This document shows positions 1 through 64,000 of a DNA stretch of 64,000 bases, piece by piece. The notes beneath the pieces are model-generated. The model was given only the letters and a program-made list of their open reading frames with translations, made no database searches and was not told the origin of the DNA. The translations under genes and the position numbers were made by a program. The stretch is from Gemmatimonas phototrophica. Lineage in GTDB: Bacteria > Gemmatimonadota > Gemmatimonadetes > Gemmatimonadales > Gemmatimonadaceae. Each line of letters begins with the position of its first letter. Positions within the stretch are counted from its first letter, which is position 1. Location: contig NZ_CP011454.1 in the NCBI RefSeq assembly GCF_000695095.2, forward strand, positions 2,728,001 through 2,792,000, written 5' to 3'.

Positions 1-473
1 AGGCGGTCGCGCGTGACTTTGGCAATGATGCTGGCGCAGGCGATGGCGTAGCACTTGGCGTCGCCCTTCACCACGGCCGTGTGGTCCACCCCGAGGGTGC
101 GCAACGGCTTGCCGTCCACGAGCACGTGGTCTGGTGCAGCGCCGAGGCGTGTCGGAATACGCTGCAGCGCCCGTCGCATCGCCAGCACGGTGGCGTGGTA
201 GATGTTGATGCGATCCACCTCGCGGGCGCTGGCCGCGCCGAGGGCAATGACGAGCGCCTGTTCCCGAATGCGGGCGGCGAGCACCACGCGCGTGGCGTGG
301 TCGAGCTGCTTGGAATCATTGACGCCGGCAATGGCCCGACGATCGTGCGGCATGATCACCGCACATGCGACAACGGGGCCCGCTAAGGGGCCCCGTCCCA
401 CTTCATCAACACCGGCCAGCAGAGGACCATGCTGCTCTCGCAGCGTGCGCTCGATGGGGCTCCAGCGAGCCAC
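1..473 (-). CDS. rnhB: Ribonuclease HII (3' end cut by window edge)
   Basis: RNase HII removes ribonucleotides from DNA and the RNA strand of RNA-DNA hybrids in the cytoplasm. The reading frame runs off the left edge; about 157 codons are visible. Near the N-terminus is DEVGRGPLAGPV, with catalytic D23 and E24. Near the window edge is KGDAKCYAIACASIIAKV, the characteristic RNase HII block with a further active-site Asp. The start is a GTG at 473, chosen because no ATG lies between it and the catalytic motif and because the frame is closed upstream by the TAA that ends rplS. The gene lies 30 bases after rplS on the same strand and is probably cotranscribed with it, a common rplS-rnhB arrangement. 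Family assignment is firm; the exact start is less so. Confidence 0.93.
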   Translation of the reverse strand, partial: MARWSPIERTLREQHGPLLAGVDEVGRGPLAGPVVACAVIMPHDRRAIAGVNDSKQLDHATRVVLAARIREQALVIALGAASAREVDRINIYHATVLAMRRALQRIPTRLGAAPDHVLVDGKPLRTLGVDHTAVVKGDAKCYAIACASIIAKVTRDR

Positions 474-503
474 AGCAGGCGACTCTGACCAGCGCGCCCG
501 CGC

Positions 504-860
504 TTACTTCGCGGGGCGGATGACCTTGCGTTCCTTGATGCGGGCGGCCTTGCCCGTCACGTTGCGCAGGTAGTACAGCTTGGCACGGCGTACCACGCCA
601 CGACGGACCACAACGATTTCGGCCAGCATCGGGCTGTGCACCGGGAAGATGCGCTCCACACCAACGCCGTTGGAAATCTTGCGCACCGTGAACGTTTCGC
701 TCACACCAGCGCCACGACGGGCGATGCAAATGCCTTCGAACGCCTGCACGCGCTCCTTGTCGCCTTCCTTCACGCGCACATTCACACGCACGGTGTCACC
801 GGCGCGGAACGGAGCGACTTCCTTCATCCACTCTTTCTGGGTTTCGATAAACGGATGCAT
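504..860 (-). CDS. rplS: 50S ribosomal protein L19
   Basis: Ribosomal protein L19 of the large subunit, at the interface with the 30S subunit. The 118-residue product starts [11 protein letters not shown] and contains the L19 signature [20 protein letters not shown], then [26 protein letters not shown], and a basic C-terminus ending IRPAK. Length is normal. The frame stays open further upstream to an ATG at 974, but that extension has no L19 character, so 860 is the start. rnhB follows 30 bases downstream. The common upstream neighbour trmD is absent; instead a divergent prolyl oligopeptidase gene lies beyond a 372-base gap. Confidence 0.97.
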
Positions 861-1232
861 CGTTCGGAACTCCGGGGCCGCAAAACTGGCCCGGTTCAAG
901 GTGCTGCGGATCCGGCGCCCCACCGCGCCAGTACTGCGGGCGCGAACCGGGAAATTGCCGGTGCGAGAGGCCATGACGCGGACACGAAAGCGAAGTCTTT
1001 CGGCCGGAATCGACGTGGCATCGCCGCCAGACCGACGCCGCGAGACCGTTGCCGGCCCGCGCGGAGGTGCTGGGACTGTTGCTGGGTGGAACAGGGTGTA
1101 TCAGCTGTCCCCGAATCGGGGAGAGCTTTGGAACATAGCCAGACCGGCCCGGGGATGGTAGGGGCCGGTCATGGTTCAGGAATGGCCACCGTCGCCGGTT
1201 CGCTCAGCCCATGTGCGTGATAGACTCCTGAC
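861..1232. other. Divergent intergenic region between rplS and prolyl oligopeptidase
   Basis: No convincing gene is seen in these 372 bases, which should hold the rplS-rnhB promoter (leftward) and the peptidase promoter (rightward). Two compact inverted repeats are visible: CCCCG-AAT-CGGGG near 1109-1121 and GACCGGCCC paired with GGGCCGGTC near 1142-1169. Neither is followed by a clear T-run. The second lies 64 bases before the peptidase start. They could be leader structures or operators; I cannot say which. Confidence 0.4.
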
Positions 1233-3302
1233 ATGAACATGCCGCAATATCCCATTTCCCGGAAAGCCCCTCAGGCCGACAGCTACCATGGGGTCACCGT
1301 CGCCGACCCCTACCGTTGGCTGGAAGACGACCGCTCCGACGAGACGGCGGCCTGGGTTGAGGCCCAGAATCGGGTCACGTTCGACTACCTGCACCAGCTC
1401 CCCTACCGGGAGGCTCTGCAGGCCCGAATGACCGCCCTCGTGAACTACCCCCGGCAATCGCCCCCCGAACAGAAGGGCCCCTGGCTGCTCTTTGCCCGTA
1501 ATGATGGGCTGCAAAACCAGGCGGTGTACTTCCTGCAGCACGGGGAACAGGGTGAGCCGGTGGTGCTCCTCGACCCCAATGCCCTGTCCGAAGACGGGAC
1601 CACCCGGGTGGCCGGGCTGACCTTCGACCGGCTGGGGCGCTACATCGCCTATATGGTGAGCCATGCGGGCTCCGATTGGCAGCAGATCCGGGTGCTGGAT
1701 CTGGCCACCCGCGAGACCCTCCCCGACGTGGTGGATTGGGTGAAGGTGTCCGCCATCGCCTGGCATGGGAACGGCTTCTACTACAGCCGCTACCCGGAGC
1801 CTGGCGCCGACGAGGGCGCCTATTCCGCCCGCAACGACGACCATCAGGTGTTTTTCCACGCCCTCGGCACGCCGCAGTCGGCAGACCGTCTGGTGTACCA
1901 CGACCCGGAGAATCTCCAGCGCTTCCACATTGTGGGCACGACGGAAGACGAGCGGTTTGCCGTGCTGTCCATCAGTGATCGTGGCAAAGGGAAGGACGGT
2001 AACGCGCTGCTGGTGAAGGATCTCACCCGCACGGACAGTGAGTTTGTGCCGGTGTGGACGGAGTTTGATGACCAGTTCACCGTGCTGGAGAACGATGGGG
2101 ATGCGCTGCTGGTGCTGACCAACCGCCTGGCGCCGAACCAGAGAGTGGTGCGCATTGACCCATCTCACTTCGGCGAGGAACACTGGACCACCATCATCGC
2201 GGAACGGGAAGAACCACTGGAGGGGGTGAGCACTGCCGGTGGCCGACTCTTTGCGCAGTATCTCAAGGACGTCACCTCGCGAGTTTTTGTGCACCGCTAC
2301 GATGGCACCCTGGAACGGGAGGTCGCGCTCCCGGGCCTGGGGACCAGTGTGGGCTTTGCAGGGGATCACGATACACGCGACGTCTTCTATACCTTCACGT
2401 CGTTCACGGCCCCGGCGACGGTCTACCGGTATCAGCTGTCGTCGGGCGACAGCACCGTGTATCGCGAGGTGGCACTGCCGTTCGATCCGTCGCAGTTCGA
2501 GACGCGTCAGGTATTTGCCACGAGCAAGGATGGTACGCAGATCCCGGCATTCATTGTGGCGAAGAAGGGACTGGTGCTCGACGGCAACAACCCCACCCTG
2601 CTCTACGGGTACGGCGGGTTCAATGTCTCGCTGCCGCCGTCATTCAGTGCGCTACGCGTGGCGTTCCTTGAGCAGGGGGGCGTGTACGTACAGGCCAACC
2701 TGCGGGGCGGTGGCGAGTATGGGGAAGCCTGGCACCAGGCAGGGATGAAGGAGAAGAAGCAGAACGTCTTTGACGATGCCATTGCGGTGGCCGAGTGGCT
2801 GTTTGCGCATGGGTACACGCGCAGCGACAAGCTGGCCATTCAGGGCGGCTCCAACGGCGGCCTGCTGGTGGGCGCGCTCATGACGCAGCGCCCGGAATTG
2901 GCGCGGGTGGCACTGCCGGCCGTGGGCGTCATGGACATGCTGCGCTTTCACACCTTCACGATTGGCTGGAACTGGATAGCCGACTACGGCTCCAGTGACG
3001 ACGCAGAGGCGTTCCAGTACCTCTATGCGTATTCCCCGCTGCATAACCTGCGCGATGGTGTGGCATACCCGGCTACGCTCATCACCACGGCCGACCATGA
3101 TGATCGCGTGGTCCCCGCGCACTCCTTCAAGTTTGCGGCGCGGCTGCAGGAAGCACACGCGGGTGATACGCCAGTGCTCATTCGTATTGAGACCAAGTCC
3201 GGGCACGGCAGTTCATCACTCACCAAACAGATCGAAGAGATGGCCGACGTGTACAGCTTCGTCTTTGCCAACCTCGGGGTCGTGCCGGTGTTTGGGGGGT
3301 AG
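1233..3302 (+). CDS. Prolyl oligopeptidase, S9A family
   Basis: Serine peptidase that cleaves short peptides after proline. The 689-residue length is typical of prolyl oligopeptidases: an N-terminal segment (YPISRKAPQADSYHGVTVADPYRWLED), a seven-bladed propeller that filters substrate size, and a C-terminal alpha/beta-hydrolase domain. The catalytic serine is in GGSNGGLL (S540). The acid and base are D624 in DHDDRV and H658 in SGHGSSS. No signal peptide is evident, so it is probably cytoplasmic or periplasmic through an unrecognised route. It stands alone. The stop is followed closely by the palindromic repeat at 3325. A slightly later in-frame ATG (MPQYP, codon 3) is an alternative start. 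Confidence 0.95.
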   Translation: MNMPQYPISRKAPQADSYHGVTVADPYRWLEDDRSDETAAWVEAQNRVTFDYLHQLPYREALQARMTALVNYPRQSPPEQKGPWLLFARNDGLQNQAVYFLQHGEQGEPVVLLDPNALSEDGTTRVAGLTFDRLGRYIAYMVSHAGSDWQQIRVLDLATRETLPDVVDWVKVSAIAWHGNGFYYSRYPEPGADEGAYSARNDDHQVFFHALGTPQSADRLVYHDPENLQRFHIVGTTEDERFAVLSISDRGKGKDGNALLVKDLTRTDSEFVPVWTEFDDQFTVLENDGDALLVLTNRLAPNQRVVRIDPSHFGEEHWTTIIAEREEPLEGVSTAGGRLFAQYLKDVTSRVFVHRYDGTLEREVALPGLGTSVGFAGDHDTRDVFYTFTSFTAPATVYRYQLSSGDSTVYREVALPFDPSQFETRQVFATSKDGTQIPAFIVAKKGLVLDGNNPTLLYGYGGFNVSLPPSFSALRVAFLEQGGVYVQANLRGGGEYGEAWHQAGMKEKKQNVFDDAIAVAEWLFAHGYTRSDKLAIQGGSNGGLLVGALMTQRPELARVALPAVGVMDMLRFHTFTIGWNWIADYGSSDDAEAFQYLYAYSPLHNLRDGVAYPATLITTADHDDRVVPAHSFKFAARLQEAHAGDTPVLIRIETKSGHGSSSLTKQIEEMADVYSFVFANLGVVPVFGG

Positions 3303-3324
3303 TGCGGTGCGCAGGGGCTGATTG

Positions 3325-3447
3325 AACTGCCGGGAATGACAACAGCAAGACTTACTGCATGACAAATGCATGACGACGGCGGAGGAACACGAGGCCCGTC
3401 ATGCTGTTGTCAAGCTATAGCTCATGCTGTTGTCCTGGAGGGAAGTT
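3325..3447. repeat. Palindromic dispersed repeat, copy 1
   Basis: A roughly 120-base imperfect inverted repeat. The left arm begins AACTGCCGGGAATGACAACA and the right arm reads TCATGCTGTTGTC twice before ending near GGGAAGTT. Arms are built from an 11-12-base unit close to TCATGCTGTTG. The same element recurs at 13642-13763, and its right half at 42679-42722. This copy overlaps the 3' end of the GxxExxY gene and supplies its last codons and stop. It shares no sequence with the terminator-like hairpins elsewhere in the window. Confidence 0.85.
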
Positions 3448-3829
3448 TTTGCCTCTCCGCCGAATAGTTCTCAACGCGCCGAACCTCACCACCCGGCCCA
3501 AAGTTGAGCAGCAACCCCACCGGACAGCGCGCCACCACCAAATAGTGCAGCAGTTGGTCGCGATGAATCTGCAAGAGCCGCGACACCTGCTTGGCCTCTA
3601 TGACCACGACGTCATTCACAATCACGTCAGCTCGGTAGTGGCCGACGTCAACCCCTCGGTGCTTCACCACGAAGGGGACTTCCTGCGCCACCTGCAGGCC
3701 GGCGTGGCGTAGCTCAACCACGAGGGCGCGGTGATACACCCGCTCCAGCAAGTTGGCGGGCAAGGTATCGCGTACGAGATAGAACGCCGCGATGATCTGT
3801 TCGGTGAGTTCCTGATGCGGATACCGCAC
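3422..3829 (-). CDS. GxxExxY family protein (PD-(D/E)XK-like)
   Basis: Small 135-residue protein of the GxxExxY family, related to PDDEXK_3 putative nucleases; function unknown. Early in the protein, LLERVYHRAL matches the ExVY part of the signature. In the middle, a D-x(n)-E-x-K pattern (HYRADVIVNDVVVIEAKQ) is the likely metal-binding nuclease core. Near the end is LLNFGPGGEVRRV. The last residues, LPSRTTA and the TGA stop, are encoded by the right arm of the palindromic repeat. The gene is monocistronic, with a hairpin separating it from the upstream DUF885 gene. The family occurs patchily in genomes, consistent with a selfish or defence role; this is inference. Confidence 0.85.
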   Translation of the reverse strand: MRYPHQELTEQIIAAFYLVRDTLPANLLERVYHRALVVELRHAGLQVAQEVPFVVKHRGVDVGHYRADVIVNDVVVIEAKQVSRLLQIHRDQLLHYLVVARCPVGLLLNFGPGGEVRRVENYSAERQKLPSRTTA

Positions 3830-3837
3830 AAATGCCT

Positions 3838-3876
3838 CCGGGGGTGAACGGCCAAAATTAGGCCAGTCACCCCCGG
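3838..3876 (-). terminator. Hairpin after the DUF885 gene
   Basis: Inverted repeat CCGGGGGTGA ... TCACCCCCGG with an inner GGCC/GGCC pairing around AAAATTA. It lies 30 bases past the stop of the DUF885 gene and just before the start of the GxxExxY gene. There is no long T-run, so termination strength is uncertain. Confidence 0.65.
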
Positions 3877-3905
3877 ATCACGTTACCGCCACAACGCCCG
3901 CGAAC

Positions 3906-5885
3906 TCATTTCACCGGGAACGGCCTCGGCGCCGGCAGCTGCTCCGCGAACTTCCACGGCGCAGCGCCGCCGCGTTCAAGCGGTACCTTCGCCAGACGCG
4001 CCCGGACCATGGCAATGGGCATTGGGCCACCCTGATAGAGCGCATCATGGAACTCGCGGTCCTTCATCTTGCCGCTGGCCACCAACTCCTTGTACAGCGA
4101 CCGCAGCTGCAAGCCGCCCAGCATATAGGCCGCCTGATAGATGGGCGAATATGATCCGTTGAACGAACGCCGCACCTCAGCCTCGGAGTTGGCGCGCTCG
4201 AACGGCACCTTGTCCACCAGATATTCAATGCACTGCTCCGGCGTCATCTTGCCCAGATGAAAGCTGAGCGAAAAGACAATGCGCGCACTGCGATGCATGC
4301 GCCACGCCAATGCACCAAGGCGGTCTTCGGGACGCACATGAAAGTCGTGGTCCCACAGAAACATCTCCCAGTACAACGCCATCCCTTCATTCCAAAACGG
4401 CGTGTTGAACAGACGACGGTGCGTGTTGTAGCGCGCCGTCATGAACCCCTGCAGATGATGTCCGGGGTTGAGCTCGTGGAACACCGTGGCGCGGGAGAAG
4501 TGCGGGTTGTTCCCCCGCATGCTCATCATCTTTTCTTCGTCGGTCATCTCGTTGGTGGGATACGACACCAGAATATTCTCACCACCAAGAAAGAACGGAC
4601 TCACCCGCTGACGCTCCGGCGACAGCATCTCCATGCGCCAGTCTTCGCGCGCCAACGCCGGAATGGTGACCCAGTCCTGCTTTCCGAAGAACGCCTCGGC
4701 TTCATTGGCGAGATCACGAATGAGATCCGGCTGCTTGCCCGGCTCCACATACATGTTCTTCACCTTCTCCATGGCCGCCTTCCAGTCGTCTCCAAAGCCC
4801 AACTGGCGCGCCGCCTTTTTGGCCTCCGCTTCGCTGAAGGCGTACTCACGCTCGGCAATCGCCACCAACTCATCGGCCGTATACGGAATCATGGCGTGGC
4901 GCAAATCCATGGCCAGCCCTTCGGCGCCAATAGGATCGCCAATAATCGGCTCGTTGGCCGACGCGGCGTTGCGTGGGGCCTGCGCCGCGGCACCGCCCGG
5001 GCCTCTACCGCCACCGGGACCGCCAGTGGCAGCCACCGAAGGCGCGGCGGCTGCGACCTGAATACCCACAATGCGCTGACGAATGGTCTGCGTGTAGCGT
5101 CGCATGGCCTCGTCCAGCGTCTGGTACGGGGTGGCCGCCCACCAAGTGAACACGGGGTCGTAGCCGCTGTAAAAGCGATACCACTGCGACACCACATTGC
5201 GAATCTGATCGAGCTGATCAGCCGTTCGGTTACCCACGGTACGCGACACCTTGGGCGCCGATGCGCGCGCACGACTGCTGTCGCCCCCCGCTCTCGCCGC
5301 ACCACCCGGCGCCGGCTCCAGCAGGGCGCGCAGACTGTCAATCTGTTTGGTGACCTCGGAGAGCGTGCGCGCCGCCTGCTGCCCATTGATGCTGTTGAGC
5401 TCACGACGTGCCTCGTGCAACGCCAGCAGCCGGTCACCGAAGGGCATGAGGGGCGCCATCTCCTGCATCTGCTTGTCCTCGCGCTCCATGAGCTCGAGCT
5501 GATAGCGCAGGTGGTTGTCGAGCAGTACGTAGTCGGCTTTGCCTTCCTGCGACAATTTCCCGAAGTCGAGCCCCGTGAGCCGTTCCCGCCACGCCGAGAA
5601 GAAGGCACGCATGCGCGTGCGCTGCGACTTGGAATCGGGGGCGTCATACCGACGCTGCAGCGCTGACTGATCGGCCGCAAAGCGCGTGATCACCTCAGCC
5701 AGCTCACTGGTGGTGGTGCCCATGAACTGCGACAACGCCGGAACGCTGGCCTTGGGATCGGCCGGAAAGATCTGCTTCGTTGTCGGCGGTACACCGGGAC
5801 CCTGGGCCAGTGCAACGCACGGCGCCAACAGGCCGCTGACGAGAAACGCCGAAGCGAAACGACGAGGGTGCACGACACGCTCCAC
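3906..5885 (-). CDS. DUF885 family exported putative metallopeptidase
   Basis: A 659-residue DUF885 protein. These large exported proteins carry a zinc-peptidase-like HExxPGHHxQ motif; substrates are generally unknown. The N-terminus (RRFASAFLVSGLLAPCVALAQG) is a signal peptide with a likely cut after ALA. The metal-binding motif HELNPGHHLQG lies in the C-terminal third, followed by NEGMALYWEM, a second conserved block. A Gly/Pro/Ala-rich low-complexity linker sits in the middle, near residues 280-310. The nominal start at 5885 is GTG, and further GTG codons follow within five residues, so the exact start is open. It ends above a hairpin at 3838-3876 and is probably its own transcription unit. 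Confidence 0.88.
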   Translation of the reverse strand: MERVVHPRRFASAFLVSGLLAPCVALAQGPGVPPTTKQIFPADPKASVPALSQFMGTTTSELAEVITRFAADQSALQRRYDAPDSKSQRTRMRAFFSAWRERLTGLDFGKLSQEGKADYVLLDNHLRYQLELMEREDKQMQEMAPLMPFGDRLLALHEARRELNSINGQQAARTLSEVTKQIDSLRALLEPAPGGAARAGGDSSRARASAPKVSRTVGNRTADQLDQIRNVVSQWYRFYSGYDPVFTWWAATPYQTLDEAMRRYTQTIRQRIVGIQVAAAAPSVAATGGPGGGRGPGGAAAQAPRNAASANEPIIGDPIGAEGLAMDLRHAMIPYTADELVAIAEREYAFSEAEAKKAARQLGFGDDWKAAMEKVKNMYVEPGKQPDLIRDLANEAEAFFGKQDWVTIPALAREDWRMEMLSPERQRVSPFFLGGENILVSYPTNEMTDEEKMMSMRGNNPHFSRATVFHELNPGHHLQGFMTARYNTHRRLFNTPFWNEGMALYWEMFLWDHDFHVRPEDRLGALAWRMHRSARIVFSLSFHLGKMTPEQCIEYLVDKVPFERANSEAEVRRSFNGSYSPIYQAAYMLGGLQLRSLYKELVASGKMKDREFHDALYQGGPMPIAMVRARLAKVPLERGGAAPWKFAEQLPAPRPFPVK

Positions 5886-5969
5886 GGGACAAGGGGCTGT
5901 TTACTGTCTGATCACGACTCCCGTCGTGATGTCATCGCCCCAAGTTGGCTCGCCGCGCGACTTTTGGCA

Positions 5970-7880
5970 TCACCCCGCGCCGGATTCCGCGGCAAGCGTT
6001 TCCAGGACTTCCCAGCGCTCCATGAGCACCGTGAGGTCGTTGTCCATGGTCGCCAGCTCGCCCTGCAGCGCCACCACCCGCGCCCCATCGCGCAGGACGG
6101 CGGGATCGCTCAACTGCGAGAAGACCCCGTTGCGCGCCTCTTCCAGTGCGGCAATCCGGTCGGGGAGGGCGGCCAGCTCGCTCGTCTCCTTGTACGACAG
6201 CTTTCGTTTTTTGGCCTTTGTGGGCGCAGCCTCCGACGACGGCGTCGGTCGACTGGACTTGACCGGCGCAACCTCCGGCAGCACGACCGGACGCTGCCGC
6301 ACCCAATCGGTGTACCCACCGGCGTACTCGCGCACCACGCCCCGCCCTTCAAACACCAACGTACTGGTCACCACGGCATCAATGAACGCGCGGTCGTGGG
6401 AGACCAACAGCAGCGTGCCATGAAAGTCGAGTAACAGCTGCTCCAGCACGTCCAGCGTCTCCATATCGAGATCGTTGGTGGGCTCGTCGAGCACCAGCAC
6501 ATTGAACGACCGCGTGAACAGTCGCGCCAGCAGGAGGCGGTTCCGCTCGCCACCACTGAGCGCCCGCACCGGTGTGCGCGCCCGATCCTGAGTGAACAGA
6601 AAGTCCTGCAGATAGCCGTTCACATGCCGACGCTGACCACCCACCTGCACCCACTCGGTGCCATCACCAATGGACTCAAAGACGCTCTGGTCGGGGTTCA
6701 GCTGTTCCCGCAACTGATCGAAGTACGCGACTTCCAGGTTGGTGCCGTGCCGCACCGTGCCGGCCTGCGGCACCAGTTCGCCAAGGAGCAGCTTGAGCAG
6801 GGTGGTTTTGCCGGACCCGTTGGGGCCCACCAATCCGACCCGGTCGCCACGCATGATGGTGGCGCTGAAGTCCTGCACGATGGGGCGATCGCCATGGGCA
6901 AACGTGAGCCCTTGGGCTTCCAGCACGAGACGGCCGGAGCGTTCGGCTTCCTGAACCTGCGCACGGGTGGTCCCGAGGCGGTCACGCCGCCCTGCCCGCT
7001 CCACGCGCATGGCTTCGAGCGACCGCACCCGCCCTTCGTTGCGGGTACGACGCGCCTGAATGCCGGTCCGAATCCACACCTCTTCCTGCGCCAGCCGACG
7101 ATCAAAGTCTTCCCACTCCTTCGCCTCGGCGTGCAGCATGGCGTCCTTCCGCTCGAGGTACGTGTCGTAGTCCGTCCCGAAGTCGGCCAAGCGGCCTCGA
7201 TCGAGTTCCACAATACGCGTGGCCACCCGACGCAAGAAGGCGCGATCGTGCGTGACGAAGATGAGCGAGATCCCCTGCGTGATGAGATACTCTTCCATCC
7301 ACTCAATCGCGTCGATGTCGAGGTGATTGGTGGGCTCGTCAAGCAGCAGGACATCGGGGGCATTTACCAATGCGCGGGCCAACAGCGCCTGACGCGTGCG
7401 CCCTCCCGATGCCTGCTTAATGCGCGCTTCGGGATCGAGCGCCAGATGCTGCAGTACCGTTTCCACCCGCAGATGCAATTGCCACGCATTGGCGGCATCA
7501 ATCTGCCGATGCAACCGGTCGAGCTCCTGCAGCGCTTTCTCGGAATGATCGGTGGCCACCAACACCGATGCGGCATGATAGCGCGCCAACAGTTCGCCGT
7601 TGGCCCCAAGCCCGGCCGCCACGATATCGAACATGGTACCCTGCAGGGTGCGCGGCACGTCTTGTTCGAGGCGTGCCACCGACACGCCCCCCTGCCGTAC
7701 CACGATGCCGCTGTCTGGTGTGAGCGTGCCATCGAGCACTTGCATGAGCGTGCTCTTGCCAGCGCCGTTGCGTCCCAGAATGCAAACGCGCTCTCCGCGC
7801 TCAATGGCAAAGTTCGCGCCGTTGAGTACCGGTGGCCCGCCAAACGCCACCGTGATGTCCTGCAGCGAGACCAGTGCCAT
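5970..7880 (-). CDS. uup: ABC-F family ATPase, Uup-like
   Basis: Duplicated-ATPase ABC-F protein with no membrane domain. Relatives act on ribosomes or, for Uup, in tolerance of replication and translation problems. The product is 636 residues. ATPase 1 has Walker A GRNGAGKST (residues 36-44), a weak signature ASGGRTRQ and Walker B LLLDEPTNHLD. A linker of about 80 residues follows. ATPase 2 has GPNGSGKTT, LSGGERNR and LVLDEPTNDLD. A Lys-rich segment and a coiled-coil tail of about 70 residues match the Uup C-terminal DNA-binding domain. The ATG at 7880 shares one base with the TGA of the upstream GHL10 gene, indicating translational coupling. The much longer open frame upstream is only the shadow of that gene. 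Confidence 0.9.
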   Translation of the reverse strand: MALVSLQDITVAFGGPPVLNGANFAIERGERVCILGRNGAGKSTLMQVLDGTLTPDSGIVVRQGGVSVARLEQDVPRTLQGTMFDIVAAGLGANGELLARYHAASVLVATDHSEKALQELDRLHRQIDAANAWQLHLRVETVLQHLALDPEARIKQASGGRTRQALLARALVNAPDVLLLDEPTNHLDIDAIEWMEEYLITQGISLIFVTHDRAFLRRVATRIVELDRGRLADFGTDYDTYLERKDAMLHAEAKEWEDFDRRLAQEEVWIRTGIQARRTRNEGRVRSLEAMRVERAGRRDRLGTTRAQVQEAERSGRLVLEAQGLTFAHGDRPIVQDFSATIMRGDRVGLVGPNGSGKTTLLKLLLGELVPQAGTVRHGTNLEVAYFDQLREQLNPDQSVFESIGDGTEWVQVGGQRRHVNGYLQDFLFTQDRARTPVRALSGGERNRLLLARLFTRSFNVLVLDEPTNDLDMETLDVLEQLLLDFHGTLLLVSHDRAFIDAVVTSTLVFEGRGVVREYAGGYTDWVRQRPVVLPEVAPVKSSRPTPSSEAAPTKAKKRKLSYKETSELAALPDRIAALEEARNGVFSQLSDPAVLRDGARVVALQGELATMDNDLTVLMERWEVLETLAAESGAG

Positions 7881-9529
7881 CAGCGGGCACCACTCCGTGC
7901 ACGCGAACGCGCAGGACGCACGGTGGTCACCGTACTTTCGCGACCGTTGCGATCGACCGCCGTCACGAGCACACGCTCTGCGGCTGACGCGGTCGCGTCT
8001 CCAATGACGAGCGTGCTGTACGACGCCGGCAACACCCAGCTGCGCCACACGCCGTCGCGAAGTACCCGCACCGTGGTCCAGCGTGCGCGCGCCCCCGGCG
8101 TGATATGCACGATCTCTTCGTTCGACGCCGCATTCCGGTGTCGCGTTGCAACCGGTGCCGCAGGTGCGGTTTTGCCAAGCCACGGCGACGCCGGCACCAG
8201 CGCCGGTTCGGTATACAACTCCGCCACCAGCTTGTCGGCCAGCAGGGCTGCCTGCTGCGGTGCTGGTGGCTGTGTCAACACGCCCACGCTCACCGGTGAC
8301 CGCGCGCCCTGAGCGGGCATGAGTGAGCGCATGCTGAAAAAGATGTCGCCGGTGGCCCCCTGCCCGCGGGCCGTGGTGGCTCGTGTGGCGCGGATCTGAT
8401 TGTTCAGTTCATCGAGCGGCCACTCAGCCCCACCGCCGCCGGCGCGGCTGGAGTTATGCCCCGGCCACATATGGCGCCCCTTCACATTCTCTCCTATCCA
8501 CCAGTCGAGCAGCACCGGATAGCTTTGCGCGGGGCGCGCGATGGGCCAATACAGCTGCGGCGTGAAGTAATCCACCCACCCTTCGCGCAACCACTTTCGT
8601 GAGTCACCGGCCAGCTTTTCGTACGAGTCAAAGCCCTGCACACTGGCCGGGTAGCCCGGGCGCCAGATACCGAACGGACTGATGCCCACCTTCACCCACG
8701 GCTTGAGCGCCTTGGTGCGGCGGTACACCTGCTCCACGTAGCGATCCACATTGTCGCGACGCCAGTCGGAGAGGCCCAACATGCCCCCACGCGCCCGGTA
8801 GCGGGCATACGACCCGCTATCGGGGAATGGCACCTCGACCTTGTTGCTGTCCGTCTCCGGATAGGGGTAGAAGTAGTCATCCACGTGAATGCCATCCACG
8901 TCGTACCGGGCCACCACGTCGAGCGCCACCTTCACGGAATGCGCCAGCACCCCGGGCTCCCCCGGATCCATCCACAGATACTTGCCATACGACTTCACCC
9001 ACTGCGGGTGGGTCTTGACCATGTGCGTACGCGCGTTGCTTCCCGTCATGCTGGGGTGGCGGGCCCGATACGGATTGAACCACGCGTGCAATTCCAGACC
9101 ACGCGCATGCGCTTCCCGGACGGCAAAGGCCAGCGGATCGTAATACGGCTCCGGCGCGCGTCCCTCCACGCCGGTGAGGTACGACGACCACGGCTCCAGC
9201 TTGGAGGCATATAACGCGTCGCCGGCTGGTCGCACCTGCAGCAGCACCGCGTTCAGCCGGAGCTCCCGCGCGCGGTCCAGCAGCGCCAGCAACTCCGCCT
9301 GCTGTTGCCACGACGTCAGTCCGGGCTTGGAGGGCCAGTCGATGTTGGCCACACTGGCCACCCAGGCGCCGCGAAATTCGCGTGGAATGGTGGGCGGTTC
9401 GTTCGTCGCTGGGCTCAGCTGCGCATTGGCCGGTGCGGCGCTCAACAGCACCCCAAGGGTGAGAGCCGCGAGACGGCGCCCCGGCCAGGAAGCCGTCGGG
9501 CGAAACGCAATTCGAGAGAAAAGACTCAT
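7880..9529 (-). CDS. Exported glycoside hydrolase-like protein (GHL10 / DUF187, YngK-like)
   Basis: A 549-residue GHL10-family protein, with predicted TIM-barrel fold and proposed glycosidase activity on cell-wall or other polysaccharides. The N-terminus has a signal peptide (LAALTLGVLLSAAPANAQ). The family block EFRGAWVASVANIDWPSKPG follows, then LNAVLLQVRPAGDALY and GIHVDDYFYPYPETD, which holds likely barrel-end acidic residues. YFTPQLYWPI sits further on. The C-terminal 120 residues look like an added beta domain. It is the first gene of a coupled pair with the ABC-F gene. It starts 72 bases from a divergent amidase gene, so promoters for both must lie in that gap. Confidence 0.87.
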   Translation of the reverse strand: MSLFSRIAFRPTASWPGRRLAALTLGVLLSAAPANAQLSPATNEPPTIPREFRGAWVASVANIDWPSKPGLTSWQQQAELLALLDRARELRLNAVLLQVRPAGDALYASKLEPWSSYLTGVEGRAPEPYYDPLAFAVREAHARGLELHAWFNPYRARHPSMTGSNARTHMVKTHPQWVKSYGKYLWMDPGEPGVLAHSVKVALDVVARYDVDGIHVDDYFYPYPETDSNKVEVPFPDSGSYARYRARGGMLGLSDWRRDNVDRYVEQVYRRTKALKPWVKVGISPFGIWRPGYPASVQGFDSYEKLAGDSRKWLREGWVDYFTPQLYWPIARPAQSYPVLLDWWIGENVKGRHMWPGHNSSRAGGGGAEWPLDELNNQIRATRATTARGQGATGDIFFSMRSLMPAQGARSPVSVGVLTQPPAPQQAALLADKLVAELYTEPALVPASPWLGKTAPAAPVATRHRNAASNEEIVHITPGARARWTTVRVLRDGVWRSWVLPASYSTLVIGDATASAAERVLVTAVDRNGRESTVTTVRPARSRARSGAR

Positions 9530-9601
9530 GCGCTAAGGATAGCCACGGAATCGTACGGTGTCCCCCGTGACATTCCCGCCGTGGCGAGCGAACATTGCCT
9601 C

Positions 9602-11101
9602 ATGAGCCTTCCCCTCCCAGAGTATGACGCGCTCGATGGCCTGGCGCTGGCCGATCTCGTCCACCGGCGGGAGTTGACCGCCACCGAAATCACGGAAGCG
9701 GCGCTGGCCCGGGTGGCGACCCGGAATCCGGCGCTCAATGCCGTGGTAAGGCCACTCGACAGCCTGGCGCGACAGATGGCCACCCGCATTCCCGACGGCG
9801 CGCCATTCGCCGGCGTGCCCATGCTGATCAAGGACCTGATGGCCACGATTGCCGGGGTACCAACCAGCAACGGCACGCGCCCGCTGCAGCAGGTCACCCC
9901 GGCGCACGACAGCGAACTGGTGGCCCGGTATCGTCGGGGGGGCGCGGTATTTGTGGGCAAGTCCAACACCCCGGAGTTGGGGATTACCCCCTTCACCGAA
10001 AGTGAGGCGCTGGGGCCGGCGCGAAATCCGTGGAACGTGGCGTACACCCCGGGTGGCTCCAGCGGGGGCAGTGGTGCTGCGGTAGCCGCCCGCATGGTGC
10101 CCATTGGACACGGCGGCGACGGCGGTGGCTCCATTCGTATTCCGGCCTCGTGCTGCGGCGTCTTTGGCCTCAAGCCCACTCGCGGCCGTGTGCCCACCGG
10201 CCCCGACTTCGGTGATTCATGGCGGGGGTTTGTGCAGGAGCACGTGATCACACGCAGCGTCCGTGATTCGGCTGCCATGCTTGATGTAACCGCCGGTGAA
10301 GACGCCGGCACCCCGGTGGCCTGCCCGGCTCAGGAGCGCCCCTATCTCGACGAGGTCACCCGCGAGCCGGGCGCGTTGCGCATTGGCATCAGCACGGCCC
10401 CGTTCTTTGGCAGCAGTGTGCACCAGGATTGTGTGGACGCGCTCGAAGACACCGCGCGCTTACTCGAGTCGTTGGGCCATCACGTGGAACGCGCAGAGCC
10501 CGTGGTGGACGGCGCACGTCTCGCCAAGGCGTTCCTCACCGTCGTGGCGGCCGAGTGTCGCGCGGATATTGAGTGGATGGGCGAACAGTTGCGGCGCGCC
10601 CCGCGCGCTGACGACGTGGAAGTGGCCACGTGGGCGTTGGGACTGGTGGGAGCGTCGTACAGTGCCAGTGAGTACGCCACGAGTGCGCGACTGTTGCAGA
10701 TGGCTGGCCGGACCTGTGGCGCCTTCTTCACACGCTACGATCTGCTTGTGACTCCCACGCTCGGCACCCCACCAATCCGGATTGGGGAGCTGCAACCCAC
10801 CGGTGCCGAACACGCCGCGTTAGCGATGTTTGGGCGCATGAAGCTAGGCGGTGTGCTCAAGCTGGCCGGACTGCTGGACGAAACGGCCAGGAAAGTCTTC
10901 GGCTTTATTCCGTTCACACCGTTGTTCAACGTGACCGGTCAGCCGGCCATGTCGGTGCCGTTGCATTGGAACAGCGCCGGTCTGCCCATTGGCACACAGT
11001 TCGTGGGCCGCTTTGGAGATGAAGCCACGCTGTTTCGGATAGCCGGACAATTGGAACGGGCGAGACCGTGGGCACAGCGTGTGCCTCCCGGTCTCGCCTA
11101 G
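9602..11101 (+). CDS. Amidase, amidase-signature family
   Basis: Hydrolase of the amidase signature family, acting on carboxamides; substrate unknown. The 499-residue product begins MSLPLPEYDALDGLALADLV. The catalytic triad is visible: K77 in MLIKDLM, the cis-serine S153 in GGSSGGSGAAV and nucleophile S177 in GGDGGGSIRIPASCCG. The spacings of 76 and 24 residues match the family. No signal peptide is seen. The upstream open frame extends 99 codons but overlaps the divergent GHL10 gene and lacks family character. The resemblance is to general amidases of the 6-aminohexanoate or GatA-like group; no GatB or GatC gene is nearby, so it is not tRNA amidotransferase. Confidence 0.92.
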   Translation: MSLPLPEYDALDGLALADLVHRRELTATEITEAALARVATRNPALNAVVRPLDSLARQMATRIPDGAPFAGVPMLIKDLMATIAGVPTSNGTRPLQQVTPAHDSELVARYRRGGAVFVGKSNTPELGITPFTESEALGPARNPWNVAYTPGGSSGGSGAAVAARMVPIGHGGDGGGSIRIPASCCGVFGLKPTRGRVPTGPDFGDSWRGFVQEHVITRSVRDSAAMLDVTAGEDAGTPVACPAQERPYLDEVTREPGALRIGISTAPFFGSSVHQDCVDALEDTARLLESLGHHVERAEPVVDGARLAKAFLTVVAAECRADIEWMGEQLRRAPRADDVEVATWALGLVGASYSASEYATSARLLQMAGRTCGAFFTRYDLLVTPTLGTPPIRIGELQPTGAEHAALAMFGRMKLGGVLKLAGLLDETARKVFGFIPFTPLFNVTGQPAMSVPLHWNSAGLPIGTQFVGRFGDEATLFRIAGQLERARPWAQRVPPGLA

Positions 11102-11115
11102 TCCCGTCCTCGCCG

Positions 11116-12384
11116 TTACTTCGCGCCGCTCACCCGCTTGGCATTCACCAGGCGGGCCACGCCACTCAACGTGGTCTGCGCGGCGTTCAGCCCAAGCCGG
11201 AAATCCGCGTCGGTAAACGTGGAGAAGAGATCGGTGGGCTGATGCCAATGCGGGTCCCACCCGCTCCCCACTTGCGTGCCCCGCTCATTCTCGCGCAACG
11301 AAACGGCAGCGATCAAATCCTGAAACGGACCGGAATCGGTGTTGGTCATATGCGGACCCACCTGCGCCGGATAGTCGGTGGCATACTTGGCGTTGGAGCC
11401 ATGAAGGAACCACGCCAACTCCGCCGACTGCTTCGCCATCTTCGAGTTCGACTGAAACTCAATATTCACATCGGCTTCGGGGCGCTGATTTTTGGGAATG
11501 GTGCCATCGGGGTTGGGCATGCCATGATCGAACATCATCATGTCGTGCTGGATCATCCCCAGCCACTTGGGCTCCGGATATTTCCCCGACCCCTTGGGCT
11601 CCTCGATGCCCTGCAGCTTGGCGCGCTGATCAACATAGGCCCGCGCACCATTGAGGCCGGTTTCTTCGTTGTTCCACAGCACGAAGCGAATGGAGCGCTC
11701 GGTCTGCACCGACGGATCGCTGAAAATGCGCGCGAGTTCCATCACGATAGCCGATCCTGATGCGTCGTCGTTGGCGGCCTCGCCCCAGCCAATGCCGTCC
11801 ATGTGGCCACCAATGATGTACATCTCGTCGGGACGCGTGGTCCCCACCTTGGTGCAGTACACTTCCTGACGCAGACCAGGGGTACTGGGCTCTGCATTCA
11901 GCGCGCGCAGTCGGGCGTCGGGCTGACGGAGGGAATCGTTGTTCACCCCCGTGCGAGTACGCACGCCCCGGGGCCGTCCACCGCCAGAGGCCACCGGCGG
12001 CCCCTGCGGCCGAGCACCTTGCTGTCCCGCCCCGCCCGGCCCGCCCGCCGGACGCGGCGCCGGTGGTGGCGGGTTGAACTCATAAGTGATGCGCTCGGTA
12101 TTGGTGCAGCCGTAGCTCCTGAGCTGCGCCTCAATCCAGTCCACCGCGTCACGGTTGCGCTTGGTACCCTGGCGCCGGTCCCCAAAGGCCGTGAGCCCCT
12201 TGATGGTGGCCTTGTAACGCTCGAGGTCGAGCTGCGACACCATCACTGCCACCGGGTCGGTGGAGTCCACGGCCAACCGCGGCGTGGGGAGCACATTCGA
12301 CTGTGCCTGCGCCGACTGCGCGGCCGACGTGATGAGAGCCAGCAGGATGGCCGGTGCAAGGCCGGCAGGGGTCGTTCGACGCAT
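11116..12384 (-). CDS. Exported M28 family zinc peptidase
   Basis: Aminopeptidase-like M28 enzyme with a di-zinc centre, probably periplasmic or secreted. The product is 422 residues. The start ATG at 12384 gives a signal peptide (GLAPAILLALITSAAQSAQAQ). Zinc ligands are apparent in IIGGHMDGIGWG (His), ANDDASGSA (bridging Asp), LWNNEETGLNG (catalytic Glu and ligand Glu), HDMMMFDHG (Asp) and WDPHWHQPTD (His). A Pro/Gly-rich insert of about 55 residues precedes the catalytic domain. The gene converges with the amidase gene, 14 bases between stops, and diverges from the DUF4097 gene. The open frame continues 141 codons upstream but without family similarity. Confidence 0.92.
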   Translation of the reverse strand: MRRTTPAGLAPAILLALITSAAQSAQAQSNVLPTPRLAVDSTDPVAVMVSQLDLERYKATIKGLTAFGDRRQGTKRNRDAVDWIEAQLRSYGCTNTERITYEFNPPPPAPRPAGGPGGAGQQGARPQGPPVASGGGRPRGVRTRTGVNNDSLRQPDARLRALNAEPSTPGLRQEVYCTKVGTTRPDEMYIIGGHMDGIGWGEAANDDASGSAIVMELARIFSDPSVQTERSIRFVLWNNEETGLNGARAYVDQRAKLQGIEEPKGSGKYPEPKWLGMIQHDMMMFDHGMPNPDGTIPKNQRPEADVNIEFQSNSKMAKQSAELAWFLHGSNAKYATDYPAQVGPHMTNTDSGPFQDLIAAVSLRENERGTQVGSGWDPHWHQPTDLFSTFTDADFRLGLNAAQTTLSGVARLVNAKRVSGAK

Positions 12385-12538
12385 GAAGCACGGGGCTGGA
12401 GGGCAATGACGCGGAACGCGGTCCATCGGGTATTCAAACCAAGCTGACGTATCAAACCGTCGAAGCGTTGATCTCTCCGAAACCTGCGTCAAAAACCGAC
12501 GTCCTGTCAGGGGACCGCTTCTACGTGAGGAAATGCCC

Positions 12539-13615
12539 ATGTCCCGCTTCTCCCGGTATCCCAACGCTCGCGCCGTGTCGATGGCCGCCCTCGTTGGGGC
12601 ATTGCTCCCGTCCTGTCTGACGGCACAATCCGACCGTCGCACCCTCGCCGGCGACTCGGTGGCACTGTTCAACGTGGCCGGTAGCGTGCGCATTGAACGT
12701 GGCAGCGGTCGCGATGTCACCGTTGACATCACACGCCGTGGCCGCGATGCCGACCGCCTCCGCATTGAGACCGGTACCGTGCGCGGAATCCCCACACTGC
12801 GCATCATCTACCCCGGCGAAGACATTGTGTACCGCGGTGGCGCGTCGCGCGGACGCTGGTCGCAGACAGAAATACGGGACGATGGCACCTGGGGTGGGCG
12901 TTGGTCCGGCGGTCGGCGCGTCAAGGTGAAATCGTCCGGCGATGGTCTTGAGGCGTGGGCCGACATTCGTGTCATGGTCCCGACCGGCCACGCGCTGGAG
13001 GCGCATCTGCTCGTGGGCGATATGACCGCCATCAATGTTGATGCCAACTTGGTGCTCGACGTGAGCGCGGCCGCCGTAATGGTAGACCGCACCGATGGCA
13101 GTCTCTCGGTGGATGCCGGGTCTGGTGGCGTCACGTTGCGCGATGTGCGGAGTACGCGCCTCACCGTGGACAACGGCAGCGGTGGCGTGAACATGCGGGA
13201 CGTACGCGGCGATCGCTGTACCTTCGACCTTGGCTCGGGAGCGGTGGACGGCACGAATGTTTCCTGCCAGAGCATGACGGTGGATGTAGGATCGGGGGGT
13301 GTTCGACTCACCGAAGCGTCAGCGCGCACGGTTAAGGTTGATGCCGGCAGTGGTGGCGTGTCCCTCGACCTGCGTACGGCGCCGAGCTCGGTAGAGGTAG
13401 ACGCCGGCTCCGGCCCCGTGACACTCTCGCTGCCGTCATCCATCGGGGCGACGCTGGACATCGACACCGGGAGCGGCGGCATCAGCACGGACTTCCCCAT
13501 TCGTACCGATCGGGTAGAACGCAACCGCCTGCGCGGGACCATTGGGAACGGCAACGCACAGATCCGCGTGGAAACCGGGTCTGGCGCCGTGCGGATTCGG
13601 CGTGGGGCCAACTGA
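12539..13615 (+). CDS. DUF4097 exported beta-helix protein
   Basis: A 358-residue DUF4097-type (putative adhesin) protein; role unknown, likely envelope-associated. A signal peptide (VSMAALVGALLPSCLTAQS) is followed by about 100 residues of mixed sequence. Then come about ten imperfect turns of roughly 20 residues each, carrying the pattern D-x-GSGG-V (for example DAGSGGVTL, DNGSGGVNM, DVGSGGVRL, DTGSGGIST). This repeat predicts a right-handed beta-solenoid with the turns facing one side. GTGAGG lies 8 bases before the ATG at 12539 and only 2 before the earlier ATG at 12533, which decides the start. No regulator or partner is adjacent; a repeat element follows. Confidence 0.85.
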   Translation: MSRFSRYPNARAVSMAALVGALLPSCLTAQSDRRTLAGDSVALFNVAGSVRIERGSGRDVTVDITRRGRDADRLRIETGTVRGIPTLRIIYPGEDIVYRGGASRGRWSQTEIRDDGTWGGRWSGGRRVKVKSSGDGLEAWADIRVMVPTGHALEAHLLVGDMTAINVDANLVLDVSAAAVMVDRTDGSLSVDAGSGGVTLRDVRSTRLTVDNGSGGVNMRDVRGDRCTFDLGSGAVDGTNVSCQSMTVDVGSGGVRLTEASARTVKVDAGSGGVSLDLRTAPSSVEVDAGSGPVTLSLPSSIGATLDIDTGSGGISTDFPIRTDRVERNRLRGTIGNGNAQIRVETGSGAVRIRRGAN

Positions 13616-13641
13616 GCATGGTGCGGCCTCCGGGCAGGGGA

Positions 13642-13763
13642 AACTGCCGGGAATGACAACAGCATGAGCTACCGCAAGACAACCGCATGACGGCGCGGGG
13701 TTACTCCGCAGTTCTCATGCTTTTGTCATGCGGTAGGTCATGCTGTTGTCCCGGCTCGCAGTT
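13642..13763. repeat. Palindromic dispersed repeat, copy 2
   Basis: Best-preserved copy of the element, in the gap between the DUF4097 and MATE genes. The left arm runs AACTGCCGGGAATGACAACA then GCATGA and ACCGCA. The right arm has TCATGC three times at 11-12-base intervals, then TGTTGTCCCGG and CGCAGTT. The two arms of about 50 bases are reverse complements with few mismatches, so the whole can fold as one long hairpin. No open frame lies inside it. Confidence 0.88.
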
Positions 13764-13796
13764 GCCGTCTCGCTCGTCCGCCACTAATTCCACTGC

Positions 13797-15200
13797 ATGG
13801 CCAATGCAAATGCCACCCCACACTGGTGGCAGGATGTCCGTGATGCCCTAAAGGGCACGCAGCACGACTACACCACCGGTTCCATTGGACGGGCAATCTT
13901 TCTGCTCGCCATTCCCATGGTGCTGGAGATGTTCATGGAGAGTCTGTTCGCACTCTCGGACGTCTTCTTTGTGGCGAGACTTGGCGCGGCCGCGGTCGCC
14001 ACGGTGGGGCTCACCGAGTCCATGATGATCGTGGTGTACACGCTGGCCATGGGGCTTGCCATTGCCGGCACTGCTCTCGTGGCGCGCCGTGTGGGCGAGA
14101 AGGATACCGACGGCGCCGCCCGAGCCGCCGTGCAGGCACTCTGGCTGGGGGCCACCGCTTCCGTTGTTCTCGGCGTGCTCGGGGCCTGGTTTGCCCCCGA
14201 GCTGCTGCAGCTCATGGGGGCGGCCCCCGATGTCCTGGCCACCGGCACCACCTTCACGCGCGTCATGCTTGGTGGCAGCGGCAGTGCCTTCCTGCTGTTC
14301 GTCATCAACGCCACCTTTCGCGGCGCCGGTGACGCCGCCGTGTCCATGCGCGTACTCTGGCTGGCCAACGCCATCAATATCGTGCTCGGCCCACTTCTCA
14401 TCTTCGGCGTTGGACCGTTTCCCGAGATGGGTGTAACCGGCGCCGCCGTGGCCACCACCATTGGACGCACCACCGGCTGTACGCTGGCGCTCTGGAAGCT
14501 CACCAACGGCAGTGGACGGCTGCGTGTGCGGGCACATCACCTGACGGTTGAACTCGACACCATTGGGCGTCTGCTGCAACTCAGCGTGAACGCGACCTTT
14601 CAAGTACTGGTAGGCAGCCTGTCGTGGATGGTGCTCATTCGTCTCATGGCCGGCTTTGGCAGCGCGGCCATGGCCGGGTATACCATTGCCGTCCGCATGG
14701 TCATGTTTGCGCTGTTACCCGCCTGGGGGCTTGGCAACGCCGCCGCCACCATGGTGGGGCAGGCCCTCGGTGCCCGCGACCCGGCGCGCGCCGAACAGGC
14801 GGTATGGCAGGCCGCCCGCTACAACGTGGCGTTTCTGGGATTGGTGGGGGTGGTATTCCTGACCGCCACGCCGTGGATCATTGGGGCCTTCACTACGGAA
14901 CCCGCCGTGCGCGATGTGGCGGTAAATGGCTTGCGGCTCATGGCCTGGGGCTTTCCGTTGTACGCATTCGGCATGGTCTTAACACAAGCGTTCAACGGGG
15001 CCGGCGACACCCGCACGCCTACGCGGATCAACATCGGAGTCTTCTGGTTGTTCGAACTTCCACTCGCCTGGGTGTTGGCCAAGCATTCGTCGCTTGGCCC
15101 GAGCGCCATCTTCGTGTCCGTGATGGTGTCGTACTCCGCCCTCGCCGCCGTGAGTGCCCTGCTCTTTCGGCGTGGGCACTGGAAGCTGCAACAGCTCTAG
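13797..15200 (+). CDS. MATE family efflux transporter (first)
   Basis: Cation-coupled multidrug and toxin extrusion transporter of the inner membrane. The product is 467 residues with about 12 hydrophobic segments in two homologous halves. The first half begins GSIGRAIFLLAIPMVLEMFMESLFALSDVFFV, the usual MATE opening. It continues with LGAAAVATVGLTES, and the equivalent half-repeat appears near LIRLMAGFGSAAMAGYTIAVR. The ATG at 13797 is the first in frame, 34 bases after the palindromic repeat. It converges with the lipoprotein gene at 15210. A second, divergent-sequence MATE gene lies at 16210. Substrates cannot be told from sequence. Confidence 0.92.
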   Translation: MANANATPHWWQDVRDALKGTQHDYTTGSIGRAIFLLAIPMVLEMFMESLFALSDVFFVARLGAAAVATVGLTESMMIVVYTLAMGLAIAGTALVARRVGEKDTDGAARAAVQALWLGATASVVLGVLGAWFAPELLQLMGAAPDVLATGTTFTRVMLGGSGSAFLLFVINATFRGAGDAAVSMRVLWLANAINIVLGPLLIFGVGPFPEMGVTGAAVATTIGRTTGCTLALWKLTNGSGRLRVRAHHLTVELDTIGRLLQLSVNATFQVLVGSLSWMVLIRLMAGFGSAAMAGYTIAVRMVMFALLPAWGLGNAAATMVGQALGARDPARAEQAVWQAARYNVAFLGLVGVVFLTATPWIIGAFTTEPAVRDVAVNGLRLMAWGFPLYAFGMVLTQAFNGAGDTRTPTRINIGVFWLFELPLAWVLAKHSSLGPSAIFVSVMVSYSALAAVSALLFRRGHWKLQQL

Positions 15201-15209
15201 CGCTCCCGG

Positions 15210-15749
15210 TCAGGGCGTTTTGAGCAGCTGACTCAGCGCGCCCTGATACCCAAACTCCCACGTGCTGCCGTAGCGGATATCGGCAATGCGCCACGTGGTT
15301 TGCGGCTTCACCAGCACGAGCGTATCGCTCCACATCACCGCGGGTTTCTGATCGGTGTTGGTGAAGGCCACGAGGACCAGTGCCGTGTCACCACGCATGG
15401 TCGTGGATTTCGCACTATACGTAGAGTGCCCTTCAAACAGACTGCTGAACGGGTTGCCGTCGGCCAACGGCGGCTTCTCAGTGGGCGCCGTCTTTGTGGC
15501 CGAGTCGCGCCGAGCGTAGGCGGCGCTCAGTTGGGTCGCCAGCGCCGGCACCAGATACGGCTCAATCGCCATGAGGGCGCGCGGTTCCGGCAGGTCGCGG
15601 ACCCCGCTGATTTCAAGCGTGACGTAGAACTGCATGGCCACATCGGCGGGCGTGGAATCCTCCGCTTTGGCACAGGCTGCCAGTAGCAAGGCGGTGCTCG
15701 CCGCTATTGCTGTGACGGCAACGCGGACACTACGCGGACGACGCATCAT
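15210..15749 (-). CDS. Putative lipoprotein of unknown function
   Basis: I do not recognise a characterised family. The 179-residue product has a type II signal, AIAASTALLLAACAKAED, with the lipid-anchored Cys in LLAAC. The mature part begins TPADVAMQFYVTLEISG, resembling the opening of DUF3828-type lipoproteins. It then has an Ala-rich helix and ends in a compact beta-rich region with WRIADIRYGSTWEF. The start ATG overlaps the stop of the upstream membrane-protein gene by 4 bases (ATGA). It therefore belongs to an operon with that gene and the second MATE exporter, suggesting an envelope role. Confidence 0.75.
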   Translation of the reverse strand: MMRRPRSVRVAVTAIAASTALLLAACAKAEDSTPADVAMQFYVTLEISGVRDLPEPRALMAIEPYLVPALATQLSAAYARRDSATKTAPTEKPPLADGNPFSSLFEGHSTYSAKSTTMRGDTALVLVAFTNTDQKPAVMWSDTLVLVKPQTTWRIADIRYGSTWEFGYQGALSQLLKTP

Positions 15750-16213
15750 ACCGTGAGTGGTCGGGAGGAGGATGGCGTGGCGGTCTCCGCCTCTCGCGCA
15801 CGGCCGCCCAGCCAGGCCCAGACCATGACCAGCAGCAGCGACACCACATGATACCACGCCGGGTACGTCGTCCAGGTCGCGACCGTGCCGGCAATGTTGA
15901 AGGCGAGCCCCAACCCGCCCAAAGCCATCGCGTGGCGCATGGGGTGGGCCGGCGCCATCCGCGCCGCCAGATACGATCCCAGCGTAGCATACAGTCCCAC
16001 GTACGCGACGGTGAGCACCAGGATGGTGACGCTGGAGGTGCTGCCGTCCGCGTTGAACAGCGAGGGTAGCGCCTTCTGAAGCGCCACATCGGTCCCAATG
16101 CTCATGAGCGCAATGAGGATGAAGCCGGTAAAGACGGCGAAAAAGCTGCGATACATGACCTGATGGGAAGTAAACGTCAGGGGGGAGTGTCCTGAAGCTG
16201 CGGCCGAAGTCAC
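15746..16213 (-). CDS. Small inner-membrane protein of unknown function
   Basis: A 155-residue protein with four hydrophobic segments: about FFAVFTGFILIALMSIGTDV, VTILVLTVAYVGLYATLGSYLAA, HAMALGGLGLAFNIAGTVAT and YHVVSLLLVMVWAWLGG. No family is recognised. The frame starts at GTG 16213, which overlaps the TGA of the MATE gene upstream (GTGA). An ATG at 16156 (MYRSFFAVF) is an alternative that would place the first membrane segment at the N-terminus. The stop overlaps the next gene by 4 bases. It is the middle gene of a three-gene coupled operon. Confidence 0.75.
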   Translation of the reverse strand: MTSAAASGHSPLTFTSHQVMYRSFFAVFTGFILIALMSIGTDVALQKALPSLFNADGSTSSVTILVLTVAYVGLYATLGSYLAARMAPAHPMRHAMALGGLGLAFNIAGTVATWTTYPAWYHVVSLLLVMVWAWLGGRAREAETATPSSSRPLTV

Positions 16214-17556
16214 CCGGCAGCAACCGTGGTGCGTCGCCGAAGTTCACCACGAAGGAGCCACAGGGTGAATCCTGCCTGCAGGGTCATTGTGACGACCGAT
16301 AACACCCACACATGACGCAGTCGGAAACCTGGACGTTGAGCGAGCATGAGCGCAGGCGCGGCAAAAGTGACGAGCCGCGAGGCGCTGCTGATGAGCGACG
16401 GCACCGTGTTCCCCAGCGCCTGGAACATGCCACTACACGTGAAGATCAACCCCGACGCCACGAAGTTCCACGAGATGGTGCGCAGAAAGTCGGTAGACAC
16501 CAGCAACACCGACGCTTCGTCGGTAAAGCCTTGCACAAACAGCTCCGGACGCCACTGACACATGAGCGTCAGCAGCGCCATGAGTGCGCTGCCCATGATG
16601 GCTGCCCACCGAAATGTGTCACGCACCCGCTGGAGTTGCCCCGCCCCCATATTCTGCCCGGCCAACGGGGCGGCACTGAACGCAATGGCCATGGCGGGCA
16701 GGAAGATGCTCTGCATGACGCGCGATCCAATCCCGTACCCCGCCTGTGCCGCCGCCCCGAAATCACGAATGACGAAGTAGATGACGGCGGTGAACAGAAA
16801 CATGAGCGCAAACTCGGCGCCGGGCGGCACGCCAATGCGCAGCATGCGCGCCAGCACATCCCACCGCGCCGTAAGCAGTTCGCGCTTGAAGCCTACGTAG
16901 TGCTCAAGTCGGAGGAAGTAGATGAACATCAGCACCACCGCAATCCCGATGGCAATGGAGCTCGCCAGCCCGGCGCCTGCCGCCCCGAGCGGTCGTCCGG
17001 TGCCCCAGCCCGCAATGAGCACCGGAGCCAGCACAATGTTGAGGACCACGGTGACGATCTGCACCAGCATGGTGGGCTTCACGATGCCGGTACCACGCAA
17101 CGCCGATCCCATGGACACGAGGGCAAACTGCAACCCAAGCCCCGGCAGGTACCACTTCAGATAAGAGAGCCCGGCCGCCTGCGTCGCGGGATCAGCGCCG
17201 ACGGCGCGCATATATGGACCGGCCAGCGCAAACCCGCCCAGCAGCGTGATGAACGCGCAGACGAACGCCCAGACCACGCTCTGGTTGAACACCAGATTGG
17301 CGTCGTCGCGATCCTGTCGCCCCACGGCGTTGGCAATGAGCGGCATGGTACCCACGCCAAGCACCTGTGTCAGCGCCATGACGATGAATTGCACGTTGCC
17401 GGCCGAGCTCACCCCGGCGACGGCCGCGTCGCCGAGTCTGGTCACAAACCAGAGATCCACCAGGTAATACATCGTCTGGAAAATCATCCCGAAAGCCATC
17501 GGGAGAGCCAGTCGGATCAGGTGTCGGGGTATGGAGCCCGTGGTCAGGTCGCGCAT
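16210..17556 (-). CDS. MATE family efflux transporter (second)
   Basis: Inner-membrane MATE exporter of 448 residues with about 12 membrane segments. It opens MRDLTTGSIPRHLIRLALPM and continues FGMIFQTMYYLVDLWFVTRLG, typical of the family's first helix. The two halves are similar. The ATG at 17556 is preferred to a TTG two codons earlier. It is the first gene of an operon with a small membrane protein and a lipoprotein, linked by 4-base overlaps. It diverges from the sugar ABC operon across 124 bases. It is only distantly like the MATE protein at 13797, so the two are not a recent duplication. Confidence 0.92.
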   Translation of the reverse strand: MRDLTTGSIPRHLIRLALPMAFGMIFQTMYYLVDLWFVTRLGDAAVAGVSSAGNVQFIVMALTQVLGVGTMPLIANAVGRQDRDDANLVFNQSVVWAFVCAFITLLGGFALAGPYMRAVGADPATQAAGLSYLKWYLPGLGLQFALVSMGSALRGTGIVKPTMLVQIVTVVLNIVLAPVLIAGWGTGRPLGAAGAGLASSIAIGIAVVLMFIYFLRLEHYVGFKRELLTARWDVLARMLRIGVPPGAEFALMFLFTAVIYFVIRDFGAAAQAGYGIGSRVMQSIFLPAMAIAFSAAPLAGQNMGAGQLQRVRDTFRWAAIMGSALMALLTLMCQWRPELFVQGFTDEASVLLVSTDFLRTISWNFVASGLIFTCSGMFQALGNTVPSLISSASRLVTFAAPALMLAQRPGFRLRHVWVLSVVTMTLQAGFTLWLLRGELRRRTTVAAG

Positions 17557-17680
17557 CCCCAAGCCTGTGGCGGCGCCACGCCGAACGCAACGTCCGCTTG
17601 CGCGCAGGTGACCAGGCGATCTCCGGCGGGTCCCAGAGGCGGGTTGCCACCCGCCTCGTCGCCCTGCTGATTACTGGGCT

Positions 17681-18709
17681 ATGATCACCACCCAGCCTGT
17701 GCCAACGCTCAAGACCACTCTGGCTCTCGCCCTCCTCTTTACCGTTCCTCTGGCGGCCTGCTCCAAGCGCGCCGACGAGGCACCCATCATTGGTATTGTC
17801 ACGAAAACGGAGACCAACCCGTTCTTTGTGAAAATGCAAGAAGGGGCAGAACAGGCCGCTGCGGCCAACGGCGTCACGCTGCTCACCGGCGGTGGCCGTT
17901 CAGACGGGGACAATGCTGGTCAGGTGGCGGCCATTGAAAACCAGATTGCCGCCGGTGCGAAGGTGATTCTCATTTCGCCCAGCGATGCCAAAGCGATCGT
18001 GCCCACCATTACCCGTGTACGGGAAGGCGGGGTGCTGGTGATTGCGCTCGATAGCCCCACCGACCCCATGGAGGCCACCGACGGGTTCTTCGGCACGGAC
18101 AATTATCGCGCCGGTGAACTGATTGGTGCCTACGCCAAGGCCCGCCTCGGCGAGAAAGTGCCCAAGGTGGTCACCATCGATCTCATTCCTGGCCATCCCA
18201 CTGGCGCGCAACGCCATAACGGGTTCCTCAAGGGTATGGGTCTCGCCACCAACGAGCGCACCAGCAATGAAAACGCGTCGCCATCCGAAGTGGTGTGCAT
18301 GGGCAACAGCATAGGCGACCAGGCCAAGGCCCAAACGGTCATGGAGAACTGCCTGCAGAGTGACCCCACGGTGAATGTGGTCTACGCCATCAACGAGCCG
18401 AGCGCTGCCGGGGCCTACAACGCGTTGCGCAAAGCCGGGCGTGACAAGGATGTCTTGCTGGTCACCGTGGACGGTGGCTGCCGCGGGGTGGCCGATGTGG
18501 CCGAGGGGCACTTTGCCGCTACGGCCCAGCAGTATCCGTTGCGGATGGCAGAACTGGGCGTTCAGGCCGCGATGGAGTTCTTCAAGAGCGGCAGGAAGCC
18601 CTCCGGCTTTGTAGACACCGGCGTCGCACTGGTGGCCGGAGAGCCGGTGGCTGGTGTGAAGAGTCTGAGCGCCGGCGAGGCGGCCTCGCGCTGTTGGGGC
18701 ACGAAGTGA
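17681..18709 (+). CDS. frcB: Sugar ABC transporter substrate-binding lipoprotein, FrcB-like
   Basis: Periplasmic-binding-protein I family component (Peripla_BP_4) of a sugar importer. The 342-residue product has a lipoprotein signal, LALALLFTVPLAACSKR. The mature part begins PIIGIVTKTETNPFFVKMQEGA, the usual first strand and helix, with IISPSDAKAIVPTI and VVTIDLIPGHPTGAQRHNGF in the two lobes. The C-terminus ends RCWGTK; a terminal CWG is typical of fructose-binding FrcB proteins. It is the first gene of a three-gene operon with overlapping permease and ATPase genes. Fructose specificity is inferred from similarity to FrcB and FrcA and could be another hexose or ribose-type sugar. Confidence 0.88.
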   Translation: MITTQPVPTLKTTLALALLFTVPLAACSKRADEAPIIGIVTKTETNPFFVKMQEGAEQAAAANGVTLLTGGGRSDGDNAGQVAAIENQIAAGAKVILISPSDAKAIVPTITRVREGGVLVIALDSPTDPMEATDGFFGTDNYRAGELIGAYAKARLGEKVPKVVTIDLIPGHPTGAQRHNGFLKGMGLATNERTSNENASPSEVVCMGNSIGDQAKAQTVMENCLQSDPTVNVVYAINEPSAAGAYNALRKAGRDKDVLLVTVDGGCRGVADVAEGHFAATAQQYPLRMAELGVQAAMEFFKSGRKPSGFVDTGVALVAGEPVAGVKSLSAGEAASRCWGTK

Positions 18710-19647
18710 AGGCTCGGCATCTCGCCACATTCGGACCGCTCATTGCTCTGCTCGTGGCGTGTGCGTTTTTCGCCTCGCAGTCCGCACGCTTCCTCACTCC
18801 TGACAATTTCTCGCTCATTGCGCAGCAAGTCATGGTGGTGGGTGTGTTGGCCATTGGCCAAACCCTCATCATTCTCACGGCGGGCATCGATCTGTCGTGC
18901 GGCATGCTCATGGCACTGGGCAGCGTGCTCATGACAACCATGGCCACTCGCCACGGCGTGTCCCCCGTGTCAGCCATTGTCCTGGGTTTGGGTGCCACCA
19001 CATTGGCGGGCATCGTCAACGGCCTCCTCGTCACGCGCATCAAGCTTCCGCCGTTCATCGTGACGCTCGGCACCATGAACATTGCCTTCGCGCTTACCCA
19101 AATCCTGTCGCGATCGCAAAGTGTTACCGAGGTCCCACCGCTACTGACGGCACTGGGCAACACCGTGCAGGTGGGCGGTACGCGCATTGCGTTTGGTTCG
19201 CTTGCCATGGTGCTGCTGTATGGCGCCGCGTGGTGGCTGCTGCGTGAAACCGCCGGAGGGCGACACATCTACGCTGTTGGCAACAATCGCGAGGCGGCGC
19301 GGCTGTCGGGCATCAATACCGAACGCGTCCTGCTCTCGGTGTATGCCATGGCGGGTTTGCTGTATGGCGTCGCGTCGCTGCTCGCGGTGGCACGCACCGG
19401 CGTGGGAGACCCGCAGGCGGGTCAAACGGAAAACCTCGATACCGTTACCGCAGTGGTGCTGGGTGGTACCAGTCTGTTCGGCGGACGCGGCGTGATCCTT
19501 GGCTCACTTATTGGCGCGCTGATTGTTGGCGTGTTTCGTAACGGTCTCACGCTCATGGGCGTGCCGTCGGTGTACCAGATTCTGGTCACTGGCGTGCTGG
19601 TTATCCTGGCGGTGGCCACCGACCAATGGTCGCGAAGGGCTTCATGA
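18706..19647 (+). CDS. frcC: Sugar ABC transporter permease, FrcC-like
   Basis: Inner-membrane permease of the BPD_transp_2 type (RbsC/FrcC), 313 residues with about nine or ten hydrophobic segments. Diagnostic stretches are LIILTAGIDLSCGMLMALGS, LPPFIVTLGTM and ARTGVGDPQAGQTENLDTVT followed by VVLGGTSLFGGRG, the family's cytoplasmic loop. The GTG at 18706 overlaps the stop of the binding-protein gene (GTGA) and is chosen over a TTG four codons earlier. The stop overlaps the ATPase start. Only one permease gene is present, so it would work as a homodimer. Confidence 0.9.
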   Translation: MKARHLATFGPLIALLVACAFFASQSARFLTPDNFSLIAQQVMVVGVLAIGQTLIILTAGIDLSCGMLMALGSVLMTTMATRHGVSPVSAIVLGLGATTLAGIVNGLLVTRIKLPPFIVTLGTMNIAFALTQILSRSQSVTEVPPLLTALGNTVQVGGTRIAFGSLAMVLLYGAAWWLLRETAGGRHIYAVGNNREAARLSGINTERVLLSVYAMAGLLYGVASLLAVARTGVGDPQAGQTENLDTVTAVVLGGTSLFGGRGVILGSLIGALIVGVFRNGLTLMGVPSVYQILVTGVLVILAVATDQWSRRAS

Positions 19648-20411
19648 GCGTCCCCCGCGATGCAGCCACCGTATTGCAAGCCCGCGGCCTGACCAAGCAG
19701 TATGGACAGGTGGTGGCGCTGGATCAGGCCGACTTTGATGTGCGAGCGGGAGAAATTCTCGCTGTCATTGGTGACAACGGGGCGGGCAAATCCTCGCTCA
19801 TCAAGGCGCTCTCCGGCGCCATGCGCCCCGACGCGGGCGAGATACGACTGGATGGTACGCCGGTCGTGTTTGCGTCGCCGTCCGACGCGCGGCGCGCCGG
19901 TATTGAAACGGTATATCAGGATCTCGCCCTGGCGCCAGCCATGAGCATTGCCGAAAACCTGTTCCTCGGCCGTGAGCTGCGACGCGGCGGGGCGTTGGGG
20001 TCAGTCTTTCGTTGGCTGGACCGCCCCCGCATGCAACGTGAGGCGGCCGACGCGCTGCAGGCGTTGGGGGTCAATGTGCGTTCCATCACCCAGACGGTGG
20101 AGACGCTCTCCGGCGGGCAACGTCAGGGTATTGCCGTGGCCCGGAGTGCGGCCTTTGCGCGACATGTGGTCATTCTCGACGAGCCTACGGCAGCCCTGGG
20201 TGTGCGCGAGAGTGGCATGGTACTGGATCTCATTCAGCGGGTGCGTGACCGTGGGCTGTCGGTGGTGCTCATCAGTCACAACATGCCGCATGTGTTTCAG
20301 CTGGCCGACCGGATCCACATTCAGCGACTGGGGCGGCGCGCGGCACTGGTTGACACGAAGGACATTTCCATGGCCGAAGCCGTGGCCATCATGACGGGCG
20401 GCACGGCCTGA
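19644..20411 (+). CDS. frcA: Sugar ABC transporter ATPase, FrcA-like
   Basis: ATPase of a sugar importer, 255 residues and therefore a single ATPase domain, unlike the double-domain RbsA/XylG proteins. This matches FrcA. Walker A is GDNGAGKSS, the signature LSGGQRQG, Walker B VVILDEPTAAL and the switch His is in LISHNMPHVFQLADRIHI; MPHVFQLADR is typical of FrcA. The ATG at 19644 overlaps the permease stop (ATGA); an earlier ATG at 19626 is possible. It is the last gene of the operon. A 63-base gap separates it from the following beta-propeller gene. Confidence 0.9.
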   Translation: MSVPRDAATVLQARGLTKQYGQVVALDQADFDVRAGEILAVIGDNGAGKSSLIKALSGAMRPDAGEIRLDGTPVVFASPSDARRAGIETVYQDLALAPAMSIAENLFLGRELRRGGALGSVFRWLDRPRMQREAADALQALGVNVRSITQTVETLSGGQRQGIAVARSAAFARHVVILDEPTAALGVRESGMVLDLIQRVRDRGLSVVLISHNMPHVFQLADRIHIQRLGRRAALVDTKDISMAEAVAIMTGGTA

Positions 20412-20474
20412 TTGCCAGCAGCGCGGCGGGCTCACATGTTCAGGGAGCTGTTCCCTCCCGTTCACTCCCGCCCA

Positions 20475-21524
20475 ATGCCCGCCATGCGCCGACTGCTTCT
20501 TTTCGCCGCGTTCACGACAGCCCCTTCACTTCTGGTGGCGCAGTCATCGCCCACCATGCCTGCGGTCAACGACCGACCCAACCCCTACCGCACCGTTGAG
20601 GGGTGGGCCAAGCTGCCGGAGGGGCGCACCTGGGGCTCCACCAGTGCGGTGGCGATTGACAAGGATGGCAAAAGCATCTGGGTAGCCGAACGGTGCGGGG
20701 TGAACAACTGCGCCAACTCCACGCTCCCTTCGGTTCTCAAGTTCGACCAGAATGGCAAACTGACCGCGTCCTTTGGCAGCGGCATGATTCTGTCGCCGCA
20801 CGGCATTCACGTGGACAAGGACGGCAACGTGTGGGTTGTCGATTGTGCATGCACGCTGGGCGCCGCGCAGGTGCCGGCCGGCAAGGGGCACCAGATCCAC
20901 AAGTTCAGCCCCACGGGTGCGCTGCTGATGTCACTCGGTGCTCCCGGTGGCGGACGAGACACGTCGTTCTTCTGGCAACCCAACGCGGTGATCACCGCCA
21001 GCAATGGTGACATCTACGTGGCGGAAGGTCACTCGTCGCGAGCCGGCGCCAACGCGCGGGTGCTGGCGTTCGATAAGAACGGCAAACTTCGCAAGAGCTG
21101 GGGCAGCTTTGGCAAAGGCGAGGGACAGCTCGATCAACCGCACACGCTGGCCATCGACTCCAAAGGGCGGCTCTTCATTGGGGACCGTGGCAACGACCGC
21201 ATCCTGATTGTTGATAAGGATTTCAAGATCCTCGACACCTGGTATCAGTTCAGCCGTCCCAGTGGCATGTGGATTGACAAGAACGATGTGCTCTACGTTG
21301 CCGACAGTGAATCGGGCTCAGTAAACCCGCCACATGGTGCCTGGACGCGCGGCATTCGCATTGGCAGTGCGCGCACTGGTGAGGTGACGGCCTTCATTCC
21401 CGACCCCGACATCAAGCCGCCCAGCACAAGCAGCGCTGAGGGCGTGGCGGTGGATGCGGCTGGGAACATTTACGGGGCCGAAGTTGGGCAGAAGGCACTG
21501 AAGCGGTACGAGAAAAAGCAATAG
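20475..21524 (+). CDS. Exported NHL-repeat beta-propeller protein
   Basis: A 349-residue protein with a signal peptide (RRLLLFAAFTTAPSLLVAQS). It carries about five or six NHL-like blades with the pattern D-x-D/N-G-x-x-W/Y-V-x-D. Examples are IDKDGKSIWVAERC, VDKDGNVWVVDCACT, NGDIYVAEGHSS, DSKGRLFIGDRGN and NDVLYVADSES. It resembles the propellers of peptidyl-alpha-hydroxyglycine alpha-amidating lyase, but no lyase activity can be assigned. The second propeller protein at 25840 is similar in plan. Start codons at 20475 and 20484 both precede the signal peptide and cannot be separated. The gene faces the PQQ dehydrogenase gene across a large inverted repeat. Confidence 0.82.
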   Translation: MPAMRRLLLFAAFTTAPSLLVAQSSPTMPAVNDRPNPYRTVEGWAKLPEGRTWGSTSAVAIDKDGKSIWVAERCGVNNCANSTLPSVLKFDQNGKLTASFGSGMILSPHGIHVDKDGNVWVVDCACTLGAAQVPAGKGHQIHKFSPTGALLMSLGAPGGGRDTSFFWQPNAVITASNGDIYVAEGHSSRAGANARVLAFDKNGKLRKSWGSFGKGEGQLDQPHTLAIDSKGRLFIGDRGNDRILIVDKDFKILDTWYQFSRPSGMWIDKNDVLYVADSESGSVNPPHGAWTRGIRIGSARTGEVTAFIPDPDIKPPSTSSAEGVAVDAAGNIYGAEVGQKALKRYEKKQ

Positions 21525-21534
21525 CTCCGAATTG

Positions 21535-21630
21535 AAACGATCAGTTCCGGGTTTTGAGTTAGCGTTGTGGGAATTGGGTGAGAGACCCATTACTCCAAAC
21601 TCCAACTCAGAACCCGGAACTGATCAGTTT
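21535..21630. terminator. Large inverted repeat between convergent genes
   Basis: Arms of about 26 bases, GATCAGTTCCGGGTTTTGAG at 21539-21558 and its reverse complement with one mismatch near 21606-21625, enclose a second short hairpin TGGGT/ACCCA. It lies 11 bases after one stop and 33 bases before the stop of the opposing gene. It is well placed as a two-way terminator. The long precise arms are also compatible with a repeat element, but I see only one copy here. Confidence 0.7.
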
Positions 21631-21662
21631 ACTGGTGCTTATTGCCCGCGCGTTCCTTGCAG

Positions 21663-23861
21663 CTACTTCCGCGGCAACTTCAGCGCCACGAGGCTCGTGT
21701 TTTCTTCCGCGCCGGTGGCGAACACGATGTACTGCTGCCCCTTGTGCAGGAACGTCATGGGCATCGCCGTGGTCTTGGCGGGAATCTGCAGCGCGCCAAT
21801 CTGCTTTCCGGTCTTCTTGTCGAGCGCGAACAGCTTGGGCGGCTCACCGGGCAATCCGCCGCTGCGGCCGGTGCCATAAATCACCAGCGTTTTCGTGGTC
21901 ATGGCTTGTGCCTGTCCGCGACCGCCCAGCGGCGGTAGCGTAACGCCTGCAAAGAGCGGATCGCGGCTCGTCTGCTTGATGAAGCCCGCGTTGGGCATCC
22001 ACCAGGCCTTGTCGCCGGTCATGAGATTGTAGGCGGTAATGCCACCGAACTCTTTGGGCTTCGCAATGGAGATGCCGCCAATGTTGGAGCCGCTGGCGCG
22101 TCCGGCAAAGCCGACATTCTCGGGCGGCTTGTAGCCCGGCGGTGCCGGCAGTGCACCAATCAACCCGCAGTTGTTGGCCGGTGAGCTGTAGGCAAACTCC
22201 GAGCACGGATCGTTCTGCAACGCTGTGGTGCTGAGCCCCGTGATGGACGCGACATAGATCATGCCCGTCTCCGGATCGATGGTGGCACCACCATCAATGT
22301 TCACACCACCACTCGCGCCCGGTGCATACCATGCGCACGTGAACCCGGTCGCATCCTTCCCGTCACGCGCAGCCGGCGGAATGTAGTATGGCCCCATGCG
22401 GCACTTCTTGGCCAGCGCGAGCGCCGAATCACGAATGGCCGGCGTGTAGTCAATGAGATCGGCTTCCACCAATCCCTGCTGCGAATACGGCGCGGGCTTG
22501 GTGGGAATGGGTTGCGTGGGCGCCGAGACTTCACCCGGAATGCCGCTCTTGAGCACCGGCGTTTCCGGCATCGGCCAGATGGGCTGCCCCGTGATGCGAT
22601 CAAACACGTAGAGCCACCCCTGCTTGGTGGGCTGCGCAACAATCTTGCGCGGCTTCCCGTCAATGGTGACGTCCATGAGGTTTGGCGCCATGGGCGTGTC
22701 GTAATCCCAGATATCGTGGTGCACCATCTGGAAGTGCCACTTGCGGAGACCGGTCTTTACATCGAGCGCAACCAGGCTGTTGCCGAACAGATTGTCACCC
22801 GGGCGATGGCCACCGTATTCGTCCATGAGCGGCATGCCCACCGGGATGTACACGAGTCCCGCGGCTTCGTCGGCGGCGTACGGCGCCCATGCATCGGTCT
22901 TGCCTACCCCCTTGGTGCCCTGCTTCGATCCGTTCTTCCAGGTGTCCGCACCAAACTCTCCCGGCTGCGGTACCAGGTTGAACTTCCATAGCAGACGGCC
23001 CGTAGGAATATCAAAGGCGCGAATGATGCCAATGGGATTGGAGGCACGAATGGGGTAGTAGCCATGAATAGACGAGTTGCCCACGATGAGCACATTCCCC
23101 ACCACCATGGGGGGCGAACTCGCCGCAATCTGCCCCAGAATGCCCACTGTGCCATCGGCACCAATCTTCTTGACGTCGTCCCACGTTTCGCCGGGCTTAG
23201 CCTGACGGTACGGCGCGGCGTCGGAGATGATGAGCGGACCCGAATCATCCACGGCCAACTTCACCATGGGGTAGCCGAGTCCTTCCATGAGGTCGACGAC
23301 GCCCCCCTTGCCGAACAGCGGATCGGGGCGACCAGTCTTGGCATCGAGCGATACCAGGTGGTAACCGGGCGTGGTCACCAGCACGCGTTCCTTGCCGCCC
23401 GAATTCCAGTACGCCAAGCCGCGTCCAGCAAACTGCCGCGGCGCCTTCTGCCAGCGAATGCCTTCTTCAAGGCGATACATCCACAACGTCTCGCCCGTCT
23501 CCGGATCGAGCGCCGTGACGACACGGCGCGTGGTGGCTACGGTGAACAGTCGTCCGTTGGCGTACAGCGGCGTGGCGCGGAAATACTCGTCTTTACCAAA
23601 GGCGCCGCCCTTCCACTCCCACGCCACCTTGAGCGAGTCGAAGTTGGACGCGTTGATCTGGTCGAGTGGCGAATAGCGGGTGCTCCACTGGTCGGCACCC
23701 CAGTGGCGCCATTCACCAAAAGCGTTGCCGCGCACCAGCGGCGAGGCGGCCTTCGTGGCCATCTGAGCGGGCAATACGTTCGTGGTGCCCGCCAGCGCCA
23801 TGGCGGCGCCCAACGCAAAGGATGAGAAGGCGGTGCGAGAATGGAAACTACGTCCGATCAT
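21663..23861 (-). CDS. PQQ-dependent dehydrogenase (quinoprotein)
   Basis: Exported pyrroloquinoline-quinone dehydrogenase of 732 residues, eight-bladed propeller type, oxidising a sugar or alcohol in the periplasm. The signal peptide is FALGAAMALAGTTNVLPAQ. Family landmarks include WRHWGADQWSTRYSPLDQIN, ALDPETGETLW, HHDIWDYDTPMAPNLMDV (with the likely catalytic Asp) and GWLYVFDRITGQPIWPMPE. A disulfide-like Cys pair may sit near CSEFAYSSPANNCG. The soluble form, with no N-terminal membrane segments, differs from E. coli Gcd. Its start overlaps by 4 bases the stop of a HupE-cytochrome c gene upstream, so the two are coupled; that cytochrome domain is a plausible electron acceptor. Substrate is unknown. 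Confidence 0.88.
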   Translation of the reverse strand: MIGRSFHSRTAFSSFALGAAMALAGTTNVLPAQMATKAASPLVRGNAFGEWRHWGADQWSTRYSPLDQINASNFDSLKVAWEWKGGAFGKDEYFRATPLYANGRLFTVATTRRVVTALDPETGETLWMYRLEEGIRWQKAPRQFAGRGLAYWNSGGKERVLVTTPGYHLVSLDAKTGRPDPLFGKGGVVDLMEGLGYPMVKLAVDDSGPLIISDAAPYRQAKPGETWDDVKKIGADGTVGILGQIAASSPPMVVGNVLIVGNSSIHGYYPIRASNPIGIIRAFDIPTGRLLWKFNLVPQPGEFGADTWKNGSKQGTKGVGKTDAWAPYAADEAAGLVYIPVGMPLMDEYGGHRPGDNLFGNSLVALDVKTGLRKWHFQMVHHDIWDYDTPMAPNLMDVTIDGKPRKIVAQPTKQGWLYVFDRITGQPIWPMPETPVLKSGIPGEVSAPTQPIPTKPAPYSQQGLVEADLIDYTPAIRDSALALAKKCRMGPYYIPPAARDGKDATGFTCAWYAPGASGGVNIDGGATIDPETGMIYVASITGLSTTALQNDPCSEFAYSSPANNCGLIGALPAPPGYKPPENVGFAGRASGSNIGGISIAKPKEFGGITAYNLMTGDKAWWMPNAGFIKQTSRDPLFAGVTLPPLGGRGQAQAMTTKTLVIYGTGRSGGLPGEPPKLFALDKKTGKQIGALQIPAKTTAMPMTFLHKGQQYIVFATGAEENTSLVALKLPRK

Positions 23862-25765
23862 GGGTTCTCCGTACGTGCATCAAGGCGTGAGTCGTGCACC
23901 CTACCGAACTGCCTGCTGCGAACAAGGCCCTGCGATGGCACGCCCACGGCGCGCCCCTTCGTGGAATCCACCTTCACCGCCTTGAGCCACGACGGCTCGG
24001 CGTTCAACTCGGTCTGCCCGGCGGGCATGCCGTTGAGTTTGAGGATGTATGCCGTCACCCACACATACTCGTCTTCGGTGAGCGTGCCCGGTGCGACCTT
24101 GGGCATGGCCTGACTGAGATAGTCGTACAAATCGTACAACGGCCGCCCGTACCATTTGAGCTGAAAGGCGACGCCCTGGTGCGACGCCGTGGTATGACAG
24201 CCCAGGCAGTTGCTGTTGAAGACTTCGCGCCCTTTGGTAGCCTGCTCGGCCGTATACACGCCGGCCATGGTGGTCCGTATCTGGGCCTGCGCCTTCAGCG
24301 GCGCAACCGTGTACAGCGCACCGCTCAGCATCATGCACGCGAGCAGTCCAACCGGCATGGGCCGACGAGTCAGACGCGCCACAAGGCCGTTCAGTCCCCA
24401 CGCAACACCAACGAGCACAAGCACCCCCATAAGCCCGCGAAGAACCGCAATGGCAAATGTGGCATCCATGGCCGGCATGGCGAATGGCAGTTCGCGCAGC
24501 ACGGCATAGCGATTACCGGTCCAATGCCACGCTTCGTGCGCAACAAAGGCCGAGGCGACCACAATGGCGGCGCGTTCAGGGACCCGCGTGAAGAGGGCGT
24601 TGAACAAAGGGATCATGACGAGGAGCAAAGTAACTTGCGCCAATTCCACACCGACATTGAACGCGAGTAACGAGGTGAGCAAATGTCCGCCGGCAAACTG
24701 CAACGTATCGCGCAATGCGGCGGAGAATCCAAAACCGTGCACCAGTCCAAAGATGAACGCCACGAGCCATCGTTTCTCGAGGCGGGGGCCCAGCAGATTG
24801 CTCACGGCCATCAGGACAATGGACGCGGCAATAATGACTTCGACCAGCGCCGGGAACCACGCCCCGTCAGGCGTCGCCCCCAGCGCGGACGCGACCAGCG
24901 TGATGGAGTGCGCCACCGTAAACGATGTGACAATACCCACCAGCGGCCGGAGTTGCCGGAACGGCAGCACCAGACAGAGCAGGAACAGCACATGATCCAA
25001 GCCGCTCAGCATGTGCCACACCCCTTCCTTCACAAACTGGCCGGCGGCATGCCACCACCGCGGATCAACCCGCACCTCACCGGGATTGCCGTCGAAGCTG
25101 TACTGTCGCTCCGAGCCATCGGCATTTACCAGCGTCAGCACGGTGGTGGTACGTACCCCCAGATTCGCCCAGGCAGGCACCATCACCAGGTCACGCACGG
25201 GCTGGGTCGTGAGCACTTCAAGCAGCACTTCCAGCTTGAGCTGGCCGTGGGCAATGTCGGACACGTCCGACAGGGGCGCGCCAACAAGGGCAGCCAGCGC
25301 CGACTGATAGCCGTCAAACGACCGGTCTGACGGCAACGCCGCGCGAACGGCCACGACCTGCGGCGCAGTGAGGACCGTGCGTCCATCGCGCAGCGAGATG
25401 GCATCCGCCACCCACAGCTGCGCCGCATCGCGCAAGTACGGCAACGCACGCGAAAGCTCCAGTGCGTCGTTGGCCCGTACGGGAAAATCCACATCACGCA
25501 CGGCGTCCATGGGGATCTGCACGAGCAAACGGATCCGGTCGGCGGTGGGCGCCACATAGGCCCGTACGCCAACATGCCGTGGGATTTCGTGGGCCAGCGC
25601 ATCGCGCGCCGGTAGCAGGAGTGCCACCAGCGCCGCGATCGCCAACAGAAAGCGACCGAGACGCAAGAATTCTCTGGACAGGGGAGACGAGGCGGGTACC
25701 TTCAGGCACGTGGTCTCGACGTGAGGCCACGTCGGCGCGACCGTCTCCCTCCAACGGCGCGCCAC
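23858..25765 (-). CDS. HupE/UreJ-type membrane protein fused to cytochrome c
   Basis: A fusion of up to 635 residues. After a signal-like helix (GRFLLAIAALVALLLPARDALAHE) comes an exported region of about 190 residues. A HupE/UreJ_2 membrane domain of about seven segments follows, with GVWHMLSGLDHVLFLLCLVL, FTVAHSITL and FGLVHGFGFS; the conserved His residues resemble those of nickel/metal permease relatives. The last 140 residues form a class I cytochrome c domain with haem motif CLGCH and a candidate axial Met in LSQAMPKVAPG. The start is unclear: the frame opens at 25765, but TTG at 25666 sits directly before the signal helix. The stop overlaps the start of the PQQ dehydrogenase (ATGA). 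Roles as metal supplier and electron acceptor are inferred. Confidence 0.8.
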   Translation of the reverse strand: MARRWRETVAPTWPHVETTCLKVPASSPLSREFLRLGRFLLAIAALVALLLPARDALAHEIPRHVGVRAYVAPTADRIRLLVQIPMDAVRDVDFPVRANDALELSRALPYLRDAAQLWVADAISLRDGRTVLTAPQVVAVRAALPSDRSFDGYQSALAALVGAPLSDVSDIAHGQLKLEVLLEVLTTQPVRDLVMVPAWANLGVRTTTVLTLVNADGSERQYSFDGNPGEVRVDPRWWHAAGQFVKEGVWHMLSGLDHVLFLLCLVLPFRQLRPLVGIVTSFTVAHSITLVASALGATPDGAWFPALVEVIIAASIVLMAVSNLLGPRLEKRWLVAFIFGLVHGFGFSAALRDTLQFAGGHLLTSLLAFNVGVELAQVTLLLVMIPLFNALFTRVPERAAIVVASAFVAHEAWHWTGNRYAVLRELPFAMPAMDATFAIAVLRGLMGVLVLVGVAWGLNGLVARLTRRPMPVGLLACMMLSGALYTVAPLKAQAQIRTTMAGVYTAEQATKGREVFNSNCLGCHTTASHQGVAFQLKWYGRPLYDLYDYLSQAMPKVAPGTLTEDEYVWVTAYILKLNGMPAGQTELNAEPSWLKAVKVDSTKGRAVGVPSQGLVRSRQFGRVHDSRLDARTENP

Positions 25766-25839
25766 TGCTCGAAATTACTACCACGGCGCAGGATGCACAC
25801 GGGTCCCGCGCTACCTCCCTGCCCCCTTCGGAGCACGCG

Positions 25840-27021
25840 ATGCCGAAGTTCCGTCCGGCGACCCGGTGGTCGCTGCTGGTCCTTGCTCTGGCCGCCCTTG
25901 GGGCGGCCCAGGCCACGTTACAGGCCGACGCCCGTCAAACAGTACAGGCCCCGAAGTTCGAGGTCGATCCACTGTGGCCCAAGCCTCTGCCGAACCACTG
26001 GATTCTTGGCTCGGTCATTGGCGTGGGCATCGACAGTCGCGACCATGTGTTCATCATTCATCGCGGCGACTCCACGCTCAACCAGCGGACGGAAGCCGGC
26101 GCGAACGCCACGCCACCCATTGCCGAATGCTGCCGGTCAGCCCCGCCCATCCTGGAGTTTGATCCGGACGGCAACTTGGTGAAAGCATGGGGTGGCCCCG
26201 GCGCCGGGTACGACTGGCCCTCGTCCAATCACGGCGTAGCCATCGACGACAACGACAACGTGTGGATTGGCGGCAACGGCGCCATGGACTCACAGATTCT
26301 CAAGTTCTCGCACGACGGCAAGTTCATCGCGCAGTACGGCGCTCCCAAGCAGGCCGCCAACAGCAACGACACGTCCCACTTTGGCCGGGTGGCCAAGATC
26401 ACCTTTGATGCCAAGGCCGGCGAGGCCTACGTAGCTGACGGCTACGGCAACAAGCGCGTGGCCGTCATTGATGCCAGCACCGGGAGCATCAAGCGCTACT
26501 GGGGGGCCTACGGCAACAAGCCGGATGACGCCCGGATGCCTCCGTACGATGCGTCGGCGCCACTGGCCCAGCAGTTCCGGAATCCGGTGCACTGCGCCGA
26601 ACCCACCAGCGACGGCCTGGTGTATGTGTGTGACCGTCCGAACGACCGCATCCAGGTCTTTCAGAAGGACGGCAAGTTCGTGAAGGAAGTGCGCGTGGCC
26701 AAGGAAACGCGCGGCGACGGCTCGGTGTGGGACATTGCCTTCTCGCGCGACCCGCAGCAGAAGTACCTGTACCTGGCTGACGGCAAGAACGAGCGCGTGT
26801 ACGTCATGGATCGCCAGTCGCTGGAAATTCTCACGTGGTTTGGCGACGGCGGTCGGCAACCCGGCCAGTTCTTTGCCGTGCACAGCATTGCCAGCGACTC
26901 CAAGGGCAACGTGTACACCACGGAGACGTACGAGGGCAAGCGCGTGCAGAAGTTCCGCTACAAAGGCATTGGCACGGTGCCGCGAGGCAACCAGGGCGTG
27001 GTGTGGCCCACCGGCAAGTAA
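25840..27021 (+). CDS. Exported NHL/peptidyl-hydroxyglycine lyase-like propeller protein
   Basis: A 393-residue secreted propeller. After the signal peptide (RWSLLVLALAALGAAQATLQADA) comes FEVDPLWPKPLPNHWILGSV, typical of a large group of bacterial six-bladed propellers annotated near peptidylglycine monooxygenase. Blades show DNDNVWIGGNG, AYVADGYGNKRV, VYVCDRPNDRIQVF and YLYLADGKNERVYV. A Cys pair occurs in AECCRSAP. Enzyme activity is unproven. The start is ATG 25840; the frame is open upstream but overlaps the divergent HupE gene. A strong intrinsic terminator follows at 27041. Confidence 0.83.
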   Translation: MPKFRPATRWSLLVLALAALGAAQATLQADARQTVQAPKFEVDPLWPKPLPNHWILGSVIGVGIDSRDHVFIIHRGDSTLNQRTEAGANATPPIAECCRSAPPILEFDPDGNLVKAWGGPGAGYDWPSSNHGVAIDDNDNVWIGGNGAMDSQILKFSHDGKFIAQYGAPKQAANSNDTSHFGRVAKITFDAKAGEAYVADGYGNKRVAVIDASTGSIKRYWGAYGNKPDDARMPPYDASAPLAQQFRNPVHCAEPTSDGLVYVCDRPNDRIQVFQKDGKFVKEVRVAKETRGDGSVWDIAFSRDPQQKYLYLADGKNERVYVMDRQSLEILTWFGDGGRQPGQFFAVHSIASDSKGNVYTTETYEGKRVQKFRYKGIGTVPRGNQGVVWPTGK

Positions 27022-27040
27022 TCACCCGGTCTGAAACAGA

Positions 27041-27079
27041 AGCGGGCGGGCGCGAAACATCGCGTCCGCCCGCTTTTTT
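27041..27079 (+). terminator. Rho-independent terminator
   Basis: AGCGGGCGGGCGCG, loop AAACAT, then CGCGTCCGCCCGCT followed by a run of T. It lies 20 bases after the stop of the propeller gene. This is the clearest intrinsic terminator in the window. Confidence 0.9.
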
Positions 27080-27107
27080 GCGGCGAATGAGCGGCTGCTC
27101 CGTGAGC

Positions 27108-27581
27108 TCAGGGAATGACGCCCTGACATTCGATTTCCACCTTGGCGTTCGGCACGACGAGAGCGGCCACGACAACCGTGGAACGCGCCGGCGGATTGCT
27201 GGGGAAGAACTTGGTATAGGCCGAATTCATTCCCTGGAAGTCCTTCACGTCGGTCAGAAACACGGTGCACTTGGTGGCCGCCGCGGCGAGCGTGGTTCCA
27301 GCCGCCTTGAACACCTTTTCGGTGTTCTCAAGCGAACGCGTGGTCTGGCCGGCGATCGTGGTGTCTGTGGGGCTGGTGCCCAACTGGCCGGAGGCCCACA
27401 GCATGTTGCCCACCCGGATACCGGGGGTCAGGGTCGCACTGATGCGCTGCCCCTCACCAACAACGGGCTGACGCCCGCCAGCCGCTTGCGCGGAGAGCGG
27501 CGCCGCTGCGAGGATTGAACAAGCCATTGCAACGACCGCCATCTTGGTGGTCGTCAGGGTGGAAAGGCGCAAAGACCGCAT
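27108..27581 (-). CDS. Exported RidA/YjgF family protein
   Basis: RidA-fold protein of 157 residues with an N-terminal signal peptide (MAVVAMACSILAAAPLSAQA). Cytoplasmic RidA deaminates reactive enamine intermediates, but exported relatives have no established role. The mature domain contains GNMLWASGQLGTSP, QTTRSLENTEKVFKAAGTTL, KCTVFLTDVKDF, and NPPARSTVVVAALVVPNAKVEIECQG. The Arg of PPARSTV corresponds to the usual substrate-binding Arg. A consensus GGAGG lies 7 bases before the ATG at 27581, firmly fixing the start. It diverges from the small zinc-ribbon gene by 57 bases. Confidence 0.88.
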   Translation of the reverse strand: MRSLRLSTLTTTKMAVVAMACSILAAAPLSAQAAGGRQPVVGEGQRISATLTPGIRVGNMLWASGQLGTSPTDTTIAGQTTRSLENTEKVFKAAGTTLAAAATKCTVFLTDVKDFQGMNSAYTKFFPSNPPARSTVVVAALVVPNAKVEIECQGVIP

Positions 27582-27638
27582 CGGATTGCCTCCGGGACGT
27601 GCGAAGTGGTTGGGGACATTCAGGGAGAGACGGCCAAT

Positions 27639-27884
27639 ATGCCGATGTTCGACTTCGTCTGCACAGGGTGCCAGCACGCTTTTGAATCGCTGGTGCGTGG
27701 TAGCTCCGTACCCGCCTGCCCGGCCTGCGGTAGCACCGCGCTGGAAAAGCAGATGGCGCTGCCCGCCATCAAGACCTCCGGCACCCAGGCCAAGGCGCTG
27801 CAGGCGGCCAAACGCCGGGATAAAGCGCAAGGCGCCGAGCGTATGCACGCCCAGCGCCAGTACGAACTGAACCACGACGACTGA
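27639..27884 (+). CDS. FmdB-type zinc ribbon protein
   Basis: An 81-residue protein with the FmdB/CxxC zinc-ribbon domain: MPMFDFVCTGCQHAFESLV then CPACGSTALEKQMALP. Four Cys in two CxxC pairs would bind one zinc. The C-terminal 40 residues are basic and helical. FmdB-family proteins are often called regulators, but their function is unsettled. An ATG 11 codons earlier is in frame but leads into sequence without family match. It ends 6 bases from the convergent ankyrin gene. Confidence 0.85.
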   Translation: MPMFDFVCTGCQHAFESLVRGSSVPACPACGSTALEKQMALPAIKTSGTQAKALQAAKRRDKAQGAERMHAQRQYELNHDD

Positions 27885-27890
27885 ATCCGG

Positions 27891-29819
27891 TCAGCAGCTG
27901 CGGCACTTGTTGGAGTTCTTCGACCCCAACTTCACCAGCAGCTCCACAGTCTCGAGGAATGGCGTAATGCGCTGCACCGGGCCGTTCGCCATATCGGCGG
28001 TGGTCTGCCCACGACGACTGACGGCCTTGATGTCGGTGCCCTTCCCCACGAGATACTGAATGAGCTCGTTGTCTCCGCGCGCCGCGGCGTGATGCAACGG
28101 GTTGTACCCGTTGTGGTCGCGGGCGTTCGGGTCGGCCTTGAGCTCTTCAATGAGGTACTTCACCGCAGGGAGCCAGGCGTCAGGCGCATGGCGGTGCGAG
28201 TTGGCGGCAAAGCCCTCGCCGTATCCCACTCCAGAGGCGGCGTGAATGGGGTATACCCCGGGGCCTCCGTCGGGAATGGGCGGCAGCCCTGACGGATCGG
28301 CACCACCGGCCGCTCCTTCTTCCGGCGCGTCATCGCCCGGCAACCGGCCCAACGGCTTGATGGTGGGCACGGTAGGGTCGGCCTTGTACTGCACCAGCAA
28401 CTTCATGGCCGGCACATCCAGCCCGTACGCCGCACGCCAGAAAGGTGTGGCGCCCACGGTGTTCACGCCCAGCAGGTCGAAATTGTACGACATGAACCAG
28501 AGATGCTTCTTGAGCCGCACGTTGGGATCGGCGCCGGCCTTGAGCATCATCTCCATCAATTCGATGTGCGAGATACGCTGCTGCATCTGCGCCGTCGGCT
28601 GCGGGTACAGCGACTTGGGCGCCCACTGCGTGTTGATCACCGCGTAGAGCGGTGTGGCGCCAGCATCGCTGGCCAGCTTCACGTCAGCACCCTTGTCCAC
28701 CAGCAGCTTGGCCAAGTCAAAGCGACCATTCACCGCCGCCATGAGCAGCGGCGACGTGTGATCGCCTTCGCTCACGTGATTGATGTTGGCACCAGCAGCC
28801 AGCAGGCGTTCCACGGCATCCACGTGCCCTTCACGCACGGCAAACAGCAGCGGCGTGAGGCCACCCTTGTTGCCAATGAGCTCACCGTACGACGGGCCAC
28901 GCTGCTGGAATCCGGTTTGCGGACGCGCTGAATCACCCGTGGCGCGGGGAGCGCCGGCGGCAGCGCCCGTGGGTGCGGCGGGGCGGGCGGGGGCCGCCGC
29001 CGAAACAGCGGCCGGTACGGCAGCCACAGGAGCCGCCGCTGGACGAACTGGTACCACCGGAGCAGGTGCCCCCGCTCCGGGCGAAGACGCGGTAATGGGC
29101 AGGTTTGGCGTCACCGTGCTGGGCGCCAATGGCGACTCGGCGCTCTTGAGCGCCGCCACCCGACGGCTACGCGCGACGAGTACGGTGCGGATCTCGCGTT
29201 CCTGCTTCGGAATATCGTCGATCTTTGAGGCCGCTTCGAGACCAGCCCCCGCCTTGATCAAAGCATCGAGTGCTGCCACGCGGTTATACGCCGCCGCCCA
29301 CATCAGTGGCGTTTGCCCCCAGGCCGTTTCACGGACGTCCACCGGGACGCCCTTGCCCAACAGCACCTGTACCGTTTCGGCATTGCCGTTCCCCGCGGCA
29401 AAATGCAGTGCCGTTGCGCCGCCCGTGCTGGTGACGGCCAGCCCGCTCGCACCGTGCTCGAGCAAGAGCTTGACCAGCGCGGCTCGCCCTTCACGCGCCG
29501 CGAGATGCAGCGGTGTGTAATTGCCATTGCGCGTCACGGCATCCACGCGGGCGCCGGCATATACCAGCACCTTTGCCGACGTGAGATCGCCCCGCTGTGA
29601 TGCCCAGTGCAACGCCGACATACCATCGGGTTGCGACGCGTTCACATCGGCGCCTTGTTTGATCAACACGCGCACCTTGGCCGTATCCCCGCGCATCACC
29701 GCGTCGGCCAACGGCGCCTCCGTGGGATTGGAGCGCGCAGCAGTGAGCAGCAACGCGGCCGAGCACATCGCCACGCCCGCCAGCAGGCGCCAGCGCCCCC
29801 CCGTTCGAACGTTACGCAT
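27891..29819 (-). CDS. Exported ankyrin-repeat protein
   Basis: A 642-residue ankyrin protein with an N-terminal signal or anchor (LLAGVAMCSAALLLTAARS). About four to five ankyrin repeats occupy residues 35-195 (DGMSALHWASQRGDLTSAKV, NYTPLHLAAREGRAALVKLL, GATALHFAAGNGNAETVQVL). A low-complexity Ala/Pro linker of about 80 residues follows. A second array from about residue 315 to the end has GLTPLLFAVREGHVDAVERL and NGYNPLHHAAARGDNELIQY. It ends in a Cys pair (KCRSC). The gene overlaps the DUF1552 gene by 8 bases, as the third gene of a DUF1592/DUF1552/ankyrin operon. It is likely periplasmic and scaffold-like; partners are not known. Confidence 0.86.
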   Translation of the reverse strand: MRNVRTGGRWRLLAGVAMCSAALLLTAARSNPTEAPLADAVMRGDTAKVRVLIKQGADVNASQPDGMSALHWASQRGDLTSAKVLVYAGARVDAVTRNGNYTPLHLAAREGRAALVKLLLEHGASGLAVTSTGGATALHFAAGNGNAETVQVLLGKGVPVDVRETAWGQTPLMWAAAYNRVAALDALIKAGAGLEAASKIDDIPKQEREIRTVLVARSRRVAALKSAESPLAPSTVTPNLPITASSPGAGAPAPVVPVRPAAAPVAAVPAAVSAAAPARPAAPTGAAAGAPRATGDSARPQTGFQQRGPSYGELIGNKGGLTPLLFAVREGHVDAVERLLAAGANINHVSEGDHTSPLLMAAVNGRFDLAKLLVDKGADVKLASDAGATPLYAVINTQWAPKSLYPQPTAQMQQRISHIELMEMMLKAGADPNVRLKKHLWFMSYNFDLLGVNTVGATPFWRAAYGLDVPAMKLLVQYKADPTVPTIKPLGRLPGDDAPEEGAAGGADPSGLPPIPDGGPGVYPIHAASGVGYGEGFAANSHRHAPDAWLPAVKYLIEELKADPNARDHNGYNPLHHAAARGDNELIQYLVGKGTDIKAVSRRGQTTADMANGPVQRITPFLETVELLVKLGSKNSNKCRSC

Positions 29820-31200
29820 GAGCGCTCAGGTTGAGGGTCCCGTTGCTGTCGCCGAAGGTGGTCATGTCATCCAATCCCAGCGTGTGCATCATGCTGAGCA
29901 TCGCGTTCGCCATGGGCGTGCCATCCGGCGCCTTGATGTGCACGTTGCCCGCCAAACGGTTCTCGGCCTTGCCCAGCACAATGAGCGGGCAGCGGCGGTG
30001 GTTGTGCAGGTTGGAGTCACCCATGGGCGAACCATAGATGATCATCGTCTTGTCCAGCATGTTGCTGTCCCCTTCCTGAATGCTCTTCAGCTTGTCCAGG
30101 AAGTACGGCAGCATGGAGACGTGATACTTGTTGATCATGTGGAAGTCGCGCACGCCGCGTTCGGTGCCGCCGTGGTGCGACGCCGGATGGAACGGCTTGT
30201 CCGTGCCGCTCTCCGGGTACGTCCGGCTCGATCCGTCGCGACCCATCTTGAACGAGAAGACGCGCGTGATGTCGGCGGCGAACGCCAGCGCCTGAATGTC
30301 GAACATGAGCTTCACATGCTCGGCAAACGAATCGGGCACACCGGCCGGCGCCTCGGGCATCTCGCGCACTTCACCGCTCATGTTACGCGCTTCCACCCGC
30401 TGAATACGACGCTCCACTTCACGGATGTCCGTGAGGTAGCGATCGAGGCGTACCTTGTCCTCGGGGCCAAGCATCGACTTCATGGTGGACATTTCGCCCG
30501 ACACGAAGTCCAGAATGCTGCGCCGCGTCCGACGACGTTCGGCGCGCTCGGCGCTGGTGCCGCCCACGCCGAACAGCTTCTCGAAGGCCACGCGCGGGTC
30601 ACGGATAACCGGCAACGGCTCCGACGGCGACGCCCAGCTGATGGAGTCGGTGTACACGCAGGCATAGCCGTACGCGCAGCCGCCGGCCTGGTCCACGTTC
30701 TCAATGCACAGCTGCATGGACGGAATGGGCGTCTCCTGCCCGAACCGCCGCGCGTACATCTGATCGAGTGACGTTCCCACCTTCACATCCGAGCCTTCCG
30801 TCTGCTTGGGATGCATGTGCGTCAGGAACGTGGCGCTCGACCGGAAATGGTCACCGCCAATTTCGTTGGGCGACGTGGGCTCGGCCTCACGCACATCGGT
30901 GTTGCTGATGATCGTGAGGTAGTTGCGATACTGTTCCAGCGAGGTGAGCGCCGTGGGCGAGAGATCAAACTGATTTCCCGTGGCCGCGGGCGACCACATG
31001 TTCATCTTGGCGCCCCACTCGTTACAGCCAGCGGCGCCGTGCACCATTTCAATGGCCACCAGGCGCGGGGCCAGCTTGGCCGCCCCAAAGGCGCCACGTC
31101 CCGTGGGAATCATGGCGTCGAGGTACGGCAGGGCAATCGTTGCGCTCATTCCCTGAAGGAAGTGACGGCGCGGCATGGCCTTTCCGGTCAAGAAATACAT
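29812..31200 (-). CDS. DUF1552 protein with Tat-like signal
   Basis: A 462-residue DUF1552 protein. These are exported proteins, distantly related to DUF1501/sulfatase-like folds, almost always paired with DUF1592 cytochromes; function unknown. The N-terminus MPRRHFLQGMSATIALPYLDAM resembles a twin-arginine signal (RRHFLQG). Characteristic stretches are MVHGAAGCNEWGA, GGDHFRSSATFLTHMHPKQT, SIQLCIE-like SMQLCIENVD, and PASHHGGTERGVRDFHMINKYH. It lies 33 bases after the DUF1592 gene and overlaps the ankyrin gene. The pairing suggests a secreted oxidative or hydrolytic complex of planctomycete type; this is inference. Confidence 0.88.
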   Translation of the reverse strand: MYFLTGKAMPRRHFLQGMSATIALPYLDAMIPTGRGAFGAAKLAPRLVAIEMVHGAAGCNEWGAKMNMWSPAATGNQFDLSPTALTSLEQYRNYLTIISNTDVREAEPTSPNEIGGDHFRSSATFLTHMHPKQTEGSDVKVGTSLDQMYARRFGQETPIPSMQLCIENVDQAGGCAYGYACVYTDSISWASPSEPLPVIRDPRVAFEKLFGVGGTSAERAERRRTRRSILDFVSGEMSTMKSMLGPEDKVRLDRYLTDIREVERRIQRVEARNMSGEVREMPEAPAGVPDSFAEHVKLMFDIQALAFAADITRVFSFKMGRDGSSRTYPESGTDKPFHPASHHGGTERGVRDFHMINKYHVSMLPYFLDKLKSIQEGDSNMLDKTMIIYGSPMGDSNLHNHRRCPLIVLGKAENRLAGNVHIKAPDGTPMANAMLSMMHTLGLDDMTTFGDSNGTLNLSAHA

Positions 31201-31233
31201 CGGTCGGTCTCCGGGTCGTGAAGTATCAGGGAA

Positions 31234-33828
31234 TCAGCGGCTCCGGCCGGCGGCCGGAACAGAAGTGGAAGGCGAAGCAGTGGACGGAGCAGCCTGAGCG
31301 ATCACTTTGCGCATACGGAACGCATCGCTCTTGACCACGCCGACAATGAAGTCGTTGAGCTTGTAGTTGCCGGGGCGCGCGGCCGCTTCAATGCGGCGCA
31401 CCGTGGGCGCATCATACCACTCCACACGACGGCCGAGTGCATAGGCCATGAGGTTCTGCGTGAAGGAGCGCATGAGCGGCACGGGCCGCTTCAGCATGGC
31501 CTGCTGCAGTTCGGCCGGGCTGGTGATCTTGGTGCCATCGTAATAGTCGCCGCGCGTGTCGAGCGGCGCGCCATTCTCGCGAATGCGCCAACGCCCCATG
31601 ACGTCGAAGTTGTCGAGCGCGAGGCCAATGGGATCGATGAACTGATGGCACGACTTGCAGGTGGCGTTGGCGCGGTGAATCTCCATGCGCTCGCGCGTGG
31701 TCAGCAGCCGGCCTTCCTTGGCGCCCTCGGTCTTTTCGAGATCCGGGACATTGGGCGGCGGCGGCGGTGGCGGTGAGCCCATGAGCACTTCCATCACCCA
31801 CTTGCCACGCAACACCGGCGACGTGCGATTCGCGACGGAGGTGAGCGTGAGCATGCTGCCGTGTCCGAAGATGCCACTGCGCGGCGAACCGGCCGGATAA
31901 TTCACCCGACGGAACTGCGTGCCCACCACACCGGGAATGTCGTAGTGGTTGGCCAACGCCTCGTTCACGTAGGTGTAGTTCGCCGTGAACAGATCGAGCA
32001 TGCTGCGATTTTCCCGCACCAGGTTATAGAAGAACAGTTCCGTTTCCCGGCGCATATCAATGGCCAGCTGCTCGCGGAAATCGGGGAACTGGTTGGCATC
32101 GGGATGCACCAATTCGATATCCTGCAAGCGCAACCACTGCGACGCGAAGCGGGTGGCCAGTGCCTCGCTGCGCGGGTCGGCCAGCATGCGCTTGGTCTGC
32201 TGCACGAGCACCGTGGTATCGTTCAACCGGCCGTTGCGCCCAAGCGCCACCAGCTGCGAATCGGGCGGTGCCCCCCACAGGAAGAACGACAGGCGCGACG
32301 CGAGATCGACGCCGCTCACCGCCACGCGCCCCTTGGCCGCCGTGGGGATTTCTTCAATGCGGAAGATGAAGTGCGGGCTGGACAGCAGCGCCTCTAGCGC
32401 CGTACGAATACCCAGCTCAAACCCGCCTTCCTTGGCCCCTTCATCGTAGAACGCCAGCAATCCCTTGAGATCGTTGGCCTGCATGGGACGCCGATAGGCC
32501 TGCGCTCCAATGCGATTGAGAATGCGCTCGGCGCATGGACGGGCCTCGGCCGCCGACATGGGACGGCAGCTGAAGATGCGACGGCGGCTGGGCGTATCGG
32601 AAACACCGGTGGGGTTGTACGGCCCCGTCACGGCGAAGTTCTGAATGTGCGCCTGCACCGTGATTCCTGCCTGCGCACCGATCTGCGTGTCGGCAATGCT
32701 GTGGCCAAGCGGCGTGATGTTGTCGTTGACCGGGCCTTCAAACGTGCGCAGGAAGGTGGCCGTGATGCGCTGCGGACCGGCACGAATGGGAATGGGCTTG
32801 GTCTTGATTTCCATGCCCTGCGGATCGGACTGCGACATGCCGCGATCCACTTCGAGAATCGCCGCCCGCTCACCGTTCACCGACACTTCGATTTTTTCGT
32901 CGAAGGGCGCGGTGCTCGCAAACAGCTGTCCCGTGGGAATGGCGTGCAGCGTGACCGTGAACACGTACTCGCCATCGGCGGGGAACGTGTGCGTCACCGA
33001 CGACCCACCGCGCGTCCCCATGGGGGCGCCTTCCACCTGATCCAGCTGCGAGGCAAGACGGGCAATCTTGTACGTGCTGGTGGACACGCTGGCCTTGGGA
33101 TCACCCACCGCAAGCCGGCTGATTTCGCTGGCCGCGTCGAGGTACGAATCGAGCAGCGTGGCCGAGGGCATCTGCACGTCGGCAATGTTGTCGAAGTTGG
33201 CGCTCTTGGTGTCGAGCGGCAGCCACGATTCCGACTTGATGTCGAGCGAGAGCACGTCCCTGATGGCGCGTTCGTACTCGGCCCGATTGAGACGCTGGAA
33301 CGTGCGGACGCCGGGGTTCGGGTCAGCGGCATACCGCGCATCCATGGTGCGCTCCAGCGTTTCGAGCAACACCTGCAGCGTGTCTCCGCCTGGCTTGGCA
33401 CGCCCCGGCGGCGGCATCATGCCGGTACGGAGCTTGTTGATCATCTTCTCTGCCACTTCGGGTGCGACCTGCCCAATGGTGGCGAGATTGAACTGCTGCA
33501 GCGACAGGTTGCCCTGCTTGCGTTGGTCGCTGTGGCAGCCGGCACACGTTTTCTTCACCACGTCACCCAATGCGGCCGACGTCATGGTGGTCGTGGCCGG
33601 CTTGATGACCGGGTGCCCGGCACGGCGGCTGGCACGAGTGGTGGAGGCGCGCAATGGATCAGTGGCGTCATCCACGAAAGAGAGATCGTATGTCTTGTCA
33701 TACGAAGCCGGCGTCGTTGCCGTGAGCGCGCGCTCAGCGGTTGGCGACACGTTCACGGGTGAACGTTCGGCCGACGCGATCGCAAGCAAGGCGAGACAAC
33801 CAGTACCAGCAGCTACCAACGACTTCAT
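31234..33828 (-). CDS. DUF1592/planctomycete-type cytochrome c protein
   Basis: An 864-residue exported protein with the domain set DUF1587, DUF1595, DUF1592, DUF1588, DUF1585 behind an N-terminal cytochrome. A signal peptide (LVAAGTGCLALLAIASAERS) is followed by a haem motif CAGCH near residue 95. DUF1587 is marked by RLNRAEYERAIRDVL, DUF1595/1592 by RRIFSCRP and LASRLSFFLWGAPPD, DUF1588 by GSPRSGIFGHGSMLTLTS and CKSCHQFIDPIGLALDNFD. The last contains a second CxxCH (CKSCH), so two haems are likely. DUF1585 forms the C-terminus. It is the first gene of an operon with DUF1552 and ankyrin genes, and diverges from the HpcH-like gene over 279 bases. Confidence 0.9.
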   Translation of the reverse strand: MKSLVAAGTGCLALLAIASAERSPVNVSPTAERALTATTPASYDKTYDLSFVDDATDPLRASTTRASRRAGHPVIKPATTTMTSAALGDVVKKTCAGCHSDQRKQGNLSLQQFNLATIGQVAPEVAEKMINKLRTGMMPPPGRAKPGGDTLQVLLETLERTMDARYAADPNPGVRTFQRLNRAEYERAIRDVLSLDIKSESWLPLDTKSANFDNIADVQMPSATLLDSYLDAASEISRLAVGDPKASVSTSTYKIARLASQLDQVEGAPMGTRGGSSVTHTFPADGEYVFTVTLHAIPTGQLFASTAPFDEKIEVSVNGERAAILEVDRGMSQSDPQGMEIKTKPIPIRAGPQRITATFLRTFEGPVNDNITPLGHSIADTQIGAQAGITVQAHIQNFAVTGPYNPTGVSDTPSRRRIFSCRPMSAAEARPCAERILNRIGAQAYRRPMQANDLKGLLAFYDEGAKEGGFELGIRTALEALLSSPHFIFRIEEIPTAAKGRVAVSGVDLASRLSFFLWGAPPDSQLVALGRNGRLNDTTVLVQQTKRMLADPRSEALATRFASQWLRLQDIELVHPDANQFPDFREQLAIDMRRETELFFYNLVRENRSMLDLFTANYTYVNEALANHYDIPGVVGTQFRRVNYPAGSPRSGIFGHGSMLTLTSVANRTSPVLRGKWVMEVLMGSPPPPPPPNVPDLEKTEGAKEGRLLTTRERMEIHRANATCKSCHQFIDPIGLALDNFDVMGRWRIRENGAPLDTRGDYYDGTKITSPAELQQAMLKRPVPLMRSFTQNLMAYALGRRVEWYDAPTVRRIEAAARPGNYKLNDFIVGVVKSDAFRMRKVIAQAAPSTASPSTSVPAAGRSR

Positions 33829-34107
33829 CCCCGGGCCTCCAGGCGCAGTCGGGTGTGGTCGGGTGGGGTACGCAGGAAGGGTCGCGTCCCCGGAACAGCG
33901 TGATGTAGAATTACGTGTAAGATCGTTGAAGCGTTCGGTTTACGGAACACCTAACCGGTCACCGTGCTACCACGGAGGCCGGTTCAGCGCTTCCGTCCGG
34001 CTGGCCGTTGCCCACTGTACAGACGATCGACCCCGCCCCGGGCATCCCCGCTCCGACCATGCGGTGCACCTCCTTTCCCGCCTCCCCACCCCACCTCGGA
34101 GGATTCT

Positions 34108-35091
34108 GTGAGATCCAGCTGGATGAAGTATGCCACGGCTGCCCTGGCCCTTGGCGTGTTCCCCTCGGCGCCGGCATACGCGCAGCAACGGCTCAACCCT
34201 GTCATTGATCTGGTCGCCGCCGGGAAGCCGGTTTTTGGTCTGTACGCCCCCGCCAACCGGCGCGCGCGGCCCGGCCAACCGGCCATCCCGGCGGACTCTC
34301 TCAAGAGCATGGCGCAGCTGGCTGGCGAGGCGCTCGCCTACAAGAAGCTCGATTACGTCTTCGAAGGCACGATGGAGTACAACTTCGACCAGTCGTTCCC
34401 GCCGTTCGCGGAGTTCGCCAAGGCGATGGACGCCGGCGGCGCGCTGACGAAGGGCAAAGGCGGTCGCTTTACCCATCCGTTGTTCGTGAAGACCGGGGAA
34501 ATCGCCCCCGACCCTGACCTGGCCACTGCCCGCATTGGCAAGCAGCTCAACGAAGGCGTGAGCGGGATTGTGTTTGTGGACGTGCTCAACGCCGCGGAGC
34601 TCAAGCAAGGCATCGCGGCATTGCGCTTCAAGTCCAAGGGCGGTACCCGCTCCGACGACGTGGGCAGCGCGCCGGCACGATGGGGGATGAGCGAAAAGGA
34701 GTACAAGGAGCGCGCCGACCTGTGGCCGCTGAACCCCAAGGGCGAACTGCTCACCTTCACCATTGTGGAGAGCAAGGAAGGGTTGTCGCACATCCGGGAA
34801 ATTGCCGCGGTGCCGGGCGTTGGTGTGCTCTTCCCCGGTGCAGGTACGCTTCGCGGTGTGTTTTCCACGACAGACGCGAGTGGTCAGCGCAAGTTTGACG
34901 AAGCGGCTTGGGAAGCGGCCATTCAGTCGGTGTTGGCGGCCTGCAAGGAATTCAAGGTGCCCTGTGGCTATCCGGCGGGTGCACCGGACATTGAGAAGCG
35001 CATGAAGGAAGGGTTCAGCGTGTTCGTGATTGGCTGGGGTGAGCAGGGCTTCAAGGCCGTAGACCTCGGTCGCGCGGCGAGCGGGCGCTAA
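34108..35091 (+). CDS. Exported HpcH/HpaI aldolase-fold protein
   Basis: A 327-residue protein with similarity to the HpcH/HpaI aldolase/citrate lyase beta family (NPVIDLVAAGKPVFGLYAP opening, LDYVFEGTMEYNFD, IREIAAVPGVGVLFPGAGTL). The usual family members are cytoplasmic class II aldolases. This one has an N-terminal signal peptide (KYATAALALGVFPSAPAYAQ), so it should act outside the cytoplasm. The EFKVPCGYPAGAP segment near the end matches the family's last strand. A consensus GGAGG lies 5 bases before the GTG at 34108, deciding that start over the ATG at 34123. Catalytic metal ligands could not be assigned with confidence. Confidence 0.75.
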   Translation: MRSSWMKYATAALALGVFPSAPAYAQQRLNPVIDLVAAGKPVFGLYAPANRRARPGQPAIPADSLKSMAQLAGEALAYKKLDYVFEGTMEYNFDQSFPPFAEFAKAMDAGGALTKGKGGRFTHPLFVKTGEIAPDPDLATARIGKQLNEGVSGIVFVDVLNAAELKQGIAALRFKSKGGTRSDDVGSAPARWGMSEKEYKERADLWPLNPKGELLTFTIVESKEGLSHIREIAAVPGVGVLFPGAGTLRGVFSTTDASGQRKFDEAAWEAAIQSVLAACKEFKVPCGYPAGAPDIEKRMKEGFSVFVIGWGEQGFKAVDLGRAASGR

Positions 35092-35293
35092 GGCTCGGCG
35101 ACTCGGCCCAACCGCAACCCCCGGCGCGTCGCGCCACTTCGGGGTGGCCGTGCGCCTAGGCTCGCAGGGCTCGCCGGCGTTATCCCCTCAGACGCGCGGT
35201 GCGCCGGGTGTTCCGGCCGGGCCTGGCACGGCTGGTTGACGCGGGAGTCGACGGCCGATCCTTCTCGCATGCCACGCATGAACAACGCGCAAA

Positions 35294-35333
35294 CACAAAG
35301 GGCCGCCGGACAGATGTCCGGCGGCCCTTTGTG
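35294..35333. terminator. Perfect hairpin between convergent genes
   Basis: A perfect 19-base-pair stem, CACAAAGGGCCGCCGGACA with its reverse complement, and a 2-base loop. It lies between the stop of the HpcH-like gene and the stop of the SusD-like gene, with A/T tracts at both foot ends, so it can serve both directions. It is 16 bases from the SusD stop. The preceding 200 bases hold only short GC-rich inverted repeats and no gene. Confidence 0.85.
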
Positions 35334-35349
35334 CACCCAATCGAAACGG

Positions 35350-36681
35350 TTACGGGTTGCGGTCGATGCAGCCGCCGAATTCCGGGTTATTCCGCTCAGC
35401 CGCCGGAATGGCGTAGTTCACGTCCGAGCCATAGCTCCCAGACAACGGGGCGCGCATGGTACCCGACGGGAACACTGAATTGGCAGTGCGGCCATACTGA
35501 CGAACGAGACGACGCAAGTCTCCAAGGCGATGGCCAGTGAGCCACATCCACATGCCACGCTCTTCGAAGAGCAGATTCACTGCAGCTTCCTGCGTTGCCG
35601 GCACCGTCGCGATTGGTGCCATGGCGGGGGTGATACCGGTGGCACGAAGTTCGTTCAGACCCGTGAGCAATGCCTGACGGTCAGCGGCCGACCCTCCACG
35701 AAGACGAGCCTCCAACTCGATCAGCCGTGCTTCGATACCATCGGCCAGATTCACCGCACCGGCACGACCATACTTCAACTGGTCAGGCAAGTTGCGGTGC
35801 GCCGAGTTGAAGCCCGAGCGCGTCGTAGTACGCCAAGGGACACGCGGATCCATCGGCGTGCGAAGGAACTGCACCTGCGCTTCGGCTTCGATGTACATCG
35901 AGTACCGCGGTGCCGTAACCGACAGCGCGTTCCAGATACCGTTTTCCTGTCGTCCAGTAGCCTGCGAATGGAACGTCTGGTACCTGTACGACGTCGGCAC
36001 GCCCTGTACCGCCGTCGCCGCAGCGGCAAACTGGTTGAGATTCAGCAGCGCACGTGCCTTGCCAATCTGGGCAAGAGGCCGAACCCGCGCATCAGTGCCA
36101 GCCAGCGCCAGCGCCGAGTCGAAACTGGCCACGGCGATTGTGAGCATCTGCGACGTGGTCAGCGGCGTTCCGAAACTGGTCTCGCTGGAGAAGGGAACAC
36201 CGGAGCAAAAGAGCTCCGCGAAGTAATTCTCCGAGTAGCCACGGATCGCATACATCTCGGCGATGTTCACCGGCGTGGTTGGCGCGAATTCCTGAAGAAT
36301 CGGAATGACACGCGTCGCTCCCGCTCTCACCCGGTGCAGATTGCGAAATGTGTTTTCAACCGACGCCAGCTGCTCGTTGGTCGTGCGCTGATTCGGGAAC
36401 AAACGATCGTCGAACGTATCGGTCGAGTAGATCTCATCGGCCATGTTGCCACTGAGCACGACCAAACCGTCCTGTGTTCCGGAGAAAACCACGGCGAAGT
36501 CCTGCAATACGCCGAGGCGAACAGGGTTGGCACCAGCCGGACTGGCATAATCGCCAATATTGAGAACGTCCGGGTCGGTGATGTCGAGCGCCGAGCTCAT
36601 ATTGCAGCCCATCACGCCGATGGCCGCCACAGTCATCGGCAACAGCGCCCGGCGACGGATTTTCTGGTTGGAAACTGTCAT
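35350..36681 (-). CDS. SusD/RagB-like outer-membrane lipoprotein
   Basis: Surface nutrient-binding lipoprotein that caps a SusC-type channel. The product is 443 residues with lipoprotein signal RRALLPMTVAAIGVMGCNMS (Cys in VMGC). It is rich in TPR-like helices, with AEMYAIRGYSENYFAELFCSG and LAQIGKARALLNLNQFAAAA. Near the end, LFEERGMWMWLTGHRLGDLR is the conserved SusD C-terminal block. It follows the SusC gene by 9 bases and must be cotranscribed. Imported nutrient unknown: no glycosidase or peptidase gene is in the same transcription unit. A strong hairpin follows. Confidence 0.9.
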   Translation of the reverse strand: MTVSNQKIRRRALLPMTVAAIGVMGCNMSSALDITDPDVLNIGDYASPAGANPVRLGVLQDFAVVFSGTQDGLVVLSGNMADEIYSTDTFDDRLFPNQRTTNEQLASVENTFRNLHRVRAGATRVIPILQEFAPTTPVNIAEMYAIRGYSENYFAELFCSGVPFSSETSFGTPLTTSQMLTIAVASFDSALALAGTDARVRPLAQIGKARALLNLNQFAAAATAVQGVPTSYRYQTFHSQATGRQENGIWNALSVTAPRYSMYIEAEAQVQFLRTPMDPRVPWRTTTRSGFNSAHRNLPDQLKYGRAGAVNLADGIEARLIELEARLRGGSAADRQALLTGLNELRATGITPAMAPIATVPATQEAAVNLLFEERGMWMWLTGHRLGDLRRLVRQYGRTANSVFPSGTMRAPLSGSYGSDVNYAIPAAERNNPEFGGCIDRNP

Positions 36682-36690
36682 CGTCGGGGA

Positions 36691-39600
36691 TCAGTAGTTG
36701 AGGTTCAGACGAACGGTCCACTGGCGCATTGGCGGCGTCGAGAAGAACTCTTCGTTACCGCGCGTGTCCGAGTTGCTCTGCGTCGTCTCCGGATCGAGCC
36801 CGGTGAAGGGCGTCCACACAGCCAGATTTCGACCGGTCATGATCAGGTTCATGCGCTGAGCGCGCATGCTCTTCGCCCATCCCTGCGGCAACTGGTACGA
36901 CACCGCGATTTCACGCAGGCGAGTGAACGAGCCATCTTCGAACATCCCGGTAAAGATACCGTTCGGCGTTGCGGCGATATTCGCGGCCTGAAGTTCCAGT
37001 GGTGCCGTCGGATCCATACGACCACGGCAGGAGTTACCCCCCTGGCACTGGTGACGCAGCGTGTTGTTGAACTTGAGCATCCCCCACTTGCGGTCGATCT
37101 GCGCCGACACGCGCAGCTTCCGCTCGAACAGTTCCAACGTGGGCGAAATCACAAACTCACGCGTCGGGAAGGACGGCCCCTGGAACGTGGCACTGTCGCT
37201 GAACGTGATTTCGTTCGTCCCGAGGATGCCATCGCCGTTGGCGTCGTTGTAGGTGTACGTCCTCCCCCACATGCCGTACAACGGATATCCCGGCTGCTGA
37301 CGCATCGTGATGCGCGATCCGGCACCGGTCAGAATCGGTGCGACCCCTTCGCCGAGCGTCAGGAGCTCGTTCCGGTTCGTCGATCCGTTGATGAACAGTT
37401 CGGCATACACGTTCTTGCGATCGATGAGCTTCTGCGTGAACTCGAGTTCGAAACCGGAGTTCTTCACGTCACCGATGTTCTCGAAGCGAGCCTGAATGCC
37501 GGCCACAGAGGGAGCAATGTTGCGTTGCACAAGGGCATCGCGGGTTTGCTTGCTGTAGTACGTCACCACCACATTCGTCCGCCCACTGAACATCGTGGCG
37601 TCGAATCCGGATTCAACTTCAGCCCCGAATTCCGGCTTGAGATTGCTGTTGCCCAAGGCGGAAAGCGTCACAGAGGGAGCATCAACACCTCCCGTCAGTG
37701 TGGCCGGGAACGGGGTGAAGAAGCGCAAGGCGTCCGTGGGGCCCGGCAGCTGCCCCGAGGCGCCATACGTCGAACGCAAGCGCAGCGACTGCAGCCAATT
37801 GAACTTCGGGAAGAAGCTTTCGTCCGATACCAGCCACGACGCGCCAACCTTGGGGTAGTACACGCCTCGCGACTCGGAGCCGAAAGCGCTGGCCGCGTCG
37901 CGACGCATCGCCAACGTAAGGAAGAAGCGGTCCCGGACGGACAGTTGTTCTTCGATGTAATAGCCAAGCGTGCGCGAGAAGTCGAACGACTGCGACGAGT
38001 TCCGAATGGCGGCCGCGGTGGTAGTCGTAGCGCCCGGCGGGAGATTTTCGCCGGTACCGCCCGTCTGTTCAAAATCGTTGCGAATGAACTGCATGCCAAC
38101 CGAGGTCTTCGTCCCCAGCCAATCGAAGATCTGCTTGGTCGCCGTACCGCCAAGGTCAACCGTTCCCTGCGCGATGCTTGTGCGGAACGATGACACTTGA
38201 CCATTGCGTCCTGGGAACTGGAAAATACCCTGGTCGAACCGATTGATCCCGATATCGTCTCGCAGCGAGTAGTCGTAGCCGACCGTCGCGCGCAGATTCA
38301 ACCATTCGGCAGCGTCCCACCGCGCCGTCGCCGAGTTGATGAAGCGATTGAGTTCCTGCGTAGTGGTCCGCGAGAAAACGTCACCAAACGGGAAGCTGAA
38401 CATGCCGGGGAGCGGCACGCCTCTCGAGTCCTTCTTGGTCGGATCCCATGCGCCACCCATGGCCTGCACCATGAGGCCGTTCGCGTTGTCGTTGTTCTGT
38501 ACGCGACGCACGTTGCTGTTCACATAGCCACTGGACAGCTGAATGGTGGCTCGCGGCGCAATCTGTGCGTTGAGATTCATACGCAAATTGTTGCGGTCCA
38601 ACCCCTGCGGGCGCACCTGAGACGTTGGCAGAGAGGATACCCCGCGCTCGGTCTTCAGGCGATCCTGTTCGCCCGTCGGCATTTCATAGATGCCGTTTTC
38701 ACGTTCGATTTCGCCCGACACAAAGTACTGCACACGATCGGAACCGCCCGACACCTGCATGCCGTACTGGCCGCGGTTACCGGTCTTGATCGGGCTGAGA
38801 TCCGGATCATTCAGAATGTTGCCGCTGATCACGCTGTCCTGGACGCAGGTGCCGTTGGCGACCAGCGTCAGATCACAGCGCATGTTGGTGTTGTTGGACA
38901 GGCGACGGCCCCACGCATAATACAGCAGGGGATAGTCACCACGCCGGGGATCCTGCGTCAGACCGTTTTCCGAGTAGACGTTCCACGCGGTACGTCCGGA
39001 CTTGCCGCGCTTGGTCGTGATGTTGATCACGCCCGCCGCCGCCTCCGTGCCATACAACGTGGCCGCCGACGGTCCCTTCACCACTTCGATGCTCTCGATC
39101 TCTTCCGGATTGATGTCGTCCAGCCGGGACGGCGACTGCCCGCCCACACCAAGCGCCGCGCTTCCACTGTTGGCCGCCACACGAACGCCGTCGATGATCA
39201 CGACAGGTTCGTTTGAGAGAGAAATCGAGGACTGACCACGGATACGAATACGTGAACCGACACCGGGCTCACCGGTGGAGACCACGTTTACGCCGGCGGC
39301 ACGTCCCTGGAGGACCTGGCTCAAATTGGAGACGGGGAGTTCCGCGATCTTTTCGGCCACGTTTACCGTGGCGGTGGCATTCGCCAGTTCGACCTTCCGC
39401 TGCTGGCCGGTTACCGTGGTGACGACGGCCGACAGAGAAAAGGCCGCCTGCGTCAGAGCAACGTCCTGCGTGACGGGGGCAGCCCCGCCAACGGTCACGT
39501 TGACACGCTTGGCTTCGTAACCAATGCGGCTGATTTCAAGAACGATGGCACCAGAGGTGGGTACCCGCAGGGTATACCGACCATTTTCTGCCGTCAGCGA

Positions 39601-39858
39601 ACCATTCTGCGTGCCCTGCACGAGCACGCGGGCCTGCTGGATGGGCTGCCCCGTGGCCGCATCCGTGACACGGCCAGTGACTGTGCCACCGGCGCCTTGC
39701 GCGGAAAGCACGGAGGGGCTCGCAAGTCCCACGGCCGCCACGACCGCAAGAAGAGATGATGCCAGACGGCGCATCAGTGGCGCGCGAAACGAGGTGGCGT
39801 GTGGTGGCGAGCAGCCTCGCTCGCCGCGGGCGGACGCAGCGGGTACGAACAAATGCAT
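36691..39858 (-). CDS. SusC/RagA-like TonB-linked outer-membrane protein
   Basis: TonB-dependent importer of about 1055 residues. Order: signal peptide (LASSLLAVVAAVGLASPSVLSAQ), carboxypeptidase-regulatory-like beta domain (GTVTGRVTDAATGQPIQQAR), plug domain (GVNVVSTGEPGVGSRIRIRG, SLSNEPVVIIDGVRV, then EEIESIEVVKGPSAATLYGT and AAGVINITTKRG), then a 22-strand barrel ending in an aromatic-terminal strand RQWTVRLNLNY. The start is uncertain: ATG at 39858 has GGGGAG seven bases before it, while ATG at 39774 sits directly before the signal helix and ATG at 39873 is the longest. It precedes the SusD gene by 9 bases as one import unit. Confidence 0.93.
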   Translation of the reverse strand: MHLFVPAASARGERGCSPPHATSFRAPLMRRLASSLLAVVAAVGLASPSVLSAQGAGGTVTGRVTDAATGQPIQQARVLVQGTQNGSLTAENGRYTLRVPTSGAIVLEISRIGYEAKRVNVTVGGAAPVTQDVALTQAAFSLSAVVTTVTGQQRKVELANATATVNVAEKIAELPVSNLSQVLQGRAAGVNVVSTGEPGVGSRIRIRGQSSISLSNEPVVIIDGVRVAANSGSAALGVGGQSPSRLDDINPEEIESIEVVKGPSAATLYGTEAAAGVINITTKRGKSGRTAWNVYSENGLTQDPRRGDYPLLYYAWGRRLSNNTNMRCDLTLVANGTCVQDSVISGNILNDPDLSPIKTGNRGQYGMQVSGGSDRVQYFVSGEIERENGIYEMPTGEQDRLKTERGVSSLPTSQVRPQGLDRNNLRMNLNAQIAPRATIQLSSGYVNSNVRRVQNNDNANGLMVQAMGGAWDPTKKDSRGVPLPGMFSFPFGDVFSRTTTQELNRFINSATARWDAAEWLNLRATVGYDYSLRDDIGINRFDQGIFQFPGRNGQVSSFRTSIAQGTVDLGGTATKQIFDWLGTKTSVGMQFIRNDFEQTGGTGENLPPGATTTTAAAIRNSSQSFDFSRTLGYYIEEQLSVRDRFFLTLAMRRDAASAFGSESRGVYYPKVGASWLVSDESFFPKFNWLQSLRLRSTYGASGQLPGPTDALRFFTPFPATLTGGVDAPSVTLSALGNSNLKPEFGAEVESGFDATMFSGRTNVVVTYYSKQTRDALVQRNIAPSVAGIQARFENIGDVKNSGFELEFTQKLIDRKNVYAELFINGSTNRNELLTLGEGVAPILTGAGSRITMRQQPGYPLYGMWGRTYTYNDANGDGILGTNEITFSDSATFQGPSFPTREFVISPTLELFERKLRVSAQIDRKWGMLKFNNTLRHQCQGGNSCRGRMDPTAPLELQAANIAATPNGIFTGMFEDGSFTRLREIAVSYQLPQGWAKSMRAQRMNLIMTGRNLAVWTPFTGLDPETTQSNSDTRGNEEFFSTPPMRQWTVRLNLNY

Positions 39859-40187
39859 CTTGTGACTCCCCATATCAGGATCACCTGCCGGTCACTCGAT
39901 GTTGTGACCGGCTATGACAATGACCACAACAGGCTCCCGCACCGAAGCGCTGCGGAACCTTGGTCTTGCCACATGTGTACACGGATGCCAAGACGACAAC
40001 CGATAAGCGCTGTTTCGGGTTCGCGCAGCGGATGATCGCGCGCGAGATGGCGGGAACTGTCTGGGGACTGCTAGTGAACGCGTTCCAACATCCACCAGCG
40101 GCGTTTCGGAAACGACGGGATGGCCCCACACGTGTATGGCGCCGGAACAGCACCGCCGTACCTGCGTGATAATGGAGGAACGCGCAG

Positions 40188-40216
40188 ACGCTACGACCAG
40201 CGTTCGATACTGTCAA
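40188..40216 (-). promoter_or_regulatory. Candidate promoter for SusC/SusD operon
   Basis: On the minus strand, TTGACA is followed after 17 bases by TAGCGT, a perfect -35 hexamer with a weak -10 (three of six). It lies just past the hairpins that end the preceding cytochrome gene and points at the SusC gene. Promoter consensus for this lineage is not known to me. Confidence 0.35.
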
Positions 40217-40223
40217 TACTTTT

Positions 40224-40260
40224 TCAGGGATCCCCCCGCAAAATGCCGGGGTTTTCCTGA
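40224..40260 (-). terminator. Second hairpin downstream of cytochrome c gene
   Basis: Nested inverted repeat, TCAGG/CCTGA outside and CCCCGC/GCCGGGG inside, around AAAAT. It sits between the first terminator of the cytochrome gene and the promoter candidate for the SusC operon. It probably insulates the SusC operon from read-through. Confidence 0.5.
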
Positions 40261-40289
40261 AGAAAACTGCCCTTTGGAAAATGCCCAAC

Positions 40290-40322
40290 AAAAAATCGGC
40301 CCCGCGCGTATGCCCGGGGCCG
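40290..40322 (-). terminator. Rho-independent terminator of cytochrome c gene
   Basis: Read on the minus strand: CGGCCCC, loop GGGCATACGCGC-like, GGGGCCG, then GATTTTTTG. The T-run follows directly. It lies 32 bases after the stop of the small cytochrome gene. Confidence 0.85.
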
Positions 40323-40354
40323 CATTCTTATCTCCGCCAAAATCGCCGGAACCT

Positions 40355-40813
40355 TCAGGGCGTCGGCGGTGCGGGCGGAAGAATCAGCTTCACAGTGGCG
40401 AGTGCCACCGAATCGGCCGTGAACGGCGCGGCACCCGGCGTCAGGCCGTTCAGTTTGAAGATGTAGGCCATCGCGGCAGCGTAATCCTCCCGGGGCAGTG
40501 ATCCAGGATTGCCGTCCGGCATGGTGGTGCGAATCTGCTCAAACAGCGCAAACACCGGCTGGCCCGCCCACTTCGTGCGGAAATCCGCGCCGGTGACGTC
40601 CTTGGTTTCGTGACACTCAGAACAGGTATTGGTCCACACCGTCGCCCCGGCCGTTGCCTGGGAGTCGCTGTAAACCGGCACCGTATCCTGTCCGTCTCTG
40701 ACGGCAGCGCCGGGAGCGAGTGGCTGCTGGGCCGTCATACGGCCGGCAGAAAAGACGCTCGTGGCGATGACGCCGAGCAGAAAGACCGCAGGAATGGGAG
40801 ATGGACGTCGCAT
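40355..40813 (-). CDS. Exported monohaem cytochrome c
   Basis: A 152-residue exported class I cytochrome c. The signal peptide is IPAVFLLGVIATSVFSAGRM; the haem motif is CSECH, in TVWTNTCSECHETKDVTG. A candidate axial Met lies in TTMPDGNPGSLPREDYAAAM, the usual form for this group, and AYIFKLNGLTPG closes the domain. It resembles the cytochrome domain of the HupE fusion at 23858 in plan (both have AYIxKLNG). The start is ATG 40813, directly before the signal. It diverges from the Tat oxidoreductase gene by 109 bases and could serve as its acceptor; that is inference. Confidence 0.87.
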   Translation of the reverse strand: MRRPSPIPAVFLLGVIATSVFSAGRMTAQQPLAPGAAVRDGQDTVPVYSDSQATAGATVWTNTCSECHETKDVTGADFRTKWAGQPVFALFEQIRTTMPDGNPGSLPREDYAAAMAYIFKLNGLTPGAAPFTADSVALATVKLILPPAPPTP

Positions 40814-40922
40814 GGCAGATGAACGTGCGAGGAAAGCATTTCGCTGGCAAGCCTCCCCCCCACCGCAAAATGCGCAGCGGATGTGCATTGCGAGGGACGT
40901 GGATGACCAGCATTTTCGGCTG

Positions 40923-42359
40923 ATGGACGCTTCTCATACCCCAGATGTTCCCGAACGCCCCGCCTCACCCGGCGACAGTTCTGATATAGAAAGCCCTGTT
41001 CTCCGCCGTGATTTCCTGCGCATCGCAGGGGCCACCGCCGGCGCCTTGCTTGCGACCGGCTGTGCACCGCCGGTCGCCTTTTCCGCAGCCCCGGCGCGTG
41101 GCGTGGAAAAAGGGCGCGGGACCGCCGCGAGCAGCACCCATGTCGTGGTGATCGGCGCCGGAGCCTGGGGTGGGTGGACAGCGTACCATCTGCGCAGTCG
41201 TGGCATCAAGGTCACACTCATTGACCAATACGGCCCTGGCAACTCCCGCTCCACCAGTGGCGACGAGACGCGTGGCATTCGCTCGTCGTACGGAGACCGG
41301 GCCTCAGGCGTTCTCTGGACCCCATGGGCGCGCACCGCTATTGACCGCTGGAAGCTGTTCGAGGAGGAATGGGCACGCCCCTTCCGCACCTCGTTCTTCC
41401 ACGAAACGGGTGATGTGATCATGCGCGTCACCCGGGAGCCATTCATTACCAAAACCGTGGAGCTCTGGACGGCAAACAACGTCCGCCACGAGGTCCTCTC
41501 CGGTGAGGAAGCCCGCAAGCGCTGGCCAGTCATCAAGGCCGACGACATCACCGTCGCCATCACCGAGCCCGACGCCGGCGTGGTGCGCTGCCGCGCCGCC
41601 ACTCAGGCAGTGGCCGCCATTGCCCAGAAAATGGGAGCGGAACTGGTCATTGGCCGTGTCCGTCCCGGCCCCATCGTAAACGGGACCATGGACGGGGTGG
41701 TGCTCGACAACGGCACCGTGATTCGCGGCGATGCCTACGTCTTTGCCTGTGGTCCGTGGCTGCGCAAGCTCTTTCCTTACATGGAGAACCGGGCACGTAT
41801 CCCCATTGGTCACGCGCTCTATTTCGGAGTGCCGCAGGGGGACTCCCGCTTCCAGTTTCCCAATCTCCCCAGCTTCAACTTTCCCGGGGTCACCGGGTGG
41901 CCCATGCTGCCGGTGGACAGCCGCGGGTTCCGCGTGCGCGGGGCCATTGCCGCCGCACCGCCCGCAACTGGTACCAGGGCACCAGCCCCCTCATCGTCGC
42001 CCGTTGCCCCCGACCCCACCCTGCAGGATCCTGATCTCAGCTCCCGCTGGACCAATCAGGACCGCGTGGACGGAGCCCGCCGCTTTCTCGCCGCCCGCTT
42101 CCCCATTCTCGCCAACGCCCCACTCCTGGAAACGCGCGCCTGCCACTACGAGTCGAGCGTCAACCAGAATTTCATCGTCGATCATATTCCCGGCGCCTCC
42201 AACGCGTGGATCGCCGGCCTTGGTCAGGCCGAAGGCTTCAAGTTCGGCCCCGTTATTGGCGACTATATCGCCCAGCGCGTGGCTGGCATTGAGGGAGACC
42301 CAGTGCTCAAGAAAGCCTTCGCGCTTCCCACCGAGCAATACGAGCGCCCCCCCGGCTGA
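40923..42359 (+). CDS. Tat-exported FAD-dependent oxidoreductase (DAO/sarcosine oxidase type)
   Basis: A 478-residue flavoprotein of the D-amino-acid oxidase/sarcosine oxidase family (PF01266). A twin-arginine signal, RRDFLRIAGATAGALLATGC, precedes the dinucleotide-binding motif VVVIGAGAWGGWTAYHL. VTLIDQYGPGNSRSTSGDE is the next typical segment, like that of monomeric sarcosine oxidases. Near the C-terminus, HYESSVNQNFIVDHIPG and AGLGQAEGFKFGPVIGDYIA match the family's FAD-contact block. A Pro/Ala/Ser insert of about 35 residues interrupts the substrate domain. Cofactor-loaded export fits Tat. The substrate is an unknown amine. It overlaps the small membrane protein gene by one base, and diverges from a cytochrome c. 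Confidence 0.87.
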   Translation: MDASHTPDVPERPASPGDSSDIESPVLRRDFLRIAGATAGALLATGCAPPVAFSAAPARGVEKGRGTAASSTHVVVIGAGAWGGWTAYHLRSRGIKVTLIDQYGPGNSRSTSGDETRGIRSSYGDRASGVLWTPWARTAIDRWKLFEEEWARPFRTSFFHETGDVIMRVTREPFITKTVELWTANNVRHEVLSGEEARKRWPVIKADDITVAITEPDAGVVRCRAATQAVAAIAQKMGAELVIGRVRPGPIVNGTMDGVVLDNGTVIRGDAYVFACGPWLRKLFPYMENRARIPIGHALYFGVPQGDSRFQFPNLPSFNFPGVTGWPMLPVDSRGFRVRGAIAAAPPATGTRAPAPSSSPVAPDPTLQDPDLSSRWTNQDRVDGARRFLAARFPILANAPLLETRACHYESSVNQNFIVDHIPGASNAWIAGLGQAEGFKFGPVIGDYIAQRVAGIEGDPVLKKAFALPTEQYERPPG

Positions 42360-42679
42360 TGCGACGCCCTCTCCTTATCGCCTTCGCCATCCTGTTCCTG
42401 GCCTACGAACAGTGGTCGTTCTATATGTGGCTGCAGCAGCACGGGACCGTGTCGGCCGGGCTCTCGCACGCCTGGATGACGCTCCGCCTGGACCCCATGG
42501 TCTTCATGGCCTGGAACGACATGGGCATCTTCACCGCCCTCGTGCTCATCTGGCTGTGGCGTGATCTCCGCCAGACCGGTCGCTCCTTTCTCTGGTGGCC
42601 CGCCACGCTGCTGCTTGGCTGCCCTCCCCTGCTCATCTACCTGAGCGCCGACCGTACTCAGGCCTCAACGCACCCGTAG
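42359..42679 (+). CDS. Small membrane protein, DUF2834-like
   Basis: A 106-residue protein with three hydrophobic segments: LLIAFAILFLAYEQWSFYMW, MGIFTALVLIWLWRDL and FLWWPATLLLGCPPLLIYLS. The central LVLIWLWRDLRQTGRS and the closing Gly-Pro-rich helix resemble DUF2834, a small family of unknown role. Its ATG shares one base with the TGA of the oxidoreductase gene (TGATG), so the two are translated together. Its own TAG stop touches copy 3 of the palindromic repeat. Confidence 0.65.
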   Translation: MRRPLLIAFAILFLAYEQWSFYMWLQQHGTVSAGLSHAWMTLRLDPMVFMAWNDMGIFTALVLIWLWRDLRQTGRSFLWWPATLLLGCPPLLIYLSADRTQASTHP

Positions 42680-42722
42680 TTCTCATGCGCTGGTCATGCA
42701 GTAGGTCATGCGGTTGTCCCGG
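42679..42722. repeat. Dispersed repeat, right half only (copy 3)
   Basis: AGTTCTCATGC, then TGGTCATGCAGTAGG, TCATGCGGTTGTCCCGG: the right arm of the element at 13642 with few changes. The left arm is missing. The repeat begins within the stop codon of the DUF2834-like gene and lies 31 bases before the stop of the convergent hydrolase gene. Confidence 0.8.
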
Positions 42723-42753
42723 AAAGCTGTTGTAGCCACAGGCCGTTCGTCGC

Positions 42754-43710
42754 TCAGAACCGCACCGTCTCCCCGTGCCGAAGCACGCGAAACCGTTCCG
42801 GCGCAATCCGCCGCTGGTCGAGTGCCGCCGCCAGATCTTTCGGCGGCTGATCCAGCGGTTCGTCCGTGAGCGCAAACGTGCCCCAGTGCACACCAATCGC
42901 CTGCGCCGCGCCAACATCCAGCATCACCTGAACGGCTTCGTCGGGGTTCACATGCTGCGGCGCCATGAACCACCGGGGTTCATAAGCGCCAATCGCAATG
43001 GCCGCCGCATCAAAGGGCCCGTGCCGCTCCCCAATAGTGCGCGGCGCCGAGGAGTACCCCAGATCGCCGGAGAACCAGAAGCGGAACCGGGGGTGCACAA
43101 TGGCGTAACTGCCCCAAAGGGACCGATTACGATCGAAGCCGGTGCGATTGGACCAATGCTGGACCGGCTCGAAGTGCACCGCAACACCGAAGTCGGACAG
43201 CACCGTGTGCCCGTGCCAGTCGAGCGCCTCAATGTGCGGCAGCACACCACGCACCCGCGGCAAGTTGCGCGCGAACCAGAGTTCGGTTCCACGCGGCACG
43301 ATGTACCGCGGCGCGCCGCCCGCCTGCCGCGCCACCGCACGCATGGACGGGCGGTCCAGATGATCGTAGTGGTTGTGCGTGAGGAGCACCGCGTCGATGG
43401 TCGGTAACTCCTCAATCCCCAACCCCGGCGGCTGATGTCGCCGCGGGCCGATATAGCGGAACGGAGATGCCGTTCGACTGAACACCGGATCAAAGAGCAC
43501 ATTGGCGCCCCCCACCTGCAACAGCGCCGACGAGTGCCCTATCCACGTAAAGGCCGGGTGTTCTCGGTTCGCGTGCACGAACTCAAGGTCAGGCACAACA
43601 CCATGCAGCGGCGCCTGCGGTGGCCGCGGCAACCGCTGACGGGCCCGTGCCCACATCCATCGCAGCACATCCTGGCCGCGAGTCTCAATCCCGTGCTCAG
43701 GCCGAGGCAT
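42754..43710 (-). CDS. Metallo-beta-lactamase-fold hydrolase (NAPE-PLD/UlaG-like)
   Basis: A 318-residue member of the MBL-fold group that includes N-acyl-phosphatidylethanolamine phospholipase D and L-ascorbate-6-phosphate lactonase. The metal motif is LLTHNHYDHLDRP (HxHxDH). FTWIGHSSALLQVGGANVLFDPVFS opens the fold, WFSGDLGYS gives a later ligand Asp, and APQHVNPDEAVQV and IGVHWGTFALTDEPLDQP (final His) close it. These are the stretches typical of NAPE-PLD-like proteins. The ATG at 43710 begins inside the end of the PepSY gene (14-base overlap). No signal peptide is seen. Substrate unknown; a phospholipid or lactone is possible. Confidence 0.88.
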   Translation of the reverse strand: MPRPEHGIETRGQDVLRWMWARARQRLPRPPQAPLHGVVPDLEFVHANREHPAFTWIGHSSALLQVGGANVLFDPVFSRTASPFRYIGPRRHQPPGLGIEELPTIDAVLLTHNHYDHLDRPSMRAVARQAGGAPRYIVPRGTELWFARNLPRVRGVLPHIEALDWHGHTVLSDFGVAVHFEPVQHWSNRTGFDRNRSLWGSYAIVHPRFRFWFSGDLGYSSAPRTIGERHGPFDAAAIAIGAYEPRWFMAPQHVNPDEAVQVMLDVGAAQAIGVHWGTFALTDEPLDQPPKDLAAALDQRRIAPERFRVLRHGETVRF

Positions 43711-44221
43711 CCCGCTGCTTCTTCTGGGCGCGAGCGCGGAACGGCAAGAGGAACAAGTAGATGCCGGTGATCCACAGTCCGAGCACGATGACCGCGGAGG
43801 GGAGGAAAATCCACAGTTTGGCAGCATCGTGGAACCACGAACCGTCGTGGATCTGCTCGATCAGATCGGAGCGGCGATACGCCGAGTGCACCACGGCGCC
43901 GGTGGCCAAGTCCACCTGCACTTCCCAGTGATTCACGGCAGCCACCTTCACGATGCCCTTCCCCGGCCGCACATCAAGACGGTCGATATCGTCCCACGTC
44001 CTGATCCCGGTTTCCGGCACCGAACGCGCGGCGTCGAAGACCTGCTGCATGCTCACGGTAGGCACCGTGTGCTCGGTTCGCATTTCCGCCGGCTGCACCC
44101 AGGTGAGCTGCTTCTTGAGCTGCAAAAGCAGTCCGCTGCCCAGCACAACCAGAAATGGGAGCGCCGTGGCAATGGCGCCCCACCGATGCAGTTTGCGGTT
44201 CCAGATACGCGGGTTCGGCAT
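43697..44221 (-). CDS. PepSY-associated membrane protein
   Basis: A 174-residue inner-membrane protein of the PepSY-TM type. An N-terminal helix (RKLHRWGAIATALPFLVVLGS followed by GLLLQLKK) matches the opening common to PepSY-TM and iron-uptake reductases. It has a periplasmic region of about 90 residues with a PepSY-like fold (VDLATGAVVHSAYRRSDLIE, then QIHDGSWFHDAAKLWIFLPS). A second membrane helix, IFLPSAVIVLGLWITGIYLF, is followed by a basic tail (RARAQKKQRD). It is short for the family, carrying one PepSY unit and two helices. It overlaps the hydrolase gene by 14 bases. Confidence 0.82.
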   Translation of the reverse strand: MPNPRIWNRKLHRWGAIATALPFLVVLGSGLLLQLKKQLTWVQPAEMRTEHTVPTVSMQQVFDAARSVPETGIRTWDDIDRLDVRPGKGIVKVAAVNHWEVQVDLATGAVVHSAYRRSDLIEQIHDGSWFHDAAKLWIFLPSAVIVLGLWITGIYLFLLPFRARAQKKQRDASA

Positions 44222-44263
44222 AGTGACAAAATACACCAGAGGGCGAGATGGGTTGAACCGATG

Positions 44264-44348
44264 GCACGAAGGCATCCGAGGCACCAAAGGCATCCGAGGT
44301 TACACATGGATGCCTTGGATGCCTCGGATGTCTTGGATGCCTTCGTGC
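44264..44348. repeat. Hairpin array of GGCATCC units
   Basis: GCACGAAGGCATCCGAGG and CACCAAAGGCATCCGAGG face inverted copies (GGATGCC three times, GGATGTC once), ending CCTTCGTGC. The outer arms pair well, giving a long imperfect hairpin of about 85 bases. It lies 39 bases past the stop of the tricorn-like gene and before the start of the PepSY gene. It may terminate the tricorn transcript; no T-run is seen. Confidence 0.7.
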
Positions 44349-44387
44349 GATCAGTTCAGCAGAATCGCAGCACGGGCGGAAACCCGG

Positions 44388-47300
44388 TCACTTCCCGCGA
44401 CGCCCCCACACCGGCGCGGTCGGTTCCGTGTTCAACCGGTCGTTCTTCCAGGTGCTGAGCAGCCGTAGCGCTTCCTGCGTCGCCCGTTCCAGCTGGGGAT
44501 CTCGGCCACCAATCACCTCTTTCGGGAAGTTCTCCACGTCGATGTCCGGCGCCACGCCTTCATTCTCTACCGCGAACTTGTTGTCGCGTGAGAAGAAGCC
44601 GAAGCGCGGCGCAATCATGGACCCGCCATCCACAAACGGCGGGGTATCGGTGGTGGCCACCAACCCGCCCCACGTGCGTGCCCCCACCAGCGGCCCCAAC
44701 TTGCGACGCTTGAACATGTACGGCATGAGGTCTCCACCCGATCCGGCCATTTCGTTGATGATCATGACCTTGGGCCCCCAAATGCCATTGGCCGGGCTGG
44801 TGAACGGATAGCGAGCGCCCACCGGGTTGTTGAAGTAGCCGTCGTAGTCGCGCCCCAACAGGTCCACGATGTAGTCGGCCGCCGACCCACCGCCATTGAA
44901 CCGCTCATCTACCACCACACCCTGACGGTCCTGCTGTGCGAAGTAGTAGCGATTGAAGCTCGTGTAGCCTGGCTGCCCCGTGTTCGGCAGGTAGACATAC
45001 GCCAGCTTGCCGTTGGACACGCTGTCCACATACCGACGGTTCGCTTCCACCCACGCCCGCGTACGCAATCCCTGCTCGTTGGCCACCGGCAGCACCGTAA
45101 TGGTCCGGGCGCCCTGCATATCCGGGCGGCTGTTCACCGTGAGCACCGTTTGCCGATTGGCCGTGCCATCAAGCAGGCGGTAAATGTTGTCCGGTGCACG
45201 CAGCTCCACGCCGTTGATCGCCAGGATATAGTCCCCGCGCGCCACATTGACCCCCGGTGTGACCAGCGGCGCCCGCAACTCGGGGTTCCAGCTCTCCGCA
45301 TCGTAAATGCGGGCCAGCCGATAGCGACCGCCTTCAATGGTAAAGTCGGCACCCAGCAATCCACCGCTGCCATTGGGCACCTCGGGGTAGTCGCCGCCCC
45401 GCACATACGAATGCCCAATGGCCGTCTCCGCTCCCATGTTGTCCAGGAGGTAGTTGAGATCCGCCCGGTGATTCACGTGCGCCAGCAACGGCTCGTACAT
45501 CTTCTTCACCGCCGCCCAATCGGTACCGTGCAGATTCTTCACATAGAAGTTGTTGCGCTGATTGCGCCACCCTTCGTTGAAGATCTGCTTGAACTCCTCG
45601 CGGGGGTCGATGTACGCGCGCAGCGTCACGTTGAGCCGTCCGCTCCCGGCGGCCGGAATGGCCTTGTCCGCATCCACCAGGAACAGGCCACCAGCAGCCC
45701 CACCAGCACGGTAGAGCAACTTCTTGCCGTCGGCACTCACGGTATACTGTGCCGCTCCCATCACGAACGGCTGCGCCCGTCGGGTGCTTAGCTGGAACCG
45801 GTGCAGCGTATTGCTCCCGCCGCCACCGCCCTGACCGCCGGTGGTGCCCATCGCCGGTGTGGGCTCAAGAAAGAACACCGTGCCGGCAGGACCGGCGCGC
45901 AGCTCGCCATAGTCACGCTCCACGAGCCCCTGCACCGCCACGATCCGCTGCTGAATGCCGTCAAAGTCAATGCGCACCGGCCGCGGTGCCGAGGGCATGG
46001 CATCTCCACCGCGGCCACTGTCCGGACGAACACGCGGCGCTGCCGCCGCGGCCGGTGCGGCACTATCCCGTGCCGCAGCTGAACGGGCGGCTTCTTCATC
46101 ACTCTCCGGGAGCAACGGCGACGGCTCGCTCTTTGACAGAATGGCCATGTACAACGCGCGCGTCTCCGGGCGGTCGTACTTGGTCATATCCAGCAACGAG
46201 GAATTGAGCGCGAAGTTCGTGCTGGCAAAGAACCACAGATACTTGCCACTCCCATCCCACGCCGGACTGGTTGCGTCGGCCAGGCCGTCCGTGACCTGCT
46301 TCACCACGCCGGCATCCACGTCGTACACAAAGATGGCGCGGAAGAGCGACTTGAGCCGCTTGGGGTAGGCGAGATAGCGCGAGTCCGGGCTCCAGACGGG
46401 GACGATCGATCGATCCATCATGAAATACGGATCGGAGTCTGCCACCTTCGCGCGCCCGCTCAGGACATCCACCAGCCAGACGCGGAAATGGGAATCCTGA
46501 AACGCAATGGTGCGTCCGTTCGGCGACCAGCTGGGGAAGTACGGTCGGCTGGGCTCCGGCAGCGCAATGGTGCGCTTGGCGCCCAGACCCTCCTGTGGAG
46601 CAATGATCAGCTGATACTCACCCGATTCATCACTGAAGTAGGCCACGCTGCGTCCATCGGGAGACCACACGGGCGCAATCTCAGCGGCGCCGCTGCTGCG
46701 GGTGAGATTCCGCACATCTCCCTTCTCAGCCGGGATCGTGAAGACTTCACCGCGCGCGTCCATCACCGCACGCTTGCCGGTGGCCGACAGCGACATGCTC
46801 GCGCCACGATTCGCCACGTCCTTCCACGCTGGCATCATCCACGGGAAATCCCCCACCGCCGAGATGGGGACGATTTTTGATGTACCCGCACGCGCATCGA
46901 GTTCATGCACATAGCCGGCCTGCTCAAAGACGACGGTGTTGCCGGCCGCGTCGAGCGCCTTCACATCAAAGTCTTTGAAGCGTGTCACCTGGGCCAACCG
47001 CTTGGCCGCGAGATCATACGACCAGACATTGGCCACACCGTCACGATCGGAAATGAAGTACACCGCATTCCCCACCCACACCGGATCCGTCTCCTTGCTC
47101 CCCGCAAATGGCGTGGTATCAAGCGCAAACGTCTTCAGATCCAGAATCCAAATGGGCTTGTTCTGCCCACCGCGATAGTTTCGGCGTTCTTCATCCCATG
47201 AACTCGGCATCCGGTACGCCACCTTATTGCCGTCAGCCGAGAGCTTCCCCTGATACGCGCGTGGCATGGGCATGGGATTCTCCACCCCGCCCTCCACCGG

Positions 47301-47753
47301 TACTGTCCAGAAACGGGGTGCGCCACTGGGGGCCCACGTGGCACGCGGAGAAGCAAAGACCACCGATTTGCCATCAGGGGCCCACCCCTGCACCACGTCG
47401 CTGGATGGGTGCCACGTCAGTCGTTTCGGCTGCCCCCCTTCAACGGGCACCACATACACATCGGTATTCCCGGCATACTCGGCGCTGAACGCGACCAGCT
47501 TGCCATCGGGAGACAACTTGGGGTTCTGCGTTTGCCCCTGGAAGCTGGTGAGGCGTCGCGCGTTTCCGCCGGCACGTTCCACCACCCACACGTTGTTGGC
47601 GTAGGCAAAGGCGATGTGCTGGGCGCTCACACTGGGTGTGCGCAACAGGCGGGTAGGAGACTGCGCCCCGAGAACGGGCGTGACCAACGCCAGGACAAGC
47701 CCGGCGGTGTAGAGGCACCGGACTTGGTGCGACGGCAGGGGAGAGGCCTTCAT
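44388..47753 (-). CDS. Tricorn-like S41 peptidase, exported
   Basis: A peptidase of 1121 residues homologous to the archaeal tricorn core. A signal peptide (YTAGLVLALVTPVLGAQS) is followed by an N-terminal WD40/PD40-like propeller (residues about 35-330, PDGKLVAFSAEYAGNTDVYVV) and a second one (about 340-560). Then come a short linker, a PDZ domain (about 785-870, DYILAINGVELRAPDNIYRL) and the S41 protease domain. The catalytic Ser is S1005 in NEMAGSGGDLMPY. A low-complexity Ala-rich insert separates the propellers from the core. The export signal distinguishes it from cytoplasmic tricorn. The start ATG at 47753 sits before the signal; a longer frame adds 12 residues. A shared inverted repeat lies 76 bases upstream. 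Confidence 0.9.
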   Translation of the reverse strand: MKASPLPSHQVRCLYTAGLVLALVTPVLGAQSPTRLLRTPSVSAQHIAFAYANNVWVVERAGGNARRLTSFQGQTQNPKLSPDGKLVAFSAEYAGNTDVYVVPVEGGQPKRLTWHPSSDVVQGWAPDGKSVVFASPRATWAPSGAPRFWTVPVEGGVENPMPMPRAYQGKLSADGNKVAYRMPSSWDEERRNYRGGQNKPIWILDLKTFALDTTPFAGSKETDPVWVGNAVYFISDRDGVANVWSYDLAAKRLAQVTRFKDFDVKALDAAGNTVVFEQAGYVHELDARAGTSKIVPISAVGDFPWMMPAWKDVANRGASMSLSATGKRAVMDARGEVFTIPAEKGDVRNLTRSSGAAEIAPVWSPDGRSVAYFSDESGEYQLIIAPQEGLGAKRTIALPEPSRPYFPSWSPNGRTIAFQDSHFRVWLVDVLSGRAKVADSDPYFMMDRSIVPVWSPDSRYLAYPKRLKSLFRAIFVYDVDAGVVKQVTDGLADATSPAWDGSGKYLWFFASTNFALNSSLLDMTKYDRPETRALYMAILSKSEPSPLLPESDEEAARSAAARDSAAPAAAAAPRVRPDSGRGGDAMPSAPRPVRIDFDGIQQRIVAVQGLVERDYGELRAGPAGTVFFLEPTPAMGTTGGQGGGGGSNTLHRFQLSTRRAQPFVMGAAQYTVSADGKKLLYRAGGAAGGLFLVDADKAIPAAGSGRLNVTLRAYIDPREEFKQIFNEGWRNQRNNFYVKNLHGTDWAAVKKMYEPLLAHVNHRADLNYLLDNMGAETAIGHSYVRGGDYPEVPNGSGGLLGADFTIEGGRYRLARIYDAESWNPELRAPLVTPGVNVARGDYILAINGVELRAPDNIYRLLDGTANRQTVLTVNSRPDMQGARTITVLPVANEQGLRTRAWVEANRRYVDSVSNGKLAYVYLPNTGQPGYTSFNRYYFAQQDRQGVVVDERFNGGGSAADYIVDLLGRDYDGYFNNPVGARYPFTSPANGIWGPKVMIINEMAGSGGDLMPYMFKRRKLGPLVGARTWGGLVATTDTPPFVDGGSMIAPRFGFFSRDNKFAVENEGVAPDIDVENFPKEVIGGRDPQLERATQEALRLLSTWKNDRLNTEPTAPVWGRRGK

Positions 47754-47828
47754 AAACGACTCGGCGAGGGCGTGAACGATCGAGGCCATGCCGAATCACG
47801 GCAAAAGCTGGCCCGAGCCTACGTTACG

Positions 47829-47844
47829 ATGTGATCGCGTCACC
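47829..47844. promoter_or_regulatory. Inverted-repeat site upstream of tricorn-like gene
   Basis: ATGTGATCGCGTCACC, with arms GTGA and TCAC around CGCG. The same 16 bases with a single change occur upstream of the subtilase gene (55264-55279). Both lie about 70-76 bases upstream of the start codon of an exported peptidase, read on the minus strand. It is a candidate operator or part of a promoter; no protein is assigned. Confidence 0.45.
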
Positions 47845-47903
47845 CAACAGAGTCCGGACGCCGCTTTCCCTCGGTCCCTGGCCTGCGTAAACCCGTTACA
47901 CGC

Positions 47904-49736
47904 CTAGTACGACCAGAGAATCCCGTCGCGGGCAGCGGCCATTGTTGCATTCAACACCGTCTGCGCACGGTCGATCACCATTCCCTGCGCGTCCCGGCGA
48001 ATCCGCTCGAGCCGGACGCGAACACCATATTGTGCCCCGGGAACGAGGCCATTCAGCCCCACCTGTCGTGCGGGCCATCCCCACTGGTTGCCGGCAATAT
48101 TTCGACCGTCGGCATCCAGTGGGACCACAGTGTTCGCCACCATGGTGCCACCACCTTGCGCCTGATCCTTCAGGCGGACCTCGAATCGCACCTGCGCGTT
48201 GGCGCCAGCCCACGCAACGGATGCAGTTGGCAAGGACAGCACGACGATCGCTCCCGTGTCTTGCGCGACGCGAGTTTCGGTCCACTCGCGACGGTGCAGC
48301 CGGTCATCGCGCAGCATGTCGGCGCTTACGACGTGCAATGACGGTTCCTCGATACGCGGCGCACGAAGATCGTCAAAACCACCGAGCTGCGCCCGCACAC
48401 GCATGGCCAGATCGTCGTGGAGCGCGGTGACATTACTCATGGCCACCCCCACAGCATTGGTGGCGCTCAGAGCCCCATGAGTGCCCCCCAGCGGGCGCAT
48501 GCGATTGGCAACGGAAACCATACCGAGTCCAACGCGAAAGCCATCACTGAGTGAGACCAGAATGGGCGCCGGATTTCTGGTCGCGTCCCGATGCCCGTGC
48601 ACGATGCGCACCACGGCGATGGGATACTCGGCATCGGCGGTATATCGGGTCCACGCCTCGGCAGAGGCAAAGCCCTGCGCGTCCATGGCCCCATCGCGTT
48701 GCATGCGAGCCACCCGACTGGCGAGCGCCAAAGGATCACCGCGCAGTGGCGCATACCGATACCGCTCAACATTTCCGCGCCGATGCCAAAGCACATGTGC
48801 GAGGGCGGTGCGGTCTGCACCAAGACTATCCACTCCGGCGCGTTGTACCACATACAAGGAATCGGCGCGTCGCGAGGTAACGATGTCGACGCCTTTCACC
48901 GACGCCAGCAGCTGCGCCACCCGTTCCACGGAGTCCGGATGGCTGAAGACTCCGAAGCCGGTCGTGACACCGTCGACGCTGAACGCGACGTGATTTGGCG
49001 AGGCAATGGCGGGCGAAGCGATGAAGCCCTGGGCCGCAAGTTCCTCCACGATGGGAATGAAGGCTGCCTCCCACGCCCGATTGTGCCCGTGATCCGACAG
49101 GAGCACGATCTCCAGCGTCTTCCCGGTACGGCGTTGATACTCCTGCTGCAACGCGGTGAGCCGACCGTCGAGATGATCGAGATACTGCGCCACGTTGCCG
49201 CGGGTGTGCTGCAAGGCATCAGGACCAACGTTGTACAGGTACGCGGTCTGTCGTCCTCTCGTGGAGAGAATGTACTTGACGTCGTCGTCCACCTCGCGGC
49301 GTGCTACGGGCCAGGAGATGAGGTACGCTCCCAAGTGATGAAACTTGGTGTCGAAGGCATAATCCATGCGCTCTTCGTATTCGATGGGACGAATTGCGGA
49401 GAGCGCGTCGCCCAGCACGGCGTTATGTCGCGTACTGAAAAACACGCGTTGGTATCCGGCGGGAGGATACACCCCGAAAACGGCGTGCCACGCAATGTCG
49501 CTGATGGACGGGAAGGTGGAGACCAGTCGGGCCGGCTCCTTGAAGGCGGCAAACCGTCCGCGCGCGCGGGCAGCCATCAGGTCCCGGTAGTCCAGACCGT
49601 CCAGCGCCAGCACCACGCGCCGGGGCAGCTCCGTAGGGGGAACCGTACGGCGGAGTGGGGTACAGGCAGTGGTCAGGAGCACCAGCACCGGTACCAGCGA
49701 CATCCTGAGCTTGCTCCATATGTCTGCGGGACGCAT
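47904..49736 (-). CDS. Alkaline-phosphatase-superfamily phosphodiesterase-like lipoprotein
   Basis: A 610-residue protein of the alkaline phosphatase/type I phosphodiesterase superfamily. The lipoprotein signal is LVPVLVLLTTACTP. The metal-site opening VVLALDGLDYRDL has the first Asp, STFPSISDIAWHAVF the likely Thr/Ser nucleophile region, and DHGHNRAWE the later Asp-His pair. Another His-containing block, GGTHGALSATNAVG, holds a final ligand. The last 150 residues appear as a beta-sandwich-like extension (ARVRFEVRLKDQ type). It would face the periplasm and cleave a phosphodiester or phosphomonoester; substrate unknown. It diverges from the plug-TonB_C gene, and lies head-to-tail before the tricorn gene. 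Confidence 0.82.
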   Translation of the reverse strand: MRPADIWSKLRMSLVPVLVLLTTACTPLRRTVPPTELPRRVVLALDGLDYRDLMAARARGRFAAFKEPARLVSTFPSISDIAWHAVFGVYPPAGYQRVFFSTRHNAVLGDALSAIRPIEYEERMDYAFDTKFHHLGAYLISWPVARREVDDDVKYILSTRGRQTAYLYNVGPDALQHTRGNVAQYLDHLDGRLTALQQEYQRRTGKTLEIVLLSDHGHNRAWEAAFIPIVEELAAQGFIASPAIASPNHVAFSVDGVTTGFGVFSHPDSVERVAQLLASVKGVDIVTSRRADSLYVVQRAGVDSLGADRTALAHVLWHRRGNVERYRYAPLRGDPLALASRVARMQRDGAMDAQGFASAEAWTRYTADAEYPIAVVRIVHGHRDATRNPAPILVSLSDGFRVGLGMVSVANRMRPLGGTHGALSATNAVGVAMSNVTALHDDLAMRVRAQLGGFDDLRAPRIEEPSLHVVSADMLRDDRLHRREWTETRVAQDTGAIVVLSLPTASVAWAGANAQVRFEVRLKDQAQGGGTMVANTVVPLDADGRNIAGNQWGWPARQVGLNGLVPGAQYGVRVRLERIRRDAQGMVIDRAQTVLNATMAAARDGILWSY

Positions 49737-49818
49737 GATTCATCGTAGCGGTCGCCGTGTTCCGCACAAGTCCGTCCACGCCAGCATTATTGGCGCCCCT
49801 TTGCGATTCAGCCCTTTC

Positions 49819-50973
49819 ATGTCACGACCAGTCGCGGTGTTCCGTGCGACACTCGCTGCCGCGCTGCTGTTGGCCACCGCGCTGTCCGCGCAGACGCCGG
49901 TGCAAGCCACCGGCACGGTGAAGGGGGTGGTCAAGAGCTCGCTCGGGCTCCCCATTGGTGGCGCACAGATGCGCCTGGTCATTCCGATGGGCGGCAACAC
50001 GCCGGTGGTTGAGTCCGACGACAACGGCACGTTCACCGCCACCAAGGTCCCGGTAGGCTCCGTGTGGCTCGTGGCCCGTCGCATTGGTTACCGTCCGGAT
50101 TCGGTGCAGGTCACCGTGATCGCCGACCAGGCAATCGAAGCTTCCGTGCAGCTGGAGCGCATTGCGGTGGAGCTCTCCACCGTGCGTGTGCTCGGGCGCC
50201 GCGATGTCGTGGGGCATCTGGCCGGGTTTTACCAGCGGATGGGCTACGGCAACGGACGCTTTTTCACGGCGTCCGATCTCGAACGCCGCAACGCGGTGCA
50301 CATGACCGATGTCTTTCGCATGATTCCCGGACTGCGCATTGAAACGCGGGGATTCCAGAACTCCGTACGCATGCGTGGCAGTCGCTGTGCGCCGTTGGTG
50401 TGGCTGGACGGGCAACCGTTGTACGCCGGCGAGATTGACCTTGATGCATTCGACCCCAAGAGCTTTGACGGCATTGAGATTTACAGTGGTGCCGCGAGTG
50501 TCCCGGTGGAGTTTCAGGGCAATCAGCGCATGAGCAGCGCCTGTGGCACCATCGTTCTGTGGTCGAAGCGCGGCGAGCTCCGCGAACGCAAGCGCAAAAA
50601 GGATGAACCTACGCCAGCGACTCGCATTGCCGAGATGCTGGAGACTGGAAAGGCCTTTGTGGTGACCGACGTGGATGCGGTCGCGCGCCCCGATTCGTTC
50701 AACCTCATTCGCCCCATTTACCCCGACTCCCTGTTCGAAGCCCAGGCCCCGGGACGTGTACTCGCCGAGTTCGTGGTGTCACCAAGCGGCGAGGCCATCA
50801 TGGACACGTTCAGCGCTGTCACCACCACCAATCGGCTGTTTGTGGAACCAGTGCGCCGCGCCGTGCGCGAGCAGCGGTTCACCCCTGCCATGAAGCAGGG
50901 AAAGATGGTGCAGCAGGTCATGCAGTTACCCTTTGAGTTCGTCCCTGACTCCACCGCCCGTCGTCGAAACTAA
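49819..50973 (+). CDS. Carboxypeptidase-regulatory/plug/TonB C-terminal fusion protein
   Basis: A 384-residue exported protein. Order: signal peptide (VFRATLAAALLLATALSAQ), carboxypeptidase-regulatory-like domain (about 30-115, GTVKGVVKSSLGLPIGGAQM), a TonB-receptor plug-like domain (about 120-245, MTDVFRMIPGLRIETRG, VWLDGQPLYAGEIDLDAFDP), a charged linker (ERKRKKDEPTP), and a TonB C-terminal-like domain (about 285-375, GRVLAEFVVSPSGEAIMDTF, REQRFTPAMKQGKMVQQVMQ). No barrel follows the plug. Start ATG 49819 sits directly before the signal; the open frame runs further upstream without homology. It sits 7 bases before an adhesin-E-like gene, probably cotranscribed. Domain calls are by eye and need a profile search. 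Confidence 0.75.
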   Translation: MSRPVAVFRATLAAALLLATALSAQTPVQATGTVKGVVKSSLGLPIGGAQMRLVIPMGGNTPVVESDDNGTFTATKVPVGSVWLVARRIGYRPDSVQVTVIADQAIEASVQLERIAVELSTVRVLGRRDVVGHLAGFYQRMGYGNGRFFTASDLERRNAVHMTDVFRMIPGLRIETRGFQNSVRMRGSRCAPLVWLDGQPLYAGEIDLDAFDPKSFDGIEIYSGAASVPVEFQGNQRMSSACGTIVLWSKRGELRERKRKKDEPTPATRIAEMLETGKAFVVTDVDAVARPDSFNLIRPIYPDSLFEAQAPGRVLAEFVVSPSGEAIMDTFSAVTTTNRLFVEPVRRAVREQRFTPAMKQGKMVQQVMQLPFEFVPDSTARRRN

Positions 50974-50980
50974 GTCAACC

Positions 50981-51415
50981 ATGTCATTCCATCCCCTACG
51001 AACTGCGGCCATCGCGATGACCGTTGTTACCGCCATCCTCGTCGCGACGCCTCTTCCGGCGCAAAAGGCGATGGCGCGCAAGGAGATTGGGCGTACGTCG
51101 GTGGGCACGCCGACACCGGTTTTCCTGGAACCACGAACCGTTTCGCGCGAAGGCACCGTAATCACCGCGGCTATTCGGGTCGCGCTGGTGCCGCCACTCA
51201 AGCACCCCAAGGGCGAACTGAAATCATCGCGGACCGTTGGCATGTACAACTGTGCCACCAAGACGGTCGCGACCAAGGAGAGCTGGTATTACCTGAACGA
51301 TGCCGGCACATCCGAAGGCATGCACCGGCAGGTCAAGATTCCGGGGTTCGGGCCAGTGGGGAAAGGCTCGGTGGCAGAGGTCGCGCTCACCTACCTCTGC
51401 GCCAACACGAAGTAG
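50981..51415 (+). CDS. Exported small protein, surface-adhesin E-like
   Basis: A 144-residue protein with signal peptide (AIAMTVVTAILVATPLPAQ). The middle has YNCATKTVATKESWYYLNDAG and the end CANTK; the paired Cys and the pattern recall the surface-adhesin protein E fold (PF16747) common in secreted proteins of unknown role. Match strength is modest. It begins 7 bases after the plug-TonB_C gene and probably shares its transcript. The stop is 15 bases from the convergent EamA gene. Confidence 0.6.
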   Translation: MSFHPLRTAAIAMTVVTAILVATPLPAQKAMARKEIGRTSVGTPTPVFLEPRTVSREGTVITAAIRVALVPPLKHPKGELKSSRTVGMYNCATKTVATKESWYYLNDAGTSEGMHRQVKIPGFGPVGKGSVAEVALTYLCANTK

Positions 51416-51430
51416 GCCGCTCTTGGCGGC

Positions 51431-52288
51431 CTATCGAAGACGCGCCGCCAGCACCACACCGCCAATGACGGCGGCCGCGCCAAGCATGCCCAACGGCGAC
51501 AAGTGTTCGTTCCAAAGCAAGAACGCCGCGACAACCGCCAGTACCGGCTCCAGCGTCGCGATCGTCGAGGCGCGCGACGGACCAATGAGCTTGATGCCGT
51601 TGGCGTTGCACAGATAGGCGCCATACGTGGCCACTGTGGCCAGAAAGGCAATGGCCCCCCAGGCTCGCCAGGTGAGCATGTGCCAGGAGACAAACGGGAG
51701 CAGCACCACGGCGCCCGTGGCCAGGGCCCACACCATGACACGTGCGGGCGCATTGTGCGCAAACAGATTACGCCCCAAGAGAAAGTAGAGCGCGTACGCC
51801 ACGCCCGACCCGAGTCCCCACAGCACCGCCGCCGGCGTGGCCGTGATGTGTGCCCCACCCGTCGCGGGAAAGAGTGCCACCAGAATGACACCGGCAAGTG
51901 TCAGGAGCAGGGCCCCTGCCTCTCGGGCCGATACGCGTTCGCGCAGGACAAAGTGCGCCCCCAACGCCACCCAGACGGGGGCCGAATACAAGAGGATGGC
52001 GGCCAGCGCCGCCCCACCCCGCTGCACACTTTCGAAGTAGGACACGTACAGCCCGGCGACGGCCACGACGCCAAGTCCCATGGCCCACGGCCGGTCGGGC
52101 GCGCGCAAGGCGTGTGCACGGGTAACGCTCGCGTGCGTGTAGAACAACAAGGCCGCGATGGTCGCCCGCCAGAACGCCACGGTGAGTGGCGGCACACCTT
52201 CGGCGAACGCAATGCGCGCCACCGGCCCCAACAGGGCCCATTGGAGCGCCGCCAGGACAATCAGCGACGCTCCACGTTCTTTCCTCAT
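51431..52288 (-). CDS. EamA/RhaT family drug-metabolite transporter
   Basis: Inner-membrane transporter of the DMT superfamily: 285 residues, ten hydrophobic helices in two EamA repeats. The opening RGASLIVLAALQWALLGPVARIAF is typical, and the first EamA domain ends near LAGVILVALFPATGG. The second half has ITATPAAVLWGLGSGVAYALYFLLG and the final GPSRASTIATLEPVLAVVAAFLLWNE is the conserved EamA motif. No binding protein or regulator sits next to it; substrate unknown. The ATG at 52288 is the first in frame after the icd stop on the same strand. Confidence 0.9.
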   Translation of the reverse strand: MRKERGASLIVLAALQWALLGPVARIAFAEGVPPLTVAFWRATIAALLFYTHASVTRAHALRAPDRPWAMGLGVVAVAGLYVSYFESVQRGGAALAAILLYSAPVWVALGAHFVLRERVSAREAGALLLTLAGVILVALFPATGGAHITATPAAVLWGLGSGVAYALYFLLGRNLFAHNAPARVMVWALATGAVVLLPFVSWHMLTWRAWGAIAFLATVATYGAYLCNANGIKLIGPSRASTIATLEPVLAVVAAFLLWNEHLSPLGMLGAAAVIGGVVLAARLR

Positions 52289-52328
52289 TGGTCACACATG
52301 CGCGTATGTCCGGACCGGCCGTGGCCGG

Positions 52329-53546
52329 TCAGGCCATCTTCGCCTGCAACCGTCGATCAATCGCGTCGAGGAAATCTTCCGTGTGCAGATACGGAGTCGT
52401 GCGATCAATGAGGATGGCCAGGTCCTTGGTCATCTCACCCGCTTCCACGGCTTCGATGCACACCTGTTCCAGCGTGTCGGCGAACGCCACGAGTTCGGGG
52501 GTCCCGTCCAGCTTGCCACGGTGGGCCAGCCCGCGCGTCCAGGCAAAGATGCTCGCAATCGGATTGGTGGACGTCTTGTTCCCCTTCTGGTGCTCACGGT
52601 AGTGACGCGTCACCGTCCCGTGCGCCGCCTCCGCTTCCATCGTCTTGCCGTCGGGCGTCATCAGTACCGACGTCATGAGCCCAAGTGAGCCGAAGCCCTG
52701 CGCCACGATGTCCGACTGCACGTCGCCGTCGTAGTTCTTGCAGGCCCACACGTAGCCACCTTCCCACTTGAGCGCCGACGCCACCATGTCGTCAATGAGA
52801 CGGTGCTCATACGTGAGTCCCTTCGCCTCGAAGTCGGCCTTGAACTCGTTGTTGTAGACCTCCTCGAACAGATCCTTGAACTGGCCGTCGTACGCCTTGA
52901 GGATCGTGTTCTTGGTGCTGAGGTACACCGGGTAGTTGCGCTGCAGGCCGTACGTCAGACTCGACCGCGCAAAGTCGCGAATGGAGTCATTGAAGTTGTA
53001 CATGCCCATGGCCACGCCGCCGTCCTGGCCGAACTTGGCGACCTCGAACTGCATCGGCTCACTGCCATCGGCCGGCGTGTACGTCATGGTGACCGTGCCC
53101 GGGCCCGGCACCTTGAAGTCGGTGGCCTTGTACTGATCGCCGTGCGCGTGACGCCCCACCACAATGGGCTTGGTCCACCCCGGCACCAGCCGCGGAATGT
53201 TCGAAATGATGATCGGTTCGCGGAAGATCACGCCGCCCAGAATGTTGCGGATGGTCCCGTTGGGGCTCTTCCACATCTTCTTGAGGTTGAACTCCTTCAC
53301 ACGCGCCTCATCGGGCGTGATCGTCGCGCACTTCACCGCCACGCCGTACTTCTTGGTGGCTTCGGCGGAATCAATGGTGACCTGGTCGTTCGTGGCGTCG
53401 CGATGCTCAATGCCGAGGTCGTAGTAGTCGAGCTGCACGTCGACGTACGGCAGGATCAGCTTGTCCTTGATGAACTGCCAGATGATGCGGGTCATCTCGT
53501 CGCCGTCCATCTCGACGACGGGGTTCACAGCTTTGATCTTGGCCAT
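52329..53546 (-). CDS. icd: Isocitrate dehydrogenase, NADP-dependent (eukaryotic-like subfamily)
   Basis: TCA-cycle enzyme that converts isocitrate to 2-oxoglutarate and CO2. The 405-residue product belongs to the homodimeric subfamily [22 protein letters not shown], then [39 protein letters not shown] and [20 protein letters not shown], with the metal-binding Asps in YDGDVQSD. The coenzyme-binding region, [19 protein letters not shown], is typical of the NADP-specific form. The ATG at 53546 gives the family start; the longer frame upstream has no similarity. It is alone between an EamA gene and a 227-base gap before the subtilase. Confidence 0.95.
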
Positions 53547-53695
53547 CGTGGGGAGTGCCGGGTGATTCGGGGTGGTGGACTGCCGGCCGCCCCAGTCGGG
53601 GCGGCGGGGAACTGAATCCGTGCAAGATGGGTCCCGAACTGCACGGGGACCAGTGCGCCCGTGGACTGCCGGGCGGGGGCGATGGGTACCAAACA

Positions 53696-53731
53696 CAGCG
53701 CGCCGCTCCGGCAAACCGGAACGGCGCGCTG
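53696..53731 (-). terminator. Hairpin downstream of subtilase gene
   Basis: CAGCGCGCCG, inner CCGG/CCGG around CAAA, then CGGCGCGCTG. It starts 42 bases past the subtilase stop on its strand. The remainder of the gap to icd (53547-53773) holds a second short stem, GCCGCCCC/GGGGCGGC near 53589-53608, and no gene. Confidence 0.75.
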
Positions 53732-53773
53732 CGCATCAGCAGGTAACCCGTTAGGGCACGGGTGTTTCCGGCG

Positions 53774-55195
53774 TCAGAACCCGGCGACGTTGAGACGGCC
53801 GCCGGTGACCACCTTTCCGGCAAGGGACGGGGTCGACGCAGCGCTGCTCATAATGGCGGTCTTGATCTGCGCCGCCGAAGCGCCGGGGTTGAGGCTCGCG
53901 TAGAGCGCCGCGGCACCACTCACATGCGGCGTGGCCATGGACGTGCCATTGTAGCTCGCGTAGCCACTGGTGACCGGCCCATTCTTTCTCGTCTGCCGCG
54001 GAACCGTGCTCCAAATGGCGCTTCCCGGCGCACCGATGTCCACCGTAGTGGCTCCATATTGCGAAAACGAGCTCAGCGCACCGGTGCTGGTGATGGACGC
54101 CACCGCAATAATGTTGGAGCTGGTGTACCCCGACGGATACGAGGCCGTGGCATCGTTGTTGGTGCCGCTGTTACCGGCGGCAGCAATAAACAGGATGCCG
54201 GCCGTGTTCGCGCGATCGATGGCGTCCTTCAGCGCCTGCGAGAACCCGCCGCCGCCCCAGGAGTTATTGGTCGCGACAATGTTCAGGCCCTTGCCCTTCA
54301 AATTGGTGAAATAATCCACCGCCTTGATGGCATTGGCCGTCGTACCGCCCCGACTGCCGAGAAACTTGGCACTCAGCATCTTCACGTTCCACACCACACC
54401 AGCCACACCTTTTCCATTGCCACCAACGGCGCCAATGGTGCCAGCCACGTGCGTACCGTGGTCGTCGGCCACGCCATCGAAGACGGTGTTGTTGTTGCCG
54501 GCGAAGTCCCAGCCATAGACATCATCGACCAAGCCATTGCCGTCGTTGTCTATACCGTCGCCTTCCACTTCACCCGGATTCACACCGGCGTTGGGTGCCA
54601 AGTCTTCGTGCGTGTACATGTAGCCTTCATCGATGATGCCGATGTACACGCTATTGCTACCGGTCTTCCCCGCCGCCCATGCTGTGGCCGCTCCGGTACC
54701 ATACAGATTGGCCGGACTGGTTGACGCGCCGTACATCCCCCACAACGACCCATTCGTGAAGTACGTGTCGTTCGACGTCGCCTGATGCTGATAAATCCAG
54801 TTGGGCTCCGCAAACTCCACATCGGGATCGGCTTGCAGCGCCGCAATCGCACGAGAAAGGTCGCCGTTCACTTTGATGCGGGTGACACCCACCCGACGTC
54901 CGCGTGAGCGCATGGCCCCGGTGAGAATTTCTTCCGACACCTGCCCGCCCACCCGGCCCAGCGCCCGACCACGGCCCGTGGCCGTGATGCCTTCCTTGAA
55001 CTGCACCAGCAACTCACCGGCCACGAACTCCGGTGGCCCCGCCTGAACGGCCGCCATGGCATCGGCGGCACTCATGAAGGCGGCTTCACTTTCTGGGGCG
55101 GTCAAACTTTGCTCGGGAGAGCAGGCGGCGGCAAAGGCCAGCGAAGCGGCAGCGGTCAGGCGGGAGAGACGTTGAGCGGTGGGGCGCACGGTCAC
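53774..55195 (-). CDS. Subtilase (S8) peptidase, exported lipoprotein
   Basis: A 473-residue subtilisin-family serine peptidase. The N-terminal lipoprotein signal (LTAAASLAFAAACSPEQ) is followed by a prodomain of about 110 residues (GELLVQFKEGITATGRGRAL and EFAEPNWIYQHQ), resembling the fervidolysin-type inhibitor. Catalytic residues are D189 in IGIIDEGYMY (where Thr-Gly is usual after Asp), H246 in DDHGTHVAGT and S419 in NGTSMATPHVSG; the oxyanion Asn lies in ATNNSWGG. The GTG at 55195 is chosen because GGAG lies 6 bases before it; an ATG at 55228 is an alternative. It follows the SARP gene by 152 bases on the same strand and could process the nearby peptides; that is conjecture. Confidence 0.88.
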   Translation of the reverse strand: MTVRPTAQRLSRLTAAASLAFAAACSPEQSLTAPESEAAFMSAADAMAAVQAGPPEFVAGELLVQFKEGITATGRGRALGRVGGQVSEEILTGAMRSRGRRVGVTRIKVNGDLSRAIAALQADPDVEFAEPNWIYQHQATSNDTYFTNGSLWGMYGASTSPANLYGTGAATAWAAGKTGSNSVYIGIIDEGYMYTHEDLAPNAGVNPGEVEGDGIDNDGNGLVDDVYGWDFAGNNNTVFDGVADDHGTHVAGTIGAVGGNGKGVAGVVWNVKMLSAKFLGSRGGTTANAIKAVDYFTNLKGKGLNIVATNNSWGGGGFSQALKDAIDRANTAGILFIAAAGNSGTNNDATASYPSGYTSSNIIAVASITSTGALSSFSQYGATTVDIGAPGSAIWSTVPRQTRKNGPVTSGYASYNGTSMATPHVSGAAALYASLNPGASAAQIKTAIMSSAASTPSLAGKVVTGGRLNVAGF

Positions 55196-55263
55196 AGGTG
55201 ACTCCGGTAGAGGCGGGACACAACGCATCAGCGGGGGATTACCCGCACGGTTGCTGTGCTACA

Positions 55264-55279
55264 ATGTGAACGCGTCACC
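55264..55279. promoter_or_regulatory. Inverted-repeat site upstream of subtilase gene
   Basis: ATGTGAACGCGTCACC, 69 bases before the GTG start of the subtilase (36 before the alternative ATG). It matches the site at 47829-47844 in 15 of 16 positions. Arms GTGA/TCAC flank CGCG. It is a candidate operator shared by two exported-peptidase genes. Confidence 0.45.
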
Positions 55280-55347
55280 ATGTCGTCAAGTCACACTGGT
55301 GGCCTACGTGAGGCTCAGGGGCCAAGCCCGCCGCGGCCCACGACCGG

Positions 55348-57357
55348 CTACGTACCCACAGCCTCCGGGTGCGTCATCGCCAACACCCGTCGAAGTTCAT
55401 CGCGCACCAACGGACTGCCACTCTGCCGCAGGTACTCGACCAGCACCGGAGAGGCACAGCGAAAGCCGCCATCCTGCTCCATGGCCAGCCCAAGTTCCAC
55501 CAGACGTTGCCCCAATACGCCAGCCCGCAACCTTGAGATTCCGTGGAGGTGCGACAGCCGGTCAAGCGAAACCGCCGGGCGCGCACGCCATTCAGCCAAC
55601 GGCACGGGGTGCCCCTGCTCCATATCGAGCGCCAATGATAACAGCACGGTGCGCGCCACATCGTCCAGCGACTCTACATGCTGCTGTGCCCGCGCCGCCA
55701 ACGGCGCAATACATGGCGCGGCCAATGAATGCGTCTGCCACTCGGTCGATATCGCCCCCCAGCGTTGCTGCATCAGTTGCAACGACGCCTGCACATACCC
55801 CGGCACGCCGTGCGACCCGTGATGGATACACTCGGCAACCGCGCGCCACCCCGAGGGCACACGAGAGAGTTCCACCAGCATGCGCTCAACGCCTTCGATC
55901 GACAACGGCGCCAGTTCCACTCGTCGACTCGATCGCGCAAAATCGGCCCACGCAGGGTTGTTGCGCTCTTGCCCAAGGTCATCCGCCCCGGTGAGTAGCC
56001 AAAGGATTGGCGCCTCAGTGGTCCGCATCGCCACTGCCTGCAATACGTTGGCGCTTTCGCGGTCATACCACATGGCGTCATCGAGCGCCACCACCGCCAC
56101 GGTGTCTTCACAGATCGCGAAGAGTGCCTGCGCGAGTGCCTCCTGCAGTCGAATGGAGAACGTGGCATCTGAGGGTGGTAGTGCCATGGCGCTTCGCCGC
56201 AAAGCCGGGAATCGCTCCTCCAACGCCGGCACGAGCGTCCGCAACGTCTGCAGGTGTGTTTCGTGCACGCCGCCCAGAGCGGCGAGGTCCACCATCTGTT
56301 GAATCAGCGCTGCGGCGGCACCATACGGCATCACCGGGGCATGGGGTGGCGATGCCGCCGCTATCACGGTCGCGCCACGCATCGCGCACATGGCCGCGAC
56401 ATCCTGAAGTAAGCGCGTGCGCCCTGCCCCGAGTCGCCCTTCGAGTGTCACGCCACTTGCACGGCCACTCTGTGTCACGTCATCAAACGCCGCACCGAGG
56501 GTCGTCCACGGCACATCCCGTTCACAGAGACTGGCCAACAGCGAACGGGGAGGGTCAACCTGTACCTTGGCCGTCCCGGCGGCTGGCACGGCAACGGCGC
56601 CGTGGACGGGAGTGACCCAACGCACCGCGCGCAGACGCTGCATGGCGTTCCGAATACGATCACCTTCTGTGTCGGTTGCCCTTCCCTCCTCCGCCAAACG
56701 TCGAAGGGCCTGGTCGCCAAGCGTGTGGACACGCGCGTCGTCATGCAGCAGTACCGCGGCGTCAATGGCCTGGCAGGCCGCGTCCACCGACTCCGGCACG
56801 ATGTCCAGCCAGCGCTCGGCAGCCGCCAGCGCGGACGCATAGTCGCGACGGGCCGTGGCCTCTTGCACGGCGCGCGCCAACGACGCCTGTGCCAACCGCA
56901 CCAGACGCGCCCTGGTACGGTCCCCCCAGTGCAGAAACTCCGGGGCATCCTCGGCGGTCACGTCCTCCAGGAATCGGTGCACATCCGTTTCACACGCCTC
57001 TCGCGGTTGCCTCTCGTGGAGGGCAAGGAACTGCAGCACGTCGCAGCGGCAGGCAGAGGCGAACGGCTCACGCTGCAACGACACCATCGTGCGATCGGAC
57101 CGCAGCGCCTCCCCACACACGTCTCGCAGCTTGCTGAGCGCCTGCCGCAAAGACATTGCCGCGTGCGCCTCATCGCTGTCGGCCCAGAGCAGCGTGGCAA
57201 GGTGCGCCCGCGAATGTGGACCGGGTTCAACGGCCAGGTAGGCCAGCAGGGCGGCGGCTTTCCGCGGTAACGGCACCCGCTGACGTTCGCCATCCCGCAG
57301 CGAAAGTCCGCCACACAATTGCAGGGAAAGCCCCGTGCGGGCATCAGCCAGCGGCAT
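55348..57357 (-). CDS. SARP/BTAD-type transcription regulator with degenerate ATPase
   Basis: A 669-residue regulator. Residues about 10-100 form an OmpR-like winged helix (LPRKAAALLAYLAVEPGPHS, RAHLATLLWADSDEAHAAMS), followed by a BTAD-like helical domain to about residue 250 (CDVLQFLALHERQPREACET). This is the SARP architecture. The remainder is an AAA/STAND-like segment; the phosphate-loop region reads GRLGAGRTRLLQ, with Arg replacing the Walker A Lys, so ATP binding may be lost. Walker B-like VVALDDAMWYD follows. The gene diverges from the peptide genes across 197 bases that hold three CTTTCAC repeats. The start ATG 57357 is the first in frame. It most likely activates the peptide and export operon. 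Confidence 0.83.
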   Translation of the reverse strand: MPLADARTGLSLQLCGGLSLRDGERQRVPLPRKAAALLAYLAVEPGPHSRAHLATLLWADSDEAHAAMSLRQALSKLRDVCGEALRSDRTMVSLQREPFASACRCDVLQFLALHERQPREACETDVHRFLEDVTAEDAPEFLHWGDRTRARLVRLAQASLARAVQEATARRDYASALAAAERWLDIVPESVDAACQAIDAAVLLHDDARVHTLGDQALRRLAEEGRATDTEGDRIRNAMQRLRAVRWVTPVHGAVAVPAAGTAKVQVDPPRSLLASLCERDVPWTTLGAAFDDVTQSGRASGVTLEGRLGAGRTRLLQDVAAMCAMRGATVIAAASPPHAPVMPYGAAAALIQQMVDLAALGGVHETHLQTLRTLVPALEERFPALRRSAMALPPSDATFSIRLQEALAQALFAICEDTVAVVALDDAMWYDRESANVLQAVAMRTTEAPILWLLTGADDLGQERNNPAWADFARSSRRVELAPLSIEGVERMLVELSRVPSGWRAVAECIHHGSHGVPGYVQASLQLMQQRWGAISTEWQTHSLAAPCIAPLAARAQQHVESLDDVARTVLLSLALDMEQGHPVPLAEWRARPAVSLDRLSHLHGISRLRAGVLGQRLVELGLAMEQDGGFRCASPVLVEYLRQSGSPLVRDELRRVLAMTHPEAVGT

Positions 57358-57445
57358 GCATTACGCCATTTGCGCAGGAGAGTCGAGCCCATCCGGTGAA
57401 CGCCCTAATGTCCTTCCCGTACGGCCGAAGGGCCAGTGAGGACCC

Positions 57446-57499
57446 TTTCACGGAAGCCCCGGGGGCTTTCACGATGCTTTCACACCCCTCCCGTAAGCT
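57446..57499 (+). promoter_or_regulatory. Candidate SARP operator and promoter for peptide genes
   Basis: Three direct repeats, TTTCACG at 57446, TTTCACG at 57467 and TTTCACA at 57478, each preceded by C. The last two start 11 bases apart (heptamer, 4 bases, heptamer), the spacing known for SARP regulators; the first is 21 bases away, about two helical turns. A weak -10-like TAAGCT begins 9 bases after the last repeat, near the 8-base distance known for SARP sites. The start of peptide 1 is 55 bases on. Confidence 0.6.
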
Positions 57500-57554
57500 C
57501 TCCCCAGGTCCGCGGCGAACGCCGTCCCTCCCCACCCTGTTCTGGAGAACGACC

Positions 57555-57719
57555 ATGAGCACCGAATCGAAGAAGGACAAGAACTTCCTCCGCATCGAAC
57601 TCACGCCGGCCCAGCAGGAACAGGTCATGAACGAGACCGGCAAGGCGGCCGACGCCATTGAATTGACCACGTCCGAGCTGGAAGAGCGCGTGGCGCCGCG
57701 CCGCATGATCGACGCCTGA
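57555..57719 (+). CDS. Small peptide 1, candidate RiPP-like precursor
   Basis: A 54-residue peptide of unrecognised family. It opens MSTESKKDKNFL, continues with IELTPAQQEQVMNETGK, ADAIELTTSELEERVAPR and ends RMIDA. There is no signal peptide, no Cys and no membrane segment; the body is predicted as two acidic helices. Peptides 2 and 3 share the body and differ in the tail. GGAG lies before the ATG at ribosome-binding distance, and 55 codons are free of the GC-skew artefacts seen in shadow frames. It is first in the row facing away from the SARP gene. Precursor function is inferred from paralogy, the variable tail and neighbouring export genes. A regulatory protein or antitoxin is an alternative. 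Confidence 0.75.
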   Translation: MSTESKKDKNFLRIELTPAQQEQVMNETGKAADAIELTTSELEERVAPRRMIDA

Positions 57720-57764
57720 TTCTCTGTCACCCGCGTTCTCACCCTCCTTTCAGAGGCAACTCCA

Positions 57765-57926
57765 ATGAGCACCGAATCCAGCAAGGACAAGCGCGTCGTC
57801 AGCATCGAGTTGACCCCCACGCAGCAGGAACAGGTCTTCAAGGAAATTGGCAAGTCGGCCGACAGCATTGAAATGTCGCCGGCCGAGCTGGAAGAGCGGA
57901 TCGCACCGCGGCGCTTCCAGCCCTGA
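57765..57926 (+). CDS. Small peptide 2, paralogue of peptide 1
   Basis: A 53-residue paralogue, 45 bases after peptide 1 and probably on the same transcript. It begins MSTESSKDKRVV, shares IELTPTQQEQV, GK, IE, ELEERIAPR, and ends RFQP. The first five residues and the spacing of conserved blocks are identical to peptide 1, indicating duplication. AGAGG lies 9 bases before the ATG. The tail after APR is four residues. A hairpin with a T-rich flank follows, so transcription may often stop here. Confidence 0.75.
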   Translation: MSTESSKDKRVVSIELTPTQQEQVFKEIGKSADSIEMSPAELEERIAPRRFQP

Positions 57927-57951
57927 AAGCAGCAAGACATTGGGCTAGGTA

Positions 57952-57987
57952 ACAGGCCGGCGAGCTATCGCCGGCCTGTCGTCTTTT
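57952..57987 (+). terminator. Intrinsic terminator after peptide 2
   Basis: ACAGGCCGGCGA, loop GCTA, TCGCCGGCCTGT, then CGTCTTTTATGG. The 12-base stem is perfect. Position between peptide 2 and peptide 3 would give more messenger for peptides 1 and 2 than for peptide 3 and the export genes, unless peptide 3 has its own promoter in the 136 bases that follow. Confidence 0.8.
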
Positions 57988-58122
57988 ATGGTGACAATCC
58001 GATCTCCTGTTGGAAGGAATAGCCCCAATGGTCTTTCCTGTCGCCGGCATGAGCCGAAAGAGGGACGCGTGCGGCCTTCCCTCGTGCAGGCAATCGACAT
58101 CCACCCAGAGCGGAGAATGACC

Positions 58123-58284
58123 ATGAGCACGCCCAGCGAGAAGGAAAAGTCGGTCCCCATCGAACTGACCCCGGAGCAGGAGGAGCAGGTCATGAGCAGC
58201 ACGGGCAAGGCGCCAGAAGCCATTGAGCTGTCGAGCACCGAGCTTGAAGAGCGAATCGCCCCGCGTATCCGCCTGCGCCCGTAA
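58123..58284 (+). CDS. Small peptide 3, paralogue of peptides 1 and 2
   Basis: A 53-residue paralogue: MSTPSEKEKSVP, then IELTPEQEEQVMSSTGK, IELSSTELEERIAPR, ending IRLRP. It is more divergent than the first two but keeps all conserved blocks. GGAG lies 7 bases before ATG 58123, favouring it over an in-frame ATG at 58117. It precedes the GAF-HlyD gene by 101 bases, with a perfect hairpin between. The tail after APR is IRLRP. Its position next to the export operon makes it the likeliest cotranscribed member. Confidence 0.75.
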   Translation: MSTPSEKEKSVPIELTPEQEEQVMSSTGKAPEAIELSSTELEERIAPRIRLRP

Positions 58285-58299
58285 CGCTTTCTTCATGTT

Positions 58300-58341
58300 G
58301 TTCACGCGCCGCCCGGGCTATCGTCGGGGCGGCGCGTGAAC
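58300..58341 (+). terminator. Perfect hairpin between peptide 3 and export operon
   Basis: GTTCACGCGCCGCCC with its exact reverse complement, a 15-base stem and a 12-base loop. It lies 15 bases after the peptide 3 stop and 44 before the GAF-HlyD start. No T-run follows, so it may be an attenuator, a messenger-stabilising structure or a weak terminator. Confidence 0.65.
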
Positions 58342-58385
58342 ATATTGGCGCGTATGCTCTGCTTCATTTGTCCCCCGCCTCATCC

Positions 58386-60230
58386 ATGACGAGCAGCGCC
58401 CGCCCAACCGCCTACGACGACGTCCACGACGCCACCCTGGCATTCCTCGGCGCACGTGAACCGGTTGCCCTGTGGCAGGCACTCCTCGGACACGCGATCG
58501 CGGCACTGGACGGCTACGGCGGGTCATTCTGGACGCCCCATGCCGGTGGGCTCCGCCGCATCATGGTGGGCGGCGTGGACGAATTGGCCCGGGAAGTTGA
58601 GCAGCTGGAGGGAGATGATCTCCCCAGACTCTCCGAGCAGTCAACCGATTCCTATATCGTGGCGCGCGAGATCCGCGGGCCTGACAAGCGGTTGATTGGC
58701 GTCTTGCGGGTGTGTCGCCCGCGCGAGGATGGAGCCCCCGACGAGGCCGCGCTCGATACGCTCAAAGCGATGTTGACCGTGGCCGCGAATGTGGCCGGTC
58801 AGCTGCTCCGCGAACAGGACCTTCAGGCCAAGGCCCGCGATTTCACCTTGGTTGCCGAACTCAGCCGTGAAGTAACGGCCACACTCGACCTCGATCGGGT
58901 GTTGCGTGTTGTAGTCAATCTCGCGGCGCGGGCTGTCACCTTCGACCGGGGTGCGCTCGCACTGTACGAAGATGGTACGTGCGACATTCGTGCGGTCTCC
59001 GGCGCCGACAAGGTGGACCCGGAGGATCCCAAGCTGCGCGACCTCGCTGAACGCGCCGCGTGGGCCGCTGGCCGGGGTGAAGGGCTCTACGTTTCCGACC
59101 GCGACGATCCGGGGTCAGACGCCGAACGCGTCTTCCTCCAATTCTTCTCGGCGGATCTCGAAGCGGACGATACCCGCAGCGGGCTCTATCTCCCGTTGCG
59201 TGATGAAGAAGGAATTGTGGGCGTGCTGGTCCTGGAAGCGCAGCGGGCGGAATTCGCCACCGATCATCAACGCGACGTGGCCGAAATTCTCGCCAATCAG
59301 GCCACGGTGGCCATCCGTAATGCGCGCCTGTACTCGCAGGTCCCGCTGGTCGATATGCTGGGGGCTATTGGCGAGCGCCGGAAAGCATTCAAGGCCATCC
59401 CGAAGCGCACCAAGCGTCTGGCCGCTGCGGCGGCGGTGCTCGGGCTCCTGATGTTGACGCTTGTGCAGTGGCCGCTGCGTGTTGACGGCCACGACGCCGT
59501 GCTGCTGCCGGCAGAACGCACCATCGTGCGCGCCATGCTTGACGGGCAGATTGAACAGGTCCTCGTTCGCAGCGGGCAGCAGGTCGCGCAAGGCGAGCCG
59601 CTCTTCCGATTACGGAGTCTCGATCGCGCCGGTGCCCGTGACGCCGTGCTGGCCGATGTTGAGGCAGCAGAGCGTGAGGCCGCACTGGCTGCGAGCCTCG
59701 GCGATGCCGTCAACGAGCGACTGGCCAGGCTCCGCGCGCAGTCGGCGCGTCAACGGGCTGAGCAACTTACCGCCGAGGTACGTGCCACGGTCATTCGAGC
59801 CCCGACCGCCGGTGTTGTGCTCACGGAGCGACTCGATGAACTGCTCGAGACCCGCGCGCTCGCCGGGGCGCCGTTGCTGACGCTCGGTCGCGTGGATTCG
59901 CTCGAGGTCACCTTTACGGTGCCGCAGCGCGAAGTGACTCGATTGGCCGCAGAGCAGCGCATCCGCCTCCGCACCGAGGCGGTCCCGCAGCGAACGTTTG
60001 AAGGGCGAGTCATTAGCATCGCGCCGTTGCCCACCTTGCTGGCCGATACCGTCACGGCGGCGTCGGCCACGTTTCCGGTGCGTGCCCTGGTGGCCAATGA
60101 TGATGCCCTGCTGCGCCCTGGCATGACGCCGTACGTTCGCGTCCTCACCGATCGCGCGTCACTCGCGGAACGCTTGCTGCGCCGCCCGTGGCGGGCCGCG
60201 CGTCTCCTCTTCTGGAAGCTCACGGCATGA
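58386..60230 (+). CDS. GAF domain-HlyD membrane fusion protein
   Basis: A 614-residue fusion. Residues about 10-145 and 155-325 form one divergent and one clear GAF-like domain (RDFTLVAELSREVTATLDLD, ALALYEDGTCDIRAVSGADK, RSGLYLPLRDEEGIVGVLVL). A helical linker and a membrane segment follow near residue 345 (LAAAAAVLGLLMLTLVQWPL). Then comes a HlyD/RND-adaptor domain: DGQIEQVLVRSGQQVAQGEP (lipoyl half), a short helical hairpin, VIRAPTAGVV (second half) and a beta-barrel part. The topology puts the GAF domains in the cytoplasm and the adaptor in the periplasm. Start ATG 58386 is used; a TTG at 58368 is in frame. Its stop overlaps the next gene (ATGA). No ABC ATPase is present. Confidence 0.83.
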   Translation: MTSSARPTAYDDVHDATLAFLGAREPVALWQALLGHAIAALDGYGGSFWTPHAGGLRRIMVGGVDELAREVEQLEGDDLPRLSEQSTDSYIVAREIRGPDKRLIGVLRVCRPREDGAPDEAALDTLKAMLTVAANVAGQLLREQDLQAKARDFTLVAELSREVTATLDLDRVLRVVVNLAARAVTFDRGALALYEDGTCDIRAVSGADKVDPEDPKLRDLAERAAWAAGRGEGLYVSDRDDPGSDAERVFLQFFSADLEADDTRSGLYLPLRDEEGIVGVLVLEAQRAEFATDHQRDVAEILANQATVAIRNARLYSQVPLVDMLGAIGERRKAFKAIPKRTKRLAAAAAVLGLLMLTLVQWPLRVDGHDAVLLPAERTIVRAMLDGQIEQVLVRSGQQVAQGEPLFRLRSLDRAGARDAVLADVEAAEREAALAASLGDAVNERLARLRAQSARQRAEQLTAEVRATVIRAPTAGVVLTERLDELLETRALAGAPLLTLGRVDSLEVTFTVPQREVTRLAAEQRIRLRTEAVPQRTFEGRVISIAPLPTLLADTVTAASATFPVRALVANDDALLRPGMTPYVRVLTDRASLAERLLRRPWRAARLLFWKLTA

Positions 60231-61213
60231 CCCGCGTCAATCTTCCACCGGCAACAGCACTGCTCATCGCACTGCTCACCGGCACCGCCTGTTCGGGCAC
60301 GCCAGACGCCAAGGCCGCCCAACAACGCGCATCGGGAACGAGCACGACCGGCCGCTTTGCTGCGGTAGAGTCCACCACAGTCAGCGAACCACTACGCCTG
60401 CCGTCACAGCTGTATGTGGAGCGAGACGCCGTGTTGTCCACACGTACCGATGGCGTACTGCGTGCGCTCACGGTGAATCTGGGCGCCAGTGTTCGCGCCG
60501 GACAGATAATGGGCAGCGTAGATGACGAGGCGCAGCGATTGGCGCAGGCGCGGGCGACCGTGGCGCTGGACCGGGCCACCAAACTCGCCTGGCGCGCCCG
60601 CGAGATGCGCACGAGCCAGAATATCCCCGAATCGGAAGCTGAGGACGCAGAGTTCGCCCTGCGCGAAGCCGACGTTGCCAAGCGTGAAGCCGACCTGGCA
60701 CTGGAGCGCACGGCCATCAAAGCGCCTTTCGATGGCGTGGTGAGTGCGCGCTACGTACAGCCCGGGCGTCTGTTGGCCGCCAATGATACCGTACTCCGTA
60801 TTACTGCACGCGGCCCCTATCTCGCGCGCGTGCGAATCCCGGAGCACGATGCCGATGGCCTGAAGTTGGGGCGTGTGCTGGGGGTCCAGGTGGGTGAGCA
60901 GACTCGGGGTCGCGGACGTGTGGTACGCATCGCCCCCGACATCGACGCGGCCAGTGGCACGCGCGAAGTGATTGTCGAAGTGGACGCGCGCGGCACCGCG
61001 CTCATGTCCGGGCGCGCGGTGGTCGTGGAGTTGCCGCGGGCCTCTCGCCCAGTGCTCACCGTTCCCGCCGCGGCCATCAGTGCGGATGGGTATGTCGTCG
61101 TACAGCAGGACGGACGCGCCGTGATGCGACCGATTGTTGCCGGAAACCGGTTTGATGATCGGGTAGAGGTCCGCGCCGGCCTCGTAGCCGGGGAGCGCGT
61201 GCGCCTCCCATGA
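60227..61213 (+). CDS. HlyD/RND-type periplasmic adaptor
   Basis: A 328-residue periplasmic adaptor. The N-terminus (PATALLIALLTGTACSGTPD) looks like a lipoprotein signal with a weak lipobox before Cys. DGVLRALTVNLGASVRAGQI is the first lipoyl half; a 70-residue helical hairpin (ARATVALDRATKLAWRAREM onward) follows, then AIKAPFDGVVSARYVQPGRL as second half. Beta-barrel and membrane-proximal segments close the protein (PAAAISADGYVVVQQDGRAV). It is the RND adaptor type, but no RND pump gene is near. It overlaps both neighbours by 4 bases. Confidence 0.87.
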   Translation: MTRVNLPPATALLIALLTGTACSGTPDAKAAQQRASGTSTTGRFAAVESTTVSEPLRLPSQLYVERDAVLSTRTDGVLRALTVNLGASVRAGQIMGSVDDEAQRLAQARATVALDRATKLAWRAREMRTSQNIPESEAEDAEFALREADVAKREADLALERTAIKAPFDGVVSARYVQPGRLLAANDTVLRITARGPYLARVRIPEHDADGLKLGRVLGVQVGEQTRGRGRVVRIAPDIDAASGTREVIVEVDARGTALMSGRAVVVELPRASRPVLTVPAAAISADGYVVVQQDGRAVMRPIVAGNRFDDRVEVRAGLVAGERVRLP

Positions 61214-63288
61214 GTACCGTTCGACGCCCCTCGCTGGTCAACGGCGTGCGCGTGGTCGAGCAGCGCTTTCAAGGAGAACCCGGGTTCGTGGTGAAGAGTC
61301 CGTCCACCGGCAAGTACCTGCGCTTCAAGCCGGTGGAAGCACGTGTCATGGAGCTCTTCAACGGCGAACGGACCGTGCATCAGGTGGCGGCGCAAATGAC
61401 GGCGGAAGGCACCAGTATCGGGGCTTCCACCATTGACGCGTTTGCCACGAGACTGGCCACACTGGGCATTGTGGATCGCACGCTCGTGGAGAAAACGTCG
61501 GCCCAACTCGAACGGTTGCGTGAGGAGCGCAAGGAACGCCGAAGAAAGCCGCTTTTCCGCGGCGAATTTCTGCGGATGCGTTTTCCCATGGGTGATCCGG
61601 ATCGTCTGCTCACGCGCACCATGCCACTGGTACGCTGGTGCTTCACCCCGGCCTTCGTGTGGGGGTCCGTGGCGGTATTCGCCTTTTATGCGTTACTGCT
61701 CACAGCCCGCTGGCAAGAGCTCACCACGTCGTTCAGCGCCCTGACCAACCCGGCCAATTGGAGTGTGGCCACGGCACTGATGTTCTGGGGTGCATTCATT
61801 GGTGTGGGCATTGTGCATGAATTGGGACACGCCTACGCGTGCAAAGGATTCCGCGGGGAAGTGAACGAAATGGGGTTCATGATCATGTACTTCCAGCCCG
61901 CCTTCTATTGTAACGTGAACGATGCCTGGACGTTTACGAAGCTCAGTGACCGGTTGTGGGTCACCGCCGCGGGCGCGTGGGTGGAACTGTTGCTGGGCGC
62001 TGCCGCTGCCGCGGTGTGGGCCGTTTCGGCGCCCGGCACGGTCATCTCCCAACTATCCCTCATGGTGACGTTGCTTGCCGGTGGACTGGCGCTACTCAGC
62101 AACGCCAATCCCCTGCTGCCGTACGATGGCTACTTCGCGCTGAGCGATTGGCTGGAAATTCCCAATCTTCGCCAGCGCGCGCTGGGCTACTTCAACTGGT
62201 TCTTCGCCACCACGATCCTCCGTCGCGAAGCCGAGGAGCCCGCCGTCACCGAACGAGAGCGCCGGATCTTTCTCTGGTACGGCGCGCTGGCGTCGCTGTA
62301 TATCGCCATGGTCTACACCATTGCGCTGCGCTTCGTCGTTCGCTGGTCCTACCGGACGTTTGGTATCACCGTGGCAACCGCGCTGGTGGTGGTTCTCATG
62401 ACATGGCAGCGCCATCGGTTGTTGGCCGCATGGACGGCTGTGCGCGCCGCCTGGCACGACTTCGCACGCCAGACGCTGCGCAGCCGCTTCGCGCTCATTC
62501 CCGCCCCGCTTCGGGGATGGCGGGGCGGGGCGTTGGGCACGGCGCTGCTCATGCTGTTGCCATGGCCGCGCAATGTTGACGGCGAATGGAACGCGCGACC
62601 GCTGGGCTATCGCGTCGTGACTGCCCAGACAGACGGTGTGATTACCGACGTACGCGTACGCGGCGGTGATATGGTGGTGGCCGGCGCCCCCATGCTGCAG
62701 CTACTCAACCGCCAGACGGAACGCTCGCTCACACAAGCGACGTTCGATCGGGATTCGCTGCAGTTACAGGAGCAAGCCTCAGTGGCCGCACGCGCCGGCG
62801 ACATCGCCACGCTGCAAGCGCGGTCACAAGCCGCCAGCGTACGTGCCGCCAACAGCCGGGCGGTTCAACGGCAATTGATCGTTCGCGCCACAACCACGGG
62901 CACGGTACTCACGGAACAGCCAGCGTTGCTGATAGGCAAGCCGGTGACTGCCGGCACCCCCCTGCTTCACCTCGGCCGCAGCGATTCACTGGAAGTCCGG
63001 GTGCACTTTCGTGGTGCAGGTGCCGCTGCACTGCAACCTGGTCAACGCATCCGCCTGTATCTGGACGCGGATGCCGCGAGGCCCATCACCTCAACGGTGT
63101 CGCGGGTGAGCCTTGTTGGCACGCCCGAACATCCGGGGGCAACGGAAGCGCTTGTACACCTTCCGGCCTCAGGCGCCTGGCGCGCAGGCACGAATGGCCC
63201 CGCCAGGGTGCGCTTGCAAATGGGGACGATTGGTAGCGCGATGCTCTGGGCCATACGCAGCCGCCTGCGCCCCGACTTTCTGTTGTAG
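61210..63288 (+). CDS. PqqD-like/M50 peptidase/HlyD fusion membrane protein
   Basis: A 692-residue fusion. Residues about 15-95 resemble PqqD, the peptide-chaperone or leader-binding fold (GKYLRFKPVEARVMELFNGE, IDAFATRLATLGIVD). A basic linker leads to a membrane region of about eight segments with the M50 site-2 protease motif HELGH (H203-H207) and the third ligand in NPLLPYDGYFALSD (D306). From about residue 455, a HlyD-like domain has TAQTDGVITDVRVRGGDMVV, a helical hairpin and RATTTGTVLTEQ. Its ATG overlaps the stop of the adaptor gene. It ends 11 bases from the convergent asparaginase. It is a candidate leader-binding peptidase and exporter for the peptides; this is inference. Confidence 0.86.
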   Translation: MSTVRRPSLVNGVRVVEQRFQGEPGFVVKSPSTGKYLRFKPVEARVMELFNGERTVHQVAAQMTAEGTSIGASTIDAFATRLATLGIVDRTLVEKTSAQLERLREERKERRRKPLFRGEFLRMRFPMGDPDRLLTRTMPLVRWCFTPAFVWGSVAVFAFYALLLTARWQELTTSFSALTNPANWSVATALMFWGAFIGVGIVHELGHAYACKGFRGEVNEMGFMIMYFQPAFYCNVNDAWTFTKLSDRLWVTAAGAWVELLLGAAAAAVWAVSAPGTVISQLSLMVTLLAGGLALLSNANPLLPYDGYFALSDWLEIPNLRQRALGYFNWFFATTILRREAEEPAVTERERRIFLWYGALASLYIAMVYTIALRFVVRWSYRTFGITVATALVVVLMTWQRHRLLAAWTAVRAAWHDFARQTLRSRFALIPAPLRGWRGGALGTALLMLLPWPRNVDGEWNARPLGYRVVTAQTDGVITDVRVRGGDMVVAGAPMLQLLNRQTERSLTQATFDRDSLQLQEQASVAARAGDIATLQARSQAASVRAANSRAVQRQLIVRATTTGTVLTEQPALLIGKPVTAGTPLLHLGRSDSLEVRVHFRGAGAAALQPGQRIRLYLDADAARPITSTVSRVSLVGTPEHPGATEALVHLPASGAWRAGTNGPARVRLQMGTIGSAMLWAIRSRLRPDFLL

Positions 63289-63299
63289 CGGCCGTCGAA

Positions 63300-63809
63300 T
63301 CAGAGGGCGTCGCGGCTGCTGTCGACCGTTTCTTCAAACACCCCGACGTTGCGATTCTTCGCCACGTTATCCGCAGTGAAGTACCGGCCGTTCATGGCGA
63401 TGTATACGCCCGGCGGCAACGTCTGCACGAAACTGAGAGCGCTGCCCAGGTTGAACAGCCCGTCAGAACTGCCAAAGGCATACGGCACCATGGCGCCGGT
63501 CAGCACAATCGTCTTGTCTGGCAGCTCCGCGGCCAGCACCCGGGCCGTGTCCACCATGGTATCGGTCCCGTGCGTGATCACGATCTGAGACTCGGTCGCC
63601 GCTTGGCACGCCTGCACGATCTGCAACCGGTGCGCCTCTTTCATTTCGAGGCTGTCGATCATCATCAGAACGTCCACGGACACATCAATCATGCAGCGCC
63701 CTCGACGCAGCATTTCCGGGAGATGTGTGGCGTCGAAGTGCAGCGTGCCGGTGAGTTCGTCGTACTCCTTGTCGAACGTGCCACCTGTCACGAAAACCCG
63801 TACGCTCAT
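63300..63809 (-). CDS. Single-domain asparaginase-family protein
   Basis: A 169-residue protein covering only the N-terminal catalytic domain of L-asparaginase. VFVTGGTFDKEYDELTG has the first nucleophilic Thr, VITHGTDTMVDTARVL the second Thr-Asp pair, and VLTGAMVPYAFGSSDGLFNL the Lys-to-Met position (LTGAMVP). Typical enzymes of the type are about 330 residues with a C-terminal domain closing the active site, so this is a short form. Enzyme activity is possible but unproven. It overlaps the stop of an upstream Ala/Lys/Arg-rich gene by 4 bases (ATGA) and converges with the M50-HlyD gene. Confidence 0.87.
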   Translation of the reverse strand: MSVRVFVTGGTFDKEYDELTGTLHFDATHLPEMLRRGRCMIDVSVDVLMMIDSLEMKEAHRLQIVQACQAATESQIVITHGTDTMVDTARVLAAELPDKTIVLTGAMVPYAFGSSDGLFNLGSALSFVQTLPPGVYIAMNGRYFTADNVAKNRNVGVFEETVDSSRDAL

Positions 63810-64000
63810 GAGGCCTCCCCGGTCGTGCCGCTCTCGCGACGCGCGGCGGCCTCGGCCCGCGCCTTGGCCCGCGCCTTGGCGGCCTTTTCACGGGCCTTCT
63901 TTTCTGCCTTCTGCGTGGCGATCCGTTCCGCGGCAGCAATCACCGCCTCGCGTTCAGCAACCTGCGCTTCGCGTACCGCCCACTCCGCGCGATCGCGGGC
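63806..64000 (-). CDS. C-terminal end of an Ala/Lys/Arg-rich protein (partial)
   Basis: The last 64 residues of a gene that enters from the right edge. They form an uninterrupted charged helix (ARDRAEWAVREAQVAEREAV, ERIATQKAEKKAREKAAKAR) ending ESGTTGEAS. Composition is that of a coiled coil or a nucleic-acid-binding tail; no family can be named. Its TGA overlaps the asparaginase start, so both are cotranscribed. Confidence 0.7.
   Translation of the reverse strand, partial: ARDRAEWAVREAQVAEREAVIAAAERIATQKAEKKAREKAAKARAKARAEAAARRESGTTGEAS

Follow-up and report, generated by a model that had tools for sequence, protein, structure and literature searches.

A conserved gene block in Gemmatimonas phototrophica points to a probable leader-tag export system for short peptides and larger tagged proteins

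The window, a stretch of 64,000 nucleotides (64 kb) from Gemmatimonas phototrophica, contains a gene block that is conserved in Gemmatimonadota. The block consists of three paralogous peptide genes, a divergently transcribed regulator and an operon encoding a GAF-HlyD protein, an HlyD lipoprotein and an RRE(PqqD)-M50-HlyD protein. The peptide ORFs are located on the plus strand at 57555..57719 (peptide 1, 54 aa), 57765..57926 (peptide 2, 53 aa) and 58123..58284 (peptide 3, 53 aa). A pattern match and the conservation profile placed the tag ELEERVAP in peptide 1 (57675..57698, plus strand) and ELEERIAP in peptides 2 (57885..57908, plus strand) and 3 (58240..58263, plus strand). The putative leader of peptide 1 comprises residues 1-48, and the predicted tails that follow the tags are RRMIDA, RRFQP and RIRLRP, respectively. 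A terminator-like hairpin with a 12-bp stem and a T-rich tail (57952..57979, plus strand; -26.9 kcal/mol, z -4.6) was present in the gap between peptides 2 and 3, and a strong hairpin, a possible attenuator, separates peptide 3 from the exporter operon (58299..58342, plus strand; -40.7 kcal/mol, z -8.6).

As described in the first-pass annotation, the three exporter genes form an overlapping operon, with ATGA overlaps at both junctions and domains recognized by Pfam and NCBIfam. The GAF-HlyD protein (58368..60230, plus strand; Pfam GAF 1e-13, HlyD_D23 5e-22) has a predicted topology in which the GAF domain is cytoplasmic, a single transmembrane segment lies near residues 348-366 and the HlyD region is periplasmic; homologues of this protein are present in most cassettes. 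The second gene encodes an HlyD/RND-type adaptor and predicted lipoprotein (60227..61213, plus strand; TIGR01730 3e-46), for which the ATG at 60227 was preferred over the listed GTG at 60188 as the start because it yields a lipoprotein-type N-terminus (LLTGTAC). The third gene encodes the fusion of an RRE, a site-2 protease and an HlyD region (61210..63288, plus strand). The cassette contains HlyD proteins and lacks genes for an ABC ATPase or TolC, so it does not have the gene set of a type I secretion system; TolC-family genes are located elsewhere in the same genome.

The peptide paralogues were 63-64% identical, and their pS values (0.44-0.52) exceeded their pN values (0.17-0.25), which indicates that the genes are coding and under purifying selection. 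Together with 41 distinct homologues in Gemmatimonadota, this result supports the earlier proposal of three paralogous genes for peptides of 53-54 residues. Upon alignment of the 41 peptides, columns L43, R46 and P49 (alignment numbering) were invariant, and the information content dropped from 4.3 to 1.7 bits directly after the P of the tag. The tails beyond this P were variable, with lengths of 3-18 aa (median 7); their C-terminal residues included A, P, K, V, N and others, a Thr was not common to all, and they shared no modifiable residue. The peptides had been described as one constant body with variable ends. We did find a conserved block, but it stops at ELEER[IV]AP and excludes the R after it, and variation among the paralogues extends into the body. 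Similarly, the sharp drop in conservation fits the proposed leader and short variable tail, but a cut is expected after ...AP rather than after APR. The tagged mini-genes of three genomes (G110, G232 and G282) retain the tag although the body is missing, and the same holds for tagged proteins of other phyla. Because of these genes, the body does not hold up as the shared recognition element, and comparison of the sequences indicates that the substrates have as their common key element the last 8 residues of the leader, ELEER[IV]AP. NCBIfam and Pfam searches of the peptides returned no accepted match; an AAA-lid match at E 0.015 was disregarded. An additional ELEERVAP match at position 2351004 of the same genome was rejected as a further peptide, as it does not lie in a small tagged gene.

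The peptides were strongly associated with the exporter. Among 298 Gemmatimonadota genomes, 19 contained both the peptides and the M50-HlyD exporter, 2 only the peptides and 6 only the exporter (Fisher p = 8e-23); that is, the exporter was found in 19 of the 21 genomes with peptides, as the first-pass annotation had anticipated. Both peptide-only genomes are limited by their contigs: in G178 the peptide adjoins GAF-HlyD at a contig end, and in G297 it lies on a 5.8-kb contig. Three of the exporter-only genomes carry other tagged mini-genes directly upstream of the exporter and two are cut by contig ends, which leaves G124, with no recognizable tag nearby, as the sole true exporter-only case. 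Orphan copies of the peptides were observed near kinases, cyclase-AAA proteins and SARP-like genes.

To the M50-HlyD protein, Pfam assigned a PqqD domain only marginally (E 0.11). Residues 1-440 were modelled separately, as the adaptor domain had filled the first fold search. Foldseek by itself gave no match at E < 0.001 for these residues, and the RRE and site-2 protease assignments are based on structural re-alignment of the model together with sequence profiles. Residues 5-90 re-aligned with the leader-bound lasso RRE TbiB1 with a Z-score of 10.3 and an rmsd of 2.3 over 82 aligned residues, and with PqqD with a Z-score of 9.6, in line with the PqqD fold claimed earlier. Accordingly, neither of the computational outcomes named beforehand as refuting the first-pass annotation, peptides occurring widely without the exporter or a missing PqqD fold, was observed. 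The M50 region matched RseP (Z-score 10.2) and mjS2P (Z-score 9.1), and the adaptor region matched MexA/MacA/EmrA. Both signature motifs of site-2 (M50) proteases, HExxH and NxxPxxDG, are present as HELGH (61816-61830) and NPLLPYDGY, and HExxH and DGY were invariant in a divergent set of 27 relatives. The NCBIfam model of the daptide intramembrane metalloprotease (NF041824, daptide_HExxH) matched residues 12-399 at E 1.8e-52 and all 22 homologues tested; the score of 179 bits lies below the curated cut-off of 300, and the specificity may thus differ from that of the daptide peptidases. From the models and profiles, the protein appears to be composed of an RRE, a site-2 protease and an HlyD adaptor.

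The divergent regulator (55348..57357, minus strand) showed a Pfam AAA_16 NTPase domain (5e-11) and a weak Trans_reg_C match, and most of the Gemmatimonadota loci have a homologue of it that is divergent from the peptides or adjacent to them. The earlier SARP-like label is therefore fair, although the DNA-binding domain gave only this weak match. SARPs have an OmpR-type DNA-binding domain and bind direct repeats with an 11-bp period. CTTTCAC repeats begin at 57445, 57466 and 57477 (57445..57483, plus strand), the last two with an 11-bp period. The pattern TTCACN6TTCAC occurred in 11 of 14 intergenic regions between regulator and peptides (2.3 kb; one of them between regulator and GAF-HlyD), compared with 44 occurrences in 2.2 Mb of other loci, and only once in the 64-kb window. 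On this sequence evidence, the repeats are the probable operator of the SARP-like regulator.

We also found the tag beyond Gemmatimonadota. The pattern LE[ED]RIAP was present in 27 of 39 genomes with an M50 exporter, whose loci were picked by similarity rather than sampled at random, and the reversed control gave 0; each match in these genomes was N-terminal or leader-like. In Bdellovibrionota (n=192), both genomes with the full M50 exporter were tagged, the remaining 8 pattern matches were not tags, and none of the 190 genomes without a full exporter had a real tag. The cassette adjoins proteins that start with a Lys-rich segment and LE[ED]RIAP in Bdellovibrionota, SAR324, Magnetococcales, Alteromonadales, Planctomycetota, Armatimonadota and Betaproteobacteria, with leaders of approximately 10 to 50 residues across tagged proteins. 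Although taken for a peptide exporter at first, the machine is not peptide-specific: exporter relatives adjoin low-complexity proteins of 600-2000 aa and giant LEPR-XLL proteins. Giants of the LEPR-XLL type lie beside the cassette in alpha-, beta- and gammaproteobacteria, Campylobacterota and Planctomycetota, and SecA-like ATPases accompany it only in alphaproteobacteria and one Planctomycete. Because tag and machine co-occur in about eight bacterial phyla, and their cargo ranges in length from a few to thousands of residues, they appear to form a route of peptide and protein export that has not been described. In the literature searched, no link between tag and exporter was found, and the strings LEERIAP/LEDRIAP appeared only spuriously in fungal and palynology papers; no function was given for LEPR-XLL, a name merely mentioned in passing.

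Comparison with known systems revealed similarities to daptides, whose precursors carry ELExMEAP (PMC10036551), close to ELEERIAP here, and whose loci also encode multiple short precursors. The daptide peptidase MpaP/DapP (NF041824), which likewise has an RRE N-terminal to a site-2 metalloprotease, is the proposed leader remover, and the products are cut directly after the 8-mer (PMC10036551, PMC12338566). In contrast, the DapB, C, D and M enzymes are absent here (in the operon and in the part of the relatives' neighbours scanned), as are the C-terminal Thr and the ABC transporter pair; a C-terminal HlyD is fused to the protease, and the range of cargo and phyla is much wider. The loci of LEPR-XLL giants (NF012209, LEPR-8K) share the GAF-HlyD, PqqD-M50-HlyD and HlyD cassette and an N-terminal [LIF]E.R tag, whereas their cargo spans thousands of residues rather than 5-6, the tag is LEPRxLL/LF rather than LEERIAP, and DUF3467, SecA-like ATPase and TolC genes are often added. 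NF012209 (24-position model, 17-bit cut-off) did not match the peptides, and it was found, weakly, in 2 of 298 Gemmatimonadota genomes, with no match in the genome studied. Peptidase-containing ABC exporters with HlyD and TolC (microcin and class II lantibiotic type) resemble the proposed route in coupling leader recognition, cutting and trans-envelope export, but here a site-2 protease with an RRE replaces the C39 peptidase and the ABC ATPase is absent. The YydH/LiaK epipeptide protease (NF058609) is also M50-type and acts on a small peptide; its sequence match was weaker, it showed no RRE or HlyD match, and its radical SAM epimerase partner is absent here.

We favour, with a probability of about 0.7, a leader-tag export system for peptides and, in other phyla, larger tagged cargo. 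Each peptide would comprise a leader of ~48 residues ending in ELEER[IV]AP and a tail of 5-6 residues. The leader end would be bound by the RRE at the N-terminus of the protein encoded at 61210-63288, and the membrane-embedded site-2 protease (HELGH) would cut past ...AP, a site expected from the daptide analogy. The freed basic tail would enter a periplasmic conduit formed by the protein's own HlyD part, the GAF-HlyD protein and the HlyD lipoprotein, with final exit through a general TolC. The SARP-like regulator would drive the peptide promoter via the 11-bp-period TTCAC(G) repeat. The route would work without an ABC ATPase; the cassette encodes no energy source for export, which counts against this reading, as do the absence of a TolC gene from the cassette and the exporter of G124 with no recognizable tag nearby. 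In other phyla, the same pair of tag and machine would export larger tagged proteins, including the LEPR-XLL giants.

The tag could instead be a docking or retention signal, with the M50-HlyD protein binding LExR to hold or translocate its substrate and the protease part being regulatory. The usual targets of site-2 proteases are transmembrane segments, and the hydrophilic leaders count against cutting here; the variable leader length and the possibility that the N-terminus of LEPR-XLL giants remains anchored, as in retained T1SS adhesins, also fit docking. We nevertheless consider it unlikely, given the invariant HExxH and DGY motifs, the end of conservation exactly at P and the cutting of daptides at the same 8-mer. 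It is quite unlikely that the tails are modified before cutting by enzymes encoded elsewhere, as in a RiPP pathway. The locus follows RiPP logic in that an RRE-containing protein adjoins several short precursors with a conserved leader and variable core, and the nearest peptidase is daptide DapP, but a modification enzyme is missing: none recurred beside the peptides in ~20 loci or beside orphan copies, no radical SAM, YcaO, lanthipeptide or ATP-grasp enzyme was seen among the peptide neighbours scanned, and the tails lack a common modifiable residue.

Site-2 proteases are often signalling enzymes, and the surroundings of the orphan copies would suit regulated intramembrane proteolysis, in which the peptides would act on the membrane protease or the regulator, either as regulatory subunits or as inhibitors, and nothing would be exported. 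The operon's three HlyD adaptors, together with the tagged secreted-looking proteins and giants at the same position in other phyla, make this very improbable. That conserved small proteins of unrelated function merely neighbour an efflux-like operon by accident is scarcely credible, in view of the co-occurrence statistics and the way in which the tag tracks the M50 gene outside the phylum while control matches are zero.

Under the leader-tag export reading, LEPR-XLL proteins gain a recognition and cutting signal that can be put to the test, and a link to an experimentally studied daptide peptidase; the tag could guide searches of individual genomes for cargo, and the mature ends are predicted exactly (RRMIDA, RRFQP and RIRLRP here). 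More tentatively, and at somewhat short of even odds, the system may represent a new ABC-independent class of envelope export in about eight phyla, in which the RRE-site-2 protease-HlyD protein recognizes and cuts a universal leader-end tag, L-E-x-R-h-[AL]-[PLF], and feeds its cargo, which would range in size from 4-residue peptides up to giant proteins of the cell surface, into a conduit of adaptors; the tiny linear peptides of Gemmatimonadota would then perhaps be a Gram-negative signal sensed through SARP/AAA regulators. In diderm bacteria, it would be uncommon for linear peptides of 4-8 residues to be secreted with a processing protein of their own, and such peptides could offer a means of communication.

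The gene block described in the first-pass annotation was found in full in the window, which spans positions 2,728,001-2,792,000 of the complete 4.72-Mb Gemmatimonadota chromosome: a SARP-like regulator gene (55348-57357, minus strand), three divergent peptide genes (57555-57719, 57765-57926 and 58123-58284) and an exporter operon whose GAF-HlyD (58368-60230), HlyD (60227-61213) and M50-HlyD (61210-63288) genes were joined by ATGA overlaps. The best start of the middle exporter gene was 60227, which gave a lipoprotein-type N-terminus. The peptides showed 63-64% identity to one another, and in their common block of 35 codons pN (0.17-0.25) was below pS (0.44-0.52), so the genes are protein-coding and under selection at the protein level. 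A terminator-like hairpin (57952-57979) separated peptides 2 and 3, and a second, very strong hairpin (near 58299-58342) preceded the exporter genes; therefore, peptide and exporter transcript levels may differ. A subtilase (S8) gene with a fervidolysin-type prodomain (53774-55228, minus strand) lay on the same strand as the SARP-like gene, 119 bp downstream, and no matching neighbour was seen in relatives.

SARP regulators bind direct repeats with an 11-bp period. Such TTCAC(G) repeats occurred in 11 of the 14 intergenic regions next to a regulator gene, whereas 2.2 Mb from other loci contained 44; the window had exactly one, at 57468. At L067, one of the three loci lacking the repeat in this region, the peptide was downstream of the exporter.

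As the annotation had suggested, a profile of the three peptides was searched against 298 Gemmatimonadota genomes. Homologues were found in 26 (21 strong) and the M50-HlyD protein (E < 1e-50) in 25, and the predicted co-occurrence was evident, with both in 19 genomes (Fisher p = 8e-23). The order regulator, peptides, GAF-HlyD, HlyD, M50-HlyD was repeated across families at ~40% protein identity. Both peptide-only genomes were contig-limited: in G178 the contig ended after the GAF-HlyD gene following the peptide, and in G297 the peptide was on a 5.8-kb contig. Among the six M50-only genomes, two loci (G090 and G206) were cut by contig ends, and three (G110, G232 and G282) carried other mini-genes immediately upstream (MKHLNPALEKLEQRIAPDLVGG..., MKHLYPSLEKLEERIAPDLVGG... 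and MKHLNLELEKLEERIATWAVPMGGGG...) that kept the tag and lacked the peptide body; only G124 had nothing recognisable as a tagged gene. In G213, seven peptide copies were spread over several contigs with a single exporter, which is what a tag working in trans would predict. Small proteins resembling the body (…VRIVLTPEQREAVRRLSGQHIDAIELTPDD…LLWRLSEATGIPRQRW…) were also present at L028, L027 and L030, without the ELEERIAP tag, in genomes without the exporter (G026, G104 and G030).

In an alignment of 41 distinct peptides, the ELEERIAP columns hardly varied, L, R and P not at all, and the residue right after the tag carried 1.7 bits of information compared with 4.3 before it. The tails (3-18 residues, median 7) were mostly basic and had no common residues. 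This drop is the pattern of a leader/core boundary, which fits the earlier view of the body as a leader followed by a short tail and places the predicted boundary after AP, not after APR.

AlphaFold models of the 692-aa M50-HlyD protein (pLDDT 78; 88 for residues 1-440) revealed the anticipated PqqD-like N-terminus as an RRE fold (leader-bound TbiB1, Z-score 10.3; PqqD, 9.6), a site-2 protease core (RseP, 10.2; mjS2P, 9.1; SpoIVFB, 8.9) and a MexA/MacA/EmrA-type adaptor part (13-14). The protein matched the daptide intramembrane metalloprotease family NF041824 (E = 1.8e-52, with a score below the curated cut-off), and all 22 homologues tested matched this family too. An RRE-site-2 peptidase has been proposed to remove the leader of daptides, whose products are released by a cut immediately behind the leader motif, the 8-mer ELExMEAP (PMC10036551, PMC12338566). 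The window tag shares the frame E-L-E-x-x-x-A-P; by this homology, cleavage is predicted right after AP, and because ELEERIAP fits the daptide frame, the predicted products are RRMIDA, RRFQP and RIRLRP.

Scanning a genome collection with the Gemmatimonadota M50 alignment yielded 79 loci, more than 50 of them outside the phylum. In Bdellovibrionota, SAR324, Magnetococcales, Alteromonadales and Planctomycetota, the M50 gene was flanked by low-complexity proteins of 600-2000 aa that had a short Lys-rich N-terminus followed by LE[ED]RIAP[GA]; those of Colwellia, Marinomonas, Aliarcobacter and some Planctomycetota started with LEPR[IL][LM][FLM] instead. Small tagged peptides were found in Pseudogulbenkiania (Gly-rich tails of 30-40 aa) and, as two genes, in an Armatimonadota genome (tails KRPTGDGSGKISCFWR and KKPTTATSCGWLWR). 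A degenerate DNA pattern for LE[ED]RIAP matched 27 of 39 M50-locus genomes (30 matches; reversed control, 0), and each match could be read as a tag located early in a plausible gene. Across 192 Bdellovibrionota genomes there were 10 matches and 3 control matches; both genomes that encoded a full M50 protein carried the tag, the remaining eight matches were not N-terminal tags, and a third genome (G339) had only a weak partial M50 match. A 215-aa planctomycetal protein (L193:8574-9218) near an M50-HlyD gene carried LEERIAP followed by ~35 Ser-Lys repeats.

On proteobacterial plasmids, M50-HlyD relatives adjoined giant genes of 7-49 kb whose products carried LETFEPRVLLSAD, VEPIEPRILLSAD, FEALEPRLLLSAD, DTLEPRVLLNAD, SLEPRMLFDGA, ALESRQLFDGA or ALEARYMFDAA near the N-terminus. 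Their neighbours encoded TolC and HlyD and, in alphaproteobacteria, also DUF3467 and a SecA-like ATPase. The cassette (TolC, HlyD, HlyD, M50-HlyD) was also present on plasmids of E. coli (L096, plasmid NZ_CP081785.1, 48490-68241) and Citrobacter, where it adjoined a 13.4-kb gene whose Ig-like product has ALESRQLFDGA at its N-terminus. No profile method joined the LEERIAP and LEPR tags; the shared machine and the common core [LIF]-E-x-R-hydrophobic suggest that they may be the same signal.

The gene block, tag, co-occurrence, folds and repeat footprint were established computationally. All the parts have been described before, and the M50-HlyD protein is clearly related to the daptide peptidase; in the open-access literature searched we found no description of the combination of an RRE-S2P-HlyD fusion, no ABC protein and one tag for both mini-peptides and large proteins, although one may exist. 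A hydrophilic leader is an atypical substrate for a site-2 protease, and the lack of an ATPase leaves a real gap. In LEPR-XLL loci of alphaproteobacteria and in one Planctomycete, SecA-like genes lay directly 3' of PqqD-M50-HlyD (L084:10096-12078, L083:10099-12105, L086:10138-12099, L107:10139-12124 and L197:12145, plus strand, 680 aa). The SecA-like ATPase is a candidate energy source, and its occurrence in alphaproteobacteria hints at a possible role for the general Sec motor or a paralogue.

In two distant Gemmatimonadota (L071:11276-15596 and L082:807-4722), tagged peptides flanked genes for an 1100-aa adenylate-cyclase/AAA/TPR regulator and a 128-aa membrane protein, hinting at peptide-regulator pairing. 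We propose that the protease would cut the leader after P, that the cargo would be exported with a TolC partner, about a dozen TolC-family proteins being encoded in the window's own genome, and that the released peptides may act in signalling.

Follow-up and report, generated by a model that had tools for sequence, protein, structure and literature searches.

Three Short Peptide Genes Precede a Protease and Adaptor Cassette

The window analyzed here is a 64,000-nucleotide stretch of the Gemmatimonas phototrophica genome (NZ_CP011454.1, a single contig of 4,716,552 bases), numbered from its first letter. Toward its end, three short ORFs lie between a divergently oriented regulator gene and three larger genes for proteins with HlyD-type adaptor domains, in the following arrangement:

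55348–57357, − strand: divergent regulator with an AAA_16 domain (Pfam), recurring beside the cassette; its relative at locus L033 has a BTAD domain too
57555–57719, + strand: putative precursor peptide 1 (P0001, 54 aa), from ORF, translation, and family alignment
57699–57716, + strand: predicted released tail RRMIDA of P0001, following the leader end VAP at a predicted cut site
57765–57926, + strand: putative precursor peptide 2 (P0002, 53 aa), from ORF, translation, and family alignment
57909–57923, + strand: predicted tail RRFQP of P0002, at a predicted cut site
57952–57979, + strand: terminator-like hairpin after peptide 2, a 12-bp perfect stem and then CGTCTTTT
58123–58284, + strand: putative precursor peptide 3 (P0003, 53 aa), from ORF, translation, and family alignment
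58264–58281, + strand: predicted tail RIRLRP of P0003, at a predicted cut site
58299–58342, no strand assigned: perfect inverted repeat of 16 bp separating the last peptide from the machinery genes (no stem longer than 10 in 60 shuffles, against 16 here)
58368–60230, + strand: GAF domain and HlyD-type periplasmic adaptor (Pfam GAF and HlyD_D23, both over their cut-offs); start uncertain, TTG at 58368
60188–61213, + strand: HlyD/RND-type adaptor, an apparent lipoprotein (LLTGTAC, by eye; NCBIfam RND_mfp 158 bits, over cut-off)
61210–63288, + strand: RiPP recognition element (RRE, about residues 1–98), M50 site-2 protease, and HlyD domain (about residues 437–683), 692 aa

All three short ORFs begin with ATG and have a GGAG- or AGAGG-like site on their 5′ side (by eye). 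Their products share a body of 47–48 residues that ends in ELEERIAP or its VAP variant (ELEER[VI]AP) and is followed by differing tails of 5–6 residues. P0001 has identities of 64 and 63% with the other two peptides, and 28 columns are invariant across the three. A search of the genome with P0003 retrieves its two siblings (E values of 8.7e-14 and 3.9e-11) and no further copy up to E 1, and the family profile described below finds P0001–P0003 only, at E up to 0.01. A DNA pattern taken from the common core occurs three times in the window and not at all in shuffles, and in the body pS (0.45–0.54) exceeds pN (0.17–0.26), as fits coding sequence. Together, the within-genome matches, the core pattern, and the excess of pS rule out chance or misread ORFs, and they confirm, on the forward strand and at these positions, the three ORFs with near-constant body and short variable tail that an earlier sequence-only reading of this DNA had described. 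None of the three peptides has an NCBIfam match at E up to 1, nor do six family peptides at E up to 10; the lone Pfam match among the window peptides, a sub-threshold AAA-lid hit to P0002 (E 0.015), is not credible.

Conservation Ends at an Invariant Proline

By sequence comparison, P0001–P0003 belong to a Gemmatimonadota peptide family; relatives with short leaders occur in Acidobacteriota and in a Limisphaerales genome. P0003 finds matches in 23 of the 298 genomes of the window's phylum (Gemmatimonadota), and a 33-sequence profile in 27 of them, some partial; within the window's family, the same profile matches 13 of 179 genomes, four of them weakly or partially. Of the 25 named loci, 22 come from Gemmatimonadota MAGs, two from Acidobacteria records, and one from a Limisphaerales MAG.

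From the Gemmatimonadota loci we extracted 53 distinct peptides with a pattern that accepts only ends of the type E[LI][ED].R[IVM].P. Divergent members fall outside it, among them the second peptide of each of L039 and L069 and the peptides of L058, L061, L179, and G241, so that conservation among the 53 is overstated. The per-position plot that the sequence-only reading had suggested shows strong conservation up to AP and free tails thereafter, which favors a precursor: the information content is 4.14 bits at the proline (position −1) and falls to 1.24, 0.46, and 0.20 bits at positions +1, +2, and +3. Averaged over all pairs, identity is 0.597 for bodies and 0.112 for tails, for which composition alone would predict 0.073. 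All 53 tails are distinct; they span 3–27 residues with a mode of 6 (4–8 residues in 41 of them) and carry a mean net charge of +1.1. Proline closes the conserved part in all 33 aligned peptides, in place of the GG or GA that ends double-glycine (NHLP/PCAT) leaders.

The sequence-only reading had placed the variable residues (RMIDA, RFQP, and IRLRP) after a shared APR. Those letters are right, but the boundary is not: conservation ends at AP, and arginine comes next in 23 of the 53 peptides. The variable residues are therefore more accurately given as RRMIDA, RRFQP, and RIRLRP. Its comment that such a C terminus would be unusual for RiPPs holds as to tail length.

The Last Gene Encodes an RRE–M50–HlyD Protein

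The protein encoded at 61210–63288 carries the M50/site-2 protease motifs HELGH (residues 203–207; HExxH) and, distal to it, NPxxxxDG, with helices in the structure model. Residues H203, E204, H207, N300, P301, D306, and G307 are invariant in 9 of 9 homologs. The Pfam M50 match scores 24.1 bits, under the cut-off of 27.2, and the best NCBIfam model is daptide_HExxH (daptide intramembrane metalloprotease), which covers residues 12–399.

The N terminus is predicted to have a PqqD-like RRE fold of three strands and three helices. Pfam PqqD matches residues 1–98 of the window protein at 17.6 bits, under the cut-off of 23.4, and matches 15 of the 22 family N termini at E up to 1; profile comparison gives PaaA at E 0.0038 and PqqD at E 0.11. 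An AlphaFold2 (AF2) model of the first 98 residues, predicted alone, has a pLDDT of 80, and the first ten Foldseek matches to it are all RRE-bearing proteins, among them PqqD, TbiB1, lasso B1 with leader, TruD, TigE, and TglHI, the best at E 0.0011 and none at E 0.001 or below. Structure comparison aligns 82 residues with 6jx3 (Z 10.2, rmsd 2.3), a score that the methyltransferase domain 8hkr equals and that further non-RRE chains approach at Z 8–9.

A tripartite (HlyD/MacA/MexA) adaptor fold is seen in the C terminus, where residues 451–683 align with MacA–MexA over 229 residues (Z 16.9, rmsd 5.2), and in the protein encoded at 60188–61213 through its RND_mfp match. When the whole M50 protein is used as the query, structure matches are filled by the adaptor domain. 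The neighboring RRE–M50 protein, which could plausibly bind and cut a leader, and the boundary in the 53 peptides both support the constant leader with a short free tail, that is, the precursor, that the sequence-only reading had favored.

Comparison of the Leader End with That of Daptides

Daptide precursors carry the motif ELExMEAP, and an RRE-dependent intramembrane peptidase removes their leader (PMC10036551). The leader of TfDapA1 ends in ALELEMQELEAMEAP before the core (PMC12338566, Table 1), in register with the family consensus A-[IL]-E-L-x-x-[EQ]-E-L-E-x-x-x-A-P. On a 15-column profile of the family, this leader end scores 20.9 bits, against a maximum of 17.1 among 20,000 shuffles; over 10 or 8 columns the p values are 0.0012 and 0.0027, and SaDapA1 is weaker (p 0.007). 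An hhalign comparison of the leader profile with TfDapA1 (21% probability, E 0.001) is unconvincing alone. Set against ELExMEAP, the family has ELE...AP in register, but R and I/V stand for M and E. Given related proteases and leader ends that align in register, a cut after AP, releasing RRMIDA, RRFQP, and RIRLRP, is the best prediction by analogy.

The two systems share several short precursors and an RRE fused to a site-2 protease, which in daptides (MpaA/MpaP; DapA/DapP) removes the leader (PMC10036551 and PMC12338566); the leader ends in ELExMEAP there and in ELEERIAP here. They differ in that the daptide cores of the two precursors described in those excerpts have 21 and 26 residues, whereas the tails here mostly have 4–8, and in that daptide clusters, as described there, have ABC transporters, whereas the window cassette has HlyD adaptors instead. 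The invariant C-terminal threonine of daptides ends only 1 of the 53 tails and none in the window; the best match to the daptide dehydrogenase (oxidative decarboxylase) in the window's genome scores 20.3 bits against a cut-off of 300; and the daptide_HExxH equivalog cut-off, likewise 300, is not reached (178.8 bits for the window protein; 180.2 bits also obtained). Threonine, dehydrogenase, and protease score all argue that the peptides are not daptides. No recurring aminotransferase or methyltransferase cluster was identified among the neighbors of 16 loci, where small clusters are unnamed. The system probably acts like the daptide leader-removal step, yet is not a daptide.

The Peptides Recur with the Cassette

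The recurring cassette comprises a divergent AAA/BTAD-type regulator, one to three peptides, often a strong hairpin, and genes for GAF–HlyD, HlyD, and M50–HlyD proteins. Among 30 loci fetched around peptide matches (blastp), 18 have all three downstream genes, 2 have GAF–HlyD alone at a contig end, and 10 have none; among the 22 named Gemmatimonadota loci, whose contigs are partly shared with the 30, these classes number 19, 2, and 1. Gene order varies: the L049 peptide follows the M50 gene, and at L042 the regulator lies between the peptides and GAF–HlyD. The regulator is usually adjacent to the peptides, but blastp found none at L036, L046, or L047. The fusion of a GAF sensor domain to an HlyD-type adaptor (58368–60230, + strand in the window) recurs in the cassette, and we know of no other example of it.

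An M50 profile matches 29 of the 298 genomes at E up to 1e-30, or 25 after exclusion of four with an adaptor-domain match only. Peptide and M50 occur together in 20 genomes, M50 only in 5, peptide only in 7, and neither in 266 (Fisher p 6e-21, shared ancestry ignored). One match in the first class is weak, the G206 peptide being a 21-position piece at a contig end, as are three peptide-only ones (G026, G030, and G104), which cover the first 35–38 positions only and lack the ELEERIAP end; in G178, the contig stops within the GAF–HlyD gene. Two of the five M50-only genomes have a short-leader peptide at the M50 gene, in which LEKLEERIAP or LEKLEQRIAP precedes a His/Asp- or His/Ser-bearing tail; in a third, the contig begins 1.7 kb before M50, too short for the expected place of the peptide; the remaining two show none. 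Neither G124 nor G282 has a visible motif peptide next to its M50 gene.

Of 21 spacers separating the last peptide gene from the machinery genes, 13 have a longest stem that beats all 60 shuffles, and this layout would be expected if precursors were made in excess over machinery. The count of terminator-like sites in 57300–58500, by comparison, is one against a mean of 1.0 in shuffles.

The window also encodes an S8 subtilase with a Fervidolysin-type prodomain adjoining the regulator (53774–55228, − strand), and L050 likewise has a subtilase beside its regulator. We rejected the subtilase as a part of the system, since, among the loci fetched around peptide matches and the named Gemmatimonadota loci, a homolog lies beside the cassette in only one further genome (L050 and L078 being one contig).

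Clustering of the neighbors of 16 loci shows that the cassette genes recur, together with a kinase-like cluster (by eye) in 7 loci, an unnamed one in 3, and others in 1–2. None of the fixed members of the cassette in these neighborhoods is a modification enzyme, an ATP-driven transporter, or an outer-membrane channel, so that export would lack an evident energy source; an ABC-ATPase-like ORF (by eye), considered as a possible transporter component, lies several kb away and at L050 and L051 only. With no modification enzyme among the recurring neighbors, the product probably carries no modification. It would be otherwise if the peptides were RiPP precursors whose tails are modified by enzymes encoded elsewhere, the cassette only removing the leader and exporting the product. 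RREs are typical of RiPP systems (PMC10036551, as excerpted), and the peptides found outside cassettes indicate that parts can be unlinked; we nevertheless consider this account unlikely, as no cluster beyond the cassette genes recurs in most of the 16 loci (7 at most, the kinase-like one), the window's genome has no daptide dehydrogenase over cut-off, and no tail position is conserved as a target.

Short-Leader Relatives and Constraint on the Tails

In the Acidobacteriota and Limisphaerales relatives, the body is cut to about ten residues, VEELEERIAP, and the tails are longer. The phylum of the Limisphaerales genome has a more distant M50 protein in 17 of 145 genomes (E up to 1e-40), and no motif peptide was found within about 1.5 kb of those M50 genes in the 19 loci examined, including that of G300, whose motif peptides sit on another contig. 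In the phylum of G298, such an M50 occurs in 21 of 149 genomes: the five best-scoring loci (L088 and L102–L105) all have motif peptides, downstream and on the opposite strand in L104 and L105, and among the others there are possible motif peptides at L109 and L116, a doubtful one at L124, and none seen in the rest, absences that are soft because the first motif pattern overlooked two of the three L103 peptides. The short-leader peptides at a more distant M50 gene in Gemmatimonadota, with the His/Asp- or His/Ser-bearing tails mentioned above, lie at L184:8161–8295 and L186:8027–8161 (both − strand), and metal binding by these tails is possible.

The variability of the tails raises the question of whether their amino acids matter. 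Across 405 tail codons, GC content at the first, second, and third positions is 0.595/0.504/0.844, against 0.666/0.661/0.660 in the 60 nt after the stop (bootstrap intervals computed), the spacer being an imperfect non-coding yardstick in which frequent GC-rich hairpins may raise GC. This pattern would be unexpected of a tail that only drifts, and indicates that its amino acids are constrained while their identities vary. Pooling the 96 pairs whose bodies are at least 75% identical gives a pN of 0.129 for bodies and 0.668 for tails and a pS of 0.48 and 0.51, with the qualification that the pairs are non-independent and that comparing tails ungapped inflates tail pN. L062 and L064 form a close pair with almost the same body DNA, and their tails diverge along with the adjacent spacer; this weighs against arguing strongly for positive selection, and we make no such claim.

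The tails of L086, on the Limisphaerales MAG contig, and of L103, from the acidobacterial search, are identical at 30 of 36 residues (pS 0.61, pN 0.11), whereas identity between the M50 proteins of these genomes is 47%. All four tail pairs compared among the Acidobacteriota and Limisphaerales relatives have pN below pS (0.11–0.29 vs. 0.57–0.77), the substitution pattern of a tail under purifying selection. The L086 MAG contig may be misbinned, which has no bearing on this selection.

Tails may also be shared within arrays and types. An 8-residue tail, TRAAIAMG, is identical in seven tandem copies from two genomes (four and three copies); the arrays, of a 31-aa peptide spaced at 125–129 bp, lie at L167:7837–8315 (− strand) and L168:139–492 (+ strand) and adjoin an RRE–M50–HlyD-type gene. 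A tail type bearing NHNE comprises five peptides in three Gemmatimonadota genomes (L055, L057, L058, L074, and L178), four of them without an adjacent cassette; at L178, one such peptide adjoins kinase-like and TPR-like ORFs (by eye).

These observations bear on whether the body itself might do the work: a small acidic protein, acting as adaptor or inhibitor through binding to the RRE–M50 protein or to the regulator, that drags along an unconstrained tail. Strong conservation of the body and the joint divergence of tail and spacer in L062/L064 would fit such a role. We think it improbable, given the amino acid constraint in the tail codons, the identical TRAAIAMG tails, and the shrinkage of the body to about VEELEERIAP in relatives whose four compared tail pairs all have pN below pS. 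The small acidic regulators of constant fold that the sequence-only reading had offered as its alternative are disfavored on the same ground, that the body shrinks while the tail stays and is conserved in the compared pairs.

A Proposed Model of Protease-Coupled Peptide Release

We propose, as the probable reading, that the cassette produces RRE-dependent, M50-released, and probably unmodified short peptides that are exported via HlyD adaptors, with a signal as their most natural use. The PqqD-like RRE at the N terminus of the M50–HlyD protein would bind the leader; the M50 intramembrane metalloprotease would cut after AP at the membrane, freeing the C-terminal 5–6 residues; and the three HlyD-type adaptors would hand the product across the envelope. 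Control of the cassette probably falls to the divergent regulator. Short-range peptide signaling would be the most natural use, and we favor it because the tails are short and diverse and a regulator is adjacent. The short signaling peptides proposed by the sequence-only reading would fit this divergent regulator and the lack of a recurring modification enzyme; the product may instead be a toxin or other exported peptide.

Other M50-dependent systems offer partial parallels. The epipeptides (EpeX/YydF with EpeP/YydH) also use an M50 intramembrane protease, and EpeP has been proposed to carry out cleavage as well as export, which gives an M50 protein with two roles a precedent (PMC10885120). 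They differ from the window system, in which RRE and HlyD are fused to the M50 protein and no recurring modification enzyme was found in the cassettes; the window protein scores 39 bits against the LiaK/YydH epipeptide M50 equivalog, with a cut-off of 225. In the TMcin system (TmcA/TmcP), a site-2-type intramembrane protease likewise removes the leader, but the core is transmembrane with a disulfide, there is an ABC transporter, and the available part of the description mentions no RRE–HlyD fusion (PMC13252029). The Pearlins (TglA/TglG) resemble the window system in having a short product at the C terminus of a conserved peptide and an M50 protease, and differ in that their product is a modified amino acid built on a scaffold, whereas the window tail is gene-encoded (PMC10885120, as excerpted). 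That the body is a reusable carrier of this kind, from whose C terminus M50 clips residues as TglG and TmoG clip the C-terminal residue of scaffold peptides (PMC10885120, same excerpt), is very improbable, since the tails are gene-encoded, variable, and 3–27 residues long and no further gene able to add amino acids recurs in most loci.

A literature search, in a scope that took in little of the subscription journals, found among the matches listed no description of an RRE, M50, and HlyD peptide system; matches to the string ELEERIAP were, by title, fungal and pollen work and were taken as false. The evidence suggests a family of very short bacterial peptides that has yet to be described. More tentatively, and as a possibility rather than an expectation, the preferred reading may extend to a widespread diderm system in which an RRE-guided intramembrane protease–periplasmic adaptor replaces an ATP-driven exporter, cuts after ELEERIAP, and emits hypervariable, unmodified, strain-specific signals of about 4–16 residues (longer NPG-, His-, or NHNE-type ones elsewhere).

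If true, RRE, M50, and HlyD with one leader code would mark precursors across Gemmatimonadota, Acidobacteriota, and at least one Limisphaerales genome. Such a system would also suggest that daptide-type leader proteases act on peptides lacking daptide chemistry, and it would open the coupling of peptide release to a protease in diderm bacteria to direct testing.
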